Of a stretch of DNA of 64,000 bases, positions 1 through 64,000 are shown piece by piece; position 1 is the stretch's first letter, and every line of letters begins with the position of its first letter. The stretch comes from Myxococcus hansupus (GTDB lineage: Bacteria; Myxococcota; Myxococcia; Myxococcales; Myxococcaceae), in assembly GCF_000280925.3 (NCBI RefSeq), contig NZ_CP012109.1, positions 1,860,001-1,924,000 on the forward strand, read 5' to 3'. A program made the translations under genes and the position numbers. The notes below the pieces were generated by a model, which was not told the origin of the DNA, ran no database searches, and was given only the letters and a program-made list of their open reading frames with translations.

Positions 1-749
1 ACCCGTCGCTGCGCCGGCAGATGGGCATCATCTTCCAGCGCGGCAGCCTGGACGACCTGCTCACCGCGCGGGAGAACCTGCTGCTCGGGGCCCGGCTGTA
101 TGGCCTGGGCGGCGAGCGGGCGCGTGAGCGGGTGGAGGCGATGCTGTCGCTCATCGGTCTGCTGGAGCGCGGCGACGAGCGCGTGGGCACGTGGTCCGGG
201 GGCATGCGCCGCCGCCTCGAGCTGGCGCGGGCGCTGGTGCACCAGCCGCGCGTGGTGCTCATGGACGAGCCCACGCAGGGGTTGGACGAGGCGGCCTTCC
301 GCACCTTCTGGACGCACCTGAAGCGCCTGCGCGACAGCGAGGGCCTCACGGTGCTGCTCACCACGCACCGCGCGGACGAGGCGGAGGTGTGTGACCGGCT
401 GGCGGTGCTGGACGCGGGCCGGCTGGTGGCGTGTGACACGCCGCAGGCGCTGGCCTCTCGCATGGGCGGAGACATCCTCTCCGTGGAGGCCCCGGAGCCG
501 GACGCGCTGGCGGCCGAGCTGCGCGAGCGGCTGGGGCTGGACGCCAAGGTGGTGGAGGGCCGGGTGCAGGTGGAGGCCACGCAGGGCCACGCCCTGGTGC
601 CCCGGCTGGTGGAGGCCTTCCCCGCGGGGCGGCTGACCTCCGTGTCGCTGCGCCGGCCCACGCTGGCGGACGTGTTTCTCCAACTGACGGGGCGCGCGCT
701 GGGCGCGGACGTGCCCACCGCCGAGCCCGCGCCGAGGAAACGTCGATGA
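1..749 (+). CDS. ABC exporter ATP-binding protein (5' end outside window)
   Basis: ATP-hydrolysing subunit of an ABC exporter. The frame is already open at the left edge, so the N-terminus with Walker A lies outside; about 248 residues are visible. Seen are a Q-loop (GIIFQ), the ABC signature WSGGMRRR, Walker B VVLMDEP, a D-loop (GLD) and the H-loop TTH. About 120 residues follow the H-loop, the C-terminal extension typical of DrrA/NodI-type ATPases. The stop overlaps the permease start by 4 bp (ATGA), so the two are translationally coupled and probably form a two-gene efflux pump. The substrate cannot be read from sequence. Confidence 0.9.
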   Translation, partial: PSLRRQMGIIFQRGSLDDLLTARENLLLGARLYGLGGERARERVEAMLSLIGLLERGDERVGTWSGGMRRRLELARALVHQPRVVLMDEPTQGLDEAAFRTFWTHLKRLRDSEGLTVLLTTHRADEAEVCDRLAVLDAGRLVACDTPQALASRMGGDILSVEAPEPDALAAELRERLGLDAKVVEGRVQVEATQGHALVPRLVEAFPAGRLTSVSLRRPTLADVFLQLTGRALGADVPTAEPAPRKRR

Positions 750-1603
750 GCGCCGAACTGTCCGCCGCCCCTGAACCGATGAACGCCGGAGCACCGGCCG
801 TGTCGTCCGCGCCTGGGACGCTCGCGCTCCAGTGGGCGACGGTGCGCGTGCTGATGATGCGCGACATCGTGCGCTTCTTCCGCCAGCCGAGCCGGGTGGT
901 GGGCGCGCTCGCGCAGCCCATCCTCTTCTGGTTCGTCATCGGCACCGGCTTCGCGGGCTCCTTCCGCGTCGAGGGCGCGCAGGGGCTGGGCTACCAGGAG
1001 TTCTTCTTCCCGGGGGTCGTCACCATGGTGCTGCTGTTCAGCGCCATCTTCGCGACGATTACCGTCATCGAGGACCGCAAGGAGGGCTTCCTTCAGGCGG
1101 TGCTCGCGGGGCCCGGCTCACGGCTGGCGGTGGTGTTGGGCAAGGCGCTGGGCTCGTCGGCCATCGCGCTGCTCCAGGCCTCGCTGTTCCTGCTCTTCGC
1201 GCCGCTGGCGGGCGTGAGCGCGGCCACGCTCGACCTGCCGCTGCTGGTGACGGTCATGGTGCTGTCGGCCCTGGCGTTGACGGGCATGGGCATGGCGCTG
1301 GCGTGGTGGGTGCGCTCCAGCGCGGGCTACCACGCGGTGATGAGCATCGCGATGCTGCCCATGTGGGTGCTGTCGGGCGCCGTGTTTCCGCTCAAGGGCG
1401 TGGACTCCTGGCTGGCCTGGGTGATGCGGCTCAACCCGATGCGCTACTCCGTGGAAGGCGTGCGGCGGGCGCTGTACGGCGCGGAGGCGTCGGTGTCGCT
1501 GGGCGCGTCCTCGGGCCTTGCGGGTCTGGAAGTGCCGGTGCTCCTGGCCTTCGCCGCTGTGTTCGTGGGGCTGGCCGCCTTCAGCGTCAGTCGCCGCGAG
1601 TAG
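746..1603 (+). CDS. ABC-2 type transporter permease
   Basis: Inner-membrane permease partner of the preceding ATPase, 285 residues. The first ~30 residues are a soluble Ala/Pro-rich tail; then come about six hydrophobic segments in ABC-2 order (first near residues 50-70, last near 260-280), with the loop TVIEDRKEGF between segments 2 and 3 that is characteristic of the DrrB/NodJ group. The start is fixed by the 4-bp ATGA overlap with the ATPase gene. Expected role is export of a hydrophobic compound or envelope component. Confidence 0.9.
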   Translation: MSAELSAAPEPMNAGAPAVSSAPGTLALQWATVRVLMMRDIVRFFRQPSRVVGALAQPILFWFVIGTGFAGSFRVEGAQGLGYQEFFFPGVVTMVLLFSAIFATITVIEDRKEGFLQAVLAGPGSRLAVVLGKALGSSAIALLQASLFLLFAPLAGVSAATLDLPLLVTVMVLSALALTGMGMALAWWVRSSAGYHAVMSIAMLPMWVLSGAVFPLKGVDSWLAWVMRLNPMRYSVEGVRRALYGAEASVSLGASSGLAGLEVPVLLAFAAVFVGLAAFSVSRRE

Positions 1604-1704
1604 CGGAGCCGAATGCGCGGCGTCCCGGTGGGTTGGACATGCGAGGCCCCTTTCGCTACGAGGTGGGGCATACGCATCACCTGACTTTCCGAGGAGATTG
1701 CACG

Positions 1705-2532
1705 ATGACGCTGCGCACGCTCGGCCTGACGCTGCTGGGGACCGCGGGGCTGTTGACCCTTTCTGCCTGCAAGAAGGAAGAACCGGCCGCGGAGCCTCCC
1801 GCCGCCGCGCCCGCCGCGAAGAAGGAGCACGCCGCTTCGCCCATCCAGGCGCCCGAAGGTGCCGCCGCCGCGCCCGTGGCGCCCGCCGGCAAGGGCGTGG
1901 TGAAGGGCACGGTGAAGTTCACCGGCACGGTGCCCGCGGCCGCGGACCTCCCCGCGAGCAATGACCCGGCCTGTGACGGCATGGCGACGAAGGATGCGTC
2001 CCTGCTGGTGAAGGACGGCAACCTCCAGAACGTGCTGGTGCGCGTGAAGGGCAAGGTGCCCGGTGCGCCCGCCGCGCCGAGCACCCCGGTGGTGGTGGAC
2101 CAGTCGAAGTGCACCTACGTCCCACGTGTCCAGGGCGCCGTGGCGGGCCAGCAGGTGGCCTTCAAGAACAGCGACGGCACGCTGCACAACGTGCGTGGCA
2201 TCGTGGGCACCAAGCCCGCGTTCAACGTCGCGCAGCCGCCGTCCGGTGCGCCGGTGGAGCGGCCGATGCCCGCGGACGCCGACGTGCTGAAGCTCAAGTG
2301 CGACGTGCACCCGTGGATGTCGGCCTTCGTCGTCAGCAACGAGAACCCGTACTTCGTGACGACGGGCGAGGACGGCGCGTTCTCGCTTGAGGGTCTGCCC
2401 GCGGGGACGTACACGGTGGAGGCCTGGCACGAGACGCTCGGCACGAAGACGGCCGAAGTCACGGTGACGGACGACGCGCCCGCGGAGGCGGCGTTCACCT
2501 TCGTGGCAGAGGACGCGTCCGCGCAGAAGTGA
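1705..2532 (+). CDS. Exported lipoprotein with cupredoxin-like and carboxypeptidase-regulatory-like domains
   Basis: Predicted lipoprotein, 275 residues. The signal peptide ends in lipobox LSAC (Cys ~22), then a Lys/Glu/Pro/Ala-rich linker to about residue 65. The core has the KLKCDVHPWM motif (Cys and His spaced as in blue-copper/MauL-like methylamine-utilisation proteins), followed by GAFSLEGLPAGTYTV, the signature of carboxypeptidase-regulatory-like beta-sandwiches. A GAGGAG Shine-Dalgarno lies 8 nt before the ATG, which rules out the longer in-frame extension that overlaps the permease gene. Probable role is periplasmic or outer-membrane copper or electron handling; this is inferred from the motif only. 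Confidence 0.8.
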   Translation: MTLRTLGLTLLGTAGLLTLSACKKEEPAAEPPAAAPAAKKEHAASPIQAPEGAAAAPVAPAGKGVVKGTVKFTGTVPAAADLPASNDPACDGMATKDASLLVKDGNLQNVLVRVKGKVPGAPAAPSTPVVVDQSKCTYVPRVQGAVAGQQVAFKNSDGTLHNVRGIVGTKPAFNVAQPPSGAPVERPMPADADVLKLKCDVHPWMSAFVVSNENPYFVTTGEDGAFSLEGLPAGTYTVEAWHETLGTKTAEVTVTDDAPAEAAFTFVAEDASAQK

Positions 2533-2542
2533 CGTAGGGCGG

Positions 2543-2571
2543 GGCGGGTGCTCCCACGAGGAGCGCCCGCC
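2543..2571 (+). terminator. Hairpin after the lipoprotein gene
   Basis: Inverted repeat GGCGGGTGCTCC / GGAGCGCCCGCC with a 5-nt loop and one mismatch, 10 nt after the lipoprotein stop. There is no T-run, as is common in very GC-rich genomes. Confidence 0.6.
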
Positions 2572-2619
2572 GCGTCGAGGTCGCCGCGCAGGCGGAGGTC
2601 TCGCCGGTGCCTTGGGTGT

Positions 2620-2778
2620 CACGCGGCGGTGAGGCGTGTCTGTCGCGCTGGCGTGACTCGCCCGCGAGAGGCCGTGCTGCCGCTGCCCCGTGCCAGGCGG
2701 CGGTGAGGCGCGTCCACCCCGTCGACGTGGCTCGCCCACGCGAGGCCACGCCGCCGCTGTGAATCACGCGGCGGTGAG
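2620..2778. repeat. Decayed tandem repeat (period ~71-74 bp) at the kinase 3' end
   Basis: The string C-A-(C/G)-GCGGCGGTGAGG occurs at 2620, 2694 and 2765, and the DNA after the first two copies also aligns (shared GACTCGCCC/GGCTCGCCC, GAGGCC and TGCCGCTG/CGCCGCTG blocks). The third copy encodes the last residues and stop of the histidine kinase, so the other two look like degenerated duplications of the gene's tail. Confidence 0.5.
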
Positions 2779-4164
2779 GTGCTCCGGGGCGGTCGGGCCG
2801 CTCTTGCGGACGGTGAAGCCCACCCGTGCGCCGCCGCCTGGACGGTTCTCCGCGAAGACGTCCCCGCCGTGGGCACGCGCGATGCGCTGGACGAGCGCGA
2901 GGCCGAGCCCCAGCGAACCCGCTTCACGCGCCTCCGCGCCCGAGTCCTTCCGGTAGAACGGGCGGAAGATGCGCTCGTCTTCTCCCGGCTGGAGCCCTGG
3001 TCCCCGGTCATCCACGCAGAAGGCGAGGTGCTCACCGCGCTCCTGGACGCGCAGCGCCTCGGCGCCCGTGCCGTGCTTGCGCGCGTTCTCCAGGAGGTTC
3101 GCCAGCGCGCGGCCCAGCAGCGTCGCATCTCCCACGAGCCCAGCGTGCTCCGCTTCCACGTCCAGCACGGAGCCCGTCAGGCCCGCGCGCTCCAGCGCCT
3201 GGGTGGCCAGCGCCCGGGCATCGAGCACGCGCGGCGTGAGCTGCCCGAAGTCCAGCCGGGAGCTGGCCAGCAGCTCGCCCACGAGCGCGTCCAGCTCGAC
3301 GACTTCACGGTCCACCTGGTCCAGCGTCTTCGGGTTGCCGCCCCCGTCACGCAGCAGCTCCGTGAGCACGCGCAGCCGGGCCAGGGGCGTGCGCAGCTCA
3401 TGGGACACCGCGGCCAGCAGCTCGCGCTGGTCCGCCATCTGCTTCTCGATGCGCCCCGCCATGTCATTGAAGGCATCCGCCAGCACGGCGAACTCTCCGG
3501 TGACATGCGGCGCGATGTCCGCGCGCGAGTCCAGCCGGCCCGAGCCCAGGTCCAACGTGGCGCGCACCAGCTCGTCCATCGGCCGCGCGAGACGCCGCGC
3601 CAGCTTCCCCGCGGCGAGCCACAGCACCATGCACGACAGCACCAGCGGCAACACCATCTTCAACGGACTCTTGGCGCGGAAGTGGGAGTAGCACGCGCGC
3701 ACCGAACCCAGGACGGCGCCGTCCCGCATCACGGGCAGGTTGAACTCGGGTCGCCGGCAGGGCTCTTCGGTGCGCACCAGCAGGGTTCCAGTGGCGTCGT
3801 GCAGCTCCACGCCGACCTGCAGGTCCCTCGCGATGGAATCCACCAGCGCGTTGCGCCGCGCGGGCTCGTCCCAGACCTCCTCGAAGCGGTGGCTGACGAA
3901 CGTGCGCACGCGTTCGCCTTCCTGTTTCCAGGTACCTCCACCCACCAGGCTCATCACCGTGGCCACCACGGCGCCCGTGGCGAGAATGGACAGGCCGAAC
4001 CACAGAAAGAGGCGCCGGTGCAGCCGGGCGCCCACGAAGCTGCCCAGCCGCCCCATGTGCCAGTAGCCGGGCTGAGGGCGCCGGTGTCCCCAGGGGCTGC
4101 ACTCGCGCGGGTCGCCCCATGCGCCCCAGCCACCCCAGGGTCCGCCGCGTCGGCCTCGTCTCAC
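2764..4164 (-). CDS. Sensor histidine kinase (HAMP, HisKA, HATPase_c)
   Basis: Membrane sensor kinase of 466 residues. A Gly/Trp/Pro-rich N-terminal stretch is followed by a first TM helix (FLWFGLSILATGAVVATVM), a periplasmic sensor of about 100 residues, a second TM near 170-190, a HAMP linker, the H-box AAVSHELRTPLARL with His ~255, an N-box (LLENARKHG) and G-boxes (DDRGPGL, GLGLAL). The GTG start overlaps the regulator stop by 4 bp (GTGA); a later in-frame Met (MGRLGSFVG) is an alternative start that would drop ~36 residues. Together with the next three genes upstream it forms a Cpx-type envelope-stress operon. Confidence 0.92.
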   Translation of the reverse strand: MRRGRRGGPWGGWGAWGDPRECSPWGHRRPQPGYWHMGRLGSFVGARLHRRLFLWFGLSILATGAVVATVMSLVGGGTWKQEGERVRTFVSHRFEEVWDEPARRNALVDSIARDLQVGVELHDATGTLLVRTEEPCRRPEFNLPVMRDGAVLGSVRACYSHFRAKSPLKMVLPLVLSCMVLWLAAGKLARRLARPMDELVRATLDLGSGRLDSRADIAPHVTGEFAVLADAFNDMAGRIEKQMADQRELLAAVSHELRTPLARLRVLTELLRDGGGNPKTLDQVDREVVELDALVGELLASSRLDFGQLTPRVLDARALATQALERAGLTGSVLDVEAEHAGLVGDATLLGRALANLLENARKHGTGAEALRVQERGEHLAFCVDDRGPGLQPGEDERIFRPFYRKDSGAEAREAGSLGLGLALVQRIARAHGGDVFAENRPGGGARVGFTVRKSGPTAPEHLTAA

Positions 4165-4841
4165 GGGCCCTCCTTGGCGAAGACGTAGCCCACGCCGCGC
4201 ACTGTCTTGATGAGCCGGGTGCCCACGTCGCCGAGCTTCTGTCGCAGGTGAGAGATGTGTACGTCCACGGTGCGCTCGCCCACCACGGTGTCGCTGCGTC
4301 CGGCTTCTCCCAGCAACGCGTCACGGGGAATGACGCGTCCGGCCCGGCGCACCAGCGCGACGAGCAGATCGAACTCCAGGCCCGTCAGGTCCACGGGCCG
4401 GTCCTCGACGCGCACCTCGCGGCCGGCGATGTCGATGCACACGCCACCGGCCTCCAGGCGGTCCGCCACCGACGATGGCAGTGAGCGTCGGAGCACGGCC
4501 CTCAGCCGGGCGAGCAGCTCGCGCGGGCTGAAGGGCTTGGGAAGGTAGTCATCCGCGCCGATTTCCAGGCCCACCACGCGGTCGGTCTCATCGCCCTTGG
4601 CGGTGAGCATGATGACGGGGATGCGGCTCTTCGCGCGGATGCGCTTGCAGACCTCCAGGCCGTCGATGCCCGGCATCATCACGTCGAGAAGCACCGCGTC
4701 GTAGGCGCTGGCCTCCAACGCCGCGAGCCCTCGGCCGCCATCGGCGGCATGGGTGACGGAGAGTCCGTTCTGCCCGAGGTACTGCGCGAGCAGCTCGTAC
4801 ATCCGGGTGTCGTCGTCGATGAGCAGGACTCGCGTGGACAT
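4161..4841 (-). CDS. OmpR/PhoB-family response regulator
   Basis: Two-domain transcription factor, 226 residues. The receiver domain (1-120) has the acidic pair DD near residue 10, phospho-acceptor Asp ~53 in LLDVMMPG, Thr ~80 and Lys ~102 in LPKPF. The winged-helix DNA-binding domain (130-226) has LTGLEFDLL and ends with TVRGVGYVF, the usual PhoB/OmpR signature. It overlaps the kinase gene by 4 bp and lies 15 bp after the small His-rich gene, giving a kinase/regulator pair in one operon. By content it most resembles CpxR/RstA; autoregulation of the operon is likely but no box was identified. Confidence 0.94.
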   Translation of the reverse strand: MSTRVLLIDDDTRMYELLAQYLGQNGLSVTHAADGGRGLAALEASAYDAVLLDVMMPGIDGLEVCKRIRAKSRIPVIMLTAKGDETDRVVGLEIGADDYLPKPFSPRELLARLRAVLRRSLPSSVADRLEAGGVCIDIAGREVRVEDRPVDLTGLEFDLLVALVRRAGRVIPRDALLGEAGRSDTVVGERTVDVHISHLRQKLGDVGTRLIKTVRGVGYVFAKEGP

Positions 4842-4856
4842 GCACCGCTTTCTACT

Positions 4857-5090
4857 TCAGGGATGGGCGATGTGGATGGTGGGGATGGTGGTCGTCGGGG
4901 AAGCCACCCCTCGCTGGCTGGAGGCCTCCCACCGGCCGTGGGGGCCGTTGGGGCTCCGCCCCTGTTCCCAGCCGCCCTGGTGGCAATGGTGACGCATGTG
5001 GGAGCGGTGGCGAGCGACACTCGCGAAGCCGGAGGCATAACCTCCGACGGTGCCCAGGGTGAGCAGGACGATGAGCAGACGGCGGCGCAT
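4857..5090 (-). CDS. Small exported His-rich protein
   Basis: Short protein of 77 residues between the CpxP-like gene and the response regulator. It starts MRRRLLIVLLTLGTVGGYASGFASVA, a clear signal peptide, and the mature part is rich in His (HRSHMRHHCHQ) and Gly/Pro. A GAGAG Shine-Dalgarno lies just before the ATG, and it fills the operon gap (48 bp to the gene before, 15 bp to the one after). The His/Cys cluster suggests periplasmic metal binding. No family is recognised; it could be an accessory of the stress operon. Confidence 0.6.
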   Translation of the reverse strand: MRRRLLIVLLTLGTVGGYASGFASVARHRSHMRHHCHQGGWEQGRSPNGPHGRWEASSQRGVASPTTTIPTIHIAHP

Positions 5091-5138
5091 GGGGACTCTC
5101 TTTCGGGAGGGGGTTGGCGTGGAGAGGGCGGGGCGGGC

Positions 5139-5714
5139 TCAGCCCGCGCGCGAGTCATCCGCTCGCCAGCGGCCGGGGCCGTCACCCCCGTGGTCGCCGC
5201 CATGCCAGGGCGCGCCGCCGCGCCAGCCGCCGTGGCCACCGCAGCGTCGATTCCAACCACCGGGGCCACCGCGCCAGCCGTAGGCGTAGCCAGGGCCATG
5301 CTCCAGGAGGTCTGCGAGCTCGCGGCGCTGCCGTGGGTCCAGCGCCTCATGGACCTGGGCGAGCGCGCCTTGGACGGTGCGGCGCACGTTGTCGAGCGCC
5401 ACGTCGTGACGGGCGAAGAGCTCTCGCAGGGCCGCGCCGTCGAAGTGCTCACCGCGAAGCGCGGTGCCCACGGCGGTGCGGCTGGGGCCGAACTCATCGC
5501 GGGCCTTGGCGAAGGCCTCCATGACGTCGTCCGTGGCCTTGAGGAGGACCTTCTCCTGACCGGGGGAGGTGTCCAGGTGCTCGAACAACCAGCGCAGGCG
5601 GCCGCGGCCGCTCCAGCGGCTCCGACGGTGTGAAGGGTGACGCCAGTGACGTCCTCCGCGAAGGGTGTAGATGAGTCCCGCGAGGCAAGCCGTTCCGAAG
5701 AGAAACCCGAACAT
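5139..5714 (-). CDS. CpxP/Spy-like periplasmic protein (heavy-metal-sensor type)
   Basis: First gene of the envelope-stress operon, 191 residues. An N-terminal membrane anchor or signal (MFGFLFGTACLAGLIYTL) is followed by an Arg/His/Trp-rich stretch, then a helical Spy/CpxP-like core (~55-145) containing the LDPRQRRELADLL motif, which resembles the LTxxQR signature of the family, and a Gly/His/Trp-rich tail. In characterised systems such proteins inhibit the sensor kinase and bind misfolded protein or metal. The in-frame extension upstream to 6077 is rejected because it has no family-like sequence and would run into the cspA leader. Confidence 0.78.
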   Translation of the reverse strand: MFGFLFGTACLAGLIYTLRGGRHWRHPSHRRSRWSGRGRLRWLFEHLDTSPGQEKVLLKATDDVMEAFAKARDEFGPSRTAVGTALRGEHFDGAALRELFARHDVALDNVRRTVQGALAQVHEALDPRQRRELADLLEHGPGYAYGWRGGPGGWNRRCGGHGGWRGGAPWHGGDHGGDGPGRWRADDSRAG

Positions 5715-5913
5715 GGTTCCACGCTCCCAATGAGGCCGGCCCGGGTGAGGGGCTGGCGCTGTCAGTGACAACGAGCGGGAAAGTAGAGGGCGGGTATGAA
5801 GGCCGCGCCCGCGGGGGATGAAGAAGTGTGAAGGCTGTCGCGACGCAGGGCGCCAAGCGACTGAGAGGAAGCGGACGCCCGAGGGCACGAAGAGGTGCCA
5901 CTGGGGTACGAAC

Positions 5914-5973
5914 TGTCTGCTGGCGGACGGCTGTCTGCCCGAATGGCGGTTCGCGTGTAGACAGGAATGTCTG
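5914..5973. promoter_or_regulatory. TGTCTG repeat cluster upstream of the cold-shock gene
   Basis: TGTCTG occurs at 5914, 5932 and 5968 (spacings 18 and 36), and TAGACA, an inverted near-copy, lies at 5958; AGACA-ggaa-TGTCT forms a small palindrome at 5959-5972. The cluster is in the 356-bp gap between the divergent CpxP-like and cold-shock genes, 98-157 nt before the latter, so it could be an operator for either. Confidence 0.3.
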
Positions 5974-6070
5974 GCCGGATTGTCGTGGAGGGGCCGGGGC
6001 GGTGTGCGCTCCGCACAAGTCGTTCGGGCAGCCCTTGGCGGCGGCCACGAAGCAGAAAGAAGAAGGTCAC

Positions 6071-6277
6071 ATGGCAATCGGTACCGTGAAGTGGTTCAAC
6101 GACGCCAAGGGGTTCGGCTTCATCGCGCAGGACAACGGTGAGGACGTGTTTTGCCACCACACTGCCATCAACATGGATGGCTTCCGCACCCTCCAGGAGG
6201 GGCAGCAGGTGGAGTTCGAAGTGACGCGCGGCCCCAAGGGCCTGCAGGCGCAGAACGTGCGCTCCGTCGCGGGCTGA
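6071..6277 (+). CDS. Cold-shock protein (CspA family)
   Basis: Single cold-shock domain, 68 residues, the full family length. RNP1 is KGFGFI and RNP2 is DVFCHH (usually DVFVHH; Cys replaces Val). It binds single-stranded RNA/DNA and melts RNA structure. A purine-rich Shine-Dalgarno (AGAAGAAGG) precedes the ATG. The long upstream gap leaves room for the structured leader common to csp genes. An imperfect hairpin follows. Confidence 0.95.
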
Positions 6278-6310
6278 GACTCCCGCAGGTCACCTTCGAG
6301 TGTGCCCGAG

Positions 6311-6339
6311 GCCCGGTCTCCCCCAATGGGAGGCGGGGC
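6311..6339 (+). terminator. Imperfect hairpin after cold-shock gene
   Basis: GCCCGGTCTCCC / GGGAGGCGGGGC pair at 10 of 12 positions around a 5-nt loop, 33 nt after the stop and followed by TTC. Likely intrinsic terminator. Confidence 0.5.
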
Positions 6340-6468
6340 CTTCGCATGTCTGGCCTCATGTGTGCCGGGCGGGCAGCCGGCGACCGATATCCGTCGGCGA
6401 CCCGAGGCCTTCCTTACCTTCACGGCAGACGCGCGGCGCGTGCGCCGCCATCCAACGGAGGTGAAGGC

Positions 6469-6843
6469 ATGGGCGACACCAGCGTGAAGAAGGTGGAGAG
6501 TCGGCACTCTCCCAAGGGAGAGATGGGGCAGAAGTATCTGGCCTCCGGCGTCCGGCTGTCGATGCGGCTCTGGGAAGACGAGCCCCCGGGAGAAGCCGCG
6601 CCCGCCACGACGCGGGACTACGAGACAGTGGGCTTCGTACTGAAGGGCCGCGCGGAGCTGCACCTGGAGGGGCAGGTCATCCTGCTCAACCCCGGTGACT
6701 CCTGGTTGGTGCCACGGGGCTCCAGTCACACGTACAAGGTGCTGGAGACGTTCTCCGCCGTGGAGGCCACCAGTCCTCCCGCGGCTGTCCATGGCCGAGA
6801 TGAAGGCAAGGACGCCAAGAAGTCACAGCCCGCGAAGGCGTGA
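6469..6843 (+). CDS. Small cupin-domain protein
   Basis: 124-residue single-domain beta-barrel. Cupin motif 1 is degenerate (ETVGFVLKGRAEL in place of G-X5-HXH-X3,4-E-X6-G) and motif 2 is recognisable (NPGDSWLVPRGSSHTYKV) with one His, so metal binding may be weak or absent. The C-terminus is a Lys/Ala-rich tail. GGAGGTGAAGGC precedes the ATG. Function unknown; cupins of this type are often sugar or small-molecule binders. Confidence 0.75.
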   Translation: MGDTSVKKVESRHSPKGEMGQKYLASGVRLSMRLWEDEPPGEAAPATTRDYETVGFVLKGRAELHLEGQVILLNPGDSWLVPRGSSHTYKVLETFSAVEATSPPAAVHGRDEGKDAKKSQPAKA

Positions 6844-6897
6844 GACCGACACGACCAGGAAGCGGGAGTCCCGCGTTGGCGCGCAAGTGGTGCGCGC

Positions 6898-7252
6898 TCA
6901 GCGCAGCCCGCGGAGGTGCTGCGCCATGCTCGTGTCTGTCTGCTCGAGCCAGAGGATGCACGACTCAGGGTTGACTTGAATCCCCGCTTCGACGTGCTCG
7001 AGGAACACGGGAGGAACCCATGCAATGAGGTACTCCTGGGGGGCGCGTTTGCCCGTCGCTGATGGAGCGAACCGTGTCGAAGCGATCGCGCGTCACGAAG
7101 AAGTGAGGCAGCCAGGACTTCGTGCGAAGGCTCGTCGCGGGAGCCGCCGCCTTGGCCTTGGGGGCGCACCATTTCACTGTTTCAATGAGGGATTGGCGGA
7201 ACGCGTCGAGGTTCGAACTGCAGTCGGGTTCACTTCGGACAAGTCTGTCCAT
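6898..7252 (-). pseudogene. Frameshifted gene, unknown family
   Basis: A minus-strand gene in two frames. The N-terminal frame (from ATG at 7252, with GAGGG Shine-Dalgarno) reads MDRLVRSEPDCSS... to DRFDTVRSISDGQ; the C-terminal frame reads EYLIAWVPPVFLEHVEAGIQ and ends QHLRGLR at a TGA at 6898-6900. The break is at a run of six G (7038-7043): removing one base joins DGQTRP directly to QEYLIAW, giving a protein of about 117 residues. The gene lies 17 bp after the OmdA-like gene and is probably co-transcribed. It may be a true pseudogene, a phase-variable gene or a sequencing error. Family not recognised. Confidence 0.55.
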
Positions 7253-7268
7253 TCATCCCTCAAGTGGC

Positions 7269-7529
7269 TCAGTGAGGCTTTCGCCCGCCAGACCACGCCA
7301 TGTTCATGTAGCGCGTCCCTCCGGCCAGCTCCTCCAGCATCTGGTTGAGCCGCTTCAGCCGGGTGGCCTCGAGCTTGGCCCGTGCAATCCAGCCGAGATA
7401 GTCGTTCTGCTGATACGGAGGCCGCGCCTTGTACGCGTCCATGAGTCCGCGCTCGACCAGTGCCGCGCGGACCTGGGCGGGCATCGGGTTCCTGGCGCGC
7501 TTGAGCGTCGGCCGCTTAGTGGTAGCCAT
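7269..7529 (-). CDS. YdeI/OmdA-type (bacteriocin-protection) protein
   Basis: 86-residue protein. The core PPYQQNDYLGWIARAKLEATR followed by RLNQMLEEL...YMNMAW matches the C-terminal signature of the YdeI/OmpD-associated family (YQxNDYLxWI, AK..xTR). The N-terminus is Lys/Arg-rich. A full family member usually carries an additional DUF1905-like or YdhG-like part, so this is the short form. Start chosen at the ATG 8 nt after AGGA. First gene of a pair with the frameshifted gene. Confidence 0.75.
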   Translation of the reverse strand: MATTKRPTLKRARNPMPAQVRAALVERGLMDAYKARPPYQQNDYLGWIARAKLEATRLKRLNQMLEELAGGTRYMNMAWSGGRKPH

Positions 7530-7560
7530 GGTTCGTTCCTGGGGCTGTCCACTTCGTGCA

Positions 7561-8112
7561 TCACCGCGTGCCCGGCGCTGTCGCGGCAACACGCTCGAAC
7601 ATGAGCGTGGGCTGGCCCATATAGACTCCCTGCCCGGTCGGGCGGAATCCGCACTTGCTCGCAACGCGCAGGGACGCCGTGTTTTCAGGCGCAATGATGC
7701 ACGCCACGCGCTCGGGGCGGAGGTGTGCATCCGCCCAGGCGAGGGCCGCGCGCACCGCCTCCGTGGCGTACCCCTTGCCGTGAGTTCCAGACGCCAGCAC
7801 CCAACCGGCTTCGACCGCGCTGCTCAGCGGCGGTTGCATGTTCCGGTGGAAGTCGCCCAGGCCCACCTCGCCCACCAGTCGCCCCGTGCCCTTTTCGCGC
7901 ACCACCCAGAAGCCGTAGCCCAGCAGCGTCCAGTGGCCTACGTAACGCAAGAGCCGGGACCACATCTCCTCTCGGGTGGACGGCTTGCCGCTGATGAACC
8001 GGACCACGGCGGGGTCGGCCCACATCGCGAAGCAGTCCTCGAAGTCCTCCAGGCGATGGCCCTGGAGGACGAGACGCTCGGTTTCGATGAGGGGGATGTG
8101 GGTTGCCGTCAT
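7561..8112 (-). CDS. GNAT-family N-acetyltransferase
   Basis: RimJ/RimL-type acetyltransferase, 183 residues. It begins IPLIETERLVLQGH and has the acetyl-CoA loop in GWVLASGTHGKGYATEAVRA (Q/R-x-x-G-x-G/A position GTHGKG) and the C-terminal NTASLRVASKCGFRPTG typical of the subfamily (N-x-x-S-x-x-V/L-x-x-K-x-G-F). Substrate could be a small amine or a protein N-terminus. Start set at the ATG preceded by CAGGAG; the in-frame upstream extension lacks family-like sequence. Confidence 0.88.
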   Translation of the reverse strand: MTATHIPLIETERLVLQGHRLEDFEDCFAMWADPAVVRFISGKPSTREEMWSRLLRYVGHWTLLGYGFWVVREKGTGRLVGEVGLGDFHRNMQPPLSSAVEAGWVLASGTHGKGYATEAVRAALAWADAHLRPERVACIIAPENTASLRVASKCGFRPTGQGVYMGQPTLMFERVAATAPGTR

Positions 8113-8232
8113 GGGAGACTCCTGATGGGGCGAGGCGCTGCTCCGGTCCTGCCACACGGTGCCGTGACGTGGGAAGTCCGTTCCACTCGTCCCGGGCTCC
8201 GTCCCGAAGGGCGAGCGCGGGGCTCTCGCCCT

Positions 8233-10980
8233 TCACAGGTTCCGCTGGAGTCGCTCCTGGGCCTTCACGATGGCGGCCGTGCGGGTGGTGACGTCCAGCT
8301 TGGCGAAGACGTTCCGCAGGTGCCATTTGGTCGTGGAGAGCGCCACGTTGGAGCGCTCGCTGATCTCCTGGTTGCTCAGCCCCTGCGCGAGCAGCTTGAG
8401 CATCTGGAGTTCACGCTCGGTGAGCGGCTCCAAGGGCGCGGCGGGAGGCGCCGCGAACTCCCGGGGCACCTGGGCCCCCGCTGACAACAGGTCCTGGTAC
8501 CGCGTGGTGTACCGGTCGGGCAGGGCGTGACTCAGCTTCCGCTGTCGGGCGGCGGCGATGACGACCTCCTGCAAACCCGGCGTCTCGTCGAACACGCTGC
8601 GCCCGAAGCCGAACCGCTGCACGAGCGCGAAGCCCCGATTGAGCGCGGCGAATGCCGCCAGCGCATCCCCGGCCCGCCAGTGGCACACCGCGAGGGTGGC
8701 CAACAGCGCTGTCTCACGCGACACGTAGCCGACTTCATGCGCGCTGGCGCGCAACGTCTCCAGGATGGCGTGCGCCTTGTCGTGCCTGCCGCGAACCATC
8801 ATCACCCACGCCTGGGCCAGCCCGAGCCGTTCCCACGTCTCGTCGTAGAATCGCCGCTCACTCCACTCGCCGCGCCGCATGCGCTCGCCCAGGCCGAACT
8901 CTTGCGCTACCACGCGCATCCGCGCGGGGGACTGTTCCACCAGGTACAGGCGAATCTTCTCCCCGCACACGTGGGCCAGGAAGCGCGTCTGGTGGCTGCC
9001 TTCGAGGACGCCGTGGAGGTAGTCCAGGAGCCGGTAGGCCTCCGCGTACTTCCCGCGGACCGTCTTGATGCGGGCCAGCATGAGGTAGGCGAGGGCGAAG
9101 GTCTCGAACACGGAGGCCTGGGGCAACAGCGGGAGCACCTCGACGCAGAGCGCTTCGGCCTCGTCGAGCCGGTTCTGCTCGTAGCGGGCGTTGGCCAACG
9201 CGGTGGCCGCGTTCACCCAGACGGGGTTGCGCCGTCCTCGGCTCGCGCGTGCGAAGGCCTGCTCACAGCGTTCCGCGGCGTCCTTCATGTTCCCCTGTGC
9301 CCGGTCCGCCAGCGCGACGAGCGAGTCCGTGTAGCCGACCAGGAACGGGTTGTTGAGGACCTGCAGTGTCTCCCGCGCGCTGAGCGCGAGCCGGCGCATC
9401 GCATCGAAGCGGTTCATCCGGAGCGCCTGATAAGCCTTCGCCGCCAGCACCGCGCCCGCGACGAAGCCATCCGCCTCCTCGGCGCCCGGAGACGCATCCA
9501 GGTCCACGCCTGAATCCGGAGCCGACTCGGACAGCACCGCGTGCAGCAGTCCGAGGTGCGCCAGCCGCTTCGACAGTCGCTCGTACTCCGGCGAGTCCAG
9601 GGGATACGCCGTCTCGAGATGGTATCGCGCGTCCTTCATCGCGGCGGTCGCATGCGCGAAGCGGCGGGACAGGATGAGGCACGCGATGTGCCCAACGCAG
9701 AGCGCGGGTGAGCGGATGACCTCCTCCGCCGTCAGCTTCGCGGTCCATTGAAGGACGGAGGCAATCTCGCCCTCGCGCATCCACGACTCCATGCAGCGCG
9801 CGGTGAGCTCCAGGCACCACGCCCTGTCCCCCGACGCGAACGCGTGCGTGAGCGCCTCTTCCGGCATCGCGTGCTCCGAGAACCACGTACTCGCCGCGCG
9901 GTGCAGCCCGGGGACGCGGTCGCCGTAGTCACAGGCGAGCTGCGCCCGAAGGACGTCGAGGAACAGCGGATGGTACCGGTACCATTGATGCTCGGCGTCG
10001 AGCGGTTGGATGAAGAGCTGCGACCGCTCGAGGTTCGCCAGAAGGGCGGGACCGCGGGTGATGTCCATGAGGGCGTTGCAGAGCTCCCCGTTGAGGTGCT
10101 CCACCACCGAACTCAGGACCAGGAACTCGCGCACTTCATCCGACTGCTCGCGCAGCACGGCGTCCGCCAGATACCGGGCGATGTCGTGGTTGGACCCAAT
10201 CGCCTTCCTCAGCGCGTCACTGACGCCCGCGTTCTCCCCGGCGGACAGCAGTGCCAGCTTGACGCCCGCGACCCAGCCCTCGGTGCGAGAGCGCAGCGAC
10301 TCCACGTCCTCGGGCGTGAGCGAGGCGCCACACAGGCGCAGCCCCAGCTCACGGATGGCCTCGCCATCCAGGCTCAAGTCCCGGGCATCCAGCGTCACGA
10401 GCTGCTCGGAGAGCTTCAGCCTGGCCAGGTCCAGCGCTGGCGGGCAGCGCGAGGCAACCACCCAATGCACGTGCGGCGGCGAATGGTCGAGCAGGTATGA
10501 AAAGGCCCGCACCAGGGCCTGTTCGCGCAGCACATGGAAGTCGTCCAGCACGACGACGAGCTCTCGGCCCAGGTTCCAGAGGCTCCGCAGCAGGACGGCC
10601 GTCGCGTGTTCGGGCTGGCCCGTGCTGTACGCATCGAACTCGGGCGCGGCTCGGCGAATCGCCCCGGCCAGATAGGAGAAGAACCGTTCGGGTGCGTTGT
10701 CCTGTGCGTCGAGCGACAGCCACGCGAGCAGGTGGGGCGCGCGTGCCTCGCGAAACCACTGCGTCAGCAGCGTGGTCTTCCCCGAGCCGAGCGGGGCGGA
10801 GACCAGCACCAGTTTGCCGTGGACGCCCTGGTCGATTCTCCGCAGAGCCGCGGCGCACGGCACCAGCACGGAGGCCGTTCGCGGTGGGGAGAGCTTCGTT
10901 GGCAGCAGATGGGACACGGGCTCGTCCGCCCCCGGCGGTGTCGCGTGAGGGCTCCACGATGCGTTTCGAAGGCGCGGCAT
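8233..10980 (-). CDS. MalT/LuxR-type STAND ATPase transcription regulator
   Basis: 915-residue regulator in the size and layout of MalT/AlkS. P-loop SAPLGSGKTTLL at ~61-72, Walker B LVVVLDDFH at ~141-149, a winged-helix/arm region, then a long superhelical TPR-like region (~400-830), and a C-terminal LuxR HTH starting LTERELQMLKLLAQGLSNQEI and ending TRTAAIVKAQE. Such proteins bind ATP and an inducer, oligomerise and activate neighbouring promoters. It is divergent from the beta-propeller/di-haem gene across a 305-bp gap with repeats, so that gene is the obvious candidate target. The inducer is unknown. Confidence 0.93.
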   Translation of the reverse strand: MPRLRNASWSPHATPPGADEPVSHLLPTKLSPPRTASVLVPCAAALRRIDQGVHGKLVLVSAPLGSGKTTLLTQWFREARAPHLLAWLSLDAQDNAPERFFSYLAGAIRRAAPEFDAYSTGQPEHATAVLLRSLWNLGRELVVVLDDFHVLREQALVRAFSYLLDHSPPHVHWVVASRCPPALDLARLKLSEQLVTLDARDLSLDGEAIRELGLRLCGASLTPEDVESLRSRTEGWVAGVKLALLSAGENAGVSDALRKAIGSNHDIARYLADAVLREQSDEVREFLVLSSVVEHLNGELCNALMDITRGPALLANLERSQLFIQPLDAEHQWYRYHPLFLDVLRAQLACDYGDRVPGLHRAASTWFSEHAMPEEALTHAFASGDRAWCLELTARCMESWMREGEIASVLQWTAKLTAEEVIRSPALCVGHIACLILSRRFAHATAAMKDARYHLETAYPLDSPEYERLSKRLAHLGLLHAVLSESAPDSGVDLDASPGAEEADGFVAGAVLAAKAYQALRMNRFDAMRRLALSARETLQVLNNPFLVGYTDSLVALADRAQGNMKDAAERCEQAFARASRGRRNPVWVNAATALANARYEQNRLDEAEALCVEVLPLLPQASVFETFALAYLMLARIKTVRGKYAEAYRLLDYLHGVLEGSHQTRFLAHVCGEKIRLYLVEQSPARMRVVAQEFGLGERMRRGEWSERRFYDETWERLGLAQAWVMMVRGRHDKAHAILETLRASAHEVGYVSRETALLATLAVCHWRAGDALAAFAALNRGFALVQRFGFGRSVFDETPGLQEVVIAAARQRKLSHALPDRYTTRYQDLLSAGAQVPREFAAPPAAPLEPLTERELQMLKLLAQGLSNQEISERSNVALSTTKWHLRNVFAKLDVTTRTAAIVKAQERLQRNL

Positions 10981-11067
10981 GGGTGCGTACCCCTTTGGCC
11001 GGTTGCGTCAGTCAGTAGACCACGGAAAACGTGCGAATCGGGTCAGTCGCCCCTGCGGCAATCACAT

Positions 11068-11110
11068 CGCAAATGTCAGGAATGCCACATCACAATGCGC
11101 CACATGTGCG
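11068..11110. promoter_or_regulatory. Possible operator in the regulator/cytochrome divergent gap
   Basis: CGCAAATGT (11068) and ACATGTGCG (11102) form an inverted repeat with one mismatch; between and within lie two direct GCCACAT copies 15 bp apart (11084, 11099). MalT-family regulators bind direct repeats in such gaps. Position only; binding not shown. Confidence 0.3.
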
Positions 11111-11186
11111 GTTTCGCGGCCTTGCGGCGCGGGTGTCCAGGGCTGAAAGGCTGACGCGACGTGTCGGTGATTGCCTTTGCAGGGGA

Positions 11187-11208
11187 GGGAGGGGCCGTTT
11201 CCCCTCCC
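11187..11208 (+). promoter_or_regulatory. GC hairpin in the leader of the cytochrome gene
   Basis: Perfect 8-bp inverted repeat GGGAGGGG / CCCCTCCC with a 6-nt loop, 78 nt before the start codon. It could be an attenuator or a leader structure; there is no T-run directly after it. Confidence 0.3.
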
Positions 11209-11285
11209 TTCGGTGGGGGCATTGTCGTGGAGCCCACTGGTACTTCGCGGACAGCAACGCTTCCCCGTCTCGTGAGGTGAGCCAT

Positions 11286-14171
11286 ATGGTGGGTACTCAG
11301 CAAGTGGGCGCGAGCAGGAGTCGCTGGCGCGCTCGGGCCATTTCGTTGTGCGCCGTGGCGTCGTTGTTGACGGCCTTCACCGCCGCGGCCCAGGCGCCCT
11401 CATTCATCACGTTCGACAGCGCGCACGTCCGCCCCCTGGCGCTCTCTCCAGATGGGACGCGGCTCTTCGCCGTCAACACGCCGGACAACCGCCTGGAGGT
11501 GTTCTCGGTCACCAGCGCCGGGCTCTCGCTCATCGCGGAGGTCCCCGTGGGCCTGGAGCCTGTCGCGGTCGCCGCGCGCAGCAACACGGAAGTCTGGGTG
11601 GTCAACCACCTGTCGGACAGCATCAGCGTGGTCAGTCTGGTGGGGACGCCGCGCGTGGTCCGCACGCTGCTGGTGGGGGACGAACCGCGCGACATCGTCT
11701 TCGCGGGCACCAACGGCCTGGCCTTCATCACGACCGCGCACCGGGGCCAGCACCGCACCGACGCCTCCATCTCCCGCGTCCCCGGTGCGGGGGACCCACA
11801 GCTCACAACGCCAGGCGTGGGGCGCGCGGACGTCTGGGTCTTCAACCCGGCCTCGCTGGGGGCGACCCTCGGTGGGACGCCCGTGCGCATCGTGACGCTC
11901 TTTGGCGATACGCCGCGCGGGCTCGCGACCAGCCCGGACAAGAAGACTGTCTATGCGGCCATTGCCCAATCCGGCAATCAGACGACCTCCGTGAACCTGG
12001 ACAGCGTCTGTGATGGGTTCAACGAGCGAGGGCTGTGTCTCGTCTTTCCCGACACGTTTCCCTTTGGCAACAACATCCTGCCGGGTGGCCTGCCCGGGCC
12101 CTCGACGAACTTCGAGGGTGCGAAGGCGCCGGAGACCGCCCTCATCGTCAAATGGAACCCGTCCGCGGGGCAGTGGCAGGACCCGACGGGCCGCAACTTC
12201 AACAACGGCGTGCGCCTGCGCCTGCCGGACAAGGACGTCTTCGCCATCAACGCGGACACGCTCCAGGAGACGGCCTCCTTCTCGGGGGTGGGGACCACCC
12301 TCTTCAACCTGGCCACGAACCCGAGGTCGGGCGTGGTCTACGTCTCCAACAGTGAGGCCCACAACCTGACCCGCTTCGAGGGCCCCGGTGAGTTCGGCGG
12401 CACCACGGTGCAGGGCAACCTCGCGCAGATGCGCATCACCGTCATCTCCGGCGGCTCGGTATTCCCCCGGCATCTGAACAAGCACATCGACTACTCGAAG
12501 CTGGCCGGGAAGCCCGGCTTTGACGCGACGGCGAAGAACCACAGCCTCTCCACGCCGACGGAGATGGTCGTCTCCCAGGACGGCACGAAGCTGTACGTGG
12601 TGGCCTTCAGCTCGAGCAAGATTGGTGTCTTCGACACGGCGGCATTGGAGAGCAACAGCTTCAACCCGCGCACCGCGAGCGCCAACTACATCCCGGTGAG
12701 TGGCGGTGGCCCCAGCGGCCTGGTGTTGGATGAGGCGCGCAACCGCCTCTACGTGATGACCCGCTTCGACAACGCGGTGAAGGTCATCGACCTGGCGACC
12801 AAGGGGGAGCTGTCCTCGGTGCCGCTCTACAACCCGGAGCCCGCTTCTGTCGTCCAGGGACGCCCGTTCCTGTACGACGCGGACTTCTCATCGGCGAACG
12901 GTGAGTCGTCCTGCGCCAGTTGCCACATCTTCGGTGACAAGGACGAGCTGGCCTGGGATTTGGGGAACCCCGACGCGCCGGTGACGACCAACCCCATCAG
13001 CAAGCGGCTCGCGAGCGACCTCGAGATTGGTCTCTTCCGAGCGTTCACGGGGCATCCCAGCTCGTCCATCAACGGGACGGGCAATCAGAACCAGTTCCAC
13101 CCGATGAAGGGGCCCATGACGACGCAGACCCTGCGCGGCATGACCCACGGGGGTGCTATGCACTGGCGAGGTGACCGCTCGAATGGCTTCTTCGGTGTCG
13201 ACGCGAAGGCGGAGGACCTGTCCTTCAAGAACTTCATCGTCGCCTTCCCGGAGTTGTTGGGCCGCGCGTCGATGCCCACGGAGGCGGAGATGAACAAGTT
13301 CACGTCCTTCCAGCTCCAGGTCCAGCTTCCGCCGAACCCCATTCGCAGGCTGGATAACGCGCTCACGGCGTCGCAGAAGGCGGGCAGCGACTTCTACTTC
13401 GGCAGTCGCCGCGTGGACGGTATCGCGATTGGTGCGGACAACGGCTTCAACTGCAACGGCTGCCACACCATCGACGGCGCGCAGGGCTTCTTCGGAACCG
13501 ACACCGGTGCCAGCTTCGAGGGCATCAGCCAGATCATGAAGATTCCCCACGTGCGGAACATGTACACGAAGGTCGGCATGTTCGGGTTCCCGGACAACAG
13601 CTTCTTCATGCACTCGGAGACCGGGCAGATGGGGGACCAGATTCGCGGCTTCGGTTACACGCATGACGGCGCGGTGGACACGCTGTTCCGCTTCTTCAGC
13701 GCCATCGTGTTCTCCAACACCAGCATCGGTGGGCCGTTGGTCGGCTTCCGGAACGACACCGAGCGCCGGCAGATGGAGGACTTCATGATGGCGGCGGACA
13801 GCGACCTGGCGCCGATTGTCGGCCAGCAGGTGACGCTCACGGGGGCGACGGCGGCCTCCGTGGGGCCTCGCATCGACCTGCTGATTGCCCGCGCCCGCGC
13901 GCCCTTCGCCTCGAAGATTCTGGGAGGCGCGACCCATGAAGCCGACCTGGTGGCGAAGGCCGCGGTGGGCAACCGGGTGAAGGGCTTCCTGTACGAGCGT
14001 GCGTTGGGGACATGGAAGCCGGATGACGGTGGCGCGAACATCACCACCACCGCGCTTCGGGCGCTGGCGAACACTGCGGGGCAGGAGGTGACCTTCACCG
14101 CGGTGCCGCCCGGCTCCGGCAGGCGCATCGCGCTCGACCGGAACCTGGACGGACGGCTCGACGGCCAATAG
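11286..14171 (+). CDS. Exported beta-propeller / di-haem cytochrome c peroxidase-like protein
   Basis: 961 residues. A Sec signal peptide (AISLCAVASLLTAFTAAAQA) is followed by a YncE/NHL-like beta-propeller (~40-530; repeats such as LALSPDGTRLFAVN and GGPSGLVLDEARNRLYV). The C-terminal half resembles the MauG/CcpA di-haem fold with two haem c sites, CASCH at ~543-547 and CNGCH at ~723-727, then a long stretch with GFNC, GQMGDQIRGFGYTHDG motifs. The ATG at 11286 has GAGGTGAG 6 nt upstream; the frame extends further back but without signal-peptide sense. Likely a periplasmic or outer-surface redox enzyme; substrate unknown. Divergent from the MalT-like regulator. Confidence 0.85.
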   Translation: MVGTQQVGASRSRWRARAISLCAVASLLTAFTAAAQAPSFITFDSAHVRPLALSPDGTRLFAVNTPDNRLEVFSVTSAGLSLIAEVPVGLEPVAVAARSNTEVWVVNHLSDSISVVSLVGTPRVVRTLLVGDEPRDIVFAGTNGLAFITTAHRGQHRTDASISRVPGAGDPQLTTPGVGRADVWVFNPASLGATLGGTPVRIVTLFGDTPRGLATSPDKKTVYAAIAQSGNQTTSVNLDSVCDGFNERGLCLVFPDTFPFGNNILPGGLPGPSTNFEGAKAPETALIVKWNPSAGQWQDPTGRNFNNGVRLRLPDKDVFAINADTLQETASFSGVGTTLFNLATNPRSGVVYVSNSEAHNLTRFEGPGEFGGTTVQGNLAQMRITVISGGSVFPRHLNKHIDYSKLAGKPGFDATAKNHSLSTPTEMVVSQDGTKLYVVAFSSSKIGVFDTAALESNSFNPRTASANYIPVSGGGPSGLVLDEARNRLYVMTRFDNAVKVIDLATKGELSSVPLYNPEPASVVQGRPFLYDADFSSANGESSCASCHIFGDKDELAWDLGNPDAPVTTNPISKRLASDLEIGLFRAFTGHPSSSINGTGNQNQFHPMKGPMTTQTLRGMTHGGAMHWRGDRSNGFFGVDAKAEDLSFKNFIVAFPELLGRASMPTEAEMNKFTSFQLQVQLPPNPIRRLDNALTASQKAGSDFYFGSRRVDGIAIGADNGFNCNGCHTIDGAQGFFGTDTGASFEGISQIMKIPHVRNMYTKVGMFGFPDNSFFMHSETGQMGDQIRGFGYTHDGAVDTLFRFFSAIVFSNTSIGGPLVGFRNDTERRQMEDFMMAADSDLAPIVGQQVTLTGATAASVGPRIDLLIARARAPFASKILGGATHEADLVAKAAVGNRVKGFLYERALGTWKPDDGGANITTTALRALANTAGQEVTFTAVPPGSGRRIALDRNLDGRLDGQ

Positions 14172-14254
14172 CCGTCAAAGCCAGAAGGGTGGGGCGGGGG
14201 CACGTCGCAACGCGTGCAAGGCGCAATGCCTCCGCTCCCTGCGCGGCAACGGCT

Positions 14255-14282
14255 GGAGCGCGCAGATGCGCGAACGCGCTCC
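14255..14282. terminator. Hairpin between convergent genes
   Basis: Perfect 8-bp arms GGAGCGCG / CGCGCTCC around 12 nt, lying between the ends of the convergent cytochrome and oxygenase genes. Confidence 0.45.
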
Positions 14283-14289
14283 CGCTCAC

Positions 14290-15048
14290 TCAGGATCGCG
14301 GAGTCACCCAGATGGCGCTGTGGGGCTCCGGCGCGTCGGGGGAGGTCTCCGCCGTGAAGAAGTAGGCCGCGACGGCGGCGCGCCCCCGGCCTTCCGGGCA
14401 CGCCAGGGCCGTGGGATGGCCATGCCAATGGTCATCGCCGTGAGCCATCACGACCAGCCGGTCGAGCAGCGGCGCAATCCGTGTCTCGCACCGTGAGAGG
14501 TCGCTGCTCCACAACTCGAGGTCTCCGCCCCACGCCTGTTCCCAGCCCGGGTTCAGATAGTAGAGGACGGTGAGCCGCCGCGTGAGCGCGCGGAAGCGGT
14601 CCCGGTTGAAGTCGGCATGCAGCGCCAGATGACCCCCACGCAACGTGAGGTGCAGCCCCGCTCCGCGGAAATGCGGATCCGGAATGAGTCCCTGGACGCC
14701 GGTGAGCGTCTCCAGGAAGTCGATGAACGCCATCCCGGAGAACTCTGAAAGCAGGTGCCGAAGCGGGCCGGGAACGTCCTCGAAGGCCTTGCGCTGAAGC
14801 TGCCCCAGCCGCGCCGCCTGCTCCGGATGGTCACGTCGCTTCCAACTGGCCTCGGTGGCACCGGGAAAGATGTCCGCGAGCCCGGTTGCCAGCGGCGTTC
14901 CCAGGAATCCATCGATGACGACGTGGGGATGCGGCCGCGCCGTTCCGTATCCGTCACGATGTGCCAACGCGAGCGCGCGAAGCGCCGCCCGGTCGAGAAA
15001 GAAACTGGGACCTCGCAGCGGGCCTTCATCCAGGGTCGCGACGCTCAC
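14290..15048 (-). CDS. 2-oxoglutarate/Fe(II)-dependent oxygenase (prolyl-4-hydroxylase-like)
   Basis: 252 residues. The iron ligands appear as HAD in GGHLALHADFNRD (His-x-Asp) and the distal His in VVMAHGDDHWHGHP; LTVLYYLNPGWEQAWGGDLELW is the strand between them, conserved in P4H-type enzymes. These oxidise protein side chains or small molecules using 2-oxoglutarate and O2. The GTG start (MSVATLDEGP) has AGGAGC just upstream; the frame stays open further but without related sequence. Divergent from the M48 peptidase gene with an 84-bp gap. Confidence 0.85.
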   Translation of the reverse strand: MSVATLDEGPLRGPSFFLDRAALRALALAHRDGYGTARPHPHVVIDGFLGTPLATGLADIFPGATEASWKRRDHPEQAARLGQLQRKAFEDVPGPLRHLLSEFSGMAFIDFLETLTGVQGLIPDPHFRGAGLHLTLRGGHLALHADFNRDRFRALTRRLTVLYYLNPGWEQAWGGDLELWSSDLSRCETRIAPLLDRLVVMAHGDDHWHGHPTALACPEGRGRAAVAAYFFTAETSPDAPEPHSAIWVTPRS

Positions 15049-15132
15049 GCGCGCTCCTATAGCAGAACGGACCGGGTGGAGTGGGAGAGGCGCGCGTGAC
15101 GCGAGGTGCGCTAGACTCTGTCGACACGTCCT

Positions 15133-16977
15133 ATGTCCTCCCAGAAATCTCCCGGCTTTCTCCGCAGCTATGTGCTGCCTGCTCTCTGGCTTTTCGCCCT
15201 GCCGCTGTTCGGTGTCTGGTTCTCCAGCCACGCCACGGGCCGCTTCGACTCGCAGGTGTTTGAATCCATTGAAAAGCAGATTGCACGCGACACCGAGGTC
15301 AGCGAGGCGGACCGTCAGGAGGTGCTCGACTTCTACCGCGCGGTGCCCGCGTCCATGGCCTGCTTGAGCGACGACCCGGAGCTGGCGAACTATCGCAACA
15401 ACCTGGGGAAGGCGTGCTCGGACCTGAATCAATTCGAGTGGGCGTCCCTGGCGTCCTGGGGCCTGCTGGCGCTGGGCCTTGTCTCCACCATGATCGCGCT
15501 CCTCTGTGGTCTGGCCGCGTTCGTCTCACGGCCCTTCCAGTACGGCAGCTTCGTGGTGGGCTGGCTCGTGCTCCGCGTCACCAGTGCGGTTCAGGTGCTG
15601 GGCCAGGGCGCGCTGCTCGTGTGGCTCTCCTACTGGATGACGGCGCTGTGGATGGAGCGCTACTACCCGAAGCTCATCGGCATCATGGCCATCCTGGCCG
15701 GCGGCGCGGTGTTCCTGGTCGTGGTGGCCATCTTCCGCCGCCCGCCCTCGGACTTCGACGTGGAGGCGGAGGAAATCACCGAGGCGCGCGCCCCGGAGCT
15801 GTGGGCGTGCGTGCGCCGGCTCTGCGCGCGGCTCCAGACGTCACCGCCCGACCACATCCTCGCCGGCATCGACGCCAACTTCTTCGTGACCGAGCACGAG
15901 GTGCGCGTGGGAGAGCGTACGCTGACCGGCCGCACGCTCTTCGTGAGCCTGTCCCTGCTGCGCCTGCTGGAGCGCTCCGAGGCGGAGGCGGTGCTGGCGC
16001 ACGAGATGGGGCACTTGCTGGGCGGTGACACGGGGCACAGCAAGCGACTGGCGCCCAAGCTCGCGCACTTCGGCCACTACCTGCAGCAGCTCTACGACGG
16101 TGGCATGACGCGGCCTGTCTTCTATTTCATGATGGCCTACCGCGGCCTGTTCGAGCTGTCGCTGGGCCGCAGCCGGCGCGCCAGTGAGCTCGCGGCGGAC
16201 CGGTTGGCGGCGGGGGTGACCTCGGGGCAGGACATCGCCCGTTCGTTGGTGAAGGTGGGCGCGTACGCGAGCTTCCGTGATCGCGTGGAGGCGAAGCTCT
16301 TCGCCGAGGACGCGCAGCACCAGACGGTGGCCATCGCGGACCGGGTGGCGCATGGCTTCTCGGCGTATGCCCAGTCGGACACCGTGCATGACGACCTGCA
16401 GGGGGCCGTGACGCCCCATCCCTTCGACTCCCACCCGCCGTTGGCCGCGCGCATGGAGAACGTGGGGGCCCACCTGAATCCCGAGGACATGGTGCAGTTG
16501 CTGCTCAATCCGGTGGAGTCGACGTGGGCGGACACCGTCCAGGACGCGGATGCCATCGAGGCTCGGCTGTGGGGCGCCTACGAGGCGCGTTTCGCGCAGG
16601 CCCATGACCTGTCCCTGGCCTACCGTTACGAGCCCTCCACGGACGCGGAACGCGCGCATGTGGAGAAGCACTTCCCGCCGCTCGTGTTCGAGGGCAAGGA
16701 CGCTGGCTTCGACGTTCAGATGGACTTCTCGCAGGTGAGCTACGGGGAATGGGAAGAACCCATCCTGTTCGAGCAGATCGCCTCGGCCACCACGGCGGAC
16801 CGCCTGTTCAAGAAGTACCTGGACCTGGAAATCTCCGGAGCGGGGCGCTTCAAGAACCGCCGCTCCATCTGTTTGAGCAAGCTGCGCGAGCCGGACGCCT
16901 TGCTCCAGGCCTTCGAGCGCTACCTGTCGCGGCACCGAATCATGAAGGAGCACCGCGCAGGCGCGCAGGCCGCTTGA
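15133..16977 (+). CDS. Membrane-embedded M48-family zinc peptidase
   Basis: 614 residues. TM segments near 10-30, ~110-130, 140-165 and ~180-200 precede a cytoplasmic or periplasmic zincin domain with HEMGH (His290, Glu291, His294) and the third-ligand region SELAADRLAA (~350), as in HtpX/Ste24-type peptidases. The C-terminal ~150 residues are a soluble helical part with no recognised domain. Likely role is membrane-protein quality control. A perfect 13-bp hairpin follows. Confidence 0.88.
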   Translation: MSSQKSPGFLRSYVLPALWLFALPLFGVWFSSHATGRFDSQVFESIEKQIARDTEVSEADRQEVLDFYRAVPASMACLSDDPELANYRNNLGKACSDLNQFEWASLASWGLLALGLVSTMIALLCGLAAFVSRPFQYGSFVVGWLVLRVTSAVQVLGQGALLVWLSYWMTALWMERYYPKLIGIMAILAGGAVFLVVVAIFRRPPSDFDVEAEEITEARAPELWACVRRLCARLQTSPPDHILAGIDANFFVTEHEVRVGERTLTGRTLFVSLSLLRLLERSEAEAVLAHEMGHLLGGDTGHSKRLAPKLAHFGHYLQQLYDGGMTRPVFYFMMAYRGLFELSLGRSRRASELAADRLAAGVTSGQDIARSLVKVGAYASFRDRVEAKLFAEDAQHQTVAIADRVAHGFSAYAQSDTVHDDLQGAVTPHPFDSHPPLAARMENVGAHLNPEDMVQLLLNPVESTWADTVQDADAIEARLWGAYEARFAQAHDLSLAYRYEPSTDAERAHVEKHFPPLVFEGKDAGFDVQMDFSQVSYGEWEEPILFEQIASATTADRLFKKYLDLEISGAGRFKNRRSICLSKLREPDALLQAFERYLSRHRIMKEHRAGAQAA

Positions 16978-16996
16978 GACAGCCCGCGGATACGCG

Positions 16997-17027
16997 CGAT
17001 GGGGCGCTCGTTCGGAGCGCCCCATCG
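16997..17027. terminator. Bidirectional hairpin terminator
   Basis: Perfect 13-bp inverted repeat CGATGGGGCGCTC / GAGCGCCCCATCG with loop GTTCG, between the convergent M48 and DUF4034 genes. Confidence 0.75.
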
Positions 17028-17052
17028 CCCGCAGGCGGCCATGCGTCGCGGC

Positions 17053-18651
17053 TCAGCGGGCCGTGGGCCTGGCGCGCTCGAGCTGGCGCGCCCGGGAACA
17101 TCCCTCGTTGACTCCGAATTCGCACGCCTTCTTCAAGTCCGCCAGCGCGGCCTCGAGATTGCGCAGGTGGTAGTGCGTCCCGCTTCGTTCGAAGTAGGCG
17201 AGTCCATGCTCGGGGTTGCGCGCGAGAAAGGCGTCCCAGAGCGGAAGAATCTCCGCGAAACGCCGCTCGCGAGCCAAGGCGTAGTCTCGCTGCTGCACGA
17301 CACGGAAATCGTCCGTTGATTCGGCTGGCGCTGCATCGCCCTGGGCCGCCGCCTGGATGGGCGCCGCGACGGCCTGGGCGCGCCACTGTGTGACCTGGCG
17401 GTCTCCCGGCGCGAGCTGCCCTGCGAGCTCGAGCAGGACGAGGGCTTCCTCTCGCTGTCCGGCCTTGAGGGCCTGCGAGGCCGCGTAGATCAACCCCTGC
17501 ACCACTTGAGGCTGGAGGTCTCGCCCGCCCGAGTCCATGGCATCCATTCGGAGCGCATGCAGAAGGTCCTCTCCCGCGGGGCCCCACTTCTCGCTGGCGA
17601 AGTGAATCCGTGCGCGCTCGAAGTAGACAGACGCGCGGGCGGGGCGCAGGGCCACGGCCTGATTCACCTCCGCGAGCGCTTCATCCAGGGCCTGTGCGCG
17701 GCGGAGCTGCGCTGCTCGCGCCAGCCTGAACTCCCAATAGTCGCCGGCGGACAATGCCCGGGTGAGCAATTCATGTATCTGCGTGTTCTCGCTTTGGACG
17801 CGCCGGTCGCGCGCACGGTCGTAATCGGAGAAGCCGCGGAGGAATCCCAACTCGGGGCGCGTGCGGGTCTGGGCCTCCGCGAAGGCGTCCATCGCCTCGT
17901 GGCTGCCGCCCCATCGAGGGGCGAGCCCGTGGAGGTAGACGGCCAGGATGTCCACGCACGTGGGACACTGCTCGACGGCACGGGCAAGGACACGCTCACG
18001 TGCCTCGGAGTCGCCGAGCGCGAGCGCCACGTGGAGCAGGGGCCGCGCCACGGTGATGGCCTTGGGTTGGAGCCTCCAGGCGCGTTGGAGGTCAGGCATG
18101 GCACGCTCGAAAGCCTCTCGCATGCCGGCGAGTTCTTCGTCCGCGGTCGCTTTCGTGTACTTCGTCCCGCGCCGCAGGTAGCCCACCGTCACCCAGTGGG
18201 TGCCCCGTGCGGTGTAGGGTGCGAACGAGTCGGGCGAGGCCTTCACCCAGGCATCGAGGAGCTCCGTGGAGTCCGGCTCCCCATTGCCGAGCGCCGCCAT
18301 CCCGTCCGTCATCCAATGCTCGTTCCGAGGATCGGCCTCCATGCCCCATTGGAGCTGCTCGACGGCCATCGTCAGGTCATCGAACTTGCGGTGAATCAGG
18401 AGGGAGCGAAGGCCGACACCGTCCACATGCCCGCGAGGCGCCTTGCCCCTCTCGGTGCCAGTGGCGGAGACGACGGGGAGCCCGCGAGGCGGGGTGCCAG
18501 GGGCTGGCATCAGGACGGGCTGCTGGCGGGCCTCGATGCGCGCCTCGACCTCGGCGCGTTTCTCCGCGTGGCCGCGATAGACGGCGAGGCCAGCGCCACC
18601 CAGGCCAAGCACGAGGACTCCCGCGCCGAGCGCGGAACGAAGTGTGGGCAT
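17053..18651 (-). CDS. DUF4034-containing TPR-like protein
   Basis: 532 residues with one N-terminal membrane anchor (LGAGVLVLGLGGAGLAVYRG). The stretch LRSLLIHRKFDDLTMAVEQLQWGMEADPRNEHWM matches the start of DUF4034 (short positional quotation: LRSLL...FDDL...EADP). The rest is helical repeats (e.g. YWEFRLARAAQLRRAQALDE; ASVYFERARIHFASEKWG; AYFERSGTHYHLRNLEAAL), ending with an EGCSRARQLE motif found in SEL1/TPR lipoproteins. No catalytic motif. Probably a periplasmic scaffold; not linked to a known pathway. Confidence 0.75.
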   Translation of the reverse strand: MPTLRSALGAGVLVLGLGGAGLAVYRGHAEKRAEVEARIEARQQPVLMPAPGTPPRGLPVVSATGTERGKAPRGHVDGVGLRSLLIHRKFDDLTMAVEQLQWGMEADPRNEHWMTDGMAALGNGEPDSTELLDAWVKASPDSFAPYTARGTHWVTVGYLRRGTKYTKATADEELAGMREAFERAMPDLQRAWRLQPKAITVARPLLHVALALGDSEARERVLARAVEQCPTCVDILAVYLHGLAPRWGGSHEAMDAFAEAQTRTRPELGFLRGFSDYDRARDRRVQSENTQIHELLTRALSAGDYWEFRLARAAQLRRAQALDEALAEVNQAVALRPARASVYFERARIHFASEKWGPAGEDLLHALRMDAMDSGGRDLQPQVVQGLIYAASQALKAGQREEALVLLELAGQLAPGDRQVTQWRAQAVAAPIQAAAQGDAAPAESTDDFRVVQQRDYALARERRFAEILPLWDAFLARNPEHGLAYFERSGTHYHLRNLEAALADLKKACEFGVNEGCSRARQLERARPTAR

Positions 18652-18743
18652 GAATTTGACATCCTATCCCGTCGCAGGCGCACCGCGCCTGGCCGGCCGT
18701 GTTCTGGACAGCCGGCGTGGGCCGGGGCACATGTAGCACCCTG

Positions 18744-19637
18744 ATGGCCTCTCGTTCGTCCTCCGCACGCGCTTCCTCCGTCCGGACGCAGAAGACGAAG
18801 CAACTCCCCGCCAGCGCCCGGAGCGCCGTGGCGAGCCGCTCCGGCTGGGGGCGCTGGGCTCTGGGCGGGTGGCTGCTGCTCGTCTTCTGGCTCAGCGTGG
18901 AGTACGCACGGCTGCCGGACGTCAGCGACCTGCGGACGCAGCACCCGCGGACCACCGCGCTCATGGACCAGCGGGCCGAGGAGGCGCGAGCCGAGGGCAA
19001 GAAGCCTCGTGTTCGCCAGACCTGGGTCACCATGGGCGCCGTGGCCCCGCACGCCCTGGACGCCGTGCTGACCTCCGAGGACGCTCGCTTCTTCCGTCAC
19101 GAGGGCGTGGACTGGGTCGAAGTGGAGAACGCCCTGCAGCAGTCGGTGCGCAAGGCGCGGCTGGGCCGCGGCGCCTCCACCCTCACCCAGCAGTTGGCCA
19201 AGAACCTCTACCTCTCCACGGACCGGAGCTTGCTGCGCAAGGCGAAGGAGTTGCTCCTCGCGCGCCGGTTGGAATCCCACCTGTCCAAGCAGCACATCCT
19301 CACGCTGTATGTGAATGTCGTGGAGTGGGGAGACGGCGTGTACGGCATCGAGGCCGCGGCGCGCGAACACTTCGGCATCTCCGCGCGAACGCTCAGCGTC
19401 GCACAGGGCGCGATGCTCGCGGCCATGTTGCCCGCCCCCCGCCGCTGGTTGCCCGCCCAGCGGCCGGAGGCCCTGCGCACTCGCGCCAGCAGCATCATCG
19501 TGCGGCTGGAGCGCGAGGGGCGCATCAACGCCAGGCAGGCTCGCGATGCGCAGGCCGAGCTCTCCCGCTTCTTCGACGTATCTCCCGAGCCGGAATCCGT
19601 GGCGGATGCCATCGCCCGGCTGCGCTCGGGAAGCTGA
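18744..19637 (+). CDS. mtgA: Monofunctional biosynthetic peptidoglycan glycosyltransferase (GT51)
   Basis: Polymerises lipid II into glycan strands at the inner membrane. 297 residues: a basic, Ser/Thr/Ala-rich cytoplasmic tail, one TM (WALGGWLLLVFWLSVEYA), then a GT51 domain with all signature motifs: TSEDARFFRHEGVDW (catalytic Glu in ED-x-x-F-x-x-H), GRGASTLTQQLAKNLYL, RKAKELLLARRLE, ILTLYVNVVEWGDGVYGIEAAA. There is no transpeptidase domain, hence MtgA rather than a PBP1. The start is uncertain: 18699 (GTG/ATG further up) would add 15 residues. Convergent with the next gene, 8 bp apart. Confidence 0.9.
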   Translation: MASRSSSARASSVRTQKTKQLPASARSAVASRSGWGRWALGGWLLLVFWLSVEYARLPDVSDLRTQHPRTTALMDQRAEEARAEGKKPRVRQTWVTMGAVAPHALDAVLTSEDARFFRHEGVDWVEVENALQQSVRKARLGRGASTLTQQLAKNLYLSTDRSLLRKAKELLLARRLESHLSKQHILTLYVNVVEWGDGVYGIEAAAREHFGISARTLSVAQGAMLAAMLPAPRRWLPAQRPEALRTRASSIIVRLEREGRINARQARDAQAELSRFFDVSPEPESVADAIARLRSGS

Positions 19638-19645
19638 GCGTCAGC

Positions 19646-21127
19646 TCACTTCGTGGCGGCGGGTGCCGTGCCGCCGCAGTGGGCCTGATAGCGCTGGAGG
19701 CGCTGATTCAGCTCCTGGCGTGTCGCGTCCGGGGCCCGCTCGTGCAGCATGTCCATGGCGCGCCTTTGCAGCCCCAGCGCCTCCGGGCACCGGTCCAACT
19801 GGAACAGCAGCGATGCATGCGTATCCAGGATGGAGGAGTCTCCCGGAGCCAGTGCGACCGCCCGCGCCGCCGCCGGGAGGCCCTTCGCGGGCTCGCGCGT
19901 CATGGCGTAGTGCCACGCCAGGTTGTTCAGGAGGTTCGCGTCATCGGGCAGCAACTCCGCTGCCCGCTTTCGCGCGTCCTCAATCTCTTTCATCTCCGCC
20001 GCCCCTCGCAGTTGGCTCGCCAGCAAGTCCCACGCGTAACCATTGTCGGGGTGGGCCTTCACCACCGCTCGCACGGCCTCGAGCGCCACTTCGCCATCGC
20101 CCATCCGCGCCGCCAGAATCGTCGCGGCGACATTCGTCGGTTCCTCTTTCAGCCCCTGCGCCACCTCGCGCTTCGCGTTCTCCAGGCGCTGTTCCCACGT
20201 GCGCTCCCCGGGCGACCGCAAGTACAGCAGCGCCCGGACGGCGTGGACATCCGCCGGCTCCATCGGGCGAACGTCCACCAGCGTTGGCACAGGGGGGAGT
20301 GGCATGGTGAGCACGCTGTACCGCCCGCTCGTCACGTAGGTGCGCAGCTCGCCTTGCAGGTCCTTCACGCCCTGGAATGACGCCTCCCATGCCTTCTTCG
20401 GATCCTCGGCGCGTGCCAGCCGCAGTTGGAAGTCCTCCATGCGCTCGGGGTGGATGTTGAACAGGTAGTGCACCCACAGCCAGGAGGAGGCGTAGTGCCA
20501 TTGCACATCGCTCTTGCTCATCTGGCCCTTCTGGTCCCAGGCCCACATTTCACTGACATCGAGCCAGCCGTGCTCGCGCACGTAGCCCAGGTCCCACCCG
20601 CTCGCCCGGCCGAGCACCACCTCGTTCGTGCTCGGCTTGATGTGCGCCGTCTCCAGGTACTGCGCCAGCCCCTCGGCCAGCCAACGCGGCTGGCGGAGCA
20701 GCACGAATTTGCTCAGGTAGTGCGCCAACTCGTGCGTCTGCAGCCGCAGGTCGGGTGAATCCTCCAACAGGTATCCATTGCCGCCCATCACCAGCAAGGG
20801 CCCGCGCTCCGTGGTGCCCGCGAAGCCGGCGGCGTGGCCCTGAGTGAACTCGCCGAGCTCGTGCAGGTTGCGCAGGAGGATGACCTCCACGGTGCCGGGT
20901 GGGTCGAAGTCCGGTCCCCAGGCGAGGAGGAGCGCGCGGCGGTGCTTCTCCAGCTCCATCGCCGTGGTGGTCGCGGCCTCGGGCGACAGGTTCGTCTGGA
21001 TGCGGAAGTGCGCGCTCTGCACCTCGTACCAGGGCCGGCCTCCTTCCTGCGGGCACAGCGCACGGGAGGTCGCGCAACCTGTTGTCAGCCAGAGGGAAAG
21101 ACACACCAGTGTGAATCGCAAAGTCAT
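19646..21127 (-). CDS. TPR lipoprotein with HExxH (gluzincin-like) motif
   Basis: 493 residues. The signal peptide ends LTTGCATS (lipobox). The first half resembles DUF1570-type gluzincin domains: strand-rich YEVQSAHFRIQTNL, then HELAHYLSKF with an HExxH motif and PRWLAEGLAQYLE, the downstream Glu-containing helix. The second half is TPR-like (LNNLAWHYAMTREPAKGLPAAARAV). The shape suits an outer-membrane peptidase or scaffold. Start chosen at MTLRFTLVC, before the hydrophobic core; the frame runs further back across the neighbouring promoter. Confidence 0.8.
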   Translation of the reverse strand: MTLRFTLVCLSLWLTTGCATSRALCPQEGGRPWYEVQSAHFRIQTNLSPEAATTTAMELEKHRRALLLAWGPDFDPPGTVEVILLRNLHELGEFTQGHAAGFAGTTERGPLLVMGGNGYLLEDSPDLRLQTHELAHYLSKFVLLRQPRWLAEGLAQYLETAHIKPSTNEVVLGRASGWDLGYVREHGWLDVSEMWAWDQKGQMSKSDVQWHYASSWLWVHYLFNIHPERMEDFQLRLARAEDPKKAWEASFQGVKDLQGELRTYVTSGRYSVLTMPLPPVPTLVDVRPMEPADVHAVRALLYLRSPGERTWEQRLENAKREVAQGLKEEPTNVAATILAARMGDGEVALEAVRAVVKAHPDNGYAWDLLASQLRGAAEMKEIEDARKRAAELLPDDANLLNNLAWHYAMTREPAKGLPAAARAVALAPGDSSILDTHASLLFQLDRCPEALGLQRRAMDMLHERAPDATRQELNQRLQRYQAHCGGTAPAATK

Positions 21128-21273
21128 GCGCCGCGTTCTGGCACGGAGGCTCCCGGGCTGAACAGCGGCTCCGGGTTCCAGTTTGCAACCCCGGGAGCGG
21201 GGCCTCGTGTTCCAGCAGGCCCACGGCTCTGGTAGAGGGGCGAGGTTGTCAAACCACACCCTGGAGTCTTCGT

Positions 21274-21783
21274 ATGTCCAGAACTTCCCGCCATGCGCTC
21301 GTGTTCGCCCTGTTGCTCACCTCCACCTCGGCCCTCGCGGGGGCGCAGTGGGTGCAGGCGCGGACGGTGCTCAACACGTGTGGCTATTTCAGCACCTCAC
21401 AGGCGGAGATTCGCCTGACATACCGAAACGATGACCTGCCCTGGGGCACCAGCGTGTTCCTCATCTACGGCTGGGGCGGAAGCACGTTCGACTGGGCGCC
21501 GTCGCCGCAGACCGTCGAGGTGCCGGCCGTGGCGCCGTACCATTGGGGCACCACGGTGACGGGCGTCATCCGTTCCAGGTCCTCCACGCAGTACACCCAT
21601 CTCAACTACGTCTGGAAGGTGGTCCTCCCGGACGGCCACGAGTTCTACGAGAAGGGCAATGACTCCACCTACGGCTATTACGCCGCGGATTTCTCGCAGG
21701 TGCCCATGCCGTGTACCCAAACGGCGGGAACGTTCATCGGCAACCCGACCCCGTTGACAATCACCACGGTCGTCAAGAACTGA
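21274..21783 (+). CDS. Secreted protein of unknown family
   Basis: 169 residues with a Sec signal peptide (HALVFALLLTSTSALAGA). The mature part is aromatic- and Thr-rich, all-beta in pattern (TSVFLIYGWGGSTFDWAP, YTHLNYVWKVVLPDG) with two Cys (CGYFSTS and MPCTQ) that could form a disulfide. GGAG lies 8 nt before the ATG. No family recognised. Divergent from the TPR lipoprotein. Confidence 0.7.
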   Translation: MSRTSRHALVFALLLTSTSALAGAQWVQARTVLNTCGYFSTSQAEIRLTYRNDDLPWGTSVFLIYGWGGSTFDWAPSPQTVEVPAVAPYHWGTTVTGVIRSRSSTQYTHLNYVWKVVLPDGHEFYEKGNDSTYGYYAADFSQVPMPCTQTAGTFIGNPTPLTITTVVKN

Positions 21784-21925
21784 CGCGCTCCCGCGCACGC
21801 TTCGAAACGGCGCTCAGCGTGGTGCCCCGGGGCCGCCTGGAGGGTAGGGGGCTCCCGGTGGCGTTGGGAGTGGTGGTTCCGTTGCCGCGCGGAGGTCTGG
21901 GCCCCTGCGCGGATGTGGCAAGGGA

Positions 21926-22606
21926 TTACTGCGCGGTCATGAGCTCGATGTAGTCGTCACCGTAAAGAGAGTTGTCCCACTTGGAGGCGAAGCCCAGCGC
22001 ATGCTGGGGGTTCACCACATGGGGGGCCGCTTTCTTCGCCACGTCAAAGCGGGTGATTTCGTTCGGGAACAGGTCCAGCACCCGGCCGAACTGCTTCGCG
22101 GTCAGGTAGTTGCGGCGGAACATCTTCTCCGCCATCTCCTCGCGAATGATTTCGTTGGACGTGTTCTTGAGGGACTGCAGGACACCTCGGAAGGTCTCCG
22201 CGTCCATCGCGAATTGGCCGTCACGCTTCATGATGCAGCCCGGGTCCTCGCCGGTGCCACAATCCCGGAAGGCAGGCTCGGACGCGAAGGTCCGAACGGG
22301 CATGGCCTGCTGCTCCTCATGCCGCTCTCTCCGGCGCTCGCGGCGCTCGTGCTTTTCTTCACGTCCCGAGTGCGCGGCGTCACCCGTCACTTTCATCTCC
22401 ACGCCCACGTGCGCTCCGCCCGCCTGGACGTTCATGTCCACGCCGTGCTGTTCGCCTTCGGGGCCCATGCCTGTCACCCGGACGCGGGTCGAGGGCATGT
22501 CGTGGGCATCCGTCTGGATGTCCATCTGTATCCCCCCGCTCTGAGCGAAAGCGACGGAGGAGAAGACGAGGGACGAAGCAATCACGGCTCGAGCAATCGA
22601 GGTCAT
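21926..22606 (-). CDS. Exported DUF4476 protein
   Basis: 226 residues. A signal peptide (ARAVIASSLVFSSVAFAQ), a charged Glu/Arg/His-rich linker (~85-110), then a DUF4476 domain (~130-226) with its pattern MDAETFRGVLQSLKN, LTAKQFGRVLDLF and ITRFDVAKKAAPHVVNP. Seen in many Myxococcota and Bacteroidota exported proteins; role unknown. AGGA precedes the chosen ATG. Confidence 0.8.
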   Translation of the reverse strand: MTSIARAVIASSLVFSSVAFAQSGGIQMDIQTDAHDMPSTRVRVTGMGPEGEQHGVDMNVQAGGAHVGVEMKVTGDAAHSGREEKHERRERRRERHEEQQAMPVRTFASEPAFRDCGTGEDPGCIMKRDGQFAMDAETFRGVLQSLKNTSNEIIREEMAEKMFRRNYLTAKQFGRVLDLFPNEITRFDVAKKAAPHVVNPQHALGFASKWDNSLYGDDYIELMTAQ

Positions 22607-23017
22607 TCGGGTTCCTGGTGGCTGAAGTGGGGTGGCCGGCTTCTGAACGCAGGGAGGCGTCAAGCCGCGCCTGTCCAGGACGTGCTCCTGGTGCAATTAT
22701 TCACAGCTTCTGTGTGAAGCGTTCCGGCGGTGCGTGGATGCGCTCGGATTGCCGCGCTGCGTTCACTTCGCCGGGCCGGAGCCGGGGCTTCCCTCCTGAC
22801 GTTCACGCGCAGGGGGAGGGAGTGGTGTCTGGGGTCAGGGGACTGGTGACTGCAGTCACCACGTTCAGCGCTTCGCCGGCGGGGCGCTGTTCGCCAAACC
22901 CTTGAAACCACGAGGGCACTCGGCTCAAGCGATTCGAAATGGGCGTGGCATGAGGGGTGCAATTCACCGGGACAACGCTGTACCATCCCCTACCGCCGCA
23001 CTCCCGAGGAGTCTCCC
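22607..23017. other. Divergent intergenic region with a perfect palindrome
   Basis: 410 bp between divergent genes. It holds an inverted repeat TTCACA / TGTGAA at 22700-22718 and an exact 18-bp palindrome at 22844-22861 (see separate entry). No coding frame looks real. Confidence 0.6.
22844..22861. promoter_or_regulatory. 18-bp perfect palindrome, probable operator
   Basis: TGGTGACTGCAGTCACCA reads identically on both strands with no spacer. It lies 157 nt before the Ala/Gly-rich gene and 238 nt before the DUF4476 gene, in a divergent gap, where a dimeric repressor would bind. Confidence 0.5.
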
Positions 23018-24211
23018 ATGGCCCGCCGCATCGGTTCCTCCCCGTCCCGTTCCTCGACGCTCCCTTCTTCCTCGGTGTCCAAGCCCAAGCCGCCGCCGCG
23101 CGCGTCCACGCTCCCGTCGTCGACGTCGAACAGGCCCGCTGCGAACGCGACGTCGACCACCCGGCCCACGACGCCTCCTCCGGCCGCGACGGCCACCCGG
23201 CCCACGGCGCCCTCGCCGGCCGCGACGGCGGCGCCCGCTGTCGAGTCCAAGCCCCTGAAGCACCCGGCCATGCCCGAGGGTCAGCCGTCCTACAGCCCCT
23301 GGGAGAACAGCACGGGCGCGGCCTCGGACGTGATGCTGAGCGGTGGTGACAACAAGCTCACCGCGCCCCCGATGGCCACTCAGCACATGTTCCTCGACAA
23401 GCCGGGCCGCCCCTTCCAGAAGGACACCTTCGGTGGCGGCCAGTTGAGCGGCAACATCGGTTCGGCGCAGGCCTCGGCCACGAGCTACAAGGGCAAGGAG
23501 GGGTTCCACTACTCGGCCCAGGGCGAGGTGAGCGGTCCCAGCGCCGCCTTCGAAATGGAGAAGGTGCACGCGGGCCGCCTGGGCGTGTCGAGCGGCCGCA
23601 TCACCGGTGAGGCCACCAGCTTCAAGGCCCAGGCTCAAGCCGGCGTGTCCGCCAACCACAGCGACCACGCCTATACGGCCGCGCTGACGGCCAAGGCGGA
23701 GACGGGCGTGGGCGTCAGCGCGAGCGCCAGCCACGACTTCAACCGCCACGTGGGCGGCTACATCAAGGGTGACGCCAAGGCCTCGGCCAGCGCCTTCGCC
23801 GAGGGCGTGGCGACGGTGGACCCGCGGACGGCCACGGCGATGGTCTCCGGCCAGGTGGGCGCGTCCGCCACGGCGGGAGCGTACGCCACGGCGGGCGGCC
23901 ACGTGGGCCGGGTGCACGGCTCGGCCACGGTGGGCGCGGTGGCGGGCGCCGCGGCCCAGGCGGGCGGCAAGGCCGGTCTGGAGAACGGCTTCTGGAAGAC
24001 CTCCGCGGACGTCAATGCCGCCGCGGGTTTTGGCACCCACATGAAGACCGACGTGGCGGTCGACCTGCGTCACCACCTGGAGCCGGGCATCGCGGCGGGT
24101 CTGCGTCCCTCCCTGGGCGCTGCGACCGCGGTGGCCTCGCCCGCGAGCACCATCGAGCCCGAGAAGTCGCGCGTCGAGAAGTTCTTCGCCAAGGCCTTCC
24201 ACAAGGCCTGA
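23018..24211 (+). CDS. Ala/Gly-rich stalk-like protein of unknown function
   Basis: 397 residues. Residues 1-75 are Ser/Thr/Pro/Ala-rich and disordered-looking. From ~130 to ~370 the sequence alternates small and polar residues (e.g. QASATSYKG, FKAQAQAGVSANHSD, VSASASHDF, AKASASAFAEG, GQVGASATAGAYATAGG), the pattern of a long beta-solenoid stalk seen ahead of toxin tips in polymorphic-toxin proteins. It ends with EKFFAKAFHKA and has no tip domain or signal peptide. GAGGAG precedes the ATG; a strong terminator follows. Confidence 0.7.
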   Translation: MARRIGSSPSRSSTLPSSSVSKPKPPPRASTLPSSTSNRPAANATSTTRPTTPPPAATATRPTAPSPAATAAPAVESKPLKHPAMPEGQPSYSPWENSTGAASDVMLSGGDNKLTAPPMATQHMFLDKPGRPFQKDTFGGGQLSGNIGSAQASATSYKGKEGFHYSAQGEVSGPSAAFEMEKVHAGRLGVSSGRITGEATSFKAQAQAGVSANHSDHAYTAALTAKAETGVGVSASASHDFNRHVGGYIKGDAKASASAFAEGVATVDPRTATAMVSGQVGASATAGAYATAGGHVGRVHGSATVGAVAGAAAQAGGKAGLENGFWKTSADVNAAAGFGTHMKTDVAVDLRHHLEPGIAAGLRPSLGAATAVASPASTIEPEKSRVEKFFAKAFHKA

Positions 24212-24260
24212 GACGCCGCCTGAGCCGTAGCTTCGATTCGTGCTGCGGCCCGGCGTCAGG

Positions 24261-24300
24261 AAGCCCAGGACCCCCATCAGGGTTCTGGGCTTTTCCTTTT
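24261..24300 (+). terminator. Rho-independent terminator
   Basis: Arms AAGCCCAGGACCC (24261) and GGGTTCTGGGCTT (24280) pair with one mismatch around CCATCA, followed by TTCCTTTT. The best intrinsic terminator in the window. Confidence 0.85.
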
Positions 24301-24347
24301 CAGGGGCGCCCCGTGACGCCATCGCAGCGCCTTGGGGCGACGTCGGG

Positions 24348-25100
24348 TCAGAGCGAATAGCTCAGCATCCACGTGTAGATGTCATGACCCGCCGAGCCGC
24401 TGTAGGTCCGGGACCAGGAGTCGTGGCCCACGCCTGGATACAGCGTGAGTTTTGCTGGCGGGCTCGCCGCTGGATTGCAGACGTTGTTCAACCGGTCGAC
24501 CGGGTTGATGGACCCATAGGGGGACACCGTCGTATCCGCCGTGCCATGGAACGCCCACACCGGGACGTTCCAGATGTTGCAGGTGGGAAGTCCGTTGCCA
24601 TTCCCCGCGATGGGAACAATGGCCGCGAGCTTGTGCGGGTAGTTCACTGCGTACGTCCAGGTGACGTTGGCGCCAGCGGAGAGGCCCGTCAGGTAGATGC
24701 GGTTCGCGTCGACGCGATAGTGAAGCTTGGCGAACTCGATGATGGCGTCGATCTCCTCGATGCCCCACCAGGCATTGAACCGCTGCGGCGAGAGGAGGAT
24801 GAATGGGAAGTGCCGACCATTCCGGATGAGCCGAGGCGGTGCGGTGACCCCCATCAGCTTTTCAAGGCCATTCGCCGACGCGGTTCCATCTCCTGCCTGG
24901 TCCAGTCCTCCCAGGAAGATGACCAGGGGATAGCGCTCCTCGGAGTTGTCGTCGTAGTCCTGTGGCAGGTATTCCCAGTAGCCGTAGTTGATGCCCGGCA
25001 CCGTCAATCTGGGGCGCGCCAGGATTTCGCCCTGTGCGGCCAAAGAGCCCTGCGCGAAGAGCAGGACCCCACCCAACACGATGCGCTGCAATATCGACAT
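24348..25100 (-). CDS. Secreted alpha/beta-hydrolase (PHB-depolymerase/LpqC-like esterase)
   Basis: 250 residues with a signal peptide (IVLGGVLLFAQGSLAAQ). The catalytic triad is visible: Ser141 in the nucleophile elbow GLSAG, Asp in HGTADTTV and His in GVGHDSW. The oxyanion-side FLGGLDQAGDG follows the YPLVIF strand, as in LpqC/feruloyl-esterase-type hydrolases. Likely substrate is a polyester or acylated polysaccharide. The start with AGGAG 6 nt upstream (MSILQ) was chosen over the Met 5 codons earlier. Confidence 0.85.
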   Translation of the reverse strand: MSILQRIVLGGVLLFAQGSLAAQGEILARPRLTVPGINYGYWEYLPQDYDDNSEERYPLVIFLGGLDQAGDGTASANGLEKLMGVTAPPRLIRNGRHFPFILLSPQRFNAWWGIEEIDAIIEFAKLHYRVDANRIYLTGLSAGANVTWTYAVNYPHKLAAIVPIAGNGNGLPTCNIWNVPVWAFHGTADTTVSPYGSINPVDRLNNVCNPAASPPAKLTLYPGVGHDSWSRTYSGSAGHDIYTWMLSYSL

Positions 25101-25315
25101 GGCGACTCCTCTCAAACATCCGGGGAGCCGTTATGCTAGTTGTCGAATTACGCGACTTCCAATGAGTCACTGAGTTGCAGCAGGGGTGCATTAATCAAGA
25201 GCGGCAGGCCAGACGCTTCGGCTGAATGCCTTGCTTTGCTCTTGTTTGAGAAGACCGCGTCTCGATTCATGGCCTGTTCCCACGGACGAAGCTCATGGGA
25301 GCGGCAGACGCCTGG
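25101..25315. other. Intergenic stretch
   Basis: Between the esterase start and the downstream hairpins of the next minus-strand gene. It is less GC-rich than its surroundings near 25130-25260 and likely holds the esterase promoter; no clear -35/-10 pair or gene was found. Confidence 0.4.
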
Positions 25316-25373
25316 GCCCGGGCCCCATCAAAGGGGCCCGGGCAGGTCCGGCGCATCGTTACGGGCGCCGGAC
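25316..25373 (-). terminator. Tandem double hairpin terminator
   Basis: Two perfect hairpins in series just after the repeat-lipoprotein stop: GTCCGGCGC / GCGCCGGAC (25346-25373) and GCCCGGGCCCC / GGGGCCCGGGC (25316-25343, loop ATCAAA). Confidence 0.7.
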
Positions 25374-25378
25374 CGGGT

Positions 25379-26461
25379 TCATCGGTCCTGGAAGTAGTCG
25401 AGCGACGGGCAGTGGGTCGCGTACGCGTGCCCGGTGAGCTCACCGTTTCCGTAGAGGCCGGTCACGTCGAAGGCCACGAAGTGAGACTCGGGGGGCGCGC
25501 CATCCCGGACGCAGGTGGGGCACAGCGAGGCCGCCACGGGCGTGAAGGTGAGGCTCGTGCTGTGGAGGAAGAACGCGGTGGTGAGCACGCCCTCGAAGTC
25601 GACCAGCGTCGCACGCGGCTCACCCAGCGCAGAGCCCGTCTGCGGCGTCCGATCCACCGGCACCCTCACTGAGTAGACATTGACGAGCTGTGGCGGGACC
25701 TCCGAAGTTTCGGACGGGCACTCTCCCGGCGCGCCGTTGTTGAGCTCGATCCACAGCTCCCACGGGTCCTCCGGGTTCGCCGGTTCCTCGTAACCGAAGT
25801 AGGCGCTGGTCATGACGCGCTGGTTCGCGCCCAACCGCATCGTGACGGAGGTCTCCTGGCATTCACCCTCGCAAACGGTGAAGGGGTCCGTGCCGGCGTC
25901 AGGCTCGGTGCCGGCGTCGGGCTCGGTGCCGGCATCAGGCTCAGTACCCGCGTCCGGCTCAGTGCCGGCATCAGGCTCAGTACCTGCGTCGGGCTCGGTG
26001 CCGGCGTCAGGCTCGGTGCCCGCGTCAGGCTCCGTGCCTGCATCCGGGGTGGTGCCCGCGTCGGGCTCCGTGCCTGCATCCGGAGTGGTGCCGGCGTCAG
26101 GCTCGGTGCCGGCGTCGGGCTCCGTGCCAGCGTCCGGAGTGGTGCCGGCGTCAGGCTCGGTGCCCGCGTCGGGCTCGGGCTCAGTGCCCGCGTCGGGCTC
26201 GGGCTCGGTACCCGCGTCAGGCTCAGGCTCAGTGCCCGAGTCGGGCTCGGGCTCGGTACCCGCGTCAGGCTCAGAGCCAGAGTCGGGCTCAGGCTCAGTG
26301 CCCGAGTCGGGCTCAATGCCGGCGTCCGGCTGGGTGCCCGAGTCCGTCTGGGAGCCGGCATCCGGAGGCGGATCGCCATCATTGGGATCGCATCCAGAGA
26401 GCACGGGGACAAAGGTGAGGGATGCAATCAGCAGGGAGAAAATCGAGTGTCGCAGGTTCAT
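25379..26461 (-). CDS. Lipoprotein with Glu-Pro-Asp-Ala-Gly-Thr tandem repeats
   Basis: 360 residues. Signal peptide with lipobox LSGC (MNLRHSIFSLLIASLTFVPV then LSGCDP). Residues ~30-190 are about 27 units of [TE]-PDAGT / EPEPDSGT; such acidic repeats are typical of myxobacterial wall- or slime-spanning linkers. The C-terminal ~165 residues (FTVCEGECQETSV ... FVAFDVTGLYGNGELTGHAYATHC) are a folded domain with several Cys, unknown family. Start at the Met before the hydrophobic stretch; an upstream extension is open but unsupported. Confidence 0.75.
   Translation of the reverse strand: MNLRHSIFSLLIASLTFVPVLSGCDPNDGDPPPDAGSQTDSGTQPDAGIEPDSGTEPEPDSGSEPDAGTEPEPDSGTEPEPDAGTEPEPDAGTEPEPDAGTEPDAGTTPDAGTEPDAGTEPDAGTTPDAGTEPDAGTTPDAGTEPDAGTEPDAGTEPDAGTEPDAGTEPDAGTEPDAGTEPDAGTEPDAGTDPFTVCEGECQETSVTMRLGANQRVMTSAYFGYEEPANPEDPWELWIELNNGAPGECPSETSEVPPQLVNVYSVRVPVDRTPQTGSALGEPRATLVDFEGVLTTAFFLHSTSLTFTPVAASLCPTCVRDGAPPESHFVAFDVTGLYGNGELTGHAYATHCPSLDYFQDR
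25887..26377. repeat. 18-bp tandem repeat array coding for PDAGT units
   Basis: On the plus strand the unit reads (G/T)(C/T)GCCGGCGTC(A/C)GGCTC(G/A), with local 6-bp variants where EP is doubled. About 27 units, many identical, lie within the lipoprotein gene. Copy number could change by slippage or recombination. Confidence 0.85.
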
Positions 26462-26610
26462 CCCACGGATTGTCACGGGTTCTTGGCGCGGATGCGAGAG
26501 GGGCCGAAACTTTGCGTCACGGTGAAGTGGCTCCCCGGAAGCCGCGCCCGAATTCCGCGAGTCACGTTCCACCTCGTGCCGTGTGAGACCCCGGCGTTTG
26601 TGCGAGCCCG

Positions 26611-26634
26611 CGATTCTCACGGCGTGAGACATCG
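26611..26634 (-). terminator. Hairpin downstream of the zinc-ribbon gene
   Basis: CGAT-TCTCAC / GTGAGA-c-ATCG, loop GGC, with one unpaired base, about 105 nt past the minus-strand zinc-ribbon gene. It could also be an operator for the repeat lipoprotein. Confidence 0.35.
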
Positions 26635-26735
26635 TGTGGGGGCCTCACTGCGCTGCGCCCATGGCCGACAGGTGATGCCGTACCTGTTCCGACGCCGACC
26701 TTGCGACGTCGCAGGTTGTCTTCGAGAGCGTGGGC

Positions 26736-27566
26736 CTACATCCAAGTCGCGTCACATCGGGGGCACAGCGTGGCGCGCTCGTACTCCGCACGTGGGCCTT
26801 CGAAGCCGCAGGCGAAGCACGTCCGCTCAGGTTTCTGGGAAGAGGCGACGCCGACAGTCGAGGGCGCAGCCTCCCAACTGGGCGCCGCGCTGGCGGCGGG
26901 CAGCGGCATCCCCGGCTCCCAGACGAGCTCACATTGCAACTCGGCAAGAGGCTCCAGGGGGCCGTCGACCACGGCGGCGATGAAGGCTGTAGGGAGGGTG
27001 GCTGCCGCGTGGCGCTTCACCGTCATGCGGTCGAGTCCGGGGGAGACCCGGGGCCCGAATCCCACGGAGAAGGTGACGCTCATGCCTCCGGACATCACGG
27101 AGTTGAGCAGCGAGTCGCCCAGGTCGATTCCCATGGAGACCTCGCTCGACGCGGCCTTCATGTCGCTTTCCTTGGGAATCTCCAGGGTATCGAAGAGCTT
27201 CCACGCGGGCCGTATGCGCCCGGCCTTGGGGTGGAGTTGGGCGTCCACCTCGACGTGAACCTCATCGAACTCGGGTGGCAGCTCCAAGGGAATCCGCCAG
27301 CGCACCACGCGGCCTCCCGCGAGCGAGGGAAGGGGAAACTGCCCGAGCATCCGCTGCGCGGAGCCCTCCTTTTGCCTCCCCATCACCAGGACGGACGATG
27401 GGGTGGCGGCGGGAGGCTCGAAGGCGCTCTGAAGCCACAGGACGGCGGTGGCCTGCCCCAGGGAATTGCGCGTCACGGGCTCCACATGCAGGTGGAGGGC
27501 GCCGAACTCACGGGGCGGGCGCCCGACGTGGTCGAGGACGTCTGCGTAGAAGTCATCCATGCTCAC
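26736..27566 (-). CDS. Zinc-ribbon protein of unknown function
   Basis: 276 residues. The body (1-235) is strand-rich with no recognised domain (WRIPLELPPEFDEVHVEVDAQLHP). The C-terminus is a zinc ribbon: CFACGF ... LCPRCDATWM (CxxC-x14-CxxC). No signal peptide, so cytoplasmic. GTG start (MSMDDF); the ATG two codons later is an equally possible start. Confidence 0.65.
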   Translation of the reverse strand: MSMDDFYADVLDHVGRPPREFGALHLHVEPVTRNSLGQATAVLWLQSAFEPPAATPSSVLVMGRQKEGSAQRMLGQFPLPSLAGGRVVRWRIPLELPPEFDEVHVEVDAQLHPKAGRIRPAWKLFDTLEIPKESDMKAASSEVSMGIDLGDSLLNSVMSGGMSVTFSVGFGPRVSPGLDRMTVKRHAAATLPTAFIAAVVDGPLEPLAELQCELVWEPGMPLPAASAAPSWEAAPSTVGVASSQKPERTCFACGFEGPRAEYERATLCPRCDATWM

Positions 27567-27618
27567 GCATCTTCGTGGAGAAGCGTGGCGGCGCGCCAGT
27601 CAGGCGCGCCGTCTGGGC

Positions 27619-28695
27619 TTACCGGGGCGTGTTGATGACCGTCAGCCGCTGCGGCTCCGGCGTGCCCCAATTGTTCGGCGTGTTCCCCGACATCGCAATC
27701 CCGTCGAGCGTCACGTTGCTGTCGAAGAAGTAGAGGGCCCCGCCCTCCGGCGCCCGGTTGTTGCGGAACTCGCCGCCGCGGAACGTCCAGTGATTGCTGG
27801 CCGGAAGGTGCGCCGTGTTGACCGCGCCGCCCACGCCTCCAAATTGGGTGCGCGGGCCCGTGCACTCGTTGTCGTGGAAGACGTTTCCGGCGGCGACGCC
27901 CCCGCTGGTCGGCGCAATCAGCATGATCGCGCCTCCGAACGCGGGCGCCTTGTTGAAGCGGAACGTGTTGTTGTTCAGGTTGACGTTCGACCGGGAGCCA
28001 ATCCAGAGCGCGCCGCCAGCGTTCTCGGAGTAGGAGCCCTCATCACCCGCGCCGTTTTCGCCGCCGACCTTGTTGCCGTACTCGAAGATGCAGCGCTCGA
28101 GGAAGTCGGCCCCACCATCCGAGGTCGCCGCCAGCCGCATGCCGGCCCAGCCCGTGGTGGGGTTGGCGGCGGTGAAGACGATGGGGCGCTCCGCGGTGCC
28201 CTGAGCGGTGATGCGTCCGAGGACGGCGAGCTTGAAGTGCCCCGTGAAAACAAGGCGGACGCCGGGCTCGAGGGTGAGTCGGTTGCCTTCGGGGACCGTC
28301 ACGTCGCCCGTCACCAGGTAGGGCGAGCCGGAGGCCGGCAGCGTCCGTGTCGTGATGTCCCCGGAGAGATTCGTTCCTCCGGTCGTGGTCACGACGACGG
28401 TGGCGTTCGCGGTGGTGCTGCCGTGGTCGTTGGTCGCCGTGAGGGTGTACGTCGTCGTCGCATCCGGCCGGACTTCCGCCGTGGTTCCGCTCACCTCTCC
28501 TACACCTTCGTTGATGGAAATGCTCTGCGCACCCGTGACCTCCCAGGCGAGCGCGGCCGACTCGCCCGGCGAAACGACCGCGGGCGTTGCATCGAAGCGC
28601 AGGATGTTGGGGCGGTCGGGGACCGGGTCCGGGGAGGTGCAGGCGGTGACGACGAACGCGGAGAGCGCCAGGACGAGGAAACGCGAATGGAGCAT
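27619..28695 (-). CDS. Beta-helix lipoprotein
   Basis: 358 residues. Signal peptide ends VVTAC (lipobox). An Ig-like domain (~30-105; ESAALAWEVTGAQSI ... TYTLTATNDHG) is followed by a right-handed parallel beta-helix (~115-358) with rungs such as LTLEPGVRLVFTGHFKLAV, RPIVFTAAN, NNNTFRFNKAPAFGGAIML. Such helices bind or cleave polysaccharide; no catalytic Asp/Arg set is clear. GAGG precedes the ATG. Confidence 0.8.
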   Translation of the reverse strand: MLHSRFLVLALSAFVVTACTSPDPVPDRPNILRFDATPAVVSPGESAALAWEVTGAQSISINEGVGEVSGTTAEVRPDATTTYTLTATNDHGSTTANATVVVTTTGGTNLSGDITTRTLPASGSPYLVTGDVTVPEGNRLTLEPGVRLVFTGHFKLAVLGRITAQGTAERPIVFTAANPTTGWAGMRLAATSDGGADFLERCIFEYGNKVGGENGAGDEGSYSENAGGALWIGSRSNVNLNNNTFRFNKAPAFGGAIMLIAPTSGGVAAGNVFHDNECTGPRTQFGGVGGAVNTAHLPASNHWTFRGGEFRNNRAPEGGALYFFDSNVTLDGIAMSGNTPNNWGTPEPQRLTVINTPR

Positions 28696-29239
28696 GCGCC
28701 TCTTCTAGCCCAACAGGGGAGGACCCGGAATCGGGCTGGGGGCGTGGCTCGCTTGCGTGGGGGCCATGCAGGCCACGTGAACGGCTTCACGCCAACCCCG
28801 TGATACGAGCGCCAGTTTGCTCAGGTTTCGCGTGGCGCCCGCCAAGGGGGGGGCTTCGGGGAGGCCGCTGTTCCGTGAGGCCGAAGGCCATGGGCGGCAA
28901 GGCGGTGTGTGGCGAATCCGTTACGGCGCGAGTGGCTGTGATTGTGGGCGCCGTTCCGGCTGCCATTGCATTCTCAGTTGCGAAGGGAGGCCATTGTCCT
29001 GGAAGGCGGCTCAACCGTGGCCCACCTGACAGATTCCACATGCCCTCATGCGGGCGCTGTAACGCGAATCACCACAAGGTCACTTCGTCAGTAGCGAAGT
29101 GAGTCACACGGGAGCCGTGGATGGCTTGAATTGCTGGCGGTTATTGCTTGGCGCATTTTCTGCTCATGGGGTTTTGCCGCGACGAGGTTGCAATCCCTTT
29201 CGTGCATGTCGTGGTAACCCCGTATCAGGGAGTCCCCAC
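28696..29239. other. Divergent intergenic region, no gene seen
   Basis: 544 bp between the beta-helix lipoprotein and the VWA gene. Frames across it lack family-like sequence or Shine-Dalgarno support. It contains an exact inverted repeat (separate entry) and a less GC-rich stretch from ~29100. Confidence 0.5.
29080..29102. promoter_or_regulatory. Inverted repeat, possible operator
   Basis: TCACTTCG / CGAAGTGA, perfect 8-bp arms with loop TCAGTAG, 138 nt before the VWA start. Confidence 0.35.
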
Positions 29240-31189
29240 ATGTTGAAATCCCATACCCTCCTCCCCCGAGCCATGCCGTGGCTCGGTGTGGCGATGCTGT
29301 GTCTTTTCATGGTCACCCAGGCTCACGCGGCGCCGCGTCCCGCGCCGGTGCCCTCCAAGCCCGCCAAGGTGGACCCGTGCGAGTGCGGCCCGCTCGATGT
29401 CGTCTTCGCCATTGACGATACCGGCAGCATGGGCGGATCGCTCAATGCCATCAAGTCGTCCTTCCTCAACCTCCTGAGCCAGATTCAAGCCTCTTCCAAT
29501 AATGACTACCGGCTGGGACTCGTCACCTTCAAGGACGACGTCACGGTGCGCGTGGACCTGGGCTCAGGCAACGACGCGCAGATGAGCGCCGAAATCAACA
29601 ATCTGGTCGCGAATGGCGGCGCGGGCGCACCAGAAGCTTCCGACGAGGCGCTCAACACCATCATCCACAACCTCCCGGTGCGCCTCTCCCAGAACGGGGC
29701 GTTCACGGGCATCTGGCGGACGGGCGCACGCAAGGTCGTCGTGCTCGTCACCGACAACCTGCCCGGCGGCTTCAATGACAACTACTCGGCGGGAAATGTC
29801 CTGGCTTCCGCCATGGCGCAGTCCGCTGCCAACAATGGCATTCGGATTCACGCCGTCTACGTGCCCTCCTGGGGTGGAACGGATCCGACCATCGCCGGGG
29901 TCATGCAGAACTACGCCACGGTTTCGAATGGCGCCTACCGTGTGACGCAAGCGAACGGAACGGATGCGGGGCTGGCCGTGCAGGATTTCCTGAGCGACTG
30001 CCGCGGCTCGTCGGACGTGTACATCCGAGACAATGTCTACGACAACGGCACGGAGCCCAGCAGCTCCGACATCTGGACCAGTCCGGACATCAAGGTCTGC
30101 AACAACGCCGCGGGGTGCGCCACGCACACCAATCCCGTCTTTGGCTCGACCAACAACTTCGTCTTCGTCACGCTGCGCAACAATGGGCCGGTGCGCCCCA
30201 CGGGCCCCATCAACGGCCGGTTGCGTTTGTATTACCTGCCCTCGGGTGGCAGCGCGCTTTGGGGCTCGGGGAGCTGGGTTCCTTTCGCGACCCTCTCGAA
30301 CATCCATCTGAGCGCGGGCGAGGTTCGCACCGTCGTCGCCCATTGGCCGAACGTCCCGTTCCCGGGGCACTACTGCATCCTCGCGCGCTGGGAATCCGGG
30401 GGCGACCCGATGACCTTCCCGGAACTCCTCGGCTCGGACACGGTGGTCAACACGCGGCAGAACAACAACATCGCCTGGCGCAACGTCGACGTGGTGCGGA
30501 TGCTCACCGGTGGCGTGGGCCACACCACGTATGACTTGCGCCTCCGGGAAGAACACATGCTGACCCTGTTCCTGCGCCCCGACGCCGACAGGCCGTTCCC
30601 GGGTGGCGTGGCGGTGGACCTGGGCGCGGAGCTGTTCGAGGCCTGGAAGGCGACTGGCGGCGAGGCCGAGGGGCTCGAGGGCTCGGATGGCTCGACGCTG
30701 TTCTTCGGCGGCCACGGTGGCGCGGTGAACTTCCACCTGGGCAAGACCATGACGCACCGGCTGCACCTGACCTTCAAGGCCGGTGGTGAAGAGGGCGTCT
30801 TCCCGATGAACGTCTTCGAGGTGTTCGACGGCAAGGAGTCGGTGGGTGGCGTGCGCTACGACATCACCGTCATTCCGCCTCACGCGGAGCCCGTGCCCGT
30901 GGCCCCGGCGGTCCGTCACCTGGGGGACAAGGGCGTGGAGCTGAGCTGGCATCACGCCGTTCACCACAGGCACTACACCCTGGTTCGCAGCAAGAACCCG
31001 GCGTCGGGTGACTTCGAGCGCTTCGCCGAGGTCATGCCCACGGAGGACGCGAGCGAGACGGCGGCCCTTCGCTTCGTCCTCGGCTCGCGCGACGACGCGG
31101 ACTACTTCTACGCGGTGGAGAGTCACAGCGAAGGTGGCTCGGTCGTCAGTGAGTGGGTCACGCTGATGCTGCCCTCCAACAAGGAATAG
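29240..31189 (+). CDS. Secreted von Willebrand factor A-domain protein
   Basis: 649 residues. Signal peptide (LGVAMLCLFMVTQAHA), then a VWA domain with the metal-ion-dependent adhesion site D59-D-T61-G-S63 in VVFAIDDTGSMGGS. Middle and C-terminal parts are beta-sandwich-like (VFVTLRNNGPVRPTGPING; HYTLVRSKNPASGDF, fibronectin-III-like). Probable adhesion or scaffold on the cell surface. AGGGAG lies 7 nt before the ATG at 29240. Confidence 0.82.
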   Translation: MLKSHTLLPRAMPWLGVAMLCLFMVTQAHAAPRPAPVPSKPAKVDPCECGPLDVVFAIDDTGSMGGSLNAIKSSFLNLLSQIQASSNNDYRLGLVTFKDDVTVRVDLGSGNDAQMSAEINNLVANGGAGAPEASDEALNTIIHNLPVRLSQNGAFTGIWRTGARKVVVLVTDNLPGGFNDNYSAGNVLASAMAQSAANNGIRIHAVYVPSWGGTDPTIAGVMQNYATVSNGAYRVTQANGTDAGLAVQDFLSDCRGSSDVYIRDNVYDNGTEPSSSDIWTSPDIKVCNNAAGCATHTNPVFGSTNNFVFVTLRNNGPVRPTGPINGRLRLYYLPSGGSALWGSGSWVPFATLSNIHLSAGEVRTVVAHWPNVPFPGHYCILARWESGGDPMTFPELLGSDTVVNTRQNNNIAWRNVDVVRMLTGGVGHTTYDLRLREEHMLTLFLRPDADRPFPGGVAVDLGAELFEAWKATGGEAEGLEGSDGSTLFFGGHGGAVNFHLGKTMTHRLHLTFKAGGEEGVFPMNVFEVFDGKESVGGVRYDITVIPPHAEPVPVAPAVRHLGDKGVELSWHHAVHHRHYTLVRSKNPASGDFERFAEVMPTEDASETAALRFVLGSRDDADYFYAVESHSEGGSVVSEWVTLMLPSNKE

Positions 31190-31200
31190 TCCGAAGGGCC

Positions 31201-31241
31201 CACGCTCCCCGGGCGGGTGGTTTCCTCCGCCTGGGGGCGTG
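31201..31241 (+). terminator. Large hairpin after the VWA gene
   Basis: Arms CACGCTCCCCGGGCGG / CCGCCTGGGGGCGTG pair with one bulge and one mismatch, 11 nt after the stop. Confidence 0.65.
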
Positions 31242-31530
31242 GAGTTGTCGCGTTGGGGGCGGGCTTATGGCGCCCTCAACCGTGGCGTATCCGACCGTCG
31301 AGTGCCTGACGTTCCCACCCCGAAGCCCACGCTGGCTTCACGCCTCCTTTGCTGGCGCGGTGCGGGACGCCCTGGTACAGCATGCGGAGCGTTACCTCGC
31401 CGCGTCGTTGGCGGGGAGCGCCGCCGAAACCGGTGCTCATCTGGCTCCGGTTTCGCTGCTGGGCATGCCCTGGAACACGCACGTGCGGCCGTGGCTACGT
31501 GTGTTGGCTCTTGGGGATGGTGGCAGCCGG

Positions 31531-33024
31531 ATGGACACCGTGAATCAACACCTCGTGCATCGCGCCCCGTGTCTTCTCGTTGTGCTCGCGCTCGTCTCAG
31601 GAGGCTCCGCGCGCGCCATGCCCGCGGACGCGCCACTGGCGGAGGAGGAGTGCGTCGATGCCCCTCCCACGGAGCCCCGCCGGCTGCTTCCGGAGCTCGT
31701 GCATCCGCCGCGTCGCGCCCTCTGGCGCGCGCATGATGGTGGCGGCCGGAACTACCTGATTCCCATCGTGGAGATGGCGGCCCTCCACGGCATCTTCTGG
31801 GGCACCGCGAAGATTCTCGGCAAGCCCTACGCGGACATCACGCTCGAGACGATGCGCCGCAACCTCTACGTCAACGGCTGGGTCTGGGACGAGGACGCGT
31901 TCGCGACCAACGCGTTCGGACATCCGTATCAGGGCTCGCTGGCCTACACCGCGGCGCGCACGAGCGGCTTCGGCTTCTGGGGTTCCGTCCCGTTCACGGT
32001 GGCGTCGAGCGTGTTGTGGGAGCTGTTCATGGAGAACGAGTCTCCGTCCCGCAATGACCTCATCACGACGTCCATTGGTGGCGTGGTGCTGGGCGAGGTG
32101 CTGCATCGCACCGCCTTGGCCATCCTCGATGAGGGCGAGCCCACGATGGCGCGGTCGGTGATCTCGCTCCTGGTCGAGCCCGTGGGCGGCATCAATCGCT
32201 TCCTCTTTGGGCGCCGCAAGAACGACTTCTCCCCGGTGCCGGGCAACTTCTTCCAGTTGATGGCCGGCGCGACGAGCAACGTCGACAACTACAACGACAT
32301 CGACGGCACGCGCTTCGATGTGCCCAACAAGCTGGAAGGGCACATCGGCGTCGAGCTCGTCTACGGAGCGCCGCAGCTCAACGCGGGCGATTATGACCAG
32401 CCCTTCGACTACTTCACGCTCTCCGCGCGACTGGGCATCTCGAACGACGTGCTGGCGTTGGGCTTCTTCAGCCGAGGGCTCCTCTACGGCGACCGATTCA
32501 AGCTGGGGCCCGTCAAGGGGCTCTGGGGCTTGATGGCGGGTTACGACTTCGCCAATCCGAACACGCTGCGCGTCTCCGCGGTCAGCCTCGGCCTCGGTGG
32601 CGTGGCGCAGGTCCCGCTGACCACGCAGCTCACGCTGGACCTCGCGACGAACATCGCCGGCGTGCCTTTCGGACACGGCGGGGGCCTGACCTCGCCGGAG
32701 TCCGCCCGTGACTACCACTATGGTCCGGGGGCTCAGACGGTCTTCGAGTTGGGGCTCGTGCGGCGGGGCGTGGGGCGCATTGGCATGTCCGTGCGCAACT
32801 ACCTCATCTCGGGTGCCTTCCTTGGAGAGGGCGTGGAGGTCATCACCTACGCCACCGCGCGGGCGGAGCTCCTCCTCGTCGGGGTCCATGGTGTTGCGCT
32901 GGAAGCCTTCGTGGCCAACCGCGCGAGCGAGTTTGGCGGCGAAACCGACACGATTCGCCAGCGGGCGACGCAAATCCGTCTGTTGTGGACGGTCTCGAAG
33001 AATGTGGGCTTCGGAACGCGCTGA
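31531..33024 (+). CDS. DUF3943 outer-membrane-associated protein
   Basis: 497 residues. Signal peptide (RAPCLLVVLALVSGGSARA). DUF3943 signature FWGSVPFTVASSVLWELFMENESPS followed by NDLITTSIGGVVLGEVLHR (positions ~150-190). The C-terminal ~250 residues are amphipathic beta-strands ending in LLWTVSKNVGFGTR, like an outer-membrane barrel. The start at 31531 gives the signal peptide; the longer open frame to 31153 overlaps the VWA gene and is not credible. Confidence 0.72.
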   Translation: MDTVNQHLVHRAPCLLVVLALVSGGSARAMPADAPLAEEECVDAPPTEPRRLLPELVHPPRRALWRAHDGGGRNYLIPIVEMAALHGIFWGTAKILGKPYADITLETMRRNLYVNGWVWDEDAFATNAFGHPYQGSLAYTAARTSGFGFWGSVPFTVASSVLWELFMENESPSRNDLITTSIGGVVLGEVLHRTALAILDEGEPTMARSVISLLVEPVGGINRFLFGRRKNDFSPVPGNFFQLMAGATSNVDNYNDIDGTRFDVPNKLEGHIGVELVYGAPQLNAGDYDQPFDYFTLSARLGISNDVLALGFFSRGLLYGDRFKLGPVKGLWGLMAGYDFANPNTLRVSAVSLGLGGVAQVPLTTQLTLDLATNIAGVPFGHGGGLTSPESARDYHYGPGAQTVFELGLVRRGVGRIGMSVRNYLISGAFLGEGVEVITYATARAELLLVGVHGVALEAFVANRASEFGGETDTIRQRATQIRLLWTVSKNVGFGTR

Positions 33025-33143
33025 GTCCACCCGAGGGAGAACGGGGCAGCCGTCCATGCGAGGAGCCCGCGGGACGTGCGGCGGCCATCCTCGGTGCGCG
33101 GGCCCCGGAGGTCGCCGGGCTTGAGGTCGCGATGCCTGCTCGC

Positions 33144-34466
33144 TCAGCCCCGGAGCCCCTCGGAGAAGGGGCGGCTGAACGCGGCGACTGACGCCGCACA
33201 TGCCTCCTTCCAGGAGGCGACCTGCTTCGCGGTGAACGTCCGTGTCTGCACCTGAATCGCCCCTCGGCTTCGCAGCGCCAACTCCAGCGCGAGCGCATGG
33301 CGGCGGCGCATGGGGGCGCTGGCAATGGCTTCGAGCAGGACCCGAGGCGTGAAGGGCTGCCCCGCGAGGAAGCGCTGCTGTGTGCCCATCCGCTGCCGCG
33401 CCTCCTTCCACCACGCCGATATGGCCTCGACGTGGGGCTTCGGAAGGGCGCCTTCGGGCCTGGACGACAGGTCCGCGTCGAGGTCTTCGTCCTCCAGCGG
33501 CGGCAGTGGGTCTGCTTCGTCCTCGGGCGGAGCCGCGAACCGCTCCGAGATGCTCAGCCCGGTGATGGCGCTGAATGCCTCACCCGCCAGTGCTGCCACG
33601 GGCGTTTTCCGCATCAGCTCCAGACAGGCGTCCGCGGCCGTCACGCGGCCACAAAATCCGAGTGCCCACAACACGTCGGGTTGCAGCTTTTCGTCAGGGA
33701 GCAGTTCCAGCAGTCGCTTTGTGTCGTGCGCATCGCCGCTCATCCCAAGCAGCAACAGGGGCAATCGGCCCCCAGGCGTACCGGCCAGGGCCCGACAGGC
33801 GCTCCAGGCGCCGTAAGCGCCGCTCATCAGTCCCGCGAGGATGGCCGCGTCGCGCAATGCCGGTTCGCTCGAGTCCAGTGCTCGTTGCAACCGAGCGGGC
33901 TCCAACGGCAATCGGGACTGGCTGGCGGCACGAAGGGCGGCGGCGGCGACTCGGGGCTCCGGGTGCGAGAGGAACGGCGTGCACACCGCGCTCGTGGCCA
34001 ACCCATGCGCACCCACGCTGTCCAGCGCCAGGGCGAACAGCTCGGGAGCGCCATCCTCCTGCGTCAGAAGTGCCGTCAGGCCCGCGGGAAGGACCGCGGT
34101 GGGGGACAGCTCGAACGCACGTTGGAGGGCGGCCAGGGCGGGAGGCTCGGCTTGGGGCAGGGCGTCCAGCACCGCCGCGGTTCCGGAAGGCCTCTCGGCG
34201 TCGAGCAGGGCCAGGGCGGCCACGACGACGCGTTCGGGCTCCTCGTCCACCAGGGCGGGTACGAGCAGCCGCTTCGCCACCGGCTGACCACCCAGCACCA
34301 GCGCATCCACGTGCGCGATGGCCATCTCCTCCAGCTCTACCACCTCGTCGAGCGTGTAATCCGGCGCATCGAGCGATTGGTTCCATCGGCTCCAGCGGAA
34401 GCCCCCTTCCGCGAGGTGCTCATCGAGGACGTCCCAGCGTGGAATTCTTTCCGGGTGACCGGCCAT
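33144..34466 (-). CDS. TIGR02270-family HEAT-like protein
   Basis: 440 residues. Begins MAGHPERIPRWDVLDEHLAEGGFRWSRW, typical of TIGR02270 proteins, followed by HEAT-like helices (DEEPERVVVAALALLDAE; SHPEPRVAAAALRAASQ; SEPALRDAAILAGL) and a C-terminal domain with QQRFLAGQPFTPRVLLEAI. The family is found beside type VI secretion PAAR/DUF4150 genes and is thought to help load effectors; its exact role is unknown. The start follows the PAAR stop by 22 bp; an in-frame GTG at 34505 would overlap it by 17 bp. Confidence 0.75.
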   Translation of the reverse strand: MAGHPERIPRWDVLDEHLAEGGFRWSRWNQSLDAPDYTLDEVVELEEMAIAHVDALVLGGQPVAKRLLVPALVDEEPERVVVAALALLDAERPSGTAAVLDALPQAEPPALAALQRAFELSPTAVLPAGLTALLTQEDGAPELFALALDSVGAHGLATSAVCTPFLSHPEPRVAAAALRAASQSRLPLEPARLQRALDSSEPALRDAAILAGLMSGAYGAWSACRALAGTPGGRLPLLLLGMSGDAHDTKRLLELLPDEKLQPDVLWALGFCGRVTAADACLELMRKTPVAALAGEAFSAITGLSISERFAAPPEDEADPLPPLEDEDLDADLSSRPEGALPKPHVEAISAWWKEARQRMGTQQRFLAGQPFTPRVLLEAIASAPMRRRHALALELALRSRGAIQVQTRTFTAKQVASWKEACAASVAAFSRPFSEGLRG

Positions 34467-34488
34467 GGCGGACGCGTCGAACTCCCTT

Positions 34489-34953
34489 TCAGAGTTCCTT
34501 TTCACAGACGAGGCAGTGGGGTTTCCCTTCGCTTCCGGCCATGGCGACGACGGGCCCTTGGAGGACAGGGAATGGTGGCGTGTTCTTGTCGTTGTGGAGC
34601 ATCAGGTCCATGGCGCGCGCCACGTTCTTTCCCTCGAACTTCACGTCGAAAGAGAAGTTGACGAACTCGGCCTTGCCCTTGGTCTTGCTGGAGGCCACGC
34701 CACCGCCAGCGGTTCCCGCCTCATCGCCAGTGCTCGTTTTGAAGTGGGAATCTTTCACACATACCGGATTGCCCGCCACGGACACCTTCTTGGTGCCTTT
34801 GTCGGTGTCCGAGGCCTGGGCGATGTTGGGGTAGGGAATGGGGACTGGCCCTGCGGGGCTGGGCGTCTTGCACACGTCTGGGAATGCCACGGAGACGCCG
34901 CCGCTGTCCTTGGTCACCACCGACATCTTGTTCACACCGGTATTGACAGGCAT
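34489..34953 (-). CDS. DUF4150 PAAR-like protein
   Basis: 154 residues. Opening MPVNTGVNKMSVVTKDSGGVSVAFPDVCKTP then PIPYPNIAQ is the DUF4150 signature (TxxGVxxAFPDVCxTPxxxPVPYPN). PAAR-like proteins cap the VgrG spike of type VI secretion systems and dock effectors. The C-terminus is CLVCEKEL. No VgrG or Hcp gene is in the window. Divergent from the AHH nuclease across 101 bp and transcribed with the TIGR02270 gene. Confidence 0.85.
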   Translation of the reverse strand: MPVNTGVNKMSVVTKDSGGVSVAFPDVCKTPSPAGPVPIPYPNIAQASDTDKGTKKVSVAGNPVCVKDSHFKTSTGDEAGTAGGGVASSKTKGKAEFVNFSFDVKFEGKNVARAMDLMLHNDKNTPPFPVLQGPVVAMAGSEGKPHCLVCEKEL

Positions 34954-35017
34954 CGCTACCTCCTCCTGGACCCATCTTAGCCCAAATGGCCTCCAGGGCT
35001 GTTTCCATGCGCAGGAA

Positions 35018-35047
35018 TTGAAGGGGCCAGCGCATATCCCTTATCAT
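35018..35047 (+). promoter_or_regulatory. Putative sigma-70-type promoter of the AHH toxin
   Basis: TTGAAG (35018) and TATCAT (35042) with an 18-bp spacer. The start codon is only 7 nt past the -10, so the transcript would be leaderless or nearly so. Confidence 0.35.
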
Positions 35048-35054
35048 CGGGGGC

Positions 35055-35912
35055 ATGGCCACTTCCAAACACTTGGCATTCCTGGGGAAAGGCATTCCCC
35101 ACCACACGGCGGGCGCGGCGACGGGTGGCAAGTGCATTGCGAAGCATGTGCCAAGCTATGAGCCGACGCAGAGTTCCTGCACGCATCGCTGGCAGGCCTT
35201 TGAGAAGGCGCTGGAGAACAAGGCCACGTACGCGCTGACTGAAGCGCAGCTCAAGGCGCTGGGGAGTGGGAAGTGGTCCTTGCTCTTTCGGGGAGGCGGC
35301 AAGGTCGTCAGCAAGTTGGTGGGGGCAGGGGAGAAGGTGGCTCTTTCTCCAGAGAACAAGGGCATGCATCTTCGCGAACTTGCGAAGCCTGGAGAGGGGG
35401 ACTGGGACATCGGCCATGGCCGCAACTTCAAGTGGGACTGCAACGTCCCCTATTACCACGAGGCTCACCACGTCATCCCGGATGCCACGCTGCGCACCGC
35501 GCTGACGAAGGTGTTCGATGGGCCGGTATCCGTGTGGGTGGCGAGCAAGATGCTTGATGCGCCCTATTGCGTTCACCACAAGGACAACATGCTCATCCTT
35601 CCCTTGGACGCGCGTGTAGGAGATGTCCTTCAACTCCCCATCCATCGTGAGACGAAGCAGTGCAGTCACACGACGTACGACGAGTTCATCTTGAACAAGC
35701 TGGTGACCCTCATGCAAAAAGTGCAGGAGGAGATCCTGGAGGAGCACGACAAGGACGATGACGCGCCGAAGACTCGGGATCTGGCGAGGTCCATCGAAAG
35801 GGAGGCCGATGCGCTCTATTCCCAGGTCGTCGCGGCTCGGCGCGAGCACAAGGTTGTCTCCCTTGAGGAGTACGGGCAGAAGATGCTGTCGACTCCGCCG
35901 AAGGGCACTTGA
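35055..35912 (+). CDS. AHH-domain nuclease toxin
   Basis: 285 residues. The nuclease motif YYHEAHHVIP (His135, His138/139) followed by YCVHHKDNMLILPLD matches the AHH group of HNH/EndoVII-fold nucleases found as polymorphic-toxin tips. The N-terminal 115 residues contain several His/Cys; the C-terminal ~75 residues are a charged helix. No secretion signal. With the divergent DUF4150 PAAR gene and downstream immunity-like genes this looks like a type VI cargo effector that degrades nucleic acid. Codon use is less GC-biased than neighbours, suggesting recent acquisition. Confidence 0.78.
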   Translation: MATSKHLAFLGKGIPHHTAGAATGGKCIAKHVPSYEPTQSSCTHRWQAFEKALENKATYALTEAQLKALGSGKWSLLFRGGGKVVSKLVGAGEKVALSPENKGMHLRELAKPGEGDWDIGHGRNFKWDCNVPYYHEAHHVIPDATLRTALTKVFDGPVSVWVASKMLDAPYCVHHKDNMLILPLDARVGDVLQLPIHRETKQCSHTTYDEFILNKLVTLMQKVQEEILEEHDKDDDAPKTRDLARSIEREADALYSQVVAARREHKVVSLEEYGQKMLSTPPKGT

Positions 35913-35940
35913 GCCCGTTGCGCGAAGAGGTTGAGTGAAC

Positions 35941-36528
35941 ATGCGATTCTTTCAGCTTGGAACCCTCGGAGACCTGCGCGACCGGGACCTCGTGAGGCTC
36001 GATGGCCCTCCCGAAGGCATGAAGATGCGGAGCTACACCCTGGCCCGCGGCAAGCCCGCTACGCCCCACTTCCCCAAGCCGGCCCGGGTCGTCCTGGCGG
36101 AGGAATATCCGGGCATCAAATTGTCGACCTTGCTGGGCAACGCTCACAACCACCTCGTCGTCCGTTCCGACTTGAAGGCGGTCATCGAGGAGAACTGTCA
36201 GGACATCCCGGTCGAATACCTGCCATTCGACTTGTATGACCACCGCAAGCGGCTTTACAGCCGGGACTACTTCTTCATCAATCCGCTGGGTTCCCGGGAC
36301 TGCCTGGACCCGCAGGCGAGCAAGGTGGAGATAGGGCCGGAGGGCAGCGTCATCCACGTGGGCTCCTTCGTGCTGGATCGGAAGAAGGTGGATGCGCTCC
36401 CCGCGCTCTTCCGCGTCCTGGAGGCCCCCTCGACCTACGTCGTATCGCAGGCGCTGGCGACCGCGTTGGAGGCGAAGGCCTTCACCAACGTCCAGCTCGA
36501 CCTTCTCGATTTCTCCACCAGCGCTTGA
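35941..36528 (+). CDS. Imm11/DUF1629-type immunity protein
   Basis: 195 residues, 28 bp after the nuclease gene. Pattern FQLGTLGDLRDRDL ... YLPFDLYDHRKRLYSRDYFFINPLG is the YF-x-x-N-P-L motif of the Imm11 (DUF1629) family. Presumed antidote of the AHH nuclease by position. GAAGAGG lies 10 nt before the ATG; a GTG two codons earlier is possible. Confidence 0.72.
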   Translation: MRFFQLGTLGDLRDRDLVRLDGPPEGMKMRSYTLARGKPATPHFPKPARVVLAEEYPGIKLSTLLGNAHNHLVVRSDLKAVIEENCQDIPVEYLPFDLYDHRKRLYSRDYFFINPLGSRDCLDPQASKVEIGPEGSVIHVGSFVLDRKKVDALPALFRVLEAPSTYVVSQALATALEAKAFTNVQLDLLDFSTSA

Positions 36529-36547
36529 CGCCTGGGAGGCCGTTCGA

Positions 36548-37654
36548 ATGTCCCTGGTGGTGACTGGACTGGGAATGGTGTCGAGTCTGGGCTGGGACGC
36601 CGTGTCCTCCTGTGCGGCCATCCGGGCAGGAGTCACCCGCCCGCAGGCTCAACAGGATGTCTACGTGACAGACCAGGACTTGCTGGAGCCCGTGCCGGTG
36701 ATGGGGCATCCCGTGTCCGGGCTGACCGATGGTTTTGGTCCCCTTGGGAGGTGGCTCCAGTTGGCTCGGGCCTGCGTGGATGACCTGGTGGCGACGACCC
36801 GCTTGCCACCGCCGTCCGACACCCAATTCTGGGCCCGAACAGGGCTGGTCTGCGTCCTGCCAAACCTGGATACGGCGCGGTATCTGGAGGTGCGTGACCT
36901 GGGGACCTCGAGGATGACGGCTTCATGGCTGGAGCGGCTGGTCCGCTCGCTGGGCCTGCTGTCGCGGCCCTCCAAGGTGCAGTTCGTCCACGCGGGCCAT
37001 GCGGGCACGGCATTCGCTCTTCAGTTGGGGCAGCAGTGGCTGGAGGCCCGGCAGGTGGATCGAGTGCTGGTTCTCGCGGTGGACTCGTACCTTGACGAGA
37101 CGAGCTTGGAATGGCTGCTGGCCTACCGGCGCGTCAAGACTCCGGACCGCCCCGTGGGATTGATGCCAGGGGAGGCGGGGGCATGTCTGCTGGTGGAGCC
37201 TCTTGCGTCCGCCCGGTATCGTGGCGCCCCGGTCCTTGCCGCCCTGGGTGCGGTGGCCACCGGGCGTGAGATGGGCGCGTTCATGACGGGGCAGCCGCAG
37301 CTCGGAGAGTCGCTGTCGCGGGTGGTCATGGAGTCGCTCCCCGATTCACGTTCCTGGGTAAATGAGGGGGGCGACCTCATTTGTGACCTCAACGGCGAGC
37401 AGTGGCGTGCGCGGGCGTGGGGGCATGCACAGGTGCGCTTGAGCCCTCAGTTGGGGGAGCGGTTCCGGCTGGTGTTGCCTTGTGTTTCGCTGGGAGACGT
37501 TGGCGCGGCCAGCGGGGCTGTGGGTGTTTGCATCGCCGTCCGGGCCTTTTCTCGGCGCTATGCCACGGGAAACCAGTCACTGGTGGTGTCGAGCGCGGAG
37601 CACGGGGAGGTGGGCGCCATCCAGGTTCTGTCGACCGTGGAGCGTCGGCCATGA
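36548..37654 (+). CDS. Ketosynthase-like (thiolase-fold) protein, catalytically dead
   Basis: 368 residues of beta-ketoacyl synthase fold: MSLVVTGLGMVSSLGWDA at the start, RVLVLAVDSYL mid-way, PGEAGACLLVEP, and PCVSLGDVGAASGAVGV near the end (equivalent to the GH-x-x-GAAG strand). The nucleophile-elbow TACA is replaced by HAGHAG, so the active-site Cys is missing, and no HGTxT is seen. Members of this group sit next to PAAR/DUF4150 genes of type VI loci, where they may chaperone or stabilise effectors. The stop overlaps the next start by 4 bp (ATGA). Confidence 0.75.
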   Translation: MSLVVTGLGMVSSLGWDAVSSCAAIRAGVTRPQAQQDVYVTDQDLLEPVPVMGHPVSGLTDGFGPLGRWLQLARACVDDLVATTRLPPPSDTQFWARTGLVCVLPNLDTARYLEVRDLGTSRMTASWLERLVRSLGLLSRPSKVQFVHAGHAGTAFALQLGQQWLEARQVDRVLVLAVDSYLDETSLEWLLAYRRVKTPDRPVGLMPGEAGACLLVEPLASARYRGAPVLAALGAVATGREMGAFMTGQPQLGESLSRVVMESLPDSRSWVNEGGDLICDLNGEQWRARAWGHAQVRLSPQLGERFRLVLPCVSLGDVGAASGAVGVCIAVRAFSRRYATGNQSLVVSSAEHGEVGAIQVLSTVERRP

Positions 37655-38424
37655 GCAACAAGTTCCTGCCCATCTTTGTCAGCAACGCCCGCTACGCGAA
37701 CCAGAAGTTGCTGCCCCGGCTACTCCAGGGGAATGGGAGTCCGGCGGATGTGCTCGAGTTTTGCTCCAACCAGCGACGAATGGGCATTGGGGCGCTTTTG
37801 CTGGTGGGCGATGTGGAGACGTTCCAGTCGCACCTGTCTCGGAGCGGCAAGGCGTTCCTCGCGCTCGCATTCACCGCTGAGGGCACCTCATCCATCGCGC
37901 TCAGCCGCATGGTTCCCTTCTTCGACGCCCTGACCGCGCGTGACATGCATGTGGCCCGGGACGTCGCAACGCGGGCTCCTCGGTCAATGCAGAGTGGCCT
38001 CGAATACGAGGAAGATTTCCTCTACTTTCGTTTCCTCATGGACCACTGCATCCTCGGTCGGTCTGATGTCGATGCGCGGGCATGTCTGGAGCGCTTCGAG
38101 TCCGTCCTCGAAGGCTCCGAAGAGCCTCGACTGGAGGTGTGTCAGGCCTTGCTGGCACGTGACGGGCCTCGCTTGGAAGACGCGGTTCAGCGTCTGGCGT
38201 CCACCCGGCTCCAGCGATACGTCCGGCTGCGTGAGCAAGGGCGCTTGCTTCAGGAGGAGTGGGCCATGGATGCGAAGCTCTGCGTGGAGGGCCTGGCGCT
38301 GCTGTTCCTCGCGGAGGAACTGGGCATGGGGATGCCGAGAGGGGAGTCCTCCGGCTTGCCTTCCGTGGCCCGGCTCCAAGCGTCTCTTTCGGAACCCGCA
38401 GATGCGTGGAGGTGGGAGGACTGA
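37651..38424 (+). CDS. Imm49-family immunity protein
   Basis: 257 residues, all-helical. C-terminal RLQRYVRLREQGRLLQEEWAM followed by LCVEGLALLFLAEELGMGMP matches the Imm49 family. Coupled by ATGA to the ketosynthase-like gene. It is a second immunity-like gene in the block and may protect against another toxin that is not in the window. Confidence 0.72.
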   Translation: MSNKFLPIFVSNARYANQKLLPRLLQGNGSPADVLEFCSNQRRMGIGALLLVGDVETFQSHLSRSGKAFLALAFTAEGTSSIALSRMVPFFDALTARDMHVARDVATRAPRSMQSGLEYEEDFLYFRFLMDHCILGRSDVDARACLERFESVLEGSEEPRLEVCQALLARDGPRLEDAVQRLASTRLQRYVRLREQGRLLQEEWAMDAKLCVEGLALLFLAEELGMGMPRGESSGLPSVARLQASLSEPADAWRWED

Positions 38425-38470
38425 GCGGATGCCCGGGCCCTTTCGCCATCCCCCAGTGGCGGGGCTGTGA

Positions 38471-38501
38471 AGTTGCAAATCAAAATCAAATACGTATGCT
38501 T
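38471..38501 (+). promoter_or_regulatory. AT-rich promoter/operator with AAATCA repeats
   Basis: A 29-bp AT-rich island in a GC-rich region. AAATCA is repeated at 38477 and 38483; TTGCAA (38473) and TATGCT (38495) form a weak sigma-70-like pair with a 16-bp spacer. The ATG is 6 nt further on, again suggesting a leaderless transcript. Confidence 0.4.
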
Positions 38502-38506
38502 CGAGC

Positions 38507-39535
38507 ATGTCGCGGATCCAGTCGGTCGAGGCGCTGGAGGGGGTGGTGGGCTCACGTCCCCTGGGTTCGATGCTGAAGTCGTTGGACGCGTTGGATTCGC
38601 ATTGCGTCCAGTTGCTGGGATGCGCGTCGTTCGCGGTGCTCGGCTACATCGACGTGGATGGGCAAGCGCGTGCGACGGCCGCGGGCGGCGTCCTGGGCTT
38701 CGCGAGCGTCGTGGATGCGACGCACCTCCTGCTGGAGCTGCCCGAGCCCGTTCCGCTCAACCCCACGGTGGGGTGCGGTCTGTTGTTCTTCATCCCCGGC
38801 CTGGGAGAGACGCTGCGGGTGAACGGGCGGGCGACCCTTCAGGGCCGCACCCTGACCTTCACGGTGGAGGAGGCCTTCGTGCACTGTGCGAAGGCACTCA
38901 TCCGCTCCGGTTTGTGGAAGCCGCCTGCGGAACTCGCCCCGGCGGCGGGCGCGACGGGCTCGTGGGCGGGAGACCCCGAGGTGCGAGCTTGGCTCACGCG
39001 CACGCCCTTCGTGCTGCTGATGTCGTGGGACGCGCAGGGCAACGCGGATGTCAGTCCCAAGGGCGACCCGGCGGGATTCCTTCGCTTGGACGGGACGCGG
39101 GTGGCGGTTCCGGACCGGCCGGGAAACCGCCGCACGGACACGTTCCACAACGTCCTCGAACAACCGCGTGCGGCCCTGCTCGCCCTGATTCCAGGGGAGG
39201 CGCGCGTGCTGGAGGTCTCCGGAACCGCCTCCCTGTCCTCTGAACCCGCCTTGCTGACGTCAATGACGGTGGAAGGGAAGGTGCCCAAGCTGGCGCTGCT
39301 CCTGGAGGCCCGTTCGGCGCGCATCCTCGCCAGTCCGGCCATCCTGGACGCGGGGCTGTGGGACATGTCGAGGCACGTGCCCAAGGAGCGGCTGCCGAAG
39401 ATGTCGGACGTGTTCATCGACCATGTCCGGAGAAGCCCTCAGCGGGGCGCCGCCGCGGCGGCCCTGCGGGTGCTCGCGTCCAAGCGAATGATGAGCTGGG
39501 CCATCGACGTCGATTACAAGAAGAACCTCTACTGA
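38507..39535 (+). CDS. Pyridoxamine-5'-phosphate-oxidase-like FMN-binding protein
   Basis: 342 residues. Split-barrel FMN-binding domain containing FVLLMSWDAQGNADVSPKGDPAGF (typical of the MSMEG_1061-like PPOX group) and RVAVPDRPGNRRTDTFHNVLEQP, which binds the cofactor phosphate. The N-terminal ~140 residues form a second, diverged copy of the barrel. Probable flavin-dependent oxidoreductase; substrate unknown. Confidence 0.8.
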   Translation: MSRIQSVEALEGVVGSRPLGSMLKSLDALDSHCVQLLGCASFAVLGYIDVDGQARATAAGGVLGFASVVDATHLLLELPEPVPLNPTVGCGLLFFIPGLGETLRVNGRATLQGRTLTFTVEEAFVHCAKALIRSGLWKPPAELAPAAGATGSWAGDPEVRAWLTRTPFVLLMSWDAQGNADVSPKGDPAGFLRLDGTRVAVPDRPGNRRTDTFHNVLEQPRAALLALIPGEARVLEVSGTASLSSEPALLTSMTVEGKVPKLALLLEARSARILASPAILDAGLWDMSRHVPKERLPKMSDVFIDHVRRSPQRGAAAAALRVLASKRMMSWAIDVDYKKNLY

Positions 39536-40012
39536 GCGCGGGACGGAGAGGACCCCTCGCGCGGCAACCGGGCGCCGGGGGACAGCCCCATCCGTCCCAA
39601 GGCGCCTGGATGTCCGGTGCAGGGAGGCGCATGTCGCGCGCCGCTCCGGGCGGCCCTTGCGGTGTGCGTGGGGTGAGCTGACGCACGCCCCGCAGTGCGC
39701 GGCGGAGCCCCCAGCTCCGTGGCAAGAGGATGGACCTCTCCATCCGCGGGAGCATGTCTCGGAACGGTGGCGTGGATGAATCGGCCCACGCGCCATCGCC
39801 CACATGCTCCCACGTGTGCTCATCCCCGCTTCCAGCGACGCAATGCCCGTGTTTTTGGCTCATACGGTCCGAGAATGTTTGAAGCATGTGTCGGGGACGC
39901 TCCCCCTGGGAGGCACCGTCTCTTTTGCTGGAATCACGCGACACACAAGTTCGACGAGACTTCCGAGGTGCCCCCGTTGACCTGATGCTGGAAACGGGCG
40001 AGGTGTCGTCCC
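39536..40012. other. Intergenic region, no gene seen
   Basis: 477 bp. Candidate frames are Pro/Arg-rich shadows without start signals. Several weak GC hairpins are present (e.g. a GGGACGG / CCGTCCC pair around 39540-39600). Confidence 0.45.
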
Positions 40013-41866
40013 ATGAATCACCCCGAGACCGGCATCCCGGCACCGGATGCCCCCGCGGAGAGCGCCAGCCCGGTGGCGCTCGTCACGTCCTCCCCCGTGG
40101 CGCCCGTCGAGACGCGGAGGTGGGCGCCACGCCTCGTGGACCTGGCCGTCGGCGCTGGCATCAGCGTGCTCTTCCTGGGCGCCTGGCTGCTCATCAACGG
40201 CTACGAGTTCGGGACGCTGGACCATGCCATCCATCTGCCCTACGTCCTGCGGGCACAGGCCCCGGACTTCCTTCCGGGAGATCCGCTGGTCGAGGCCGGC
40301 AGCCACCACCCCTCGCTGCTGTGGACGTGGCTCGCGTGGGGGACGCAGTGGCTGCCCATCGAACCGCTGTACTTCGCGCTGCACCTCGCATCGGCGCTGG
40401 GGCTCTTCTGGGGCACGGTGTGCCTGGCACGGGCGCTCTACCCGGGGCGGTTGGGTCGGTGGGCGGCCGCGCTCGCCCCGGCGGTCATGGTGGCGCCGAA
40501 GCTGACGCTCACGTGGATTCCCACCTTCGACAACCACCTGCTCAACCGGACGCTCGCGCTGGGGCCGGAGCTCCTGGCGCTCGCGCTGGCCGCATCGGGC
40601 CGCTTCCGCGCGGCCTTCCTGCTGACCGGTGCGGTGTTCATCCTCCACCCGACGACGGCCAGCCATACCGCGTTGCTCGTCTGGTTCGCCGCGCTCATGG
40701 ACCGCCGCCACCACCGGGCGCTGTTCACCGGGCCGCTGTTCTTCCTGCTCGGCGCATCGCCGCTGCTCGCACAGATGCTCTTTCGGGGCAGTCATGGCGG
40801 GGTACCGTTTCCCGCGCCGGAAGACTGGATGCATCTCAACCGGTTGCAGCTCTTCTTCCACCACTTTCCCTCGACGTGGACGTTCGAGGACAACTGGGAG
40901 CGGCTGGCCCCGCTCGTCTTCGTCCTGGGCGCGTGGCAGGCCCGGGTGCTGCCGCGAGCGGCCGCGGGCTTCATCCTGGGCGCGCTCGTGGCGTGTATCG
41001 CGGGCTGGGTGGGCCTGGAGTGGCTGCACCATCCCGCCGCGCTACAACTGCACCTGCAGCAAGCCTCCCGGCTGATGAACTTCGTGGCCGCCGTCTGCGG
41101 CGCGGCGTGGGTGGCGAAGACCTGGGTCTGGTCGCTGCGCCGTCCGCCGTTCGCGGCGCTGGCGCTGGTCGCCTACGTGCTGGACTACAATCCCGCCATC
41201 CTCATCCTGGGCCTTCTCGCGCTGGTGCTCGGGCGTGGTCCAGAGCGGGACGTGGCCAGTCCTCCCCGCTGGGCTCCCGCCGCGGCGGTGTTCGGCATCG
41301 TGGCCAGCATGTGGGTCACGGCGCAGTTGCTCGACTGGCATGTTCCCGCGGTGCAGGTTCGCTTCGACGAGTTGCCGGGCAGTCGCGTCATGGCCTGGTC
41401 CCGAGAGAATCTGCCGGAGGACGCCGTGGTGGTCACGCCTCCGTACTTCACACATGCCATGGCGGCCTACCGCTACGGTGCCCGGCGTCAGGTGCTGGCC
41501 AACTACAAGGATGGCTCCGAGGTCAGCTTCAGCATGTCGTTCCTGCGCCAGTGGCGAGAGCGCATGGAGGCCCTCTGCGACTGCAAGCCGTTCGACACGG
41601 CACCGGACGCGTCGTCGCTCCAGGCATGGCTCAGCAGTCAGGATGCGGTTCTCGCGGGCTACCGGAACGCGGATGCCGCCCGCTTCCTCGAGCTGGCCCG
41701 TCGCTTTGGCGCCACCCATGCGGTGGTGGAGCGTTCGGAGCAGGAGGAGGAGCATCGGATGCCGCTCCCTCCGGGCGCCACGCCCCCCGCGGTGGCACAG
41801 CCAGACCTGCCGTTGCTGTATCAGGACGATGAGTTCTCGGTGTATCGGATTGACGCCGTGCCCTGA
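40013..41866 (+). CDS. Multi-pass membrane protein, GT-C-like
   Basis: 617 residues with about ten TM segments (~45-430; e.g. LAVGAGISVLFLGAWLLI, FALHLASALGLFWGTVCLA, AAAVFGIVASMWVTAQLL) and a C-terminal soluble domain (~450-617) containing SRENLPEDAVVVTPPYF and YGARRQVLANYKDG. The layout resembles DUF6798/GT-C glycosyltransferase-type proteins. The first periplasmic loop has ATP-independent acidic pairs, but no confident catalytic Asp can be named. Role: possible lipid-linked sugar transfer. Confidence 0.6.
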   Translation: MNHPETGIPAPDAPAESASPVALVTSSPVAPVETRRWAPRLVDLAVGAGISVLFLGAWLLINGYEFGTLDHAIHLPYVLRAQAPDFLPGDPLVEAGSHHPSLLWTWLAWGTQWLPIEPLYFALHLASALGLFWGTVCLARALYPGRLGRWAAALAPAVMVAPKLTLTWIPTFDNHLLNRTLALGPELLALALAASGRFRAAFLLTGAVFILHPTTASHTALLVWFAALMDRRHHRALFTGPLFFLLGASPLLAQMLFRGSHGGVPFPAPEDWMHLNRLQLFFHHFPSTWTFEDNWERLAPLVFVLGAWQARVLPRAAAGFILGALVACIAGWVGLEWLHHPAALQLHLQQASRLMNFVAAVCGAAWVAKTWVWSLRRPPFAALALVAYVLDYNPAILILGLLALVLGRGPERDVASPPRWAPAAAVFGIVASMWVTAQLLDWHVPAVQVRFDELPGSRVMAWSRENLPEDAVVVTPPYFTHAMAAYRYGARRQVLANYKDGSEVSFSMSFLRQWRERMEALCDCKPFDTAPDASSLQAWLSSQDAVLAGYRNADAARFLELARRFGATHAVVERSEQEEEHRMPLPPGATPPAVAQPDLPLLYQDDEFSVYRIDAVP

Positions 41867-41872
41867 GCCGCC

Positions 41873-41920
41873 CAGGACGATGAACAGGGCGTCACGTCAT
41901 CAACGCCTGGTATCGTCCTG
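41873..41920 (+). terminator. Two-part inverted repeat after the membrane protein gene
   Basis: Outer arms CAGGACGAT / ATCGTCCTG (perfect) and inner AGGGCGT / ACGCCT. Confidence 0.5.
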
Positions 41921-41946
41921 TTCGGACCGCGTGCTGGAGCGAAGAA

Positions 41947-42612
41947 ATGAACTACCAACAGATGTTCCAATCCGTGAAGCGCCAACTGAGCTCCGCGGGG
42001 GCTCGGATTGTCTGGGAAGACTGCGACGCGCCCCTGGCGGAGCGTGAGCGGCGGCGCTTCATGGAGAACGAGGCCCTCCGTCTCCCGGATGCGTGGCTCG
42101 AGTTCTTCAACGAACTCAGCGGCCTTGCCTTCATCTGGCGACTCATCGACCCGGCCGGCCAATCCCAGCTCAATGGCTTCTTCACGTTCCAGGACTTCCG
42201 CAGGTTCATGGAGAACGACACCACGGACCTGCTGTGGTGTGACTGGTACGAGGAAGACGACATCGCGGAGATGAAGACGCACCACATCCTCGAGCGGTTC
42301 GAGGGGCATGACGCCTACGTCACGGTCAAGTTCAAGGAAGACGGGAGCTACGACCTGTTCTTCGTCGATGGGGACCTCATCAATCATGGCGGCTCGAAGA
42401 AGTTGCCGCGGATTCCCCTGACGCTGAGGCAGTACGTCGAAGTCGTCACCGGATACTGGGGCGTGTACTCAGTCCGCTATCATCTTCACAAGCAAGACTT
42501 CTATGTGAACCCGGAGAAGTACATTCCGGAGCTCGGCGAGTTGAAGGCCCTTTTTCCTGGGTTCGAACCGCCCACGTTCAACCCGTTCGAGACTCAAAAT
42601 CCTGGAACCTAG
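41947..42612 (+). CDS. SMI1/KNR4-like (SUKH) immunity-type protein
   Basis: 221 residues. RLPDAWLEFFNELSGLAFIWRL is the SUKH core pattern (LP..y..fl...nG), followed by an acidic strand region (WYEEDDIAEMK) and GHDAYVTVKFKEDG. SUKH proteins neutralise toxins, mostly nucleases. It stands before a second SUKH/LRR gene; no toxin is directly adjacent. Confidence 0.65.
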   Translation: MNYQQMFQSVKRQLSSAGARIVWEDCDAPLAERERRRFMENEALRLPDAWLEFFNELSGLAFIWRLIDPAGQSQLNGFFTFQDFRRFMENDTTDLLWCDWYEEDDIAEMKTHHILERFEGHDAYVTVKFKEDGSYDLFFVDGDLINHGGSKKLPRIPLTLRQYVEVVTGYWGVYSVRYHLHKQDFYVNPEKYIPELGELKALFPGFEPPTFNPFETQNPGT

Positions 42613-42677
42613 CGGTCGGTGTCGCACGAGCCCGAGGCGCACTTGCCGGTGCCCGCCCGGGAGCGGTACGGAACGGC

Positions 42678-43862
42678 ATGGCGAGTCAGAAATCCGCTCC
42701 GACCCGAGCCTCCTCCGCGAAGGCGAAGAAGACCTCCTCACGCACGCCTGCTTCCACGGCGAAGAAGCAGGGCGCGGCGCTGCCTGTGTCGCTCGAAAGC
42801 GCGTGGCAGGACCTGGAGGCGCGGCTGGTGGGCGCCTGGGGGCCCGACGCCGCGGGGCAGTACGCATCGGAGCTCGAGCCCATGCACATGTCCTTCGAGC
42901 ATGCGCCCGATCTGACGCCGCTGCTGCCGGAGGCGTACCTGCGATTCGTCGAGGCGGTGGGGTACCGCTGGGTGTCGACGGGGAAGAAGGGACTGGCGTT
43001 TCTTCCCCCACGCTGGCGCCTCCAGGCCTCACAAGGCATGGGCGAGCCAGGCCGCCAATGGACGACGGTCCGCGAGGAGCGTGAAGCGGGCGTGCACACC
43101 TACCGCTTCGTGATGTTCGCGTCGGAGGACCTCAACGACACCAATGGATACTGCTTCGGCAAGAGCGCGAGCGACGACGCCCTGGTCGTCTGGTCCGTGG
43201 AGGACAGCTTGCCCACGCTCGAATTGGGGACCTTCGCGTCGTGGCTCACCAAGAAGCTGGCGGCGCTGAACAAGGTCGCTCCCCCGAAGCCGGGAAGCAA
43301 GCGCGCCGCTTCTCCGGGGGATCCGCTGAACTTGATGATGGAGTCACTCGGTGAGGCCGCCGCGAAGTTTCGCGACCAGGGGGCCTCGGCCATCCTGGGC
43401 ACCTTTCCCCGGGACACGAAGGACATCTTCCTGCTGGGCCGGACGCTCGGCGTGGTTCCAGAGATGATGGGCGAGTTCTCCGAGCTGGAGCACCTGACGC
43501 TGAAGCACGCGCGGCTGACGCAGGTGTCGGGTGCGCTGGTTCGGCTGACGAAGCTGAAGCGGCTCGACCTCTCCTGGAACCCGGGGCTGGAGACGCTCCC
43601 CCCAGAGCTCGGGCACATGGACGCCTTGGAGTCGCTCCTCTTGGACAACACGGGCGTCCACACCCTTCCCGAGACATGGGGGCGGCTTGTTCGCTTGAAG
43701 TATCTGGGCCTGAAGGCCACGCCCATGACGACGCTGCCGTCATGGCTGTACGGGCTGCGCGGCCTCAAGCACCTGGATCTCCACCAGACTTCCATCCCGA
43801 AGGAGGAGGTCGAGGCCTTGAGGGCGGCGCTCCCCGACTGCAACGTGGGTTTCCGTCCCTGA
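42678..43862 (+). CDS. SUKH-like domain plus leucine-rich repeats
   Basis: 394 residues. A Lys/Ser-rich N-terminal tail (~1-35), a SUKH-like domain (~60-205; LLPEAYLRFVEAVGYRW), then six or so leucine-rich repeats from ~255 (FSELEHLTLKHARLTQVSG; LTKLKRLDLSWNPGLETLP; LVRLKYLGLKATPMTTLP; LRGLKHLDLHQTSIP). LRR-SUKH fusions occur in immunity loci and as protein-binding adaptors. Possibly a polyimmunity protein. Confidence 0.68.
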   Translation: MASQKSAPTRASSAKAKKTSSRTPASTAKKQGAALPVSLESAWQDLEARLVGAWGPDAAGQYASELEPMHMSFEHAPDLTPLLPEAYLRFVEAVGYRWVSTGKKGLAFLPPRWRLQASQGMGEPGRQWTTVREEREAGVHTYRFVMFASEDLNDTNGYCFGKSASDDALVVWSVEDSLPTLELGTFASWLTKKLAALNKVAPPKPGSKRAASPGDPLNLMMESLGEAAAKFRDQGASAILGTFPRDTKDIFLLGRTLGVVPEMMGEFSELEHLTLKHARLTQVSGALVRLTKLKRLDLSWNPGLETLPPELGHMDALESLLLDNTGVHTLPETWGRLVRLKYLGLKATPMTTLPSWLYGLRGLKHLDLHQTSIPKEEVEALRAALPDCNVGFRP

Positions 43863-44008
43863 AGTCACGCAGGCGTGCGCCAGCCTCTCGGTTCGCGGGG
43901 CGGCTCCCTGTCCGCCATCTCCAGGAGGGCAGCGCCTTCGAGCAATGACACGGCTCATGACTGGCGATTATTCCTCCCCGCCATTCATGGCGGGAAGGGG
44001 CAGGGGAC

Positions 44009-45349
44009 ATGGCGGGTCGGAGACGCACGCGGGGGGCCGGGGGCTGGGGATGGCTGTGGGGCGCGCTGATGCTGTCCTGGACGGTGGCGGCGCAGCAGCC
44101 TCCGCCTCCCTTCAATGAAGCCTTCGGGCCGGCGCTGAACCTGAGCGAGACGCCCACCTTCAATTTCGAGTTCCAGGTGGCGGTCTCTGGGAGCAACGTC
44201 TACGTCGTCTGGAGTGACACGCCCTCCGCGGACCTCACCCACGTCTACCTGCGTCGGAGTTCCGACCAGGGAAAGACGTTCGACCCGCCCCAACTCCTGA
44301 GCAGCGGTGTCCGCCCCGCCTACCTGCCCGCCGTGGCCGCTGCGGGCAAGAAGGTCTACGTCGCCTGGCGAGAGCAGGGCATCCAGTTTCGCGCGAGCCA
44401 CGACCACGGCAGGACGTTCGCGCCGCCCCAATTGCTGGCTGCGGACGGAATCTCCCCGCGGGTCGCCGCGGAGAACAGCGACGTGTATGTGACGTGGGCC
44501 GTTCCGCTGGGGATACGGGCCGTCCACCAACACCTCCGAGCGAGCCACGACAGGGGGCTGAGTTTCGGCCCCGCACTGTCCATGGATGATGGTCATGGCA
44601 TTGGCGTGACGGAGATGACCGCGTTGAACAACCGCGTCTACCTGGTGGGAGACGATGTGGGCGTGGACGACCGGCCCGACGTCTACGTCCGGACCCGTTC
44701 CCTGGAAGAGGCCGCATTCACGCCTCGGTTCAATCTCAGCGCCGACGAAGGGCCGGGCCAGCCCTCCGTGCTCGCCCGCATCGCGGTGAAGGACCAGCGG
44801 GTCCACGTCGTCTGGGAAGAATGTGACGACCTCTTTCCGAGCACCTGCTCCATCCTCTACCGTCGCAGCACGGACCGGGGTTCCTCCTTCGGGCCCGTCC
44901 AACGCCTGAGTGCGGGCAAGGGGCTCGCGCTCGCCCCCGACCTGGAAGTATCGGGCGCGCATGTCTTCGTGGCCTGGCAGGACAATGCCGCTGGCAACTT
45001 CGACATCGTCCTGCGCGTCAGCGATGACCACGGGGGCGCGTTCTCCAAGCCGCGAAACCTGAGCAACACGCCAGGGTACTCCGGAGCCGTCAGCCTCTCC
45101 GCGGCGGATTCGATTGTGCGCGTCGTCTGGGAGGACGCCGCGGGCGGCTCGCTCGATGTCTTCTACCGGGCCAGCGGGGACCTGGGCTCCACCTTCAGTC
45201 CCGTCAAGAACCTGAGCAGCAGCCCCACTCGCTCCGCCGCGCCAAGAGTGCTCGCGTCCCGTGGTGGCTCGCATGGGTACGTGGGCTGGTTGGAGGAGCT
45301 GTCCTTCGAGAACACCGACGTCTTCTTCAGACGTGTCGAAGTGAAGTAG
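44009..45349 (+). CDS. Exported BNR/sialidase-like repeat protein
   Basis: 446 residues. Signal peptide (LWGALMLSWTVAAQ). At least five BNR/Asp-box repeats (SSDQGKTF, SHDHGRTF, SHDRGLSF, STDRGSSF, SDDHGGAF, SGDLGSTF; consensus S-x-D-x-G-x-x-F), each with a VYVVWRE-type strand, building a beta-propeller. No sialidase FRIP motif or catalytic Asp triad is seen, so binding rather than hydrolysis is more likely. Confidence 0.78.
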   Translation: MAGRRRTRGAGGWGWLWGALMLSWTVAAQQPPPPFNEAFGPALNLSETPTFNFEFQVAVSGSNVYVVWSDTPSADLTHVYLRRSSDQGKTFDPPQLLSSGVRPAYLPAVAAAGKKVYVAWREQGIQFRASHDHGRTFAPPQLLAADGISPRVAAENSDVYVTWAVPLGIRAVHQHLRASHDRGLSFGPALSMDDGHGIGVTEMTALNNRVYLVGDDVGVDDRPDVYVRTRSLEEAAFTPRFNLSADEGPGQPSVLARIAVKDQRVHVVWEECDDLFPSTCSILYRRSTDRGSSFGPVQRLSAGKGLALAPDLEVSGAHVFVAWQDNAAGNFDIVLRVSDDHGGAFSKPRNLSNTPGYSGAVSLSAADSIVRVVWEDAAGGSLDVFYRASGDLGSTFSPVKNLSSSPTRSAAPRVLASRGGSHGYVGWLEELSFENTDVFFRRVEVK

Positions 45350-45365
45350 GCACCGCGCGGTCTTC

Positions 45366-45395
45366 CGCGTTCAACGAGCGTCGTCACGGAACGCG
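45366..45395 (+). terminator. Weak hairpin
   Basis: CGCGTTC / GAACGCG with a 16-nt loop, 17 nt after the BNR gene. Confidence 0.3.
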
Positions 45396-45486
45396 CGCGC
45401 GTCGCCATGGAACGCGGCCGGCTGGGCCCGCGAGGACGCTCTCTCCGTGGGGGTGAGTGGTACGCCAGGTGCAATGGCTTCGAGCC

Positions 45487-45849
45487 GTGCTGACCATTCG
45501 CGACACCCAGTTCCAGTCACTGTCACTGGACCTCCAGCTCCGAAATCCACGCCCCTACCTCGACCATCTGCGACAGCGTCATCCGGAGTGGGTGGCGGAG
45601 CACGACGACGCCGAGGCGCTCGAGTTGGTCCGTGGCGCCGTGCGGAGCGCCCACGGCTACGCGCTCTCGTCCACGCGCGACGTCTGCCGGTTCCTCGACC
45701 TGGTCGTCATCTTTGGCGCTGACTGGAGTGGGGAGGCGCATGCCTGGCTCCACGAGGCGCTCGTCGGGTCCACATCAGAAACCGCTCCTCGCCGGTTGGG
45801 GCGGCTGCTTCAGCAGGCGATGCACCGGCTCGAAGCGGCGGCTGCGTGA
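45487..45849 (+). CDS. Small effector-locus protein, LTIR-type
   Basis: 120 residues beginning (V)LTIRDTQFQSLSLDL, then HLRQRHPEWVAEHDDAEALELVRGAV, GYALSSTRDVCRFLDLVVIFGADWS. I recall the same scheme (LTIRxxQ, AxxYGxxxxxDVxRFxDLxxxxxxxF) in short genes next to type VI effector genes; function unknown. The GTG at 45487 fits the family start; GTG 45457 is an alternative. It lies 10 bp before the next gene and is the first gene of the three-gene operon. Confidence 0.6.
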   Translation: MLTIRDTQFQSLSLDLQLRNPRPYLDHLRQRHPEWVAEHDDAEALELVRGAVRSAHGYALSSTRDVCRFLDLVVIFGADWSGEAHAWLHEALVGSTSETAPRRLGRLLQQAMHRLEAAAA

Positions 45850-45859
45850 CGGAGGCGCC

Positions 45860-47188
45860 ATGAATCTCGACAGCGCCATCCCCGTCTCCCCCGCGTTGAA
45901 GGCGCTCGCGAAGTCCGCGGAGGACGACGGGCGCGGGGACGAGCCCGCTGTCACGCCGTGCCCCTTCGCTCCGAAGGAGAAGGCGCCGCTGCGCTTCCTG
46001 CTCTGGCACCTCCACCAGCTCGGGGGCGGCTTTCATCGTCCCGTCGTGCGTCCGGACGTCGCCATCGAGGCCTATGCCACGCTCGTGCACCGGTTGAAGC
46101 TCGACATCTGCATCCTCCCGGGGCTGACGCGAACGGTGGGGGCGCGCGCGACCGTCGTGAAGACCGACCTCGCGGGGCGTGTGCAGCTCGTCATGGAGGA
46201 CGCGGTGGAGGACACCGGGGCGCGAGAGGTGCTGCGCATCCTCCAGCAGTTGAAGGACTTGGACCCCAGCGGGGGCTGGCAGGCGCGGTTCCTGACGTCC
46301 GACGTGGATGGGAAGTACGTCTACCTCTCCGACAGCACCACGTGCGTCTTGTTCCGCGGTGCGGAAGGCCTCACCCTCTCCAAGCTCGACGTCGTCGACT
46401 CCCGCCGGGTTCCTTCACTGGGACTGACCGGGAAGCTCCTGTGCGCGACGTTCCAGTCGAAAGCACACGCCGCGGAGCCTGTTCATGTCATGGCCCCGCT
46501 CGGCGCCATCCATGAGGGTGACCTCACGGAGGAGGGCGGGACGGCGCCTCCAACCCCTGCTCCCAAGGCGACCCGCTCCGCGCCTGAGTCATCGCTGGTG
46601 GCCCTCTCCGCGCCAACGGACCTGTTGTCGGACCGGGCTGCCTTCAACCAGTTCCGTTCGGAGATGGAGGCCCTCTACCAGCTTCCTCCCCAGGAGGGGT
46701 CGGTGCTGCGGGACGACCCTTGGAAGTCGATTCCAGAGGCGCAGGCAGGGCTGCTGGCGAACTTCTCCGCCGTGGCGCTCGACAACGTGCTCCTGCAGAA
46801 CGAGCACATGCACTGGGACGCGATGGAGCTTCCCAAGCACCCTGAGAATCTGAAGGAAGTGGCGGGGGCGCTCGCGGACACGCTGCTGCCCTGCTTCGCC
46901 GCGGTGGACGCGCCTCCTCGCGTCGAGGAGCTCCGGGTCGTGGACCTCGTGCGTGCCGCGCTCTCCGCGCAGCGGTTGAGCGTGCTCGACGCCGAGGGCG
47001 AAGCGCGCGGTGACAACCCGCTTCCTTCCGAGGACTCGCTGCTCGTGGGCCCGCGAGAGCGTTTCCAATCCGAGACGGAGCGACCGCCGCGCGAGGCAAC
47101 GCCCGTCAACGAACTGGCGGAGTGCCGCTATTTCAGCGCCGCGCTCTCCACGCACTGGCCTGTCGTCGCGCAACTGCGCTGGCCCTGA
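45860..47188 (+). CDS. Protein with degenerate EEP (DNase I-like) fold
   Basis: 442 residues, unknown family. The order resembles endonuclease/exonuclease/phosphatase proteins: LRFLLWHLHQLGG, KLDICILPGLTRTVG (where LQE is usual), GGWQARFLTSDVDGKYVYL, TTCVLFRGAEGL, LLCATFQSKAHAAEPVHVMAP, NQFRSEMEALYQ, and finally RYFSAALSTHWPVVAQLRW (where SDH-x-P-V is usual). The catalytic Glu is absent (Leu-Pro-Gly), so the enzyme would be inactive. GGAGG sits 4 nt before the ATG. Alternative: a new family of adaptor or immunity for the next protein. Confidence 0.5.
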   Translation: MNLDSAIPVSPALKALAKSAEDDGRGDEPAVTPCPFAPKEKAPLRFLLWHLHQLGGGFHRPVVRPDVAIEAYATLVHRLKLDICILPGLTRTVGARATVVKTDLAGRVQLVMEDAVEDTGAREVLRILQQLKDLDPSGGWQARFLTSDVDGKYVYLSDSTTCVLFRGAEGLTLSKLDVVDSRRVPSLGLTGKLLCATFQSKAHAAEPVHVMAPLGAIHEGDLTEEGGTAPPTPAPKATRSAPESSLVALSAPTDLLSDRAAFNQFRSEMEALYQLPPQEGSVLRDDPWKSIPEAQAGLLANFSAVALDNVLLQNEHMHWDAMELPKHPENLKEVAGALADTLLPCFAAVDAPPRVEELRVVDLVRAALSAQRLSVLDAEGEARGDNPLPSEDSLLVGPRERFQSETERPPREATPVNELAECRYFSAALSTHWPVVAQLRWP

Positions 47189-47211
47189 CCCTCCTTGAGG
47201 CTTCGAGAACC

Positions 47212-50200
47212 ATGGCTCCGTACAAGGCAAACAAGCAGAAGTGGTACACGGAGAAATTCAATTTTCCCTGGCTCGAAGACGGCGGAGACGAGAAGGCCAG
47301 CCTCGTGAAGGAAGAGGTGGGGGAGGTGGAAGGGAAGACAGTCCACCTCACTGTCTTCAAAACCACCTGGGCCTACCGCTTCCAGCATCATCATGGCGTG
47401 GAGACCATCTTCGACCGCATCTTCGGCAGCGGTACCGGCGGCGTCCACGTCACGTTGGAGCTGGGGGATGACGGCGAGGCGAGCGAGGAGGGCATCCACT
47501 GCTACGTCGGCGGTCCGAACCAGGGACGCACCGAAGCGGAAATCTTGGCGTTGCAGGTGTTGCTGGACGCGGAGGTGACGCTGTTGAAGGCAGCCATCCA
47601 GACCGCCCTGACCGAATACGACGAGTTCCAATGGGAGCGCTGTGACAAACCGGACGACGCCTTCGGTTTCCTGGCCTGCGACACCCGCCAGGATGGCTTC
47701 GAGTTGCTCGCGCGCATCGTGTCCGCGCGCCACGGCATGAAGGTGGTGTACCCGTCCCAGTCGGACCTGGCCCTGCTCTGGTCAACGCCTTCGTTGCACC
47801 CCCTGCAAGCGCTGCAGAATTGCCACCAGCGTCTGATTCGCGACGCCGTGCGAGGTCTGACGGCGGATGCGGCCTCGGCGAAGGAGGCCGAGGAGATGGG
47901 GAAGTACTTCTACTTCTCCCCGGGCATCCCGAAGGCCATGGGGTTGGCGAAGGATGCGCCTCCGGACACGCCCGCGGTGCTCGAGCAACTCGAGAGCACC
48001 TTGGCGAAGCTGGAGCGCGAACTGCCCACGCTCCCCAAGGATGTCAGCCCCCCTCACCTGGTGAAGGTCAACGACGCGCTCTGGCTCTTGCGCAAGGCCT
48101 TCGACTTGAGCGTGTCACCAGCGGATACAGCCAGTCCCACGGACCTCAAGATTCGGGCAAAGCGGTATCCGCCACTCGCGGACGTGGAGCGGCAACTCAA
48201 GGGTTTCACGAAGCAAATGGATGCGGCGGCCAAGGAGGACAAGCCCCAGGAGACACTGGAGGCGGTTCGAGCCCGGCTCTCACGCGCGCAGAAGAACCTC
48301 GTCCGCGCACATGCGGGCATGTGCAGCATCCAGAACTTCCACACCATCGAACCGTTCTACCTCTTCCGCCTCCTGGTGAAGTTCCAGGTGCAGTCGGAGA
48401 AGCCCATCGCGGCCGCGGACCGCACGAAGATCAGCAGCTCCCTGACAGGGGGCCTGCACAACAGCCCGCATATGTCCTGGCTCTTCACGTGGCTCCGAGA
48501 CCGGCTGGTGGTCCTGAACGCCGCGCTGGGCAAGGCTTGTTCGAAGAAGGGGCCTGTGTCGGAGAAGTGGCCCGAGGGAGAGCCCGCGGCGGTCTTCTAT
48601 CTCAAGGGGGGGCGGGCGGCGAAGTACCTCCAGGGGCGCGCCACGGAAGGGGAGAATGACTGGGACACGAACATCGTCATCAATCCCAACCTCAAAGCAG
48701 GCGACTGGTACCGGACGTTCCTCGAAGTGCACAACGCGGTGCTCACCTTCCTGGAGGAGTCCAAGCGGCTGTTCGCTGTCCGCGTCCATCAAAGAGATGC
48801 CTACGAAGGGATGACCAAGGCCCTGGCGGCGCTGGACAAGGCGGAGAAGGACCAGCGTGCCAAGGCCCACGAGACGGCCGAGGCAACGGTTGAAAGCCAC
48901 GAAGGGCGGATAACACCGCTGGGCCTCGGTGACGACGTCCTGATTTCCGATGAAGACCAGCGCCTCTATGAAGAGGCCATGAATCAGCTCAAGGCGCTGG
49001 CCCTTTCGGACCGCATGCGCAACGAAGAGACGGGCTCCCTGCTGGAGGAACTGGAGAAGGAGAACTGCAAGGCGGAGCTCATCGACATTGGAATTCCCCG
49101 CCGGGACACCGTGGAGGCCTTCGAGCAGTGGTTCAACGTCTGCTCGCGCGTCATCGTCCGGGAGCAAATCCCCATCCCCGGGCATCTCTATTATCTGGCG
49201 GAGTTCGTGACGATGATTCGCGAGGCCTTCATGGATGCGAGCATCTCCATCCGGAAGATCCCCATCCGGGTGGAGCGGCTGGTGGAGATCCTCATCATGT
49301 TGTCCGCGGACCTCGACGAACTGGTGGCCGAGGAGAAGGCGCACGTCCCGCTGATGTTGGCCTCCTCGGTCTCCGAGGTCGGGAAACTCCCCCTGCACTT
49401 GCGCCGCCTGCTCACGGTCCTCCTCAAGCAGCTCGCGGATGCCTATGAGTTGGCGGAGGACCCCGACCTGGCCAGGTGCTTCGACACGACGTTCAAGACC
49501 GCGCTCCCCCTTCGTGCGGCCAAGGCGACGTATCCCGACGCCTTGAAGAAATCGATCGCCGCGCATGCGCCGTACACCGGTGATGCGAAGAACAAGGAGG
49601 TGGCGGACGCGATTGGTTTCGTCCAGTGGATGGCGGAGACCTATGGCGCGCACCTCAAGAATGCGCGAGCCCAGTTCATCGAGAAGCAGCGCAACTGGTT
49701 CGTCCACTTCATCAAGGCCATCTACACGGGCTCCATCTTCGCGCTGGGCGAAAACCTCCAGGTGCAGTTCGGCGTGACGGGCGCGTTCGCGGCGCAGTTG
49801 CATGCGAAGTACGGGCGGTTCGACCGGATGGCGGAGCTGGAGCCCGTGAAGCGGGTGGACATCAAGCTCTACTGCACGCCAGGGCCAAAGCCGGGCGCCA
49901 AGGTCGATGCGGGCACCGTGCTGGAGCTCATCGAGCCCATCATTGCCACGTACCTCGAGAACACCATGACGAAGGCTCCCCATTACCATCTCATCCGAGG
50001 GGCGCCGGGAACGCTCTACTTCCAATGGCCGGAGGCGGTGAAGTTCGCGGATGGGGTGGAGTACAAGCCCATCGTGATGAAGCTCTCCGTGGAAGCCTGC
50101 GAAGAGAGCTGGCCCCAGTTGGCCTTCATCGATGGGCTGCCGGTCCTCGGACTGAGGGACCTCATCTGGGAATACAAGCGCCGTGCGGGGCACGTGGAGG

Positions 50201-51177
50201 AGACGTTTACCCAGCGCTCCCTGAAGACGGCCATCGACGCGCTGATGGACATCCTGACGCGCTTCGAAACGCCCAGCTCGGAAGAGGCGTGGAGCCCCGC
50301 GCAGAAAGCCCCGGTGGTCGAGCAGCAAGCCTCCCCCCAGGAGGAGGGCGTCTTGGCCCCTGTCGTCGAGGACGTTCCGTGGACGCGCGTGAAGGTGCCA
50401 GGGTTGGACTTCGTTCCGCAGAAGAAGTCCAACTGGTGCTGGGCGGCCACCAGCCTGATGATGCGGAAGTTCTACCTGAAGGACAAAAGCACGCTCGAGG
50501 ACCTCGTGCGGGAGGTCTATTCCGGGCTGGAGGACGAGCAGAGCTCGCTACGCCTCGACCGGCTCAAGCCCAAGGGGAAGGTCGAGGGACGCATCCTTTC
50601 GTGGGAGGACATCAAGGCGCAGCTCGACGCGAAGAAGCCCTTCATCGTTGCCAAGGCCGGGCACTACTGGGTCTGTCATGGCTACGAGGAGCGCCTCGCG
50701 GAGAAGCATCTCCTCTACTGGGACCCCCTGCCCACGGACACCGGCAGGCAGGCTCACATGAACTACGCCCAGTACCAGGCGCACATGTTGGCCGGTGGCG
50801 CCACGGCCCATGATTTCGAGGTAGCGCCCTTGAAGGTGCTCATCCCCTGCGAAATCGACCCGAAGAGCTACAAGCAGGACAGCCAGAAGTTGTACCTGCG
50901 TCCGGTGGTCAACCGGCTCCATGTGGCGAACTCGGAGTTTCGCGTCCGCCACGCCAAGAACTCGAAGGGCGAACTGGGCGCTATCATCAAAACCGTCTCG
51001 TTCATGGGCCTGCCCGCTGAGTTCGAATGGGACATGACCGTGGACCCGGCACACTGGGGCGATAACGTGAAGCGGATGTCCGTCATGCTGGAGGTCGAGG
51101 CGACACTCAACCAGCTCCAGCGCCCTGAACTCCCGGGGAAGACGCAGATTGCCGTCGGCATCGAGAAGCCGGTGTAG
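47212..51177 (+). CDS. 1321-residue putative effector: nucleotidyltransferase-like core plus papain-like cysteine protease
   Basis: Third gene of the operon. Residues 1-450 have no recognised domain (early motif HHHGVETIFDRIF). A nucleotidyltransferase-like core: KGGRAAKYL (Gly466-Gly467) followed by NDWDTNIVINP (Asp483, Asp485), with a candidate third Asp in LIDIGIPRRD (Asp625) after a charged insert of ~120 residues. A helical region (~630-1040) follows. The C-terminal domain (~1060-1200) is papain-like: Gln-rich WCWAATSLMM (Cys1076), AGHYWVCHG (His1151) and LYWDPL (Asp1171) would form the triad, as in C39/C70-type proteases. A strand-rich tail ends it. No signal peptide. Probably an effector delivered by a contact machine; the immunity gene is not obvious. 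Confidence 0.55.
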   Translation: MAPYKANKQKWYTEKFNFPWLEDGGDEKASLVKEEVGEVEGKTVHLTVFKTTWAYRFQHHHGVETIFDRIFGSGTGGVHVTLELGDDGEASEEGIHCYVGGPNQGRTEAEILALQVLLDAEVTLLKAAIQTALTEYDEFQWERCDKPDDAFGFLACDTRQDGFELLARIVSARHGMKVVYPSQSDLALLWSTPSLHPLQALQNCHQRLIRDAVRGLTADAASAKEAEEMGKYFYFSPGIPKAMGLAKDAPPDTPAVLEQLESTLAKLERELPTLPKDVSPPHLVKVNDALWLLRKAFDLSVSPADTASPTDLKIRAKRYPPLADVERQLKGFTKQMDAAAKEDKPQETLEAVRARLSRAQKNLVRAHAGMCSIQNFHTIEPFYLFRLLVKFQVQSEKPIAAADRTKISSSLTGGLHNSPHMSWLFTWLRDRLVVLNAALGKACSKKGPVSEKWPEGEPAAVFYLKGGRAAKYLQGRATEGENDWDTNIVINPNLKAGDWYRTFLEVHNAVLTFLEESKRLFAVRVHQRDAYEGMTKALAALDKAEKDQRAKAHETAEATVESHEGRITPLGLGDDVLISDEDQRLYEEAMNQLKALALSDRMRNEETGSLLEELEKENCKAELIDIGIPRRDTVEAFEQWFNVCSRVIVREQIPIPGHLYYLAEFVTMIREAFMDASISIRKIPIRVERLVEILIMLSADLDELVAEEKAHVPLMLASSVSEVGKLPLHLRRLLTVLLKQLADAYELAEDPDLARCFDTTFKTALPLRAAKATYPDALKKSIAAHAPYTGDAKNKEVADAIGFVQWMAETYGAHLKNARAQFIEKQRNWFVHFIKAIYTGSIFALGENLQVQFGVTGAFAAQLHAKYGRFDRMAELEPVKRVDIKLYCTPGPKPGAKVDAGTVLELIEPIIATYLENTMTKAPHYHLIRGAPGTLYFQWPEAVKFADGVEYKPIVMKLSVEACEESWPQLAFIDGLPVLGLRDLIWEYKRRAGHVEETFTQRSLKTAIDALMDILTRFETPSSEEAWSPAQKAPVVEQQASPQEEGVLAPVVEDVPWTRVKVPGLDFVPQKKSNWCWAATSLMMRKFYLKDKSTLEDLVREVYSGLEDEQSSLRLDRLKPKGKVEGRILSWEDIKAQLDAKKPFIVAKAGHYWVCHGYEERLAEKHLLYWDPLPTDTGRQAHMNYAQYQAHMLAGGATAHDFEVAPLKVLIPCEIDPKSYKQDSQKLYLRPVVNRLHVANSEFRVRHAKNSKGELGAIIKTVSFMGLPAEFEWDMTVDPAHWGDNVKRMSVMLEVEATLNQLQRPELPGKTQIAVGIEKPV

Positions 51178-51197
51178 CAAGGCGCCTCGTCTGTCAC

Positions 51198-52646
51198 TCA
51201 GTGCGGAAGTGGCTTCGAGCCGGCCGGCCGGATGTTCTGGTTCACGCGGAAGACATTGTCGGGGTCGTAGCGCTCCTTCACCTCGGCCAGCCGTGCGTAA
51301 TTGTCCCGGTAGGTCGCCTGCACGCGTTCCTGGCCTTCATCCATCATGAAGTTCACGTAGGCGCCGCCCGCGGAATACGCGTGCAAGGCGGCCCAGTAGT
51401 CCTTCGTCCACGCCGTGATGGCCGGGGCCTTGTCCGGTGATGGGTCCACGCCGACGATGACCTCGGCCCACCGCGCGTCCCGGAAGCTGAAGGCCGTGTC
51501 GCCCGGCGCCACCCGGTGTGCCGCCCCGTTGATGGGGTAGAGGTGCATGGTGGAGTGCATCGTGGGCAGCCGGTGGGCGAACGCCACGTGCCGGGAAATG
51601 GCTTCGTTTCCGAGCTCTCGCACGAAGTCCGCGCGCCAGTACCATTGGAGGCCCGGCGGGTAGAGCGCGTCGAACATGCTCTGCAAGGCGGGGAAGGGCA
51701 TGGCCTGCACGCCGTCGAGCGCGGGGGCCATGGCTCGCACGGGCTCGAACATGGAATCCGCGAGCTCAGGCGCCCCCGTGTAGCACCAGACCACCGCGCA
51801 CATCTTCTTCAGATGGAGGTGTTCGGGGAAGGGCGGCCCGGGCGGGACGACCATGAAGGCGAAGAATCCGGTGAGGGTTTCCGGGGCGGAGAGGATGAAC
51901 TCGCGGTACCACCGCATCACCTCCTCCGCGCGTTCGAGGGGCCAGAGGGTGGGGCCTCCCAGGACATTGCTCACCGGATGGGCGCGGAAGAGGAATGACG
52001 TGACGACGCCGAAGTTGCCGCCGCCGCCGCGCACCGCCCAGAACAGGTCCGGATGCTGTTCGGGGCTCGCGGTGATGAAGCGCCCGTCCGCCAGGACCAT
52101 GTCCACGGCGAGCAGGCTGTCGACGGTGAGACCGTAGCGGCGTGTCAGGTGCCCCAGGCCACCTCCCAAGGTGAGCCCACCCACGCCCGTGGTGGAGATG
52201 ATTCCCGAGGGGACGGCGAGCCCGAAGGCATGCGTGGCGTGGTCCACGTCGCCCCAGACGCTGCCGCCATCGACGCGGACCGTGAGGGATTCCGGGTCGA
52301 CGCGGACGCCGCGCATGCGCGACAGGTCGGCGACGAGCCCTCCTTCACAGGTTCCCAGCCCTCCGCCGTTGTGCCCGCCTCCCCGGATGGCGAGCGTGAG
52401 TCCCCGCTCGCGAGCGAACGCCACCGCGGCGATGACGTCCGCCACATCCGCGCAGCGGGCGATGAGCGCCGGGTGCTTGTGAATCATGGCGTTGTAGACG
52501 CGGGCGCTTTCCTCGTAGTCGGCATCTCCGGGGCGCACGAGTCCTCCACGCAAGCGTGCACGGAACTGTTCGACGCTGTCCGGGGGCAGCCCGGGCGGGA
52601 GTCCTCCCCCCGCCTGGGAAGGCTCACGTTGGGATTCCAGGGGCAT
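51198..52646 (-). CDS. FAD-linked oxidoreductase (BBE-like)
   Basis: 482 residues. FAD-binding PCMH domain with RGGGHNGGGLGTCEGGLVADLS (the His for covalent FAD attachment in GGGHN), GVGGLTLGGGLG and WAVRGGGGNFGVVTSF, and a C-terminal BBE motif NYARLAEVKERYDPDNVFRVNQNI. Such enzymes oxidise sugars, alkaloids or hydroxy compounds with H2O2 release. AAGGAG precedes the ATG. Convergent with the effector gene, 20 bp apart. Confidence 0.93.
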   Translation of the reverse strand: MPLESQREPSQAGGGLPPGLPPDSVEQFRARLRGGLVRPGDADYEESARVYNAMIHKHPALIARCADVADVIAAVAFARERGLTLAIRGGGHNGGGLGTCEGGLVADLSRMRGVRVDPESLTVRVDGGSVWGDVDHATHAFGLAVPSGIISTTGVGGLTLGGGLGHLTRRYGLTVDSLLAVDMVLADGRFITASPEQHPDLFWAVRGGGGNFGVVTSFLFRAHPVSNVLGGPTLWPLERAEEVMRWYREFILSAPETLTGFFAFMVVPPGPPFPEHLHLKKMCAVVWCYTGAPELADSMFEPVRAMAPALDGVQAMPFPALQSMFDALYPPGLQWYWRADFVRELGNEAISRHVAFAHRLPTMHSTMHLYPINGAAHRVAPGDTAFSFRDARWAEVIVGVDPSPDKAPAITAWTKDYWAALHAYSAGGAYVNFMMDEGQERVQATYRDNYARLAEVKERYDPDNVFRVNQNIRPAGSKPLPH

Positions 52647-53022
52647 GGCGTTCTCCTTCTCGGGACCGCGCGTTCTGCGAAGGGCCCCTACAGCCAAGCT
52701 AGGGATGGGCGCGGGTGCGACGCACCGGATGCGGCAGGTGGGCGAGAAGAGGCGTTCATGCACGCGTTGGCGGAGGGGCGTGGACGGTGCGCTCGCCGGG
52801 CCCGTTGCCGTCCCGGGTGAGGAGGGCCGCGCGCACCTGGGGCGCTTCGTGCTGTGGACCGTGTCACCGGTTCGAGGGCGCGTGACGTCCTGGCCGGGAG
52901 CGGACCTCCAGGGGCGGCGTCACGCTTTCATCACGCCTGTCTCACTAGGCTGCCTCGAGCCATCCAGGGAAGCGCCTCCAACAGGGAGCGCGTTTCGAGC
53001 TCGATGAGGAGTCGTGTGTGTC
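52647..53022. other. Divergent intergenic region
   Basis: 376 bp between the FAD oxidoreductase and the Cys-rich lipoprotein; holds both promoters presumably. No gene seen. Confidence 0.4.
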
Positions 53023-53412
53023 ATGAGAGCCGGGCTTCTGCTGCTGTGTCTTGGGGTGTGCGTGGCGGCGTGTACGCCACAGGTCGAGCCCTCGGTTGTC
53101 GTGGCCCCCGAGGCCGTACCGGAAGGTCGAGTCGTGACGGAGTGGCGGCCCAAGAGCATTCCGTGGGACGGAGTCCCGCGCGCCGTGGGCGAATCCTGTG
53201 TCGAAGGTGGGCACACCTCCTGTGAAAGCGGGCGATGCGTGCACGCTCCGGGCGCGGAGTTGGGCCAGGGCTACTTTTGTACGCGTGCCTGTATCGAGAC
53301 AGCGGAATGCCCGGCCGGCTGGCCCTGCGTGATGTTGGATGCCCATACACGTGAGGGATTGTGCCAGCCCGTGCTGGCCTCCGGCGCGTCGCGGGACGGA
53401 CGCAAGGGCTGA
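53023..53412 (+). CDS. Small Cys-rich lipoprotein
   Basis: 129 residues. Signal peptide and lipobox (LLLLCLGVCVAAC). The mature part holds eight Cys in pairs (SCVEGGHTSCESGRC, YFCTRACIETAEC, GWPCVML, GLCQP), a scheme common in myxobacterial secreted proteins. GAGGAG lies 11 nt before the ATG. It is 54 bp before the Rhs gene and probably co-transcribed; it could act as a partner of the Rhs protein at the outer membrane. Confidence 0.75.
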   Translation: MRAGLLLLCLGVCVAACTPQVEPSVVVAPEAVPEGRVVTEWRPKSIPWDGVPRAVGESCVEGGHTSCESGRCVHAPGAELGQGYFCTRACIETAECPAGWPCVMLDAHTREGLCQPVLASGASRDGRKG

Positions 53413-53466
53413 GGTTCGAAGCGACTCCAGTGGGAAGCAATCCGAAGTCCGAACGTGGGAATCATC

Positions 53467-56400
53467 ATGAAAACACAATGGACCCGCCGGGGCGTAGGCG
53501 CCCTGTCGGCGTGTGGGCTGTTGGTGGTGGGGGCAGGGGTCGCCTGGGCATCGAATACACTCAGTGACGCGGAGGTTCAGCAGCGCGTGGACCAGGTGCC
53601 GCTCAGTCCGGCGCCACCGGTGGGGGGCCCCGGTGCCGCGGGTGTCTCCCAGGAGGCCGCGGTGCCAGTGGGGTCGTTGCGCCCGGCCTATCTGGAGACA
53701 GACTTCCAATTGCCTTCGGCGATTGGAGACTTCTCCTTCTCGAGGACCTTCACCGCGTCGACCGAAGCGAACACCCTGGGGGTTGCCGAGAAGCGGCTGA
53801 GCTGGCCCTTCGGTCGGGTGATGAACGCGAACGGGACGAACACCGCCTTTCGCTGGACGCACAGCCTGTACAGCTACGTCTTGCTGGGAGAGGACCGGAA
53901 GCGGGACGGCTCGGGGCTGGATGTCGAAATCACCACCTTCTGCAAGGTCGTGATGCCTTCCGGAGCCAGCCTGCGTTTCAGCCCCTGCGAGAGAAGCCTG
54001 CCGGGCGACTACGAGACGTCCATCAGCGAGCAGGGGACCCGGCTGCGGTGGGACGGGGATGGGTTCACCCTCATCGGTCCGGAGGGACGTTTCCGCTACA
54101 CCCAGTCTGTCTTCGTGGGGGGGCAGACGCAGCCGGTGCTGCCGTACACGCTCTGGAGCAACGCCTACTACCTGACGGAGGTGGAGCCGACGACGTATGG
54201 CACCAGCACGGTCGCGGGCAACGCGGGGCGGCGGCTCATCGCGTCCCTCCAGTACCACACGGCTACGCCCACGGGCTGTACGTCACCGTCGACGACGTTC
54301 GTGAATCCGGCGCACTTGGTGCGCTACGCCACCCTGACGAATGGCTCCCGGCTGGCGTTCTCCTATTCCAGCCTGCCCACGCAGGACACGACACTGACCT
54401 CGACACACGAGTGCGTGCTGGCCAGCGTGGACCTGGAGGAGGGGACGTCCGGTACCGGGTTGGGGACGCGCAACGTGGTGACGTACGACTACGCCATGCA
54501 CGACAGCAGCGAGCAGGTGGTCTCCAGCCCCGCTGGCATGCTGGGCGGTGCGCGTTACGACGTGGGCGTGACGCCCAGCGTGCCGGCCGGTGCCGAGTCA
54601 CCGGTCGCCAAGAGGATGACCTATCGCTGGGTGGACCATGGGGCTTCTCTCGGAACCGTGCGGTGGAAGGTGCTCCGGGATGACGTGCTCGTCTCCAGCA
54701 AGTTGCTGCACCGGGAGCTGGCGCATGTCCTCGAGGACGAGAACCTCTGGACGAAGCAGACCGTCTCCGCGGAGGTGTCCGGCACGGGGCCCTGGTGTGG
54801 TCCGGGCGTGCTGCGCGGCAACTGCGCGGCGTCGCAGAAGCAGGACTTCACGGAGGAGGTCAGCGCGGGGGATGGCTACCTGCTCCCCAAGACGGCGCTG
54901 TCGCGCGCGTTCATCGCGACCCGGTCGCGGACGCACGGGGCGGTCACCACTGGGGCGGAGGTGAAGTGCGGCAAGGATGGCGTCTACAACGACCCCTACT
55001 GCAAGGGGGTGGGCAGGAGCCTCGCGTCGCAGCACTCACGCAGTTGGAGCGTGGATGAGGTCGCGGTCGGAAGCGCGGACCCTCGCTGGGTGGGGATGGC
55101 GAAGTCCCGGAGGGATGCGCGAAACAACCATGCGGTGTTCACGAACGCGCTGGCGGCCCAGGGTGACGCTCCGCGCTCCGCGCTGCCGTGGCAAGCGCTG
55201 TCCGCCTACCTGCCGCCCATGGAGATGCGGACGGCGGCGTTTGGGGCGCTGGACGCGAATGGCACGGGCGCGCTGCTGACGAAGTCGTACACGTACGAGT
55301 ACGGCCGTGCGGGCACCCATGCCGGGTACGAGCAGCAGGTGAAGACGGAGCAGTCGGTGTCCGCCATGGCCAGCCGGGTGGGGGGAGGCGCCCATGCGAC
55401 GTGGACCTACCAATACGAGCCGACGACGAACCGGCTGATGGCCAAGGTTCGCAGCGGCTACACCTGGGACTTCACCACGAGCTTCGGGGCGCCGGTCCTC
55501 AAGCACCTGGCGACCTTCTACCGGACCCATCGCAGGTGTTCCGGGGAGACCGCGGCGAACGCGGACGCTCAGGCCCGTGCGGTGGAAGTCGAAGGGCCGT
55601 GCTGGGTCGGCAGCCCGGGCGCGACCGAGTGCCCCGGCGCCGCACCCATCACGCATTACTTCTACGGGGGCGCCAACGCAGCGAACGGCCAGCAGCAACA
55701 CGTGGTCCTCAAGCGCGTCTTCACGCAGCCCGTCGCGCCGGGGCAATGTGGAACGGCGCCGGCGCTGAACACCTCGTATGACGGCTATGACGACCGGGGA
55801 CGGTTGCTGCGGACGACGGACGCGGCGAACGTGCAGACGCACTACGCCTATGGCGCGGGGAGGCTGGTCCGCAAGACGGTGAAGGCGGGGGCGCTGGCGG
55901 ACCTCATCACCGACTTCGGCTACGACAACGGCGCGCACGGCGATTACGTCCGGCACCCGGACGGCCGCTACGAGGTGCGTTGCTACCGCTCGGGCACGGG
56001 CAGCGCGGGTTGCACGGGGGGAACGCTGACGGACACGTTGCAGTGGAAGGCGACGGCCGCGACGCCCACGGGCACCAATTACAGCGAGCGGGTGAACTAC
56101 ACGTACCGTTCGGGCCGGCTCATCATGGAGGAGACGTTCGCGGCGGGAGGCGTGCTGCGTGCTCGCCGGACCTACGACGCGGACCCGCTGGGACGGGCCA
56201 CGTACCAGGGCTTTGGCGAGCAATGGGGCGAAGGTGCGAGCTGGAACTCCACATACGCGTCGACGAAGCTCTTCGACGCGGAGAACAACCCGATTCGGGA
56301 GGGGCTCCCGTATCTGGCCAGCAATGGCCGTCCGTCCGCCTTCTGCGGGGGCTTCGACACGGCGAACGGCGCGCTGAACGCGCTGCCGCCCGAGTGCCGG

Positions 56401-59400
56401 GCCTTCGAGTACGACCGGCTCAACCGGCTGGTGTCGATGCTGGAGGCAGCGGGCCCCGCGGGAGGTCCGGCCGCGACGGCGACGCATGTCGCCTACGACG
56501 GGGTGGGCAACGTCCGGAGCATCAAGCTGGGGTGCGCGGCGGGCACCACGCTGGACACGTGCGGCAATCAGCCGGCACTGGAGTACCTGCATGACGACTT
56601 CGGCAACCTGCTGGAGGTGAAGGCCCCTTGGGGGGCCGCCGCCACGCCAGGACAGACGCCTTCGGCGGGCCCCAGCGTGGTCCAGTATGCCTATGACGTC
56701 CTGGGCAATCCCCTGGTGAAGCAGACGTCCCGCATGGCCCAGAACGCGAGCTGGACGGCGTACCACTACGACGCGCTGGGACGGCTCCAGTGGGCCGATG
56801 CGCGCCGGAGCTCTCAGGCGGAGCGTCTCTATCAGTATTGGTATGAAGGACAGGTGCCGGCCCCTCCGGCGGGGTGTCCCGCCGCGCGCCCCGGACAGCA
56901 GCACGTGATGGTGGACTCGTTCGGGGCCACGTGGTTCGCATACGACGCCCTGGGGCGCGTGGTCGCGAAGTATCGCGTCCGGGGTGCGCAGACCCAGCCC
57001 CCCTCGCAGGCCTGCAATACCTCGCCCTTCTTCTCCGGGAAGGACAGTCCCAACCACTTCTTCACCTACGACGCCGTCGGCCGGCTGACGGGCGAAATCC
57101 ATCCGTACGGCCGCGGAATCGAGTACCGCTACCACGCGACCAGTTCGGGCATGTCCCACCGGATCAGCGCCATCTACGTGGCGCACCTGTTTCCCGACGG
57201 CGGGACAGGCCATGATCCGCTCATCACCCAGGTGGAGTGGGAGCCCTACGGTGGCGTGAAGGCCTACCGCATCCACTCACGCGGCGAGGCGGGTGTGCCG
57301 GTCGCCGCGCACGTCCGCTATCACCGGGGCGGCGGGAACACGGGCATCACGGACTGCTCCTCGGCTTCGTTCGCGCAGGCGGTGGATGCCGCGGGCGTTC
57401 CCTTCGGACGGTTGTCGGGCCTGAGCGTGAGCCGGACCGTCACGGGGGATGTCTTCAAGCGGGCCTACCGCTATCAGGCGGAGCAGTTGGTGGGAGAGTC
57501 CACCTGTCTCCTCCAGACGTCCAGCGCCCAGCATCCCACCACCCAGGTCTATGAGGGCCCCTCCGGAGAGCCGGGGTACGACGCGCGGCTCCAAGCGCGG
57601 CGTGTGCTGAATCGCCACATGGAGGGCGGCGGGGCTGTCACCGACCGGGCGCTCACCTATGCGTATGACGCCCGCGGCAACCGGACGGCTGAGAGCCACA
57701 ACGGCTTCACGGTGCAGTCGGAATACACCAGCGCGTTCCCCCGGGTGGACCAGCTCGTCACGCGCCGACACGCAGCGCCCGCGTGCCCCGCGGGTCAGGT
57801 CACCTGCCTGCCCTACGGCGTCACGACGCGCTACCTGCATGACATGGCGGGCCGCATGAGCGACGCGTCATGGTTCCTCACCCCGTCGGCCACGCAGCCG
57901 TACTACGCGATGACGCTCAACGCGACGTTGGCCTCTCCCATGGACCTGGGCGCGGTGTACCGCCAGGTCTTGAGCACCCAGGCGGGGGGACCCGGCGTCA
58001 ACTACGAGTACTTCTACGACGCCTCGGGCCGGCGCCGCCTGAAGCGCAGTTGGGATGGCCGGGAGGACGAGTACTTCTATTCGGGCTCGCGGCTGCTGGT
58101 GGACGTGGGGCACGTGGCTTCCAACCCGGCCACGACAGACTACGTGCTCGACGAGTACGTGTGGCTCGACGGGCTCCCGGTCGCGCTCATCAAGTCGCGC
58201 TTCACGCACTCGCCGTTCTTGCGAGTCGCGGACAACACGTCGGATTGCGCTCGCTTCGGCGTGGAGACGGACGTCCCCTGTGGGACGTACTACCCCGTGA
58301 CGGACGGGACGGGGAAGCCGGTCCTCTTGCTGGACTCGAAGGGACGCATCGCCGGAACAGGGGACTACGAGCCGTTTGGCCACGTGAACCGCGTCGTGCA
58401 CCACGCCGCGGCACGGGATGCGTATTCCATGGCCACGCTTCGAGCGCCGGTGAGCCCTGGATTGAAGACCCAGGTCCGAGGGCGCTTCGAGTGGGTCGAA
58501 GCCCACCACCAGGGCCGTGTGTACCTGGGGGATGCCGATGGCGAGAAGCTGCCGGGCCTTCATTCCTGGGATGGAACGGTGTACGGCGGCCCCCTGGGCA
58601 AGGTGGCCTCGGCCGGATGGGTTGACGCCCCCGCGAATGGGACCTTCCACGTCTACATCGGCGTGGACACGCAGGAGCAGACCGCCGTGGAGGCGCACCT
58701 GAGTGGGTTCGAGTACCGGCGCCACGAGCCAGCCACGAAGCCCGTGTGGCTGCCGCTGCGGCTCTCCGGCCAGTACTTCGATGCCGAAACCGACCTGTTC
58801 GAGAATTGGAATCGATACTACGACGCCTCGACAGGCAGGTATCTCGCGCCCGACCCGATTCTCGTCAAGCCAGCGAAGGTCCTCGAGGATGCCTCCGGCG
58901 GCAGGAACACGACGGCCTACGTCTTCGCGAGCAACAACCCGATGGCCTACTCCGACCCGACGGGGCTGCGCGTCGTCGGGTTCGATGATCTGGATGGTGA
59001 TCTGCAGCAGGCCATCATGGCGCTGCGTGAAACCGCCGCGGGGCTCGCTGCCTGGCAACGGCTGGAGGAGTCGAAGACGGTGTTCCAGTTGAAGCAGTCC
59101 GACCTGCCTGGGGGCGTGGCGGGGAAGGTCACGCCCGTGATGCCGACGCCGGCTGCCAGCCATGGCGACGAGGCGCCCGAGGACACCGTCGTGGTCCAGT
59201 TCGACCTCCGGAAGTTCCCGCACAGCAACGCCTTCCTGCGGGCGCTGGACGGACGGCACACCTCCATGGCGAAGAACATCTCACCCGTCTACGTCGTCGC
59301 GCACGAGCTGGCCGGTCATGCGCAGGACTATCTCGGGCCCTCCAGCCAGTGGAAGGTTCCCAAGCCCGGCGCCGAGGATGCGGCCTCCGAGCTCAGAGCG

Positions 59401-59460
59401 GAGTGTGACGCGTCGCGAGTCACAGGGCATCCGCTGACGCCCGCCGCGCAGTGCCCCTAG
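53467..59460 (+). CDS. Sec-exported Rhs/YD-repeat polymorphic toxin
   Basis: 1997 residues. N-terminal signal peptide with twin Arg (TRRGVGALSACGLLVVGAGVAWA). A beta-rich N-terminal domain, then many YD repeats (YDDRGRLLRTTD, YDGVGNVRSI, YDALGRLQW, YDAVGRLTGEI, YDARGNRTAE), and the Rhs core ending NPMAYSDPTGL (Asp1830). The variable C-terminal domain (~1835-1997) carries AHELAGHAQDY (His1946, Glu1947, His1951), a metallopeptidase-like motif with HExxxH spacing. Export by Sec/Tat and not by a PAAR-type N-terminus is notable. No immunity gene is recognised after it; the next gene is convergent. Confidence 0.85.
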   Translation: MKTQWTRRGVGALSACGLLVVGAGVAWASNTLSDAEVQQRVDQVPLSPAPPVGGPGAAGVSQEAAVPVGSLRPAYLETDFQLPSAIGDFSFSRTFTASTEANTLGVAEKRLSWPFGRVMNANGTNTAFRWTHSLYSYVLLGEDRKRDGSGLDVEITTFCKVVMPSGASLRFSPCERSLPGDYETSISEQGTRLRWDGDGFTLIGPEGRFRYTQSVFVGGQTQPVLPYTLWSNAYYLTEVEPTTYGTSTVAGNAGRRLIASLQYHTATPTGCTSPSTTFVNPAHLVRYATLTNGSRLAFSYSSLPTQDTTLTSTHECVLASVDLEEGTSGTGLGTRNVVTYDYAMHDSSEQVVSSPAGMLGGARYDVGVTPSVPAGAESPVAKRMTYRWVDHGASLGTVRWKVLRDDVLVSSKLLHRELAHVLEDENLWTKQTVSAEVSGTGPWCGPGVLRGNCAASQKQDFTEEVSAGDGYLLPKTALSRAFIATRSRTHGAVTTGAEVKCGKDGVYNDPYCKGVGRSLASQHSRSWSVDEVAVGSADPRWVGMAKSRRDARNNHAVFTNALAAQGDAPRSALPWQALSAYLPPMEMRTAAFGALDANGTGALLTKSYTYEYGRAGTHAGYEQQVKTEQSVSAMASRVGGGAHATWTYQYEPTTNRLMAKVRSGYTWDFTTSFGAPVLKHLATFYRTHRRCSGETAANADAQARAVEVEGPCWVGSPGATECPGAAPITHYFYGGANAANGQQQHVVLKRVFTQPVAPGQCGTAPALNTSYDGYDDRGRLLRTTDAANVQTHYAYGAGRLVRKTVKAGALADLITDFGYDNGAHGDYVRHPDGRYEVRCYRSGTGSAGCTGGTLTDTLQWKATAATPTGTNYSERVNYTYRSGRLIMEETFAAGGVLRARRTYDADPLGRATYQGFGEQWGEGASWNSTYASTKLFDAENNPIREGLPYLASNGRPSAFCGGFDTANGALNALPPECRAFEYDRLNRLVSMLEAAGPAGGPAATATHVAYDGVGNVRSIKLGCAAGTTLDTCGNQPALEYLHDDFGNLLEVKAPWGAAATPGQTPSAGPSVVQYAYDVLGNPLVKQTSRMAQNASWTAYHYDALGRLQWADARRSSQAERLYQYWYEGQVPAPPAGCPAARPGQQHVMVDSFGATWFAYDALGRVVAKYRVRGAQTQPPSQACNTSPFFSGKDSPNHFFTYDAVGRLTGEIHPYGRGIEYRYHATSSGMSHRISAIYVAHLFPDGGTGHDPLITQVEWEPYGGVKAYRIHSRGEAGVPVAAHVRYHRGGGNTGITDCSSASFAQAVDAAGVPFGRLSGLSVSRTVTGDVFKRAYRYQAEQLVGESTCLLQTSSAQHPTTQVYEGPSGEPGYDARLQARRVLNRHMEGGGAVTDRALTYAYDARGNRTAESHNGFTVQSEYTSAFPRVDQLVTRRHAAPACPAGQVTCLPYGVTTRYLHDMAGRMSDASWFLTPSATQPYYAMTLNATLASPMDLGAVYRQVLSTQAGGPGVNYEYFYDASGRRRLKRSWDGREDEYFYSGSRLLVDVGHVASNPATTDYVLDEYVWLDGLPVALIKSRFTHSPFLRVADNTSDCARFGVETDVPCGTYYPVTDGTGKPVLLLDSKGRIAGTGDYEPFGHVNRVVHHAAARDAYSMATLRAPVSPGLKTQVRGRFEWVEAHHQGRVYLGDADGEKLPGLHSWDGTVYGGPLGKVASAGWVDAPANGTFHVYIGVDTQEQTAVEAHLSGFEYRRHEPATKPVWLPLRLSGQYFDAETDLFENWNRYYDASTGRYLAPDPILVKPAKVLEDASGGRNTTAYVFASNNPMAYSDPTGLRVVGFDDLDGDLQQAIMALRETAAGLAAWQRLEESKTVFQLKQSDLPGGVAGKVTPVMPTPAASHGDEAPEDTVVVQFDLRKFPHSNAFLRALDGRHTSMAKNISPVYVVAHELAGHAQDYLGPSSQWKVPKPGAEDAASELRAECDASRVTGHPLTPAAQCP

Positions 59461-59471
59461 GTTGAACAGGA

Positions 59472-59501
59472 CAGGGGCGGTGCGGGTTGGCACCGCCCCT
59501 G
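59472..59501 (+). terminator. Rhs gene terminator hairpin
   Basis: Perfect 12-bp arms CAGGGGCGGTGC / GCACCGCCCCTG, loop GGGTTG, 12 nt after the Rhs stop. Confidence 0.75.
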
Positions 59502-59529
59502 GGCCTTCATTGCCTTCCTGGGCCGCGGA

Positions 59530-59558
59530 CCGGGCGCACGCGAACGGCGTGCGCCCGG
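59530..59558 (-). terminator. Terminator hairpin of the nucleotidase gene
   Basis: Perfect 12-bp arms CCGGGCGCACGC / GCGTGCGCCCGG around GAACG, 24 nt past the nucleotidase stop on the minus strand; paired back to back with the Rhs terminator. Confidence 0.7.
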
Positions 59559-59581
59559 CCTGGAAGGCCTTCAGCGAGTGC

Positions 59582-61435
59582 CTACTCCACGCGCAGGCAC
59601 TTCGCCGGGCCGAACGTGGCCGCGTAGTACGGCGTGTAGAGGTCGGGCCCGAGCGTGAAGTTGCAGGTGTTCACCTCGTCCGGCGACAGACCCGGGTTCT
59701 CCTGCAGGTAACGCGCGACATAGTCCCGCACGCCATCCGCGGACGTCCACAGCACGCGGCCTTCCCGGAACATGCTGTACCCGCCACCGCCACCCGCGCG
59801 GTAGTTGTTGATGGCGATGATGAACACCTGGTCGTCGGTGACGTCATTGCCCTTGAAGCGCAGGTGCGTGGTCCGCGAGCCCGCGGGCTGCGTGAGGTCG
59901 TACCCGTACTCGATGTGCGAATACAGGTCCCAGTTGTAGTCCGCGACCGCGGGCGCGGTGGCCTTGGCCTCCGCGGGCGTCGCCGGCAGGTTGTCCGGGT
60001 TGATGGTGGTGAAGTAGTTGGCGTTCATCTCCACCGCGCGCCGCAGGATGGAGCCGTTGATCTCCATCACATACAGCGTGTTGTCGTAGATGTAGATGCT
60101 GTACGCATCACGCAGGGTGACGTCCCCAGCGGGCAGTGAGACATCGTTGGTGAAGATGGCGCCCAGGGACAGGTCCACTTCGAAGCCCGCCTCGAGCGCG
60201 GCCTGCTCCTGCACGATGTTGATGAGGTCGCCCAGCGGGCCGTCCACGTAACGCCCGGCGAAGCCGCCCGGGAACACGCCGGTGGTGGTGCCAATCTTCT
60301 GATTCACATAGGCGACCGTGGTGTCGTGGTAGGCCTGGGTGCTCTGGGTGACGGCGGCATCCTCCTCCACCGTGTCGTCCACGACGTGGAGTCGGGCGTC
60401 ATGGGTGTTCACGCCCCAGCGCTCGCCATCCCAGGTGACCTGGAGCTGGACGTCGGCCAGGTGGCTGCCCCAGCGGTTGGGCTGCGTGAGGAGGACCTCT
60501 CCGCCGTCCACGTTCCGCAGCAGCATCTTCGGAATGGGCTGATGCGTGTGGCCGGTGAGGAGCACGTCCACGCCGGGCACCTGCTGGGCAATCTGGACGG
60601 CCTGGTTCTCCCCGGGGAGGTTGCCCCGGTCCGCCCACTTCGAATCATCCGCGTAGTCCACCAGCCACGACTCGGGGTTGCTCGCGCTGCCCGTGGGCTG
60701 CCGGTCGGGGCCGCTGTGGATGGCCACCACCACGACGTCCGCGCCGGCCTCCTTCATCCGCGGCACGTAGTCCAACGCGGTCTGCAGCGGGTCATCGAAG
60801 CGCAGGCCGACGATGTTCTCCGGGCGCTCCCACGTCGTCACGCCGGGGGTCACCAGGCCGAGGATGCCGACCTTCACGTCGCACACCGTCTGGATGACGT
60901 AGGGGGTGAAGGCCTCGGAGCCGTCCGCGCTGTTGCGGACGTTGGCGCCGAGGAGGGGGAAGTTCACCTCGCTCTTGAACTTGTTGAGGACGTCCAGGCC
61001 GAAGTTGAACTCATGGTTGCCCAGCGCCATGGCGGTGTAGCCCAGCTCGTTCATGGCCGTGGCCATGGGGTGCTTGGGCGTGTTGTCCACGAGGGCATAG
61101 TAGGTGCCCAGCGGCGTGCCTTGGATGGTGTCGCCGGTGTCGAAGAGCAACGTGCAGTCCGGATTCTTCGCTCGCTCCTGCTTGACGAGCGTGGCCACCT
61201 TGGCGATGCCGCGCCTCGCGTCGGGCCTCCCGGAGAAGTAGTCCCACGGGAAGATGTTCGTGTGCAGGTCGCTCGTCTGGAGCAGGGTCAGGGTGCGGGG
61301 TGTGGTGTCGCGCGGCGGGGGCTCGTTGCCGGGCCCAGGCTCTTCGCTGGAGTCGCAGGCCGTGAGCAGCGAGCACGCGCCCACGAGGCAAAGGGAAGTC
61401 ATGCGCAGCGAGCGCGCCCAGACAGGAAAACGCAT
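59582..61435 (-). CDS. 5'-nucleotidase / cyclic phosphodiesterase lipoprotein
   Basis: 617 residues. Lipobox LLTAC after the signal peptide. The metallophosphatase domain has all motif blocks: TSDLHTNIF, FDTGDTIQGTPLG, ALGNHEFNFGLD, VVAIHSGP, TGHTHQP. The C-terminal 5'-nucleotidase domain (~360-600) has GDLINIVQEQAAL, FTNDVSLPAGDVTLRDAYSIYIYDNTLY and NNYRAGGGGGY (substrate-stacking region). Hydrolyses extracellular nucleotides or 2',3'-cyclic nucleotides for scavenging. GAGG is 7 nt before the ATG. Confidence 0.92.
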   Translation of the reverse strand: MRFPVWARSLRMTSLCLVGACSLLTACDSSEEPGPGNEPPPRDTTPRTLTLLQTSDLHTNIFPWDYFSGRPDARRGIAKVATLVKQERAKNPDCTLLFDTGDTIQGTPLGTYYALVDNTPKHPMATAMNELGYTAMALGNHEFNFGLDVLNKFKSEVNFPLLGANVRNSADGSEAFTPYVIQTVCDVKVGILGLVTPGVTTWERPENIVGLRFDDPLQTALDYVPRMKEAGADVVVVAIHSGPDRQPTGSASNPESWLVDYADDSKWADRGNLPGENQAVQIAQQVPGVDVLLTGHTHQPIPKMLLRNVDGGEVLLTQPNRWGSHLADVQLQVTWDGERWGVNTHDARLHVVDDTVEEDAAVTQSTQAYHDTTVAYVNQKIGTTTGVFPGGFAGRYVDGPLGDLINIVQEQAALEAGFEVDLSLGAIFTNDVSLPAGDVTLRDAYSIYIYDNTLYVMEINGSILRRAVEMNANYFTTINPDNLPATPAEAKATAPAVADYNWDLYSHIEYGYDLTQPAGSRTTHLRFKGNDVTDDQVFIIAINNYRAGGGGGYSMFREGRVLWTSADGVRDYVARYLQENPGLSPDEVNTCNFTLGPDLYTPYYAATFGPAKCLRVE

Positions 61436-61739
61436 CAGGAAACCTCTACGGAGTGGAATGCCGGGAAGAATCTCCCAGTCGCGAGACACCCTAACTCACG
61501 GGTCTGTCATCGCCGTTACGCGATTGTTGCAAAGCCCCGCGGTGGCGCCCCGTGCCTCGGCGCCCTGATGACGATTCAGAGACTCTCGTACTTCGGGAGT
61601 TCAATGTCTTGGAAAGACAGGCTCATGCGCTTGGAATCTCATGTGGTAAGAGTCAGCGGGGCGCACTTTTCGTCTCGGTGTTGTTCACTGAGGGCGCGCC
61701 CCGTTGATTCACCTTCATCCGCGCGCGTGACTTCGGCCG
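61436..61739. other. Intergenic region with a small hairpin
   Basis: 304 bp; less GC-rich near 61570-61650. TGTCTT-gga-AAGACA is a perfect hairpin at 61605-61619, about 120 nt past the acetyltransferase stop, possibly its terminator or part of the nucleotidase promoter. No gene seen. Confidence 0.4.
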
Positions 61740-62297
61740 CTACTCCGTGATCTCTCGAATGACACGGCAGGGATTCCCGGCCGCGAACATTCCGTCAGGT
61801 ACGTCCCTCGTTACGACGCTGCCTGCACCAATGACGGCGCGCGAACCGATTCGAACGCCCGGGAGGATGATGGCGCCTCCGCCCACCCAGACGTCGGAGC
61901 CAATCGTCACGGGTTTCCCGAACTCCTCTTTCCGTCGCAGCTCCGCGTTGAGCGGGTGCATGGGCGTGTAGATCTGCACGCCCGGACCGAAGAGCGTGAA
62001 GTCGCCAATGCTCACCCGGCAGACGTCCAGCACGATGCAGTTGAAGTTGAAGAACACGCGCTCCCCCAGCTCGATGTTCGAGCCGTAGTCGCAGAAGAAG
62101 GGAGGTTGCATCCACACTGACTCGCCGCCCGCGCCGAACAGTGCTTGAAGGATGCGCCGTCGTTCCTCCTGCTCGCCCTCTCGGGTGGCGTTGAGCGACT
62201 GGCAGAGGTCCCTCGCTCGGGCACGGGCCGCGACGAGCTCCACATCGAAATGGTCGTAGAGTTCTCCATCCAGCATCTTCTGACGCTCATTCTTCAC
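61740..62297 (-). CDS. Sugar O-acetyltransferase (maltose acetyltransferase/NodL type)
   Basis: 185 residues. N-terminal maltose-acetyltransferase segment (KMLDGELYDHFDVEL ... RARDLCQSLNA), then a left-handed beta-helix of hexapeptide repeats (NIELGERVFFNFNCIVLDVCRVSIGDF), the catalytic-site YTPMHPLNAELRR (His), and IGSDVWVGGGAIILPGVRIGSRAVIGAGSVV. Transfers acetyl from acetyl-CoA to a sugar. GTG start with AAGGAG 5 nt upstream. Confidence 0.93.
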   Translation of the reverse strand: MKNERQKMLDGELYDHFDVELVAARARARDLCQSLNATREGEQEERRRILQALFGAGGESVWMQPPFFCDYGSNIELGERVFFNFNCIVLDVCRVSIGDFTLFGPGVQIYTPMHPLNAELRRKEEFGKPVTIGSDVWVGGGAIILPGVRIGSRAVIGAGSVVTRDVPDGMFAAGNPCRVIREITE

Positions 62298-62657
62298 GGG
62301 GACTCCTTGCGGTGGCGGCGCGCGCCATGGGGAAGGCCTTGAGGCAGCGCATGTTCGATGCAGGTGGGAATGACTGCACCCAATGGCCCTCGGCTGGCAG
62401 TGCGATGATGGCTCGCCTCGTCGTCCGCGGGGACGCGGCGTCTCCCTCGCGTCCACTTCCCGACGCAGGACGTCCGCATCGACTGCTGCTGGGGGGCTTC
62501 CTCGACGGAGGTGGAGGGTGAGGTGTCCCAGCGCGTGGTGACCTTCAGCCACACGGCCGTGACCGTGTCCTACGACTCCGCCAATGACCTGTTCACTGTC
62601 CGGGACACGGCGAATGCTGCTGTCGCTCGTCCATCCAGGGCACGTTGATACGCGAGG
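62298..62657. other. Intergenic region with a possible remnant frame
   Basis: 360 bp between two minus-strand genes. A plus-strand frame ending at 62648 reads VVTFSHTAVTVSYDSANDLF..., strand-like and preceded by GGAGG at a GTG (62523), but only 41 residues long; it may be a gene remnant. Confidence 0.3.
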
Positions 62658-63125
62658 TTATGGTTTCGGTATGAAGGAGGGCAAGCCGCCGGATGTCTCG
62701 CTGACGGTGCCTTTTTCTTTCGTCAGGTGAAACAGGCGCCCATAGGGAACAGAGAGTTCATGGGCTGAATCGTCGGACAGGTCCAACGTCTGGCCATTGC
62801 TGAAAGACATGACCGTACAATGCGTGCCGCTGCCGGACGCCCTGGGTTCGCGAGAAAGCGTCTCCCTCGGCGGCGCAGCGGATGGATTCACAAGAAAATC
62901 CTTCAGCGAGAGTGCCCCGTTGACTTTCGCCTTGGCGAATACCTCCGCTGCCAACAGACGAAATTCCTCATTCACGTGGGTCAGCACCCACTCCGTGGTC
63001 CGCTCGTAACGCGGGCCCAATGATGCGTTTGAGTACGTGATGCGAAGAGACGTAATCTCAAGCGCTTCCGTCGCGTTGTTTTCGTTCACGGCGGCAACGC
63101 TATTTGAAGCCAGCGCGTGGGACAA
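62658..63125 (-). CDS. Hypothetical protein
   Basis: 155 residues, family not recognised. Contents: ATEALEITSLRITYSNASLG, TTEWVLTHVNEEFRLLAAEVF, GALSLKDFLVNP, and a Ser/Thr-rich tail with SNGQTLDLSDDSAHELS. No signal peptide or TM. Base composition is less GC-rich than its neighbours, hinting at transfer. The start is uncertain: TTG at 63125 has an AGAGAGGG upstream; GTG at 63089 would shorten it by 12 residues. Confidence 0.5.
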   Translation of the reverse strand: MSHALASNSVAAVNENNATEALEITSLRITYSNASLGPRYERTTEWVLTHVNEEFRLLAAEVFAKAKVNGALSLKDFLVNPSAAPPRETLSREPRASGSGTHCTVMSFSNGQTLDLSDDSAHELSVPYGRLFHLTKEKGTVSETSGGLPSFIPKP

Positions 63126-63458
63126 GCGCGCATGCCCTCTCTGTCCCGCGCACTGGGGCCGTTCGTCCGTTTTCGTGATGGCCGAAGGGCCCCCGTCATG
63201 AGCGAGTTCAATCGACCTCAGGGGAGGGCGGAGCTCGGCTCACATTCCTTCGCCGGAAGAAGGTTGAGGCACCCACCAGGTGACCTTCACTGCGCATCGG
63301 ACGGTGCGTGGGGCGAAGGAATTTCAGGGACTCCGTTTCATGAGAAGCAGAGGCGAGGCCTACATGGCGCACCCGCCTCTGGCTTGGCACATGTCCGAGC
63401 GAGCCATCCTCACTCGGATTGTATGCCCGTTGAAATGTCCCCCGTCCTGGAAGTTCCC
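63126..63458. other. Divergent intergenic region
   Basis: 333 bp holding the promoters of the divergent genes. An open plus-strand frame continuous with the next gene covers it, but it lacks a start signal and its composition is not gene-like. Confidence 0.4.
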
Positions 63459-63908
63459 GTGTCTTCGATTCGTGCCTTTGCGGCTGGTGCATTCCTGTTG
63501 TCAATCGCGGTCCCTGGGGCGGCGTTCGCTCGCGCCTCGCCGGGCCTCCTTGGCAGTCCTTTCAACCCGTCGGACGCGAGCTGCTTCACCAGCTACTACG
63601 GCTCCATCATGAACCTCTGCTCCACCACGAAGACCTGGTGCATGCCCGCGGTGGTCGACGCCGCCGGTCCGTACACGGTCAACGTCGTGGCGTATGCACC
63701 GTCCGTCTCCTCCTCCGTGGGGTGCCATGCCACGGGTGTCAATGACGCGATTTCCACGGTGTGGAGTTCCGGCATGCGCTACGTGTCGTCCTTCGGCTCG
63801 GGCGCGCGGTACATCGCCCTGTCGGGCGCGTTCGTACCGGGCAACGGGCAGCTCTACGTGTGCTGCGACGTCGGGGCGGGGGCGGGCGTCAACGGACTGC
63901 TCTGGTAG
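63459..63908 (+). CDS. Secreted small Cys-rich protein of unknown function
   Basis: 149 residues with a signal peptide (SSIRAFAAGAFLLSIAVPGAAFA). Six Cys in the mature part (ASCFTSYY, NLCSTT, TWCMPAV, VGCHATG, LYVCCDVG), strand-rich. A GGAAG lies about 6 nt before the GTG at 63459; ATG codons at 63423 and 63435 are in-frame alternatives. A hairpin follows the gene. Confidence 0.6.
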   Translation: MSSIRAFAAGAFLLSIAVPGAAFARASPGLLGSPFNPSDASCFTSYYGSIMNLCSTTKTWCMPAVVDAAGPYTVNVVAYAPSVSSSVGCHATGVNDAISTVWSSGMRYVSSFGSGARYIALSGAFVPGNGQLYVCCDVGAGAGVNGLLW

Positions 63909-63920
63909 GGCCTTTCACAG

Positions 63921-63944
63921 GGAGCGGCCTTCTGGCCGTTCCCG
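63921..63944 (+). terminator. Hairpin after the Cys-rich gene
   Basis: GGGAGCGGCC / GGCCGTTCCC pair at 9 of 10 positions, loop TTCT, followed by GTCGTTT. Only 24 nt before the next start, so it may be an attenuator. Confidence 0.5.
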
Positions 63945-63967
63945 TCGTTTCCGAAGGGAGTGCGTCC

Positions 63968-64000
63968 ATGCGCGTCGAGAAAGTCATCATCGCTGCGGTT
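63968..64000 (+). CDS. Start of a gene cut by the window edge
   Basis: AAGGGAG lies 8 nt before ATG; the visible residues are MRVEKVIIAAV, a likely signal-peptide start. The rest lies outside the window. Confidence 0.55.
   Translation, partial: MRVEKVIIAAV

What the first reader, a model, noticed from the sequence alone, without database searches (positions are those of the whole stretch)
53467..59460. Signal-peptide Rhs toxin with HELAGH C-terminal domain and no immunity gene
Rhs proteins usually rely on PAAR N-termini or insecticidal-complex partners; this one begins with a Sec/Tat signal peptide. The C-terminal HELAGH has HExxxH spacing, unlike HExxH. The next gene is convergent and not immunity-like.
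Basis: partly seen in the sequence, partly recalled or inferred. Interest (0 to 1): 0.55.

Follow-up and report, generated by a model that had tools for sequence, protein, structure and literature searches.

The report
Exported Rhs toxin, altered zinc site
A soil myxobacterium carries a giant exported toxin-delivery protein whose protease-like warhead has one residue too many in its zinc-binding motif and lacks the protective partner gene that its relatives carry, so it is probably a disarmed version of a common weapon family.

Summary
In detail: window 53467-59460 is an intact 1,997-residue Rhs protein with a signal peptide, an Rhs core ending in SDPTG, and a 163-residue tip with HELAGH; the next gene is convergent. 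A signal peptide is normal for large myxobacterial Rhs proteins. The gene belongs to a conserved unit: a cysteine-rich lipoprotein gene directly upstream, then the Rhs gene (57 of 60 fetched non-seed lipoprotein loci). Tips vary. Of 61 tails read (window plus 60 relatives), 18 have canonical HExxH; the window alone has HExxxH. The tips that align best with it read HELGH, HEAYH and HELGH, with a gap inside the motif. 17 of the 18 HExxH loci have an exported-looking ORF next, against 17% of random positions, as expected for immunity to a periplasmic protease. Decayed relatives of the window tip in three same-genus genomes sit directly before a homologous lipoprotein gene, the likely cognate immunity; the window genome gave no match to it. 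Best reading: a zinc-peptidase tip with an altered active site that lost its immunity gene, probably disarmed. An active dipeptidyl-peptidase-III-like HExxxH site is not excluded; no usable structure model was obtained.

The parts
53023..53412 (+). Cys-rich lipoprotein gene, partner of the Rhs gene (129 aa; lipobox Cys17 plus 8 further invariant Cys)
   Evidence: Alignment A2 of 9 such proteins; 57 of 60 non-seed loci of this family have an Rhs gene downstream on the same strand
53467..59460 (+). Signal-peptide Rhs protein, 1,997 aa
53467..53550 (+). Signal peptide, residues 1-28 (cleavage after AWA by inspection)
   Evidence: sequence; same kind of N-terminus in relatives
58753..58968 (+). 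Rhs-associated core, residues 1763-1834, ending SDPTGL at the tip junction
   Evidence: NCBIfam TIGR03696, E=2.8e-14
58969..59457 (+). C-terminal tip, residues 1835-1997, divergent zincin-like peptidase domain
59302..59319 (+). HELAGH motif, residues 1946-1951 (HExxxH; relatives HExxH)
59389..59406 (+). ELRAEC, residues 1975-1980, candidate third-ligand motif (ExxA[DE])
   Evidence: aligned with ELEADC (decayed relative), EEWAD (L108), EQQAD (L138); YpfJ proteins have ELQADC at a similar place
59472..59501 (+). 12-bp G+C-rich hairpin just after the Rhs stop; possible transcript end, no T tract
   Evidence: fold z=-4.22 for 59459-59520; the terminator pattern scan found none
59582..61489 (-). 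Convergent 5'-nucleotidase / metallophosphoesterase gene, not immunity-like
   Evidence: PF02872 E=7.5e-25, PF00149 E=2.1e-13

Best explanation
The window holds one copy of a myxobacterial two-gene toxin unit: a Cys-rich lipoprotein and a Sec-exported Rhs protein that most likely sits at the cell surface as a cage and releases a variable C-terminal tip into neighbours. In many relatives the tip is followed by an immunity-like gene. A frequent tip type is a minimal zinc peptidase with HExxH and an exported-looking immunity protein, which points to action in the target's periplasm. In this copy the tip is a divergent member of that type, but its motif is HELAGH, one residue longer than in the tips that align best with it, and the lipoprotein gene that follows decayed copies of the same tip is missing. 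The simplest mechanism is that the active site was altered so that the tip no longer kills, after or together with loss of the immunity gene. Shown by sequence: the unit, the tip homology, the motif difference and the missing gene. Inferred: surface display, periplasmic action, the immunity function, loss of activity and the order of events.
For: Unit: 57 of 60 non-seed lipoprotein loci have an Rhs gene starting within 1,000 nt downstream on the same strand (misses L135, L137, L142, of which L137 and L142 are short stretches cut by contig ends). An earlier set of 30 of 30 holds 8 seed loci and 21 of the same 60. Tip: NCBIfam YpfJ zinc peptidase model E=4.5e-4 at residues 88-133 of the tip; own YpfJ model 14.8 bits against a best of 5.8 for 2,000 shuffles (1,616 reported), and 1.0 with HELAGH masked. 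Best of 60 tails by local alignment, against 400 shuffles: L108 score 74 (shuffle maximum 46), L138 score 63 (maximum 52), L093 score 53 (reached by 1 of 400); all three align with a one-residue gap inside the motif. Family norm: 18 HExxH tails and one HExxxH (the window) in 61. Immunity: 17 of 18 HExxH loci have an exported- or membrane-looking same-strand ORF starting -45 to +110 nt from the Rhs stop, against 23 of 42 other tails and 17% of 1,220 random positions (exception L092). Decayed copies of the window tip with an adjacent homologous lipoprotein: G125, G121, G134. No match to that lipoprotein in the window's genome.
Against: HExxxH can be a working zinc site: dipeptidyl peptidase III uses HELLGH, and its HExxH deletion form also has activity (PMC3268031, passages). 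The long Rhs frame is intact. In the tip's flanks (71 codons) pN=0.22 against pS=0.76 relative to the decayed relative, so the tip was constrained for much of its history. To YpfJ the tip aligns without a gap at the motif, which would make the change a His-to-Gly substitution rather than an insertion. L108 and L138, the two best matches, do not match each other's tips significantly (score 38, shuffle maximum 45 of 500). The mechanical downstream-ORF test is weak: 48 of 61 loci pass, the window among them through an antisense frame, against 39% of 1,220 random positions; coding-like composition 18 of 61 against 15%. Five shorter Rhs proteins of the family also lack an immunity gene, but they have no tip. 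The second genome search for the lipoprotein scored only 17 of 61 first-look candidates in G000.
Confidence: 0.52

Rival explanations
1. The tip is active with an M49-like HExxGH zinc site (His, His and the Glu of ELRAE). It needs no immunity gene because it acts on distant prey or on a target absent from the producer.
For: HELAGH fits HExxGH and SELRAE resembles EExRAE of dipeptidyl peptidase III (second motif recalled; HELLGH-aa52-E as zinc site in PMC3268031 passages). Toxins of the PVC secretion system often lack immunity genes, which the authors take as possible action on distant organisms (PMC3482391, passages). Low pN relative to pS in the flanks.
Against: No M49 family match. The spacing from the second His to Glu is 23 residues, against 52. 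The best-aligning tips have HExxH and exported-looking downstream ORFs. Decayed copies of this tip have an adjacent lipoprotein.
Confidence: 0.25
2. The tip is active and immunity is provided from elsewhere in the genome, for instance by cross-protection from the lipoprotein beside the HEAYH tip in the same genome.
For: The genome carries another tip that aligns with this one (L138, C1:2078751) and has its own lipoprotein gene 12 nt downstream. A Myxococcus paper on crosstalk between toxin-immunity homologues exists (PMC12077131, title and start of abstract in a listing).
Against: No homologue of the candidate cognate lipoprotein found in G000. The L138 lipoprotein scores only 39 against a shuffle mean of 29 +- 5 with it. 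The two tips are very divergent.
Confidence: 0.13
3. The tip is not a peptidase at all; HELAGH is incidental and the tip is structural or acts another way.
For: Both structure models are unusable (pLDDT 45 and 38); no Pfam or NCBIfam model reaches its cut-off in the tip. A tipless Rhs subgroup without adjacent immunity exists in the family (L111, L141, L143, L145, L146).
Against: The match to the YpfJ model depends on the motif region, and the alignments to HExxH tips run through it; a third-ligand-like ExxA[DE] motif is kept.
Confidence: 0.1

Closest known systems
Large signal-peptide Rhs proteins of Myxococcus xanthus (for example Rhs4, Rhs5), kin discrimination
   Same: Over 1,500 aa, signal peptide, YD repeats, polymorphic C-terminal tip (PMC10433427, passages)
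   Different: About 2,000 aa here against about 4,000 for Rhs4/5; an upstream Cys-rich lipoprotein, which the passages I read do not mention; no adjacent immunity gene in this copy
WapA of Bacillus subtilis
   Same: Rhs/YD protein active in antagonism (named in PMC10433427); signal peptide and toxic C-terminus recalled
   Different: Gram-positive wall context, tRNase tip, adjacent WapI (recalled)
YpfJ / KPN_02809 neutral zinc peptidase (PF04228, NF050010)
   Same: YVVAHE...LG segment and ELxA[DE]C motif
   Different: HExGHH there; in the ungapped alignment the tip has Gly where YpfJ has the second ligand His; the tip is far below the family cut-offs
Tox-MPTase toxin domains and VgrG2b zinc-peptidase effector
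   Same: Peptidase tips of polymorphic toxins, HExxH (PMC3482391 passages); VgrG2b acts in the periplasm and has a cognate immunity protein (PMC6899460 abstract)
   Different: Canonical HExxH in the Tox-MPTases; no family match for this tip
Dipeptidyl peptidase III (M49)
   Same: HExxGH motif and a Glu third ligand (PMC3268031 passages)
   Different: A 723-738-residue peptidase with a 52-residue spacer; no family match here

Membership tests
Rhs polymorphic toxin | YD/RHS repeats and Rhs core | tested here: met
Rhs polymorphic toxin | Variable C-terminal tip after DPxG | tested here: met
Rhs polymorphic toxin | Immunity gene directly downstream | tested here: not met
   Convergent 5'-nucleotidase; candidate lipoprotein not found in G000
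T6SS PAAR-Rhs effector | PAAR domain | tested here: not met
   No PAAR match at E<=1 in Pfam
Myxobacterial signal-peptide Rhs (lipoprotein + Rhs unit) | Signal peptide and upstream Cys-rich lipoprotein | tested here: met
   signal peptide by inspection only
Myxobacterial signal-peptide Rhs (lipoprotein + Rhs unit) | Kin discrimination activity | not testable with these tools
   needs competition assays
HExxH zincin toxin tip | HExxH | tested here: not met
   HELAGH
HExxH zincin toxin tip | Homology to HExxH tips and third-ligand ExxA[DE] | tested here: met
   L108 and L138 above all 400 shuffles; third motif in the multiple alignment
HExxH zincin toxin tip | Zincin fold with metal site | tested here: inconclusive
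   AF2 pLDDT 45 and 38
YpfJ (NF050010 / PF04228) | Score over the curated cut-off | tested here: not met
   19.9 against 250 bits; 11.9 against 23.2 bits
M49 dipeptidyl peptidase III | HExxGH and EExRAE with about 52-residue spacing | tested here: not met
   HELAGH fits, SELRAE partly, spacing 23; no Pfam match

The most novel reading that the evidence does not exclude
The Cys-rich lipoprotein is a dedicated export or surface-anchoring partner of signal-peptide Rhs proteins across the Myxococcaceae: a two-partner toxin-delivery system that I did not find described. Within it the window tip may be a natural HExxH-to-HExxxH shift that kept activity while escaping the need for its immunity protein.
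Probability: 0.3. Interest if true: 0.72.

Novelty: new variant of a known kind. Interest (0 to 1): 0.5.

Why it matters
How signal-peptide Rhs giants reach the surface of Gram-negative cells is, to my knowledge, open. A near-invariant lipoprotein partner gives a gene to delete. The family's many small zinc-peptidase tips with exported-looking downstream genes point to periplasmic proteolysis as a common myxobacterial weapon. The window copy, with an altered zinc motif and no immunity gene, beside decayed copies whose neighbouring lipoprotein gene is still there, is a natural case for how toxin-immunity pairs come apart, and for whether HExxxH can arise in a working zincin.

Tried and rejected
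Tip searches in plasmids and phages: no match. Two genome-contig scans: the first found nothing, the second only the known decayed copy. One viral-contig scan: nothing. AF2 models of the tip alone and with one relative: pLDDT 45 and 38, not used for any fold search. Solved-structure search with the tip: no hit. The weak own-genome hit L002 (E=0.7) lies in an ORF that looks like an exonuclease gene (by reading) and was dropped. The 225-aa downstream ORF (TTG 59462) is antisense to the 5'-nucleotidase and was rejected as coding. A Rhs N-terminal model alone found Rhs in 39 of 60 loci; a core-end model was added, giving 57 of 60. The 60 were chosen down the E-value list (to about 8e-22), leaving out the seeds, one copy already in hand (L035) and two hits at contig starts (G075). 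Nine of 70 loci (L127, L128, L133, L135, L137, L142, L143, L148, L149) were left out of the tail counts because no Rhs end was read by the rule used; L127 showed an HExxH in a broken frame and is not counted. Weak lipoprotein matches (above about 1e-9 mostly) lie in longer frames and were not counted as the partner. Literature: 7 answered full-text searches and one that failed (failed 82); I saw no description of the lipoprotein partner in the listings or in the passages read. Passages, not whole papers, were seen of PMC10433427, PMC13018210, PMC13310138, PMC10047993, PMC3268031 and PMC3482391; of PMC6899460 the abstract and outline.
Full report
Observation. Window 53467-59460 (+) encodes 1,997 residues without a stop. 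It has RHS repeats and an Rhs-associated core at 1763-1834, then a 163-residue tip. The N-terminus is a signal peptide by inspection. HELAGH lies at residues 1946-1951, and a candidate third-ligand motif ELRAEC at 1975-1980. The next gene is a convergent 5'-nucleotidase. A 12-bp hairpin follows the Rhs stop; the pattern scan found no T-tract terminator.

The host. In the passages I read, large signal-peptide Rhs proteins are an established class, and two Rhs proteins of M. xanthus act in kin discrimination independently of T6SS (PMC10433427; Rhs as a third kin-discrimination system also in PMC10047993). The signal peptide is therefore not the anomaly.

A conserved partner. Eight Rhs relatives in other genomes of the genus, found with the Rhs N-terminus, have a small Cys-rich lipoprotein gene just upstream, as has the window. 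A search of 195 genomes with the alignment of these nine proteins matched 94 genomes at E<=1e-5; many of the weaker matches lie in longer frames and are probably other Cys-rich proteins. Of the loci fetched automatically, 30 of 30 had an Rhs gene downstream, but 8 of these are the seeds themselves. Of 60 larger non-seed regions, which include 21 of those 30, 57 had Rhs on the same strand starting within 1,000 nt of the lipoprotein gene. The papers searched showed me no description of this partner.

Tips and immunity. Of 70 loci (window, 9, and 60), 61 gave a readable Rhs tail. In 18 the tail has HExxH within 90 residues of the end; 300 rounds of shuffling give a mean of 0.11 and a maximum of 2. 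The window is the only HExxxH. By a crude hydrophobicity and lipobox rule, 17 of the 18 HExxH loci have an exported- or membrane-looking same-strand ORF starting -45 to +110 nt from the Rhs stop; L092 does not. The same rule gives 23 of 42 for the other tails and 17% of 1,220 random positions. Other tips include an Ntox47 domain and a nucleotidyltransferase, 2 of 9 tips scanned; the other 7 matched no family at its cut-off. A test for any downstream ORF, without the export rule, is met in 48 of 61 loci (the window among them, through an antisense frame) and at 39% of 1,220 random positions, so by itself it is only moderate evidence. Five Rhs proteins of about 1,400 residues (L111, L141, L143, L145, L146) end soon after the core without a tip, so absence of immunity is not unique to the window; but the window does have a tip.

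The window tip. It matches the YpfJ zinc peptidase model at E=4.5e-4 (0.011 when the whole Rhs protein is the query) and an own model at 14.8 bits, above the best of 2,000 shuffles (5.8), and the match depends on the HELAGH segment. Among 60 tails it aligns best to L108 (score 74 over about 113 residues, shuffle maximum 46 of 400), L138 in its own genome (63, maximum 52) and L093 (53, reached by 1 of 400 shuffles, so not significant after picking from 60). In all three the gap falls inside the zinc motif: HELAGH against HELGH, HEAYH, HELGH. Against YpfJ the alignment is ungapped at the motif, with Gly at the canonical second His and His one place later. L108 and L138 have homologous downstream lipoproteins (score 90, shuffle maximum 58 of 500), but their tips do not match each other significantly (38, maximum 45).

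Close copies. Only decayed copies of the window tip were found: a 72-residue frame in G125 that lacks residues 35-125 of the tip and short C-terminal pieces in G121 (with a stop) and G134. Each is followed at once by a homologous lipoprotein; in G125 the tip's stop and the lipoprotein's start overlap. G121 and G134 have the same neighbouring gene and look like one ancestral locus, so these are two independent cases. A further lipoprotein homologue lies in G062, where no tip match was found at E<=0.001. None was found in the window's genome at E<=0.01.

Mechanism. Most likely the unit exports an Rhs cage to the surface and the tip is a small protease acting in the target's periplasm, countered by an exported immunity protein. 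In this copy the active-site motif is altered and the immunity gene is gone, so the tip is probably disarmed. The main rival is a working HExxxH site as in dipeptidyl peptidase III, where HExxxH and an HExxH deletion form both work (PMC3268031 passages). No usable structure model could be made, so sequence cannot decide.

Novelty. Rhs signal-peptide toxins, peptidase tips and immunity loss are known kinds. The lipoprotein partner, the abundance of HExxH tips in this family, and the HExxxH variant without immunity are, as far as my searches go, new.

Noticed in passing
G000:C1:2078500-2088700 (L138): Another lipoprotein-Rhs unit in the same genome, with an HEAYH tip that aligns with the window tip and its own Cys-rich lipoprotein 12 nt downstream.
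   Followed up: partly
G000:C1:4488000-4497000 (L035): A further lipoprotein-Rhs unit in the same genome with the Rhs frame broken into at least two ORFs; tip and downstream ORF remain.
   Followed up: no
L111, L141, L143, L145, L146: Shorter Rhs proteins (about 1,400 aa) with the same lipoprotein partner and no toxin-like tip; one is in the window's own genome (L146). Possibly a conserved non-toxic subgroup.
   Followed up: partly
L003 and L014 (G125:C21 and C16 ends): The candidate immunity gene of G125 is split over two contig ends that seem to carry the same end sequence, as if a mobile element had entered it.
   Followed up: no
   Followed up: no
L122, L126: Two Rhs tips with JAMM-like HTH...D motifs (motif recalled), another metal-dependent peptidase type in the same family.
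   Followed up: no
window 47122-51177: 1,351-aa protein with a weak C39/AvrRpt2-like peptidase match near its C-terminus (PF13529 E=3e-4, below the cut-off).
   Followed up: no
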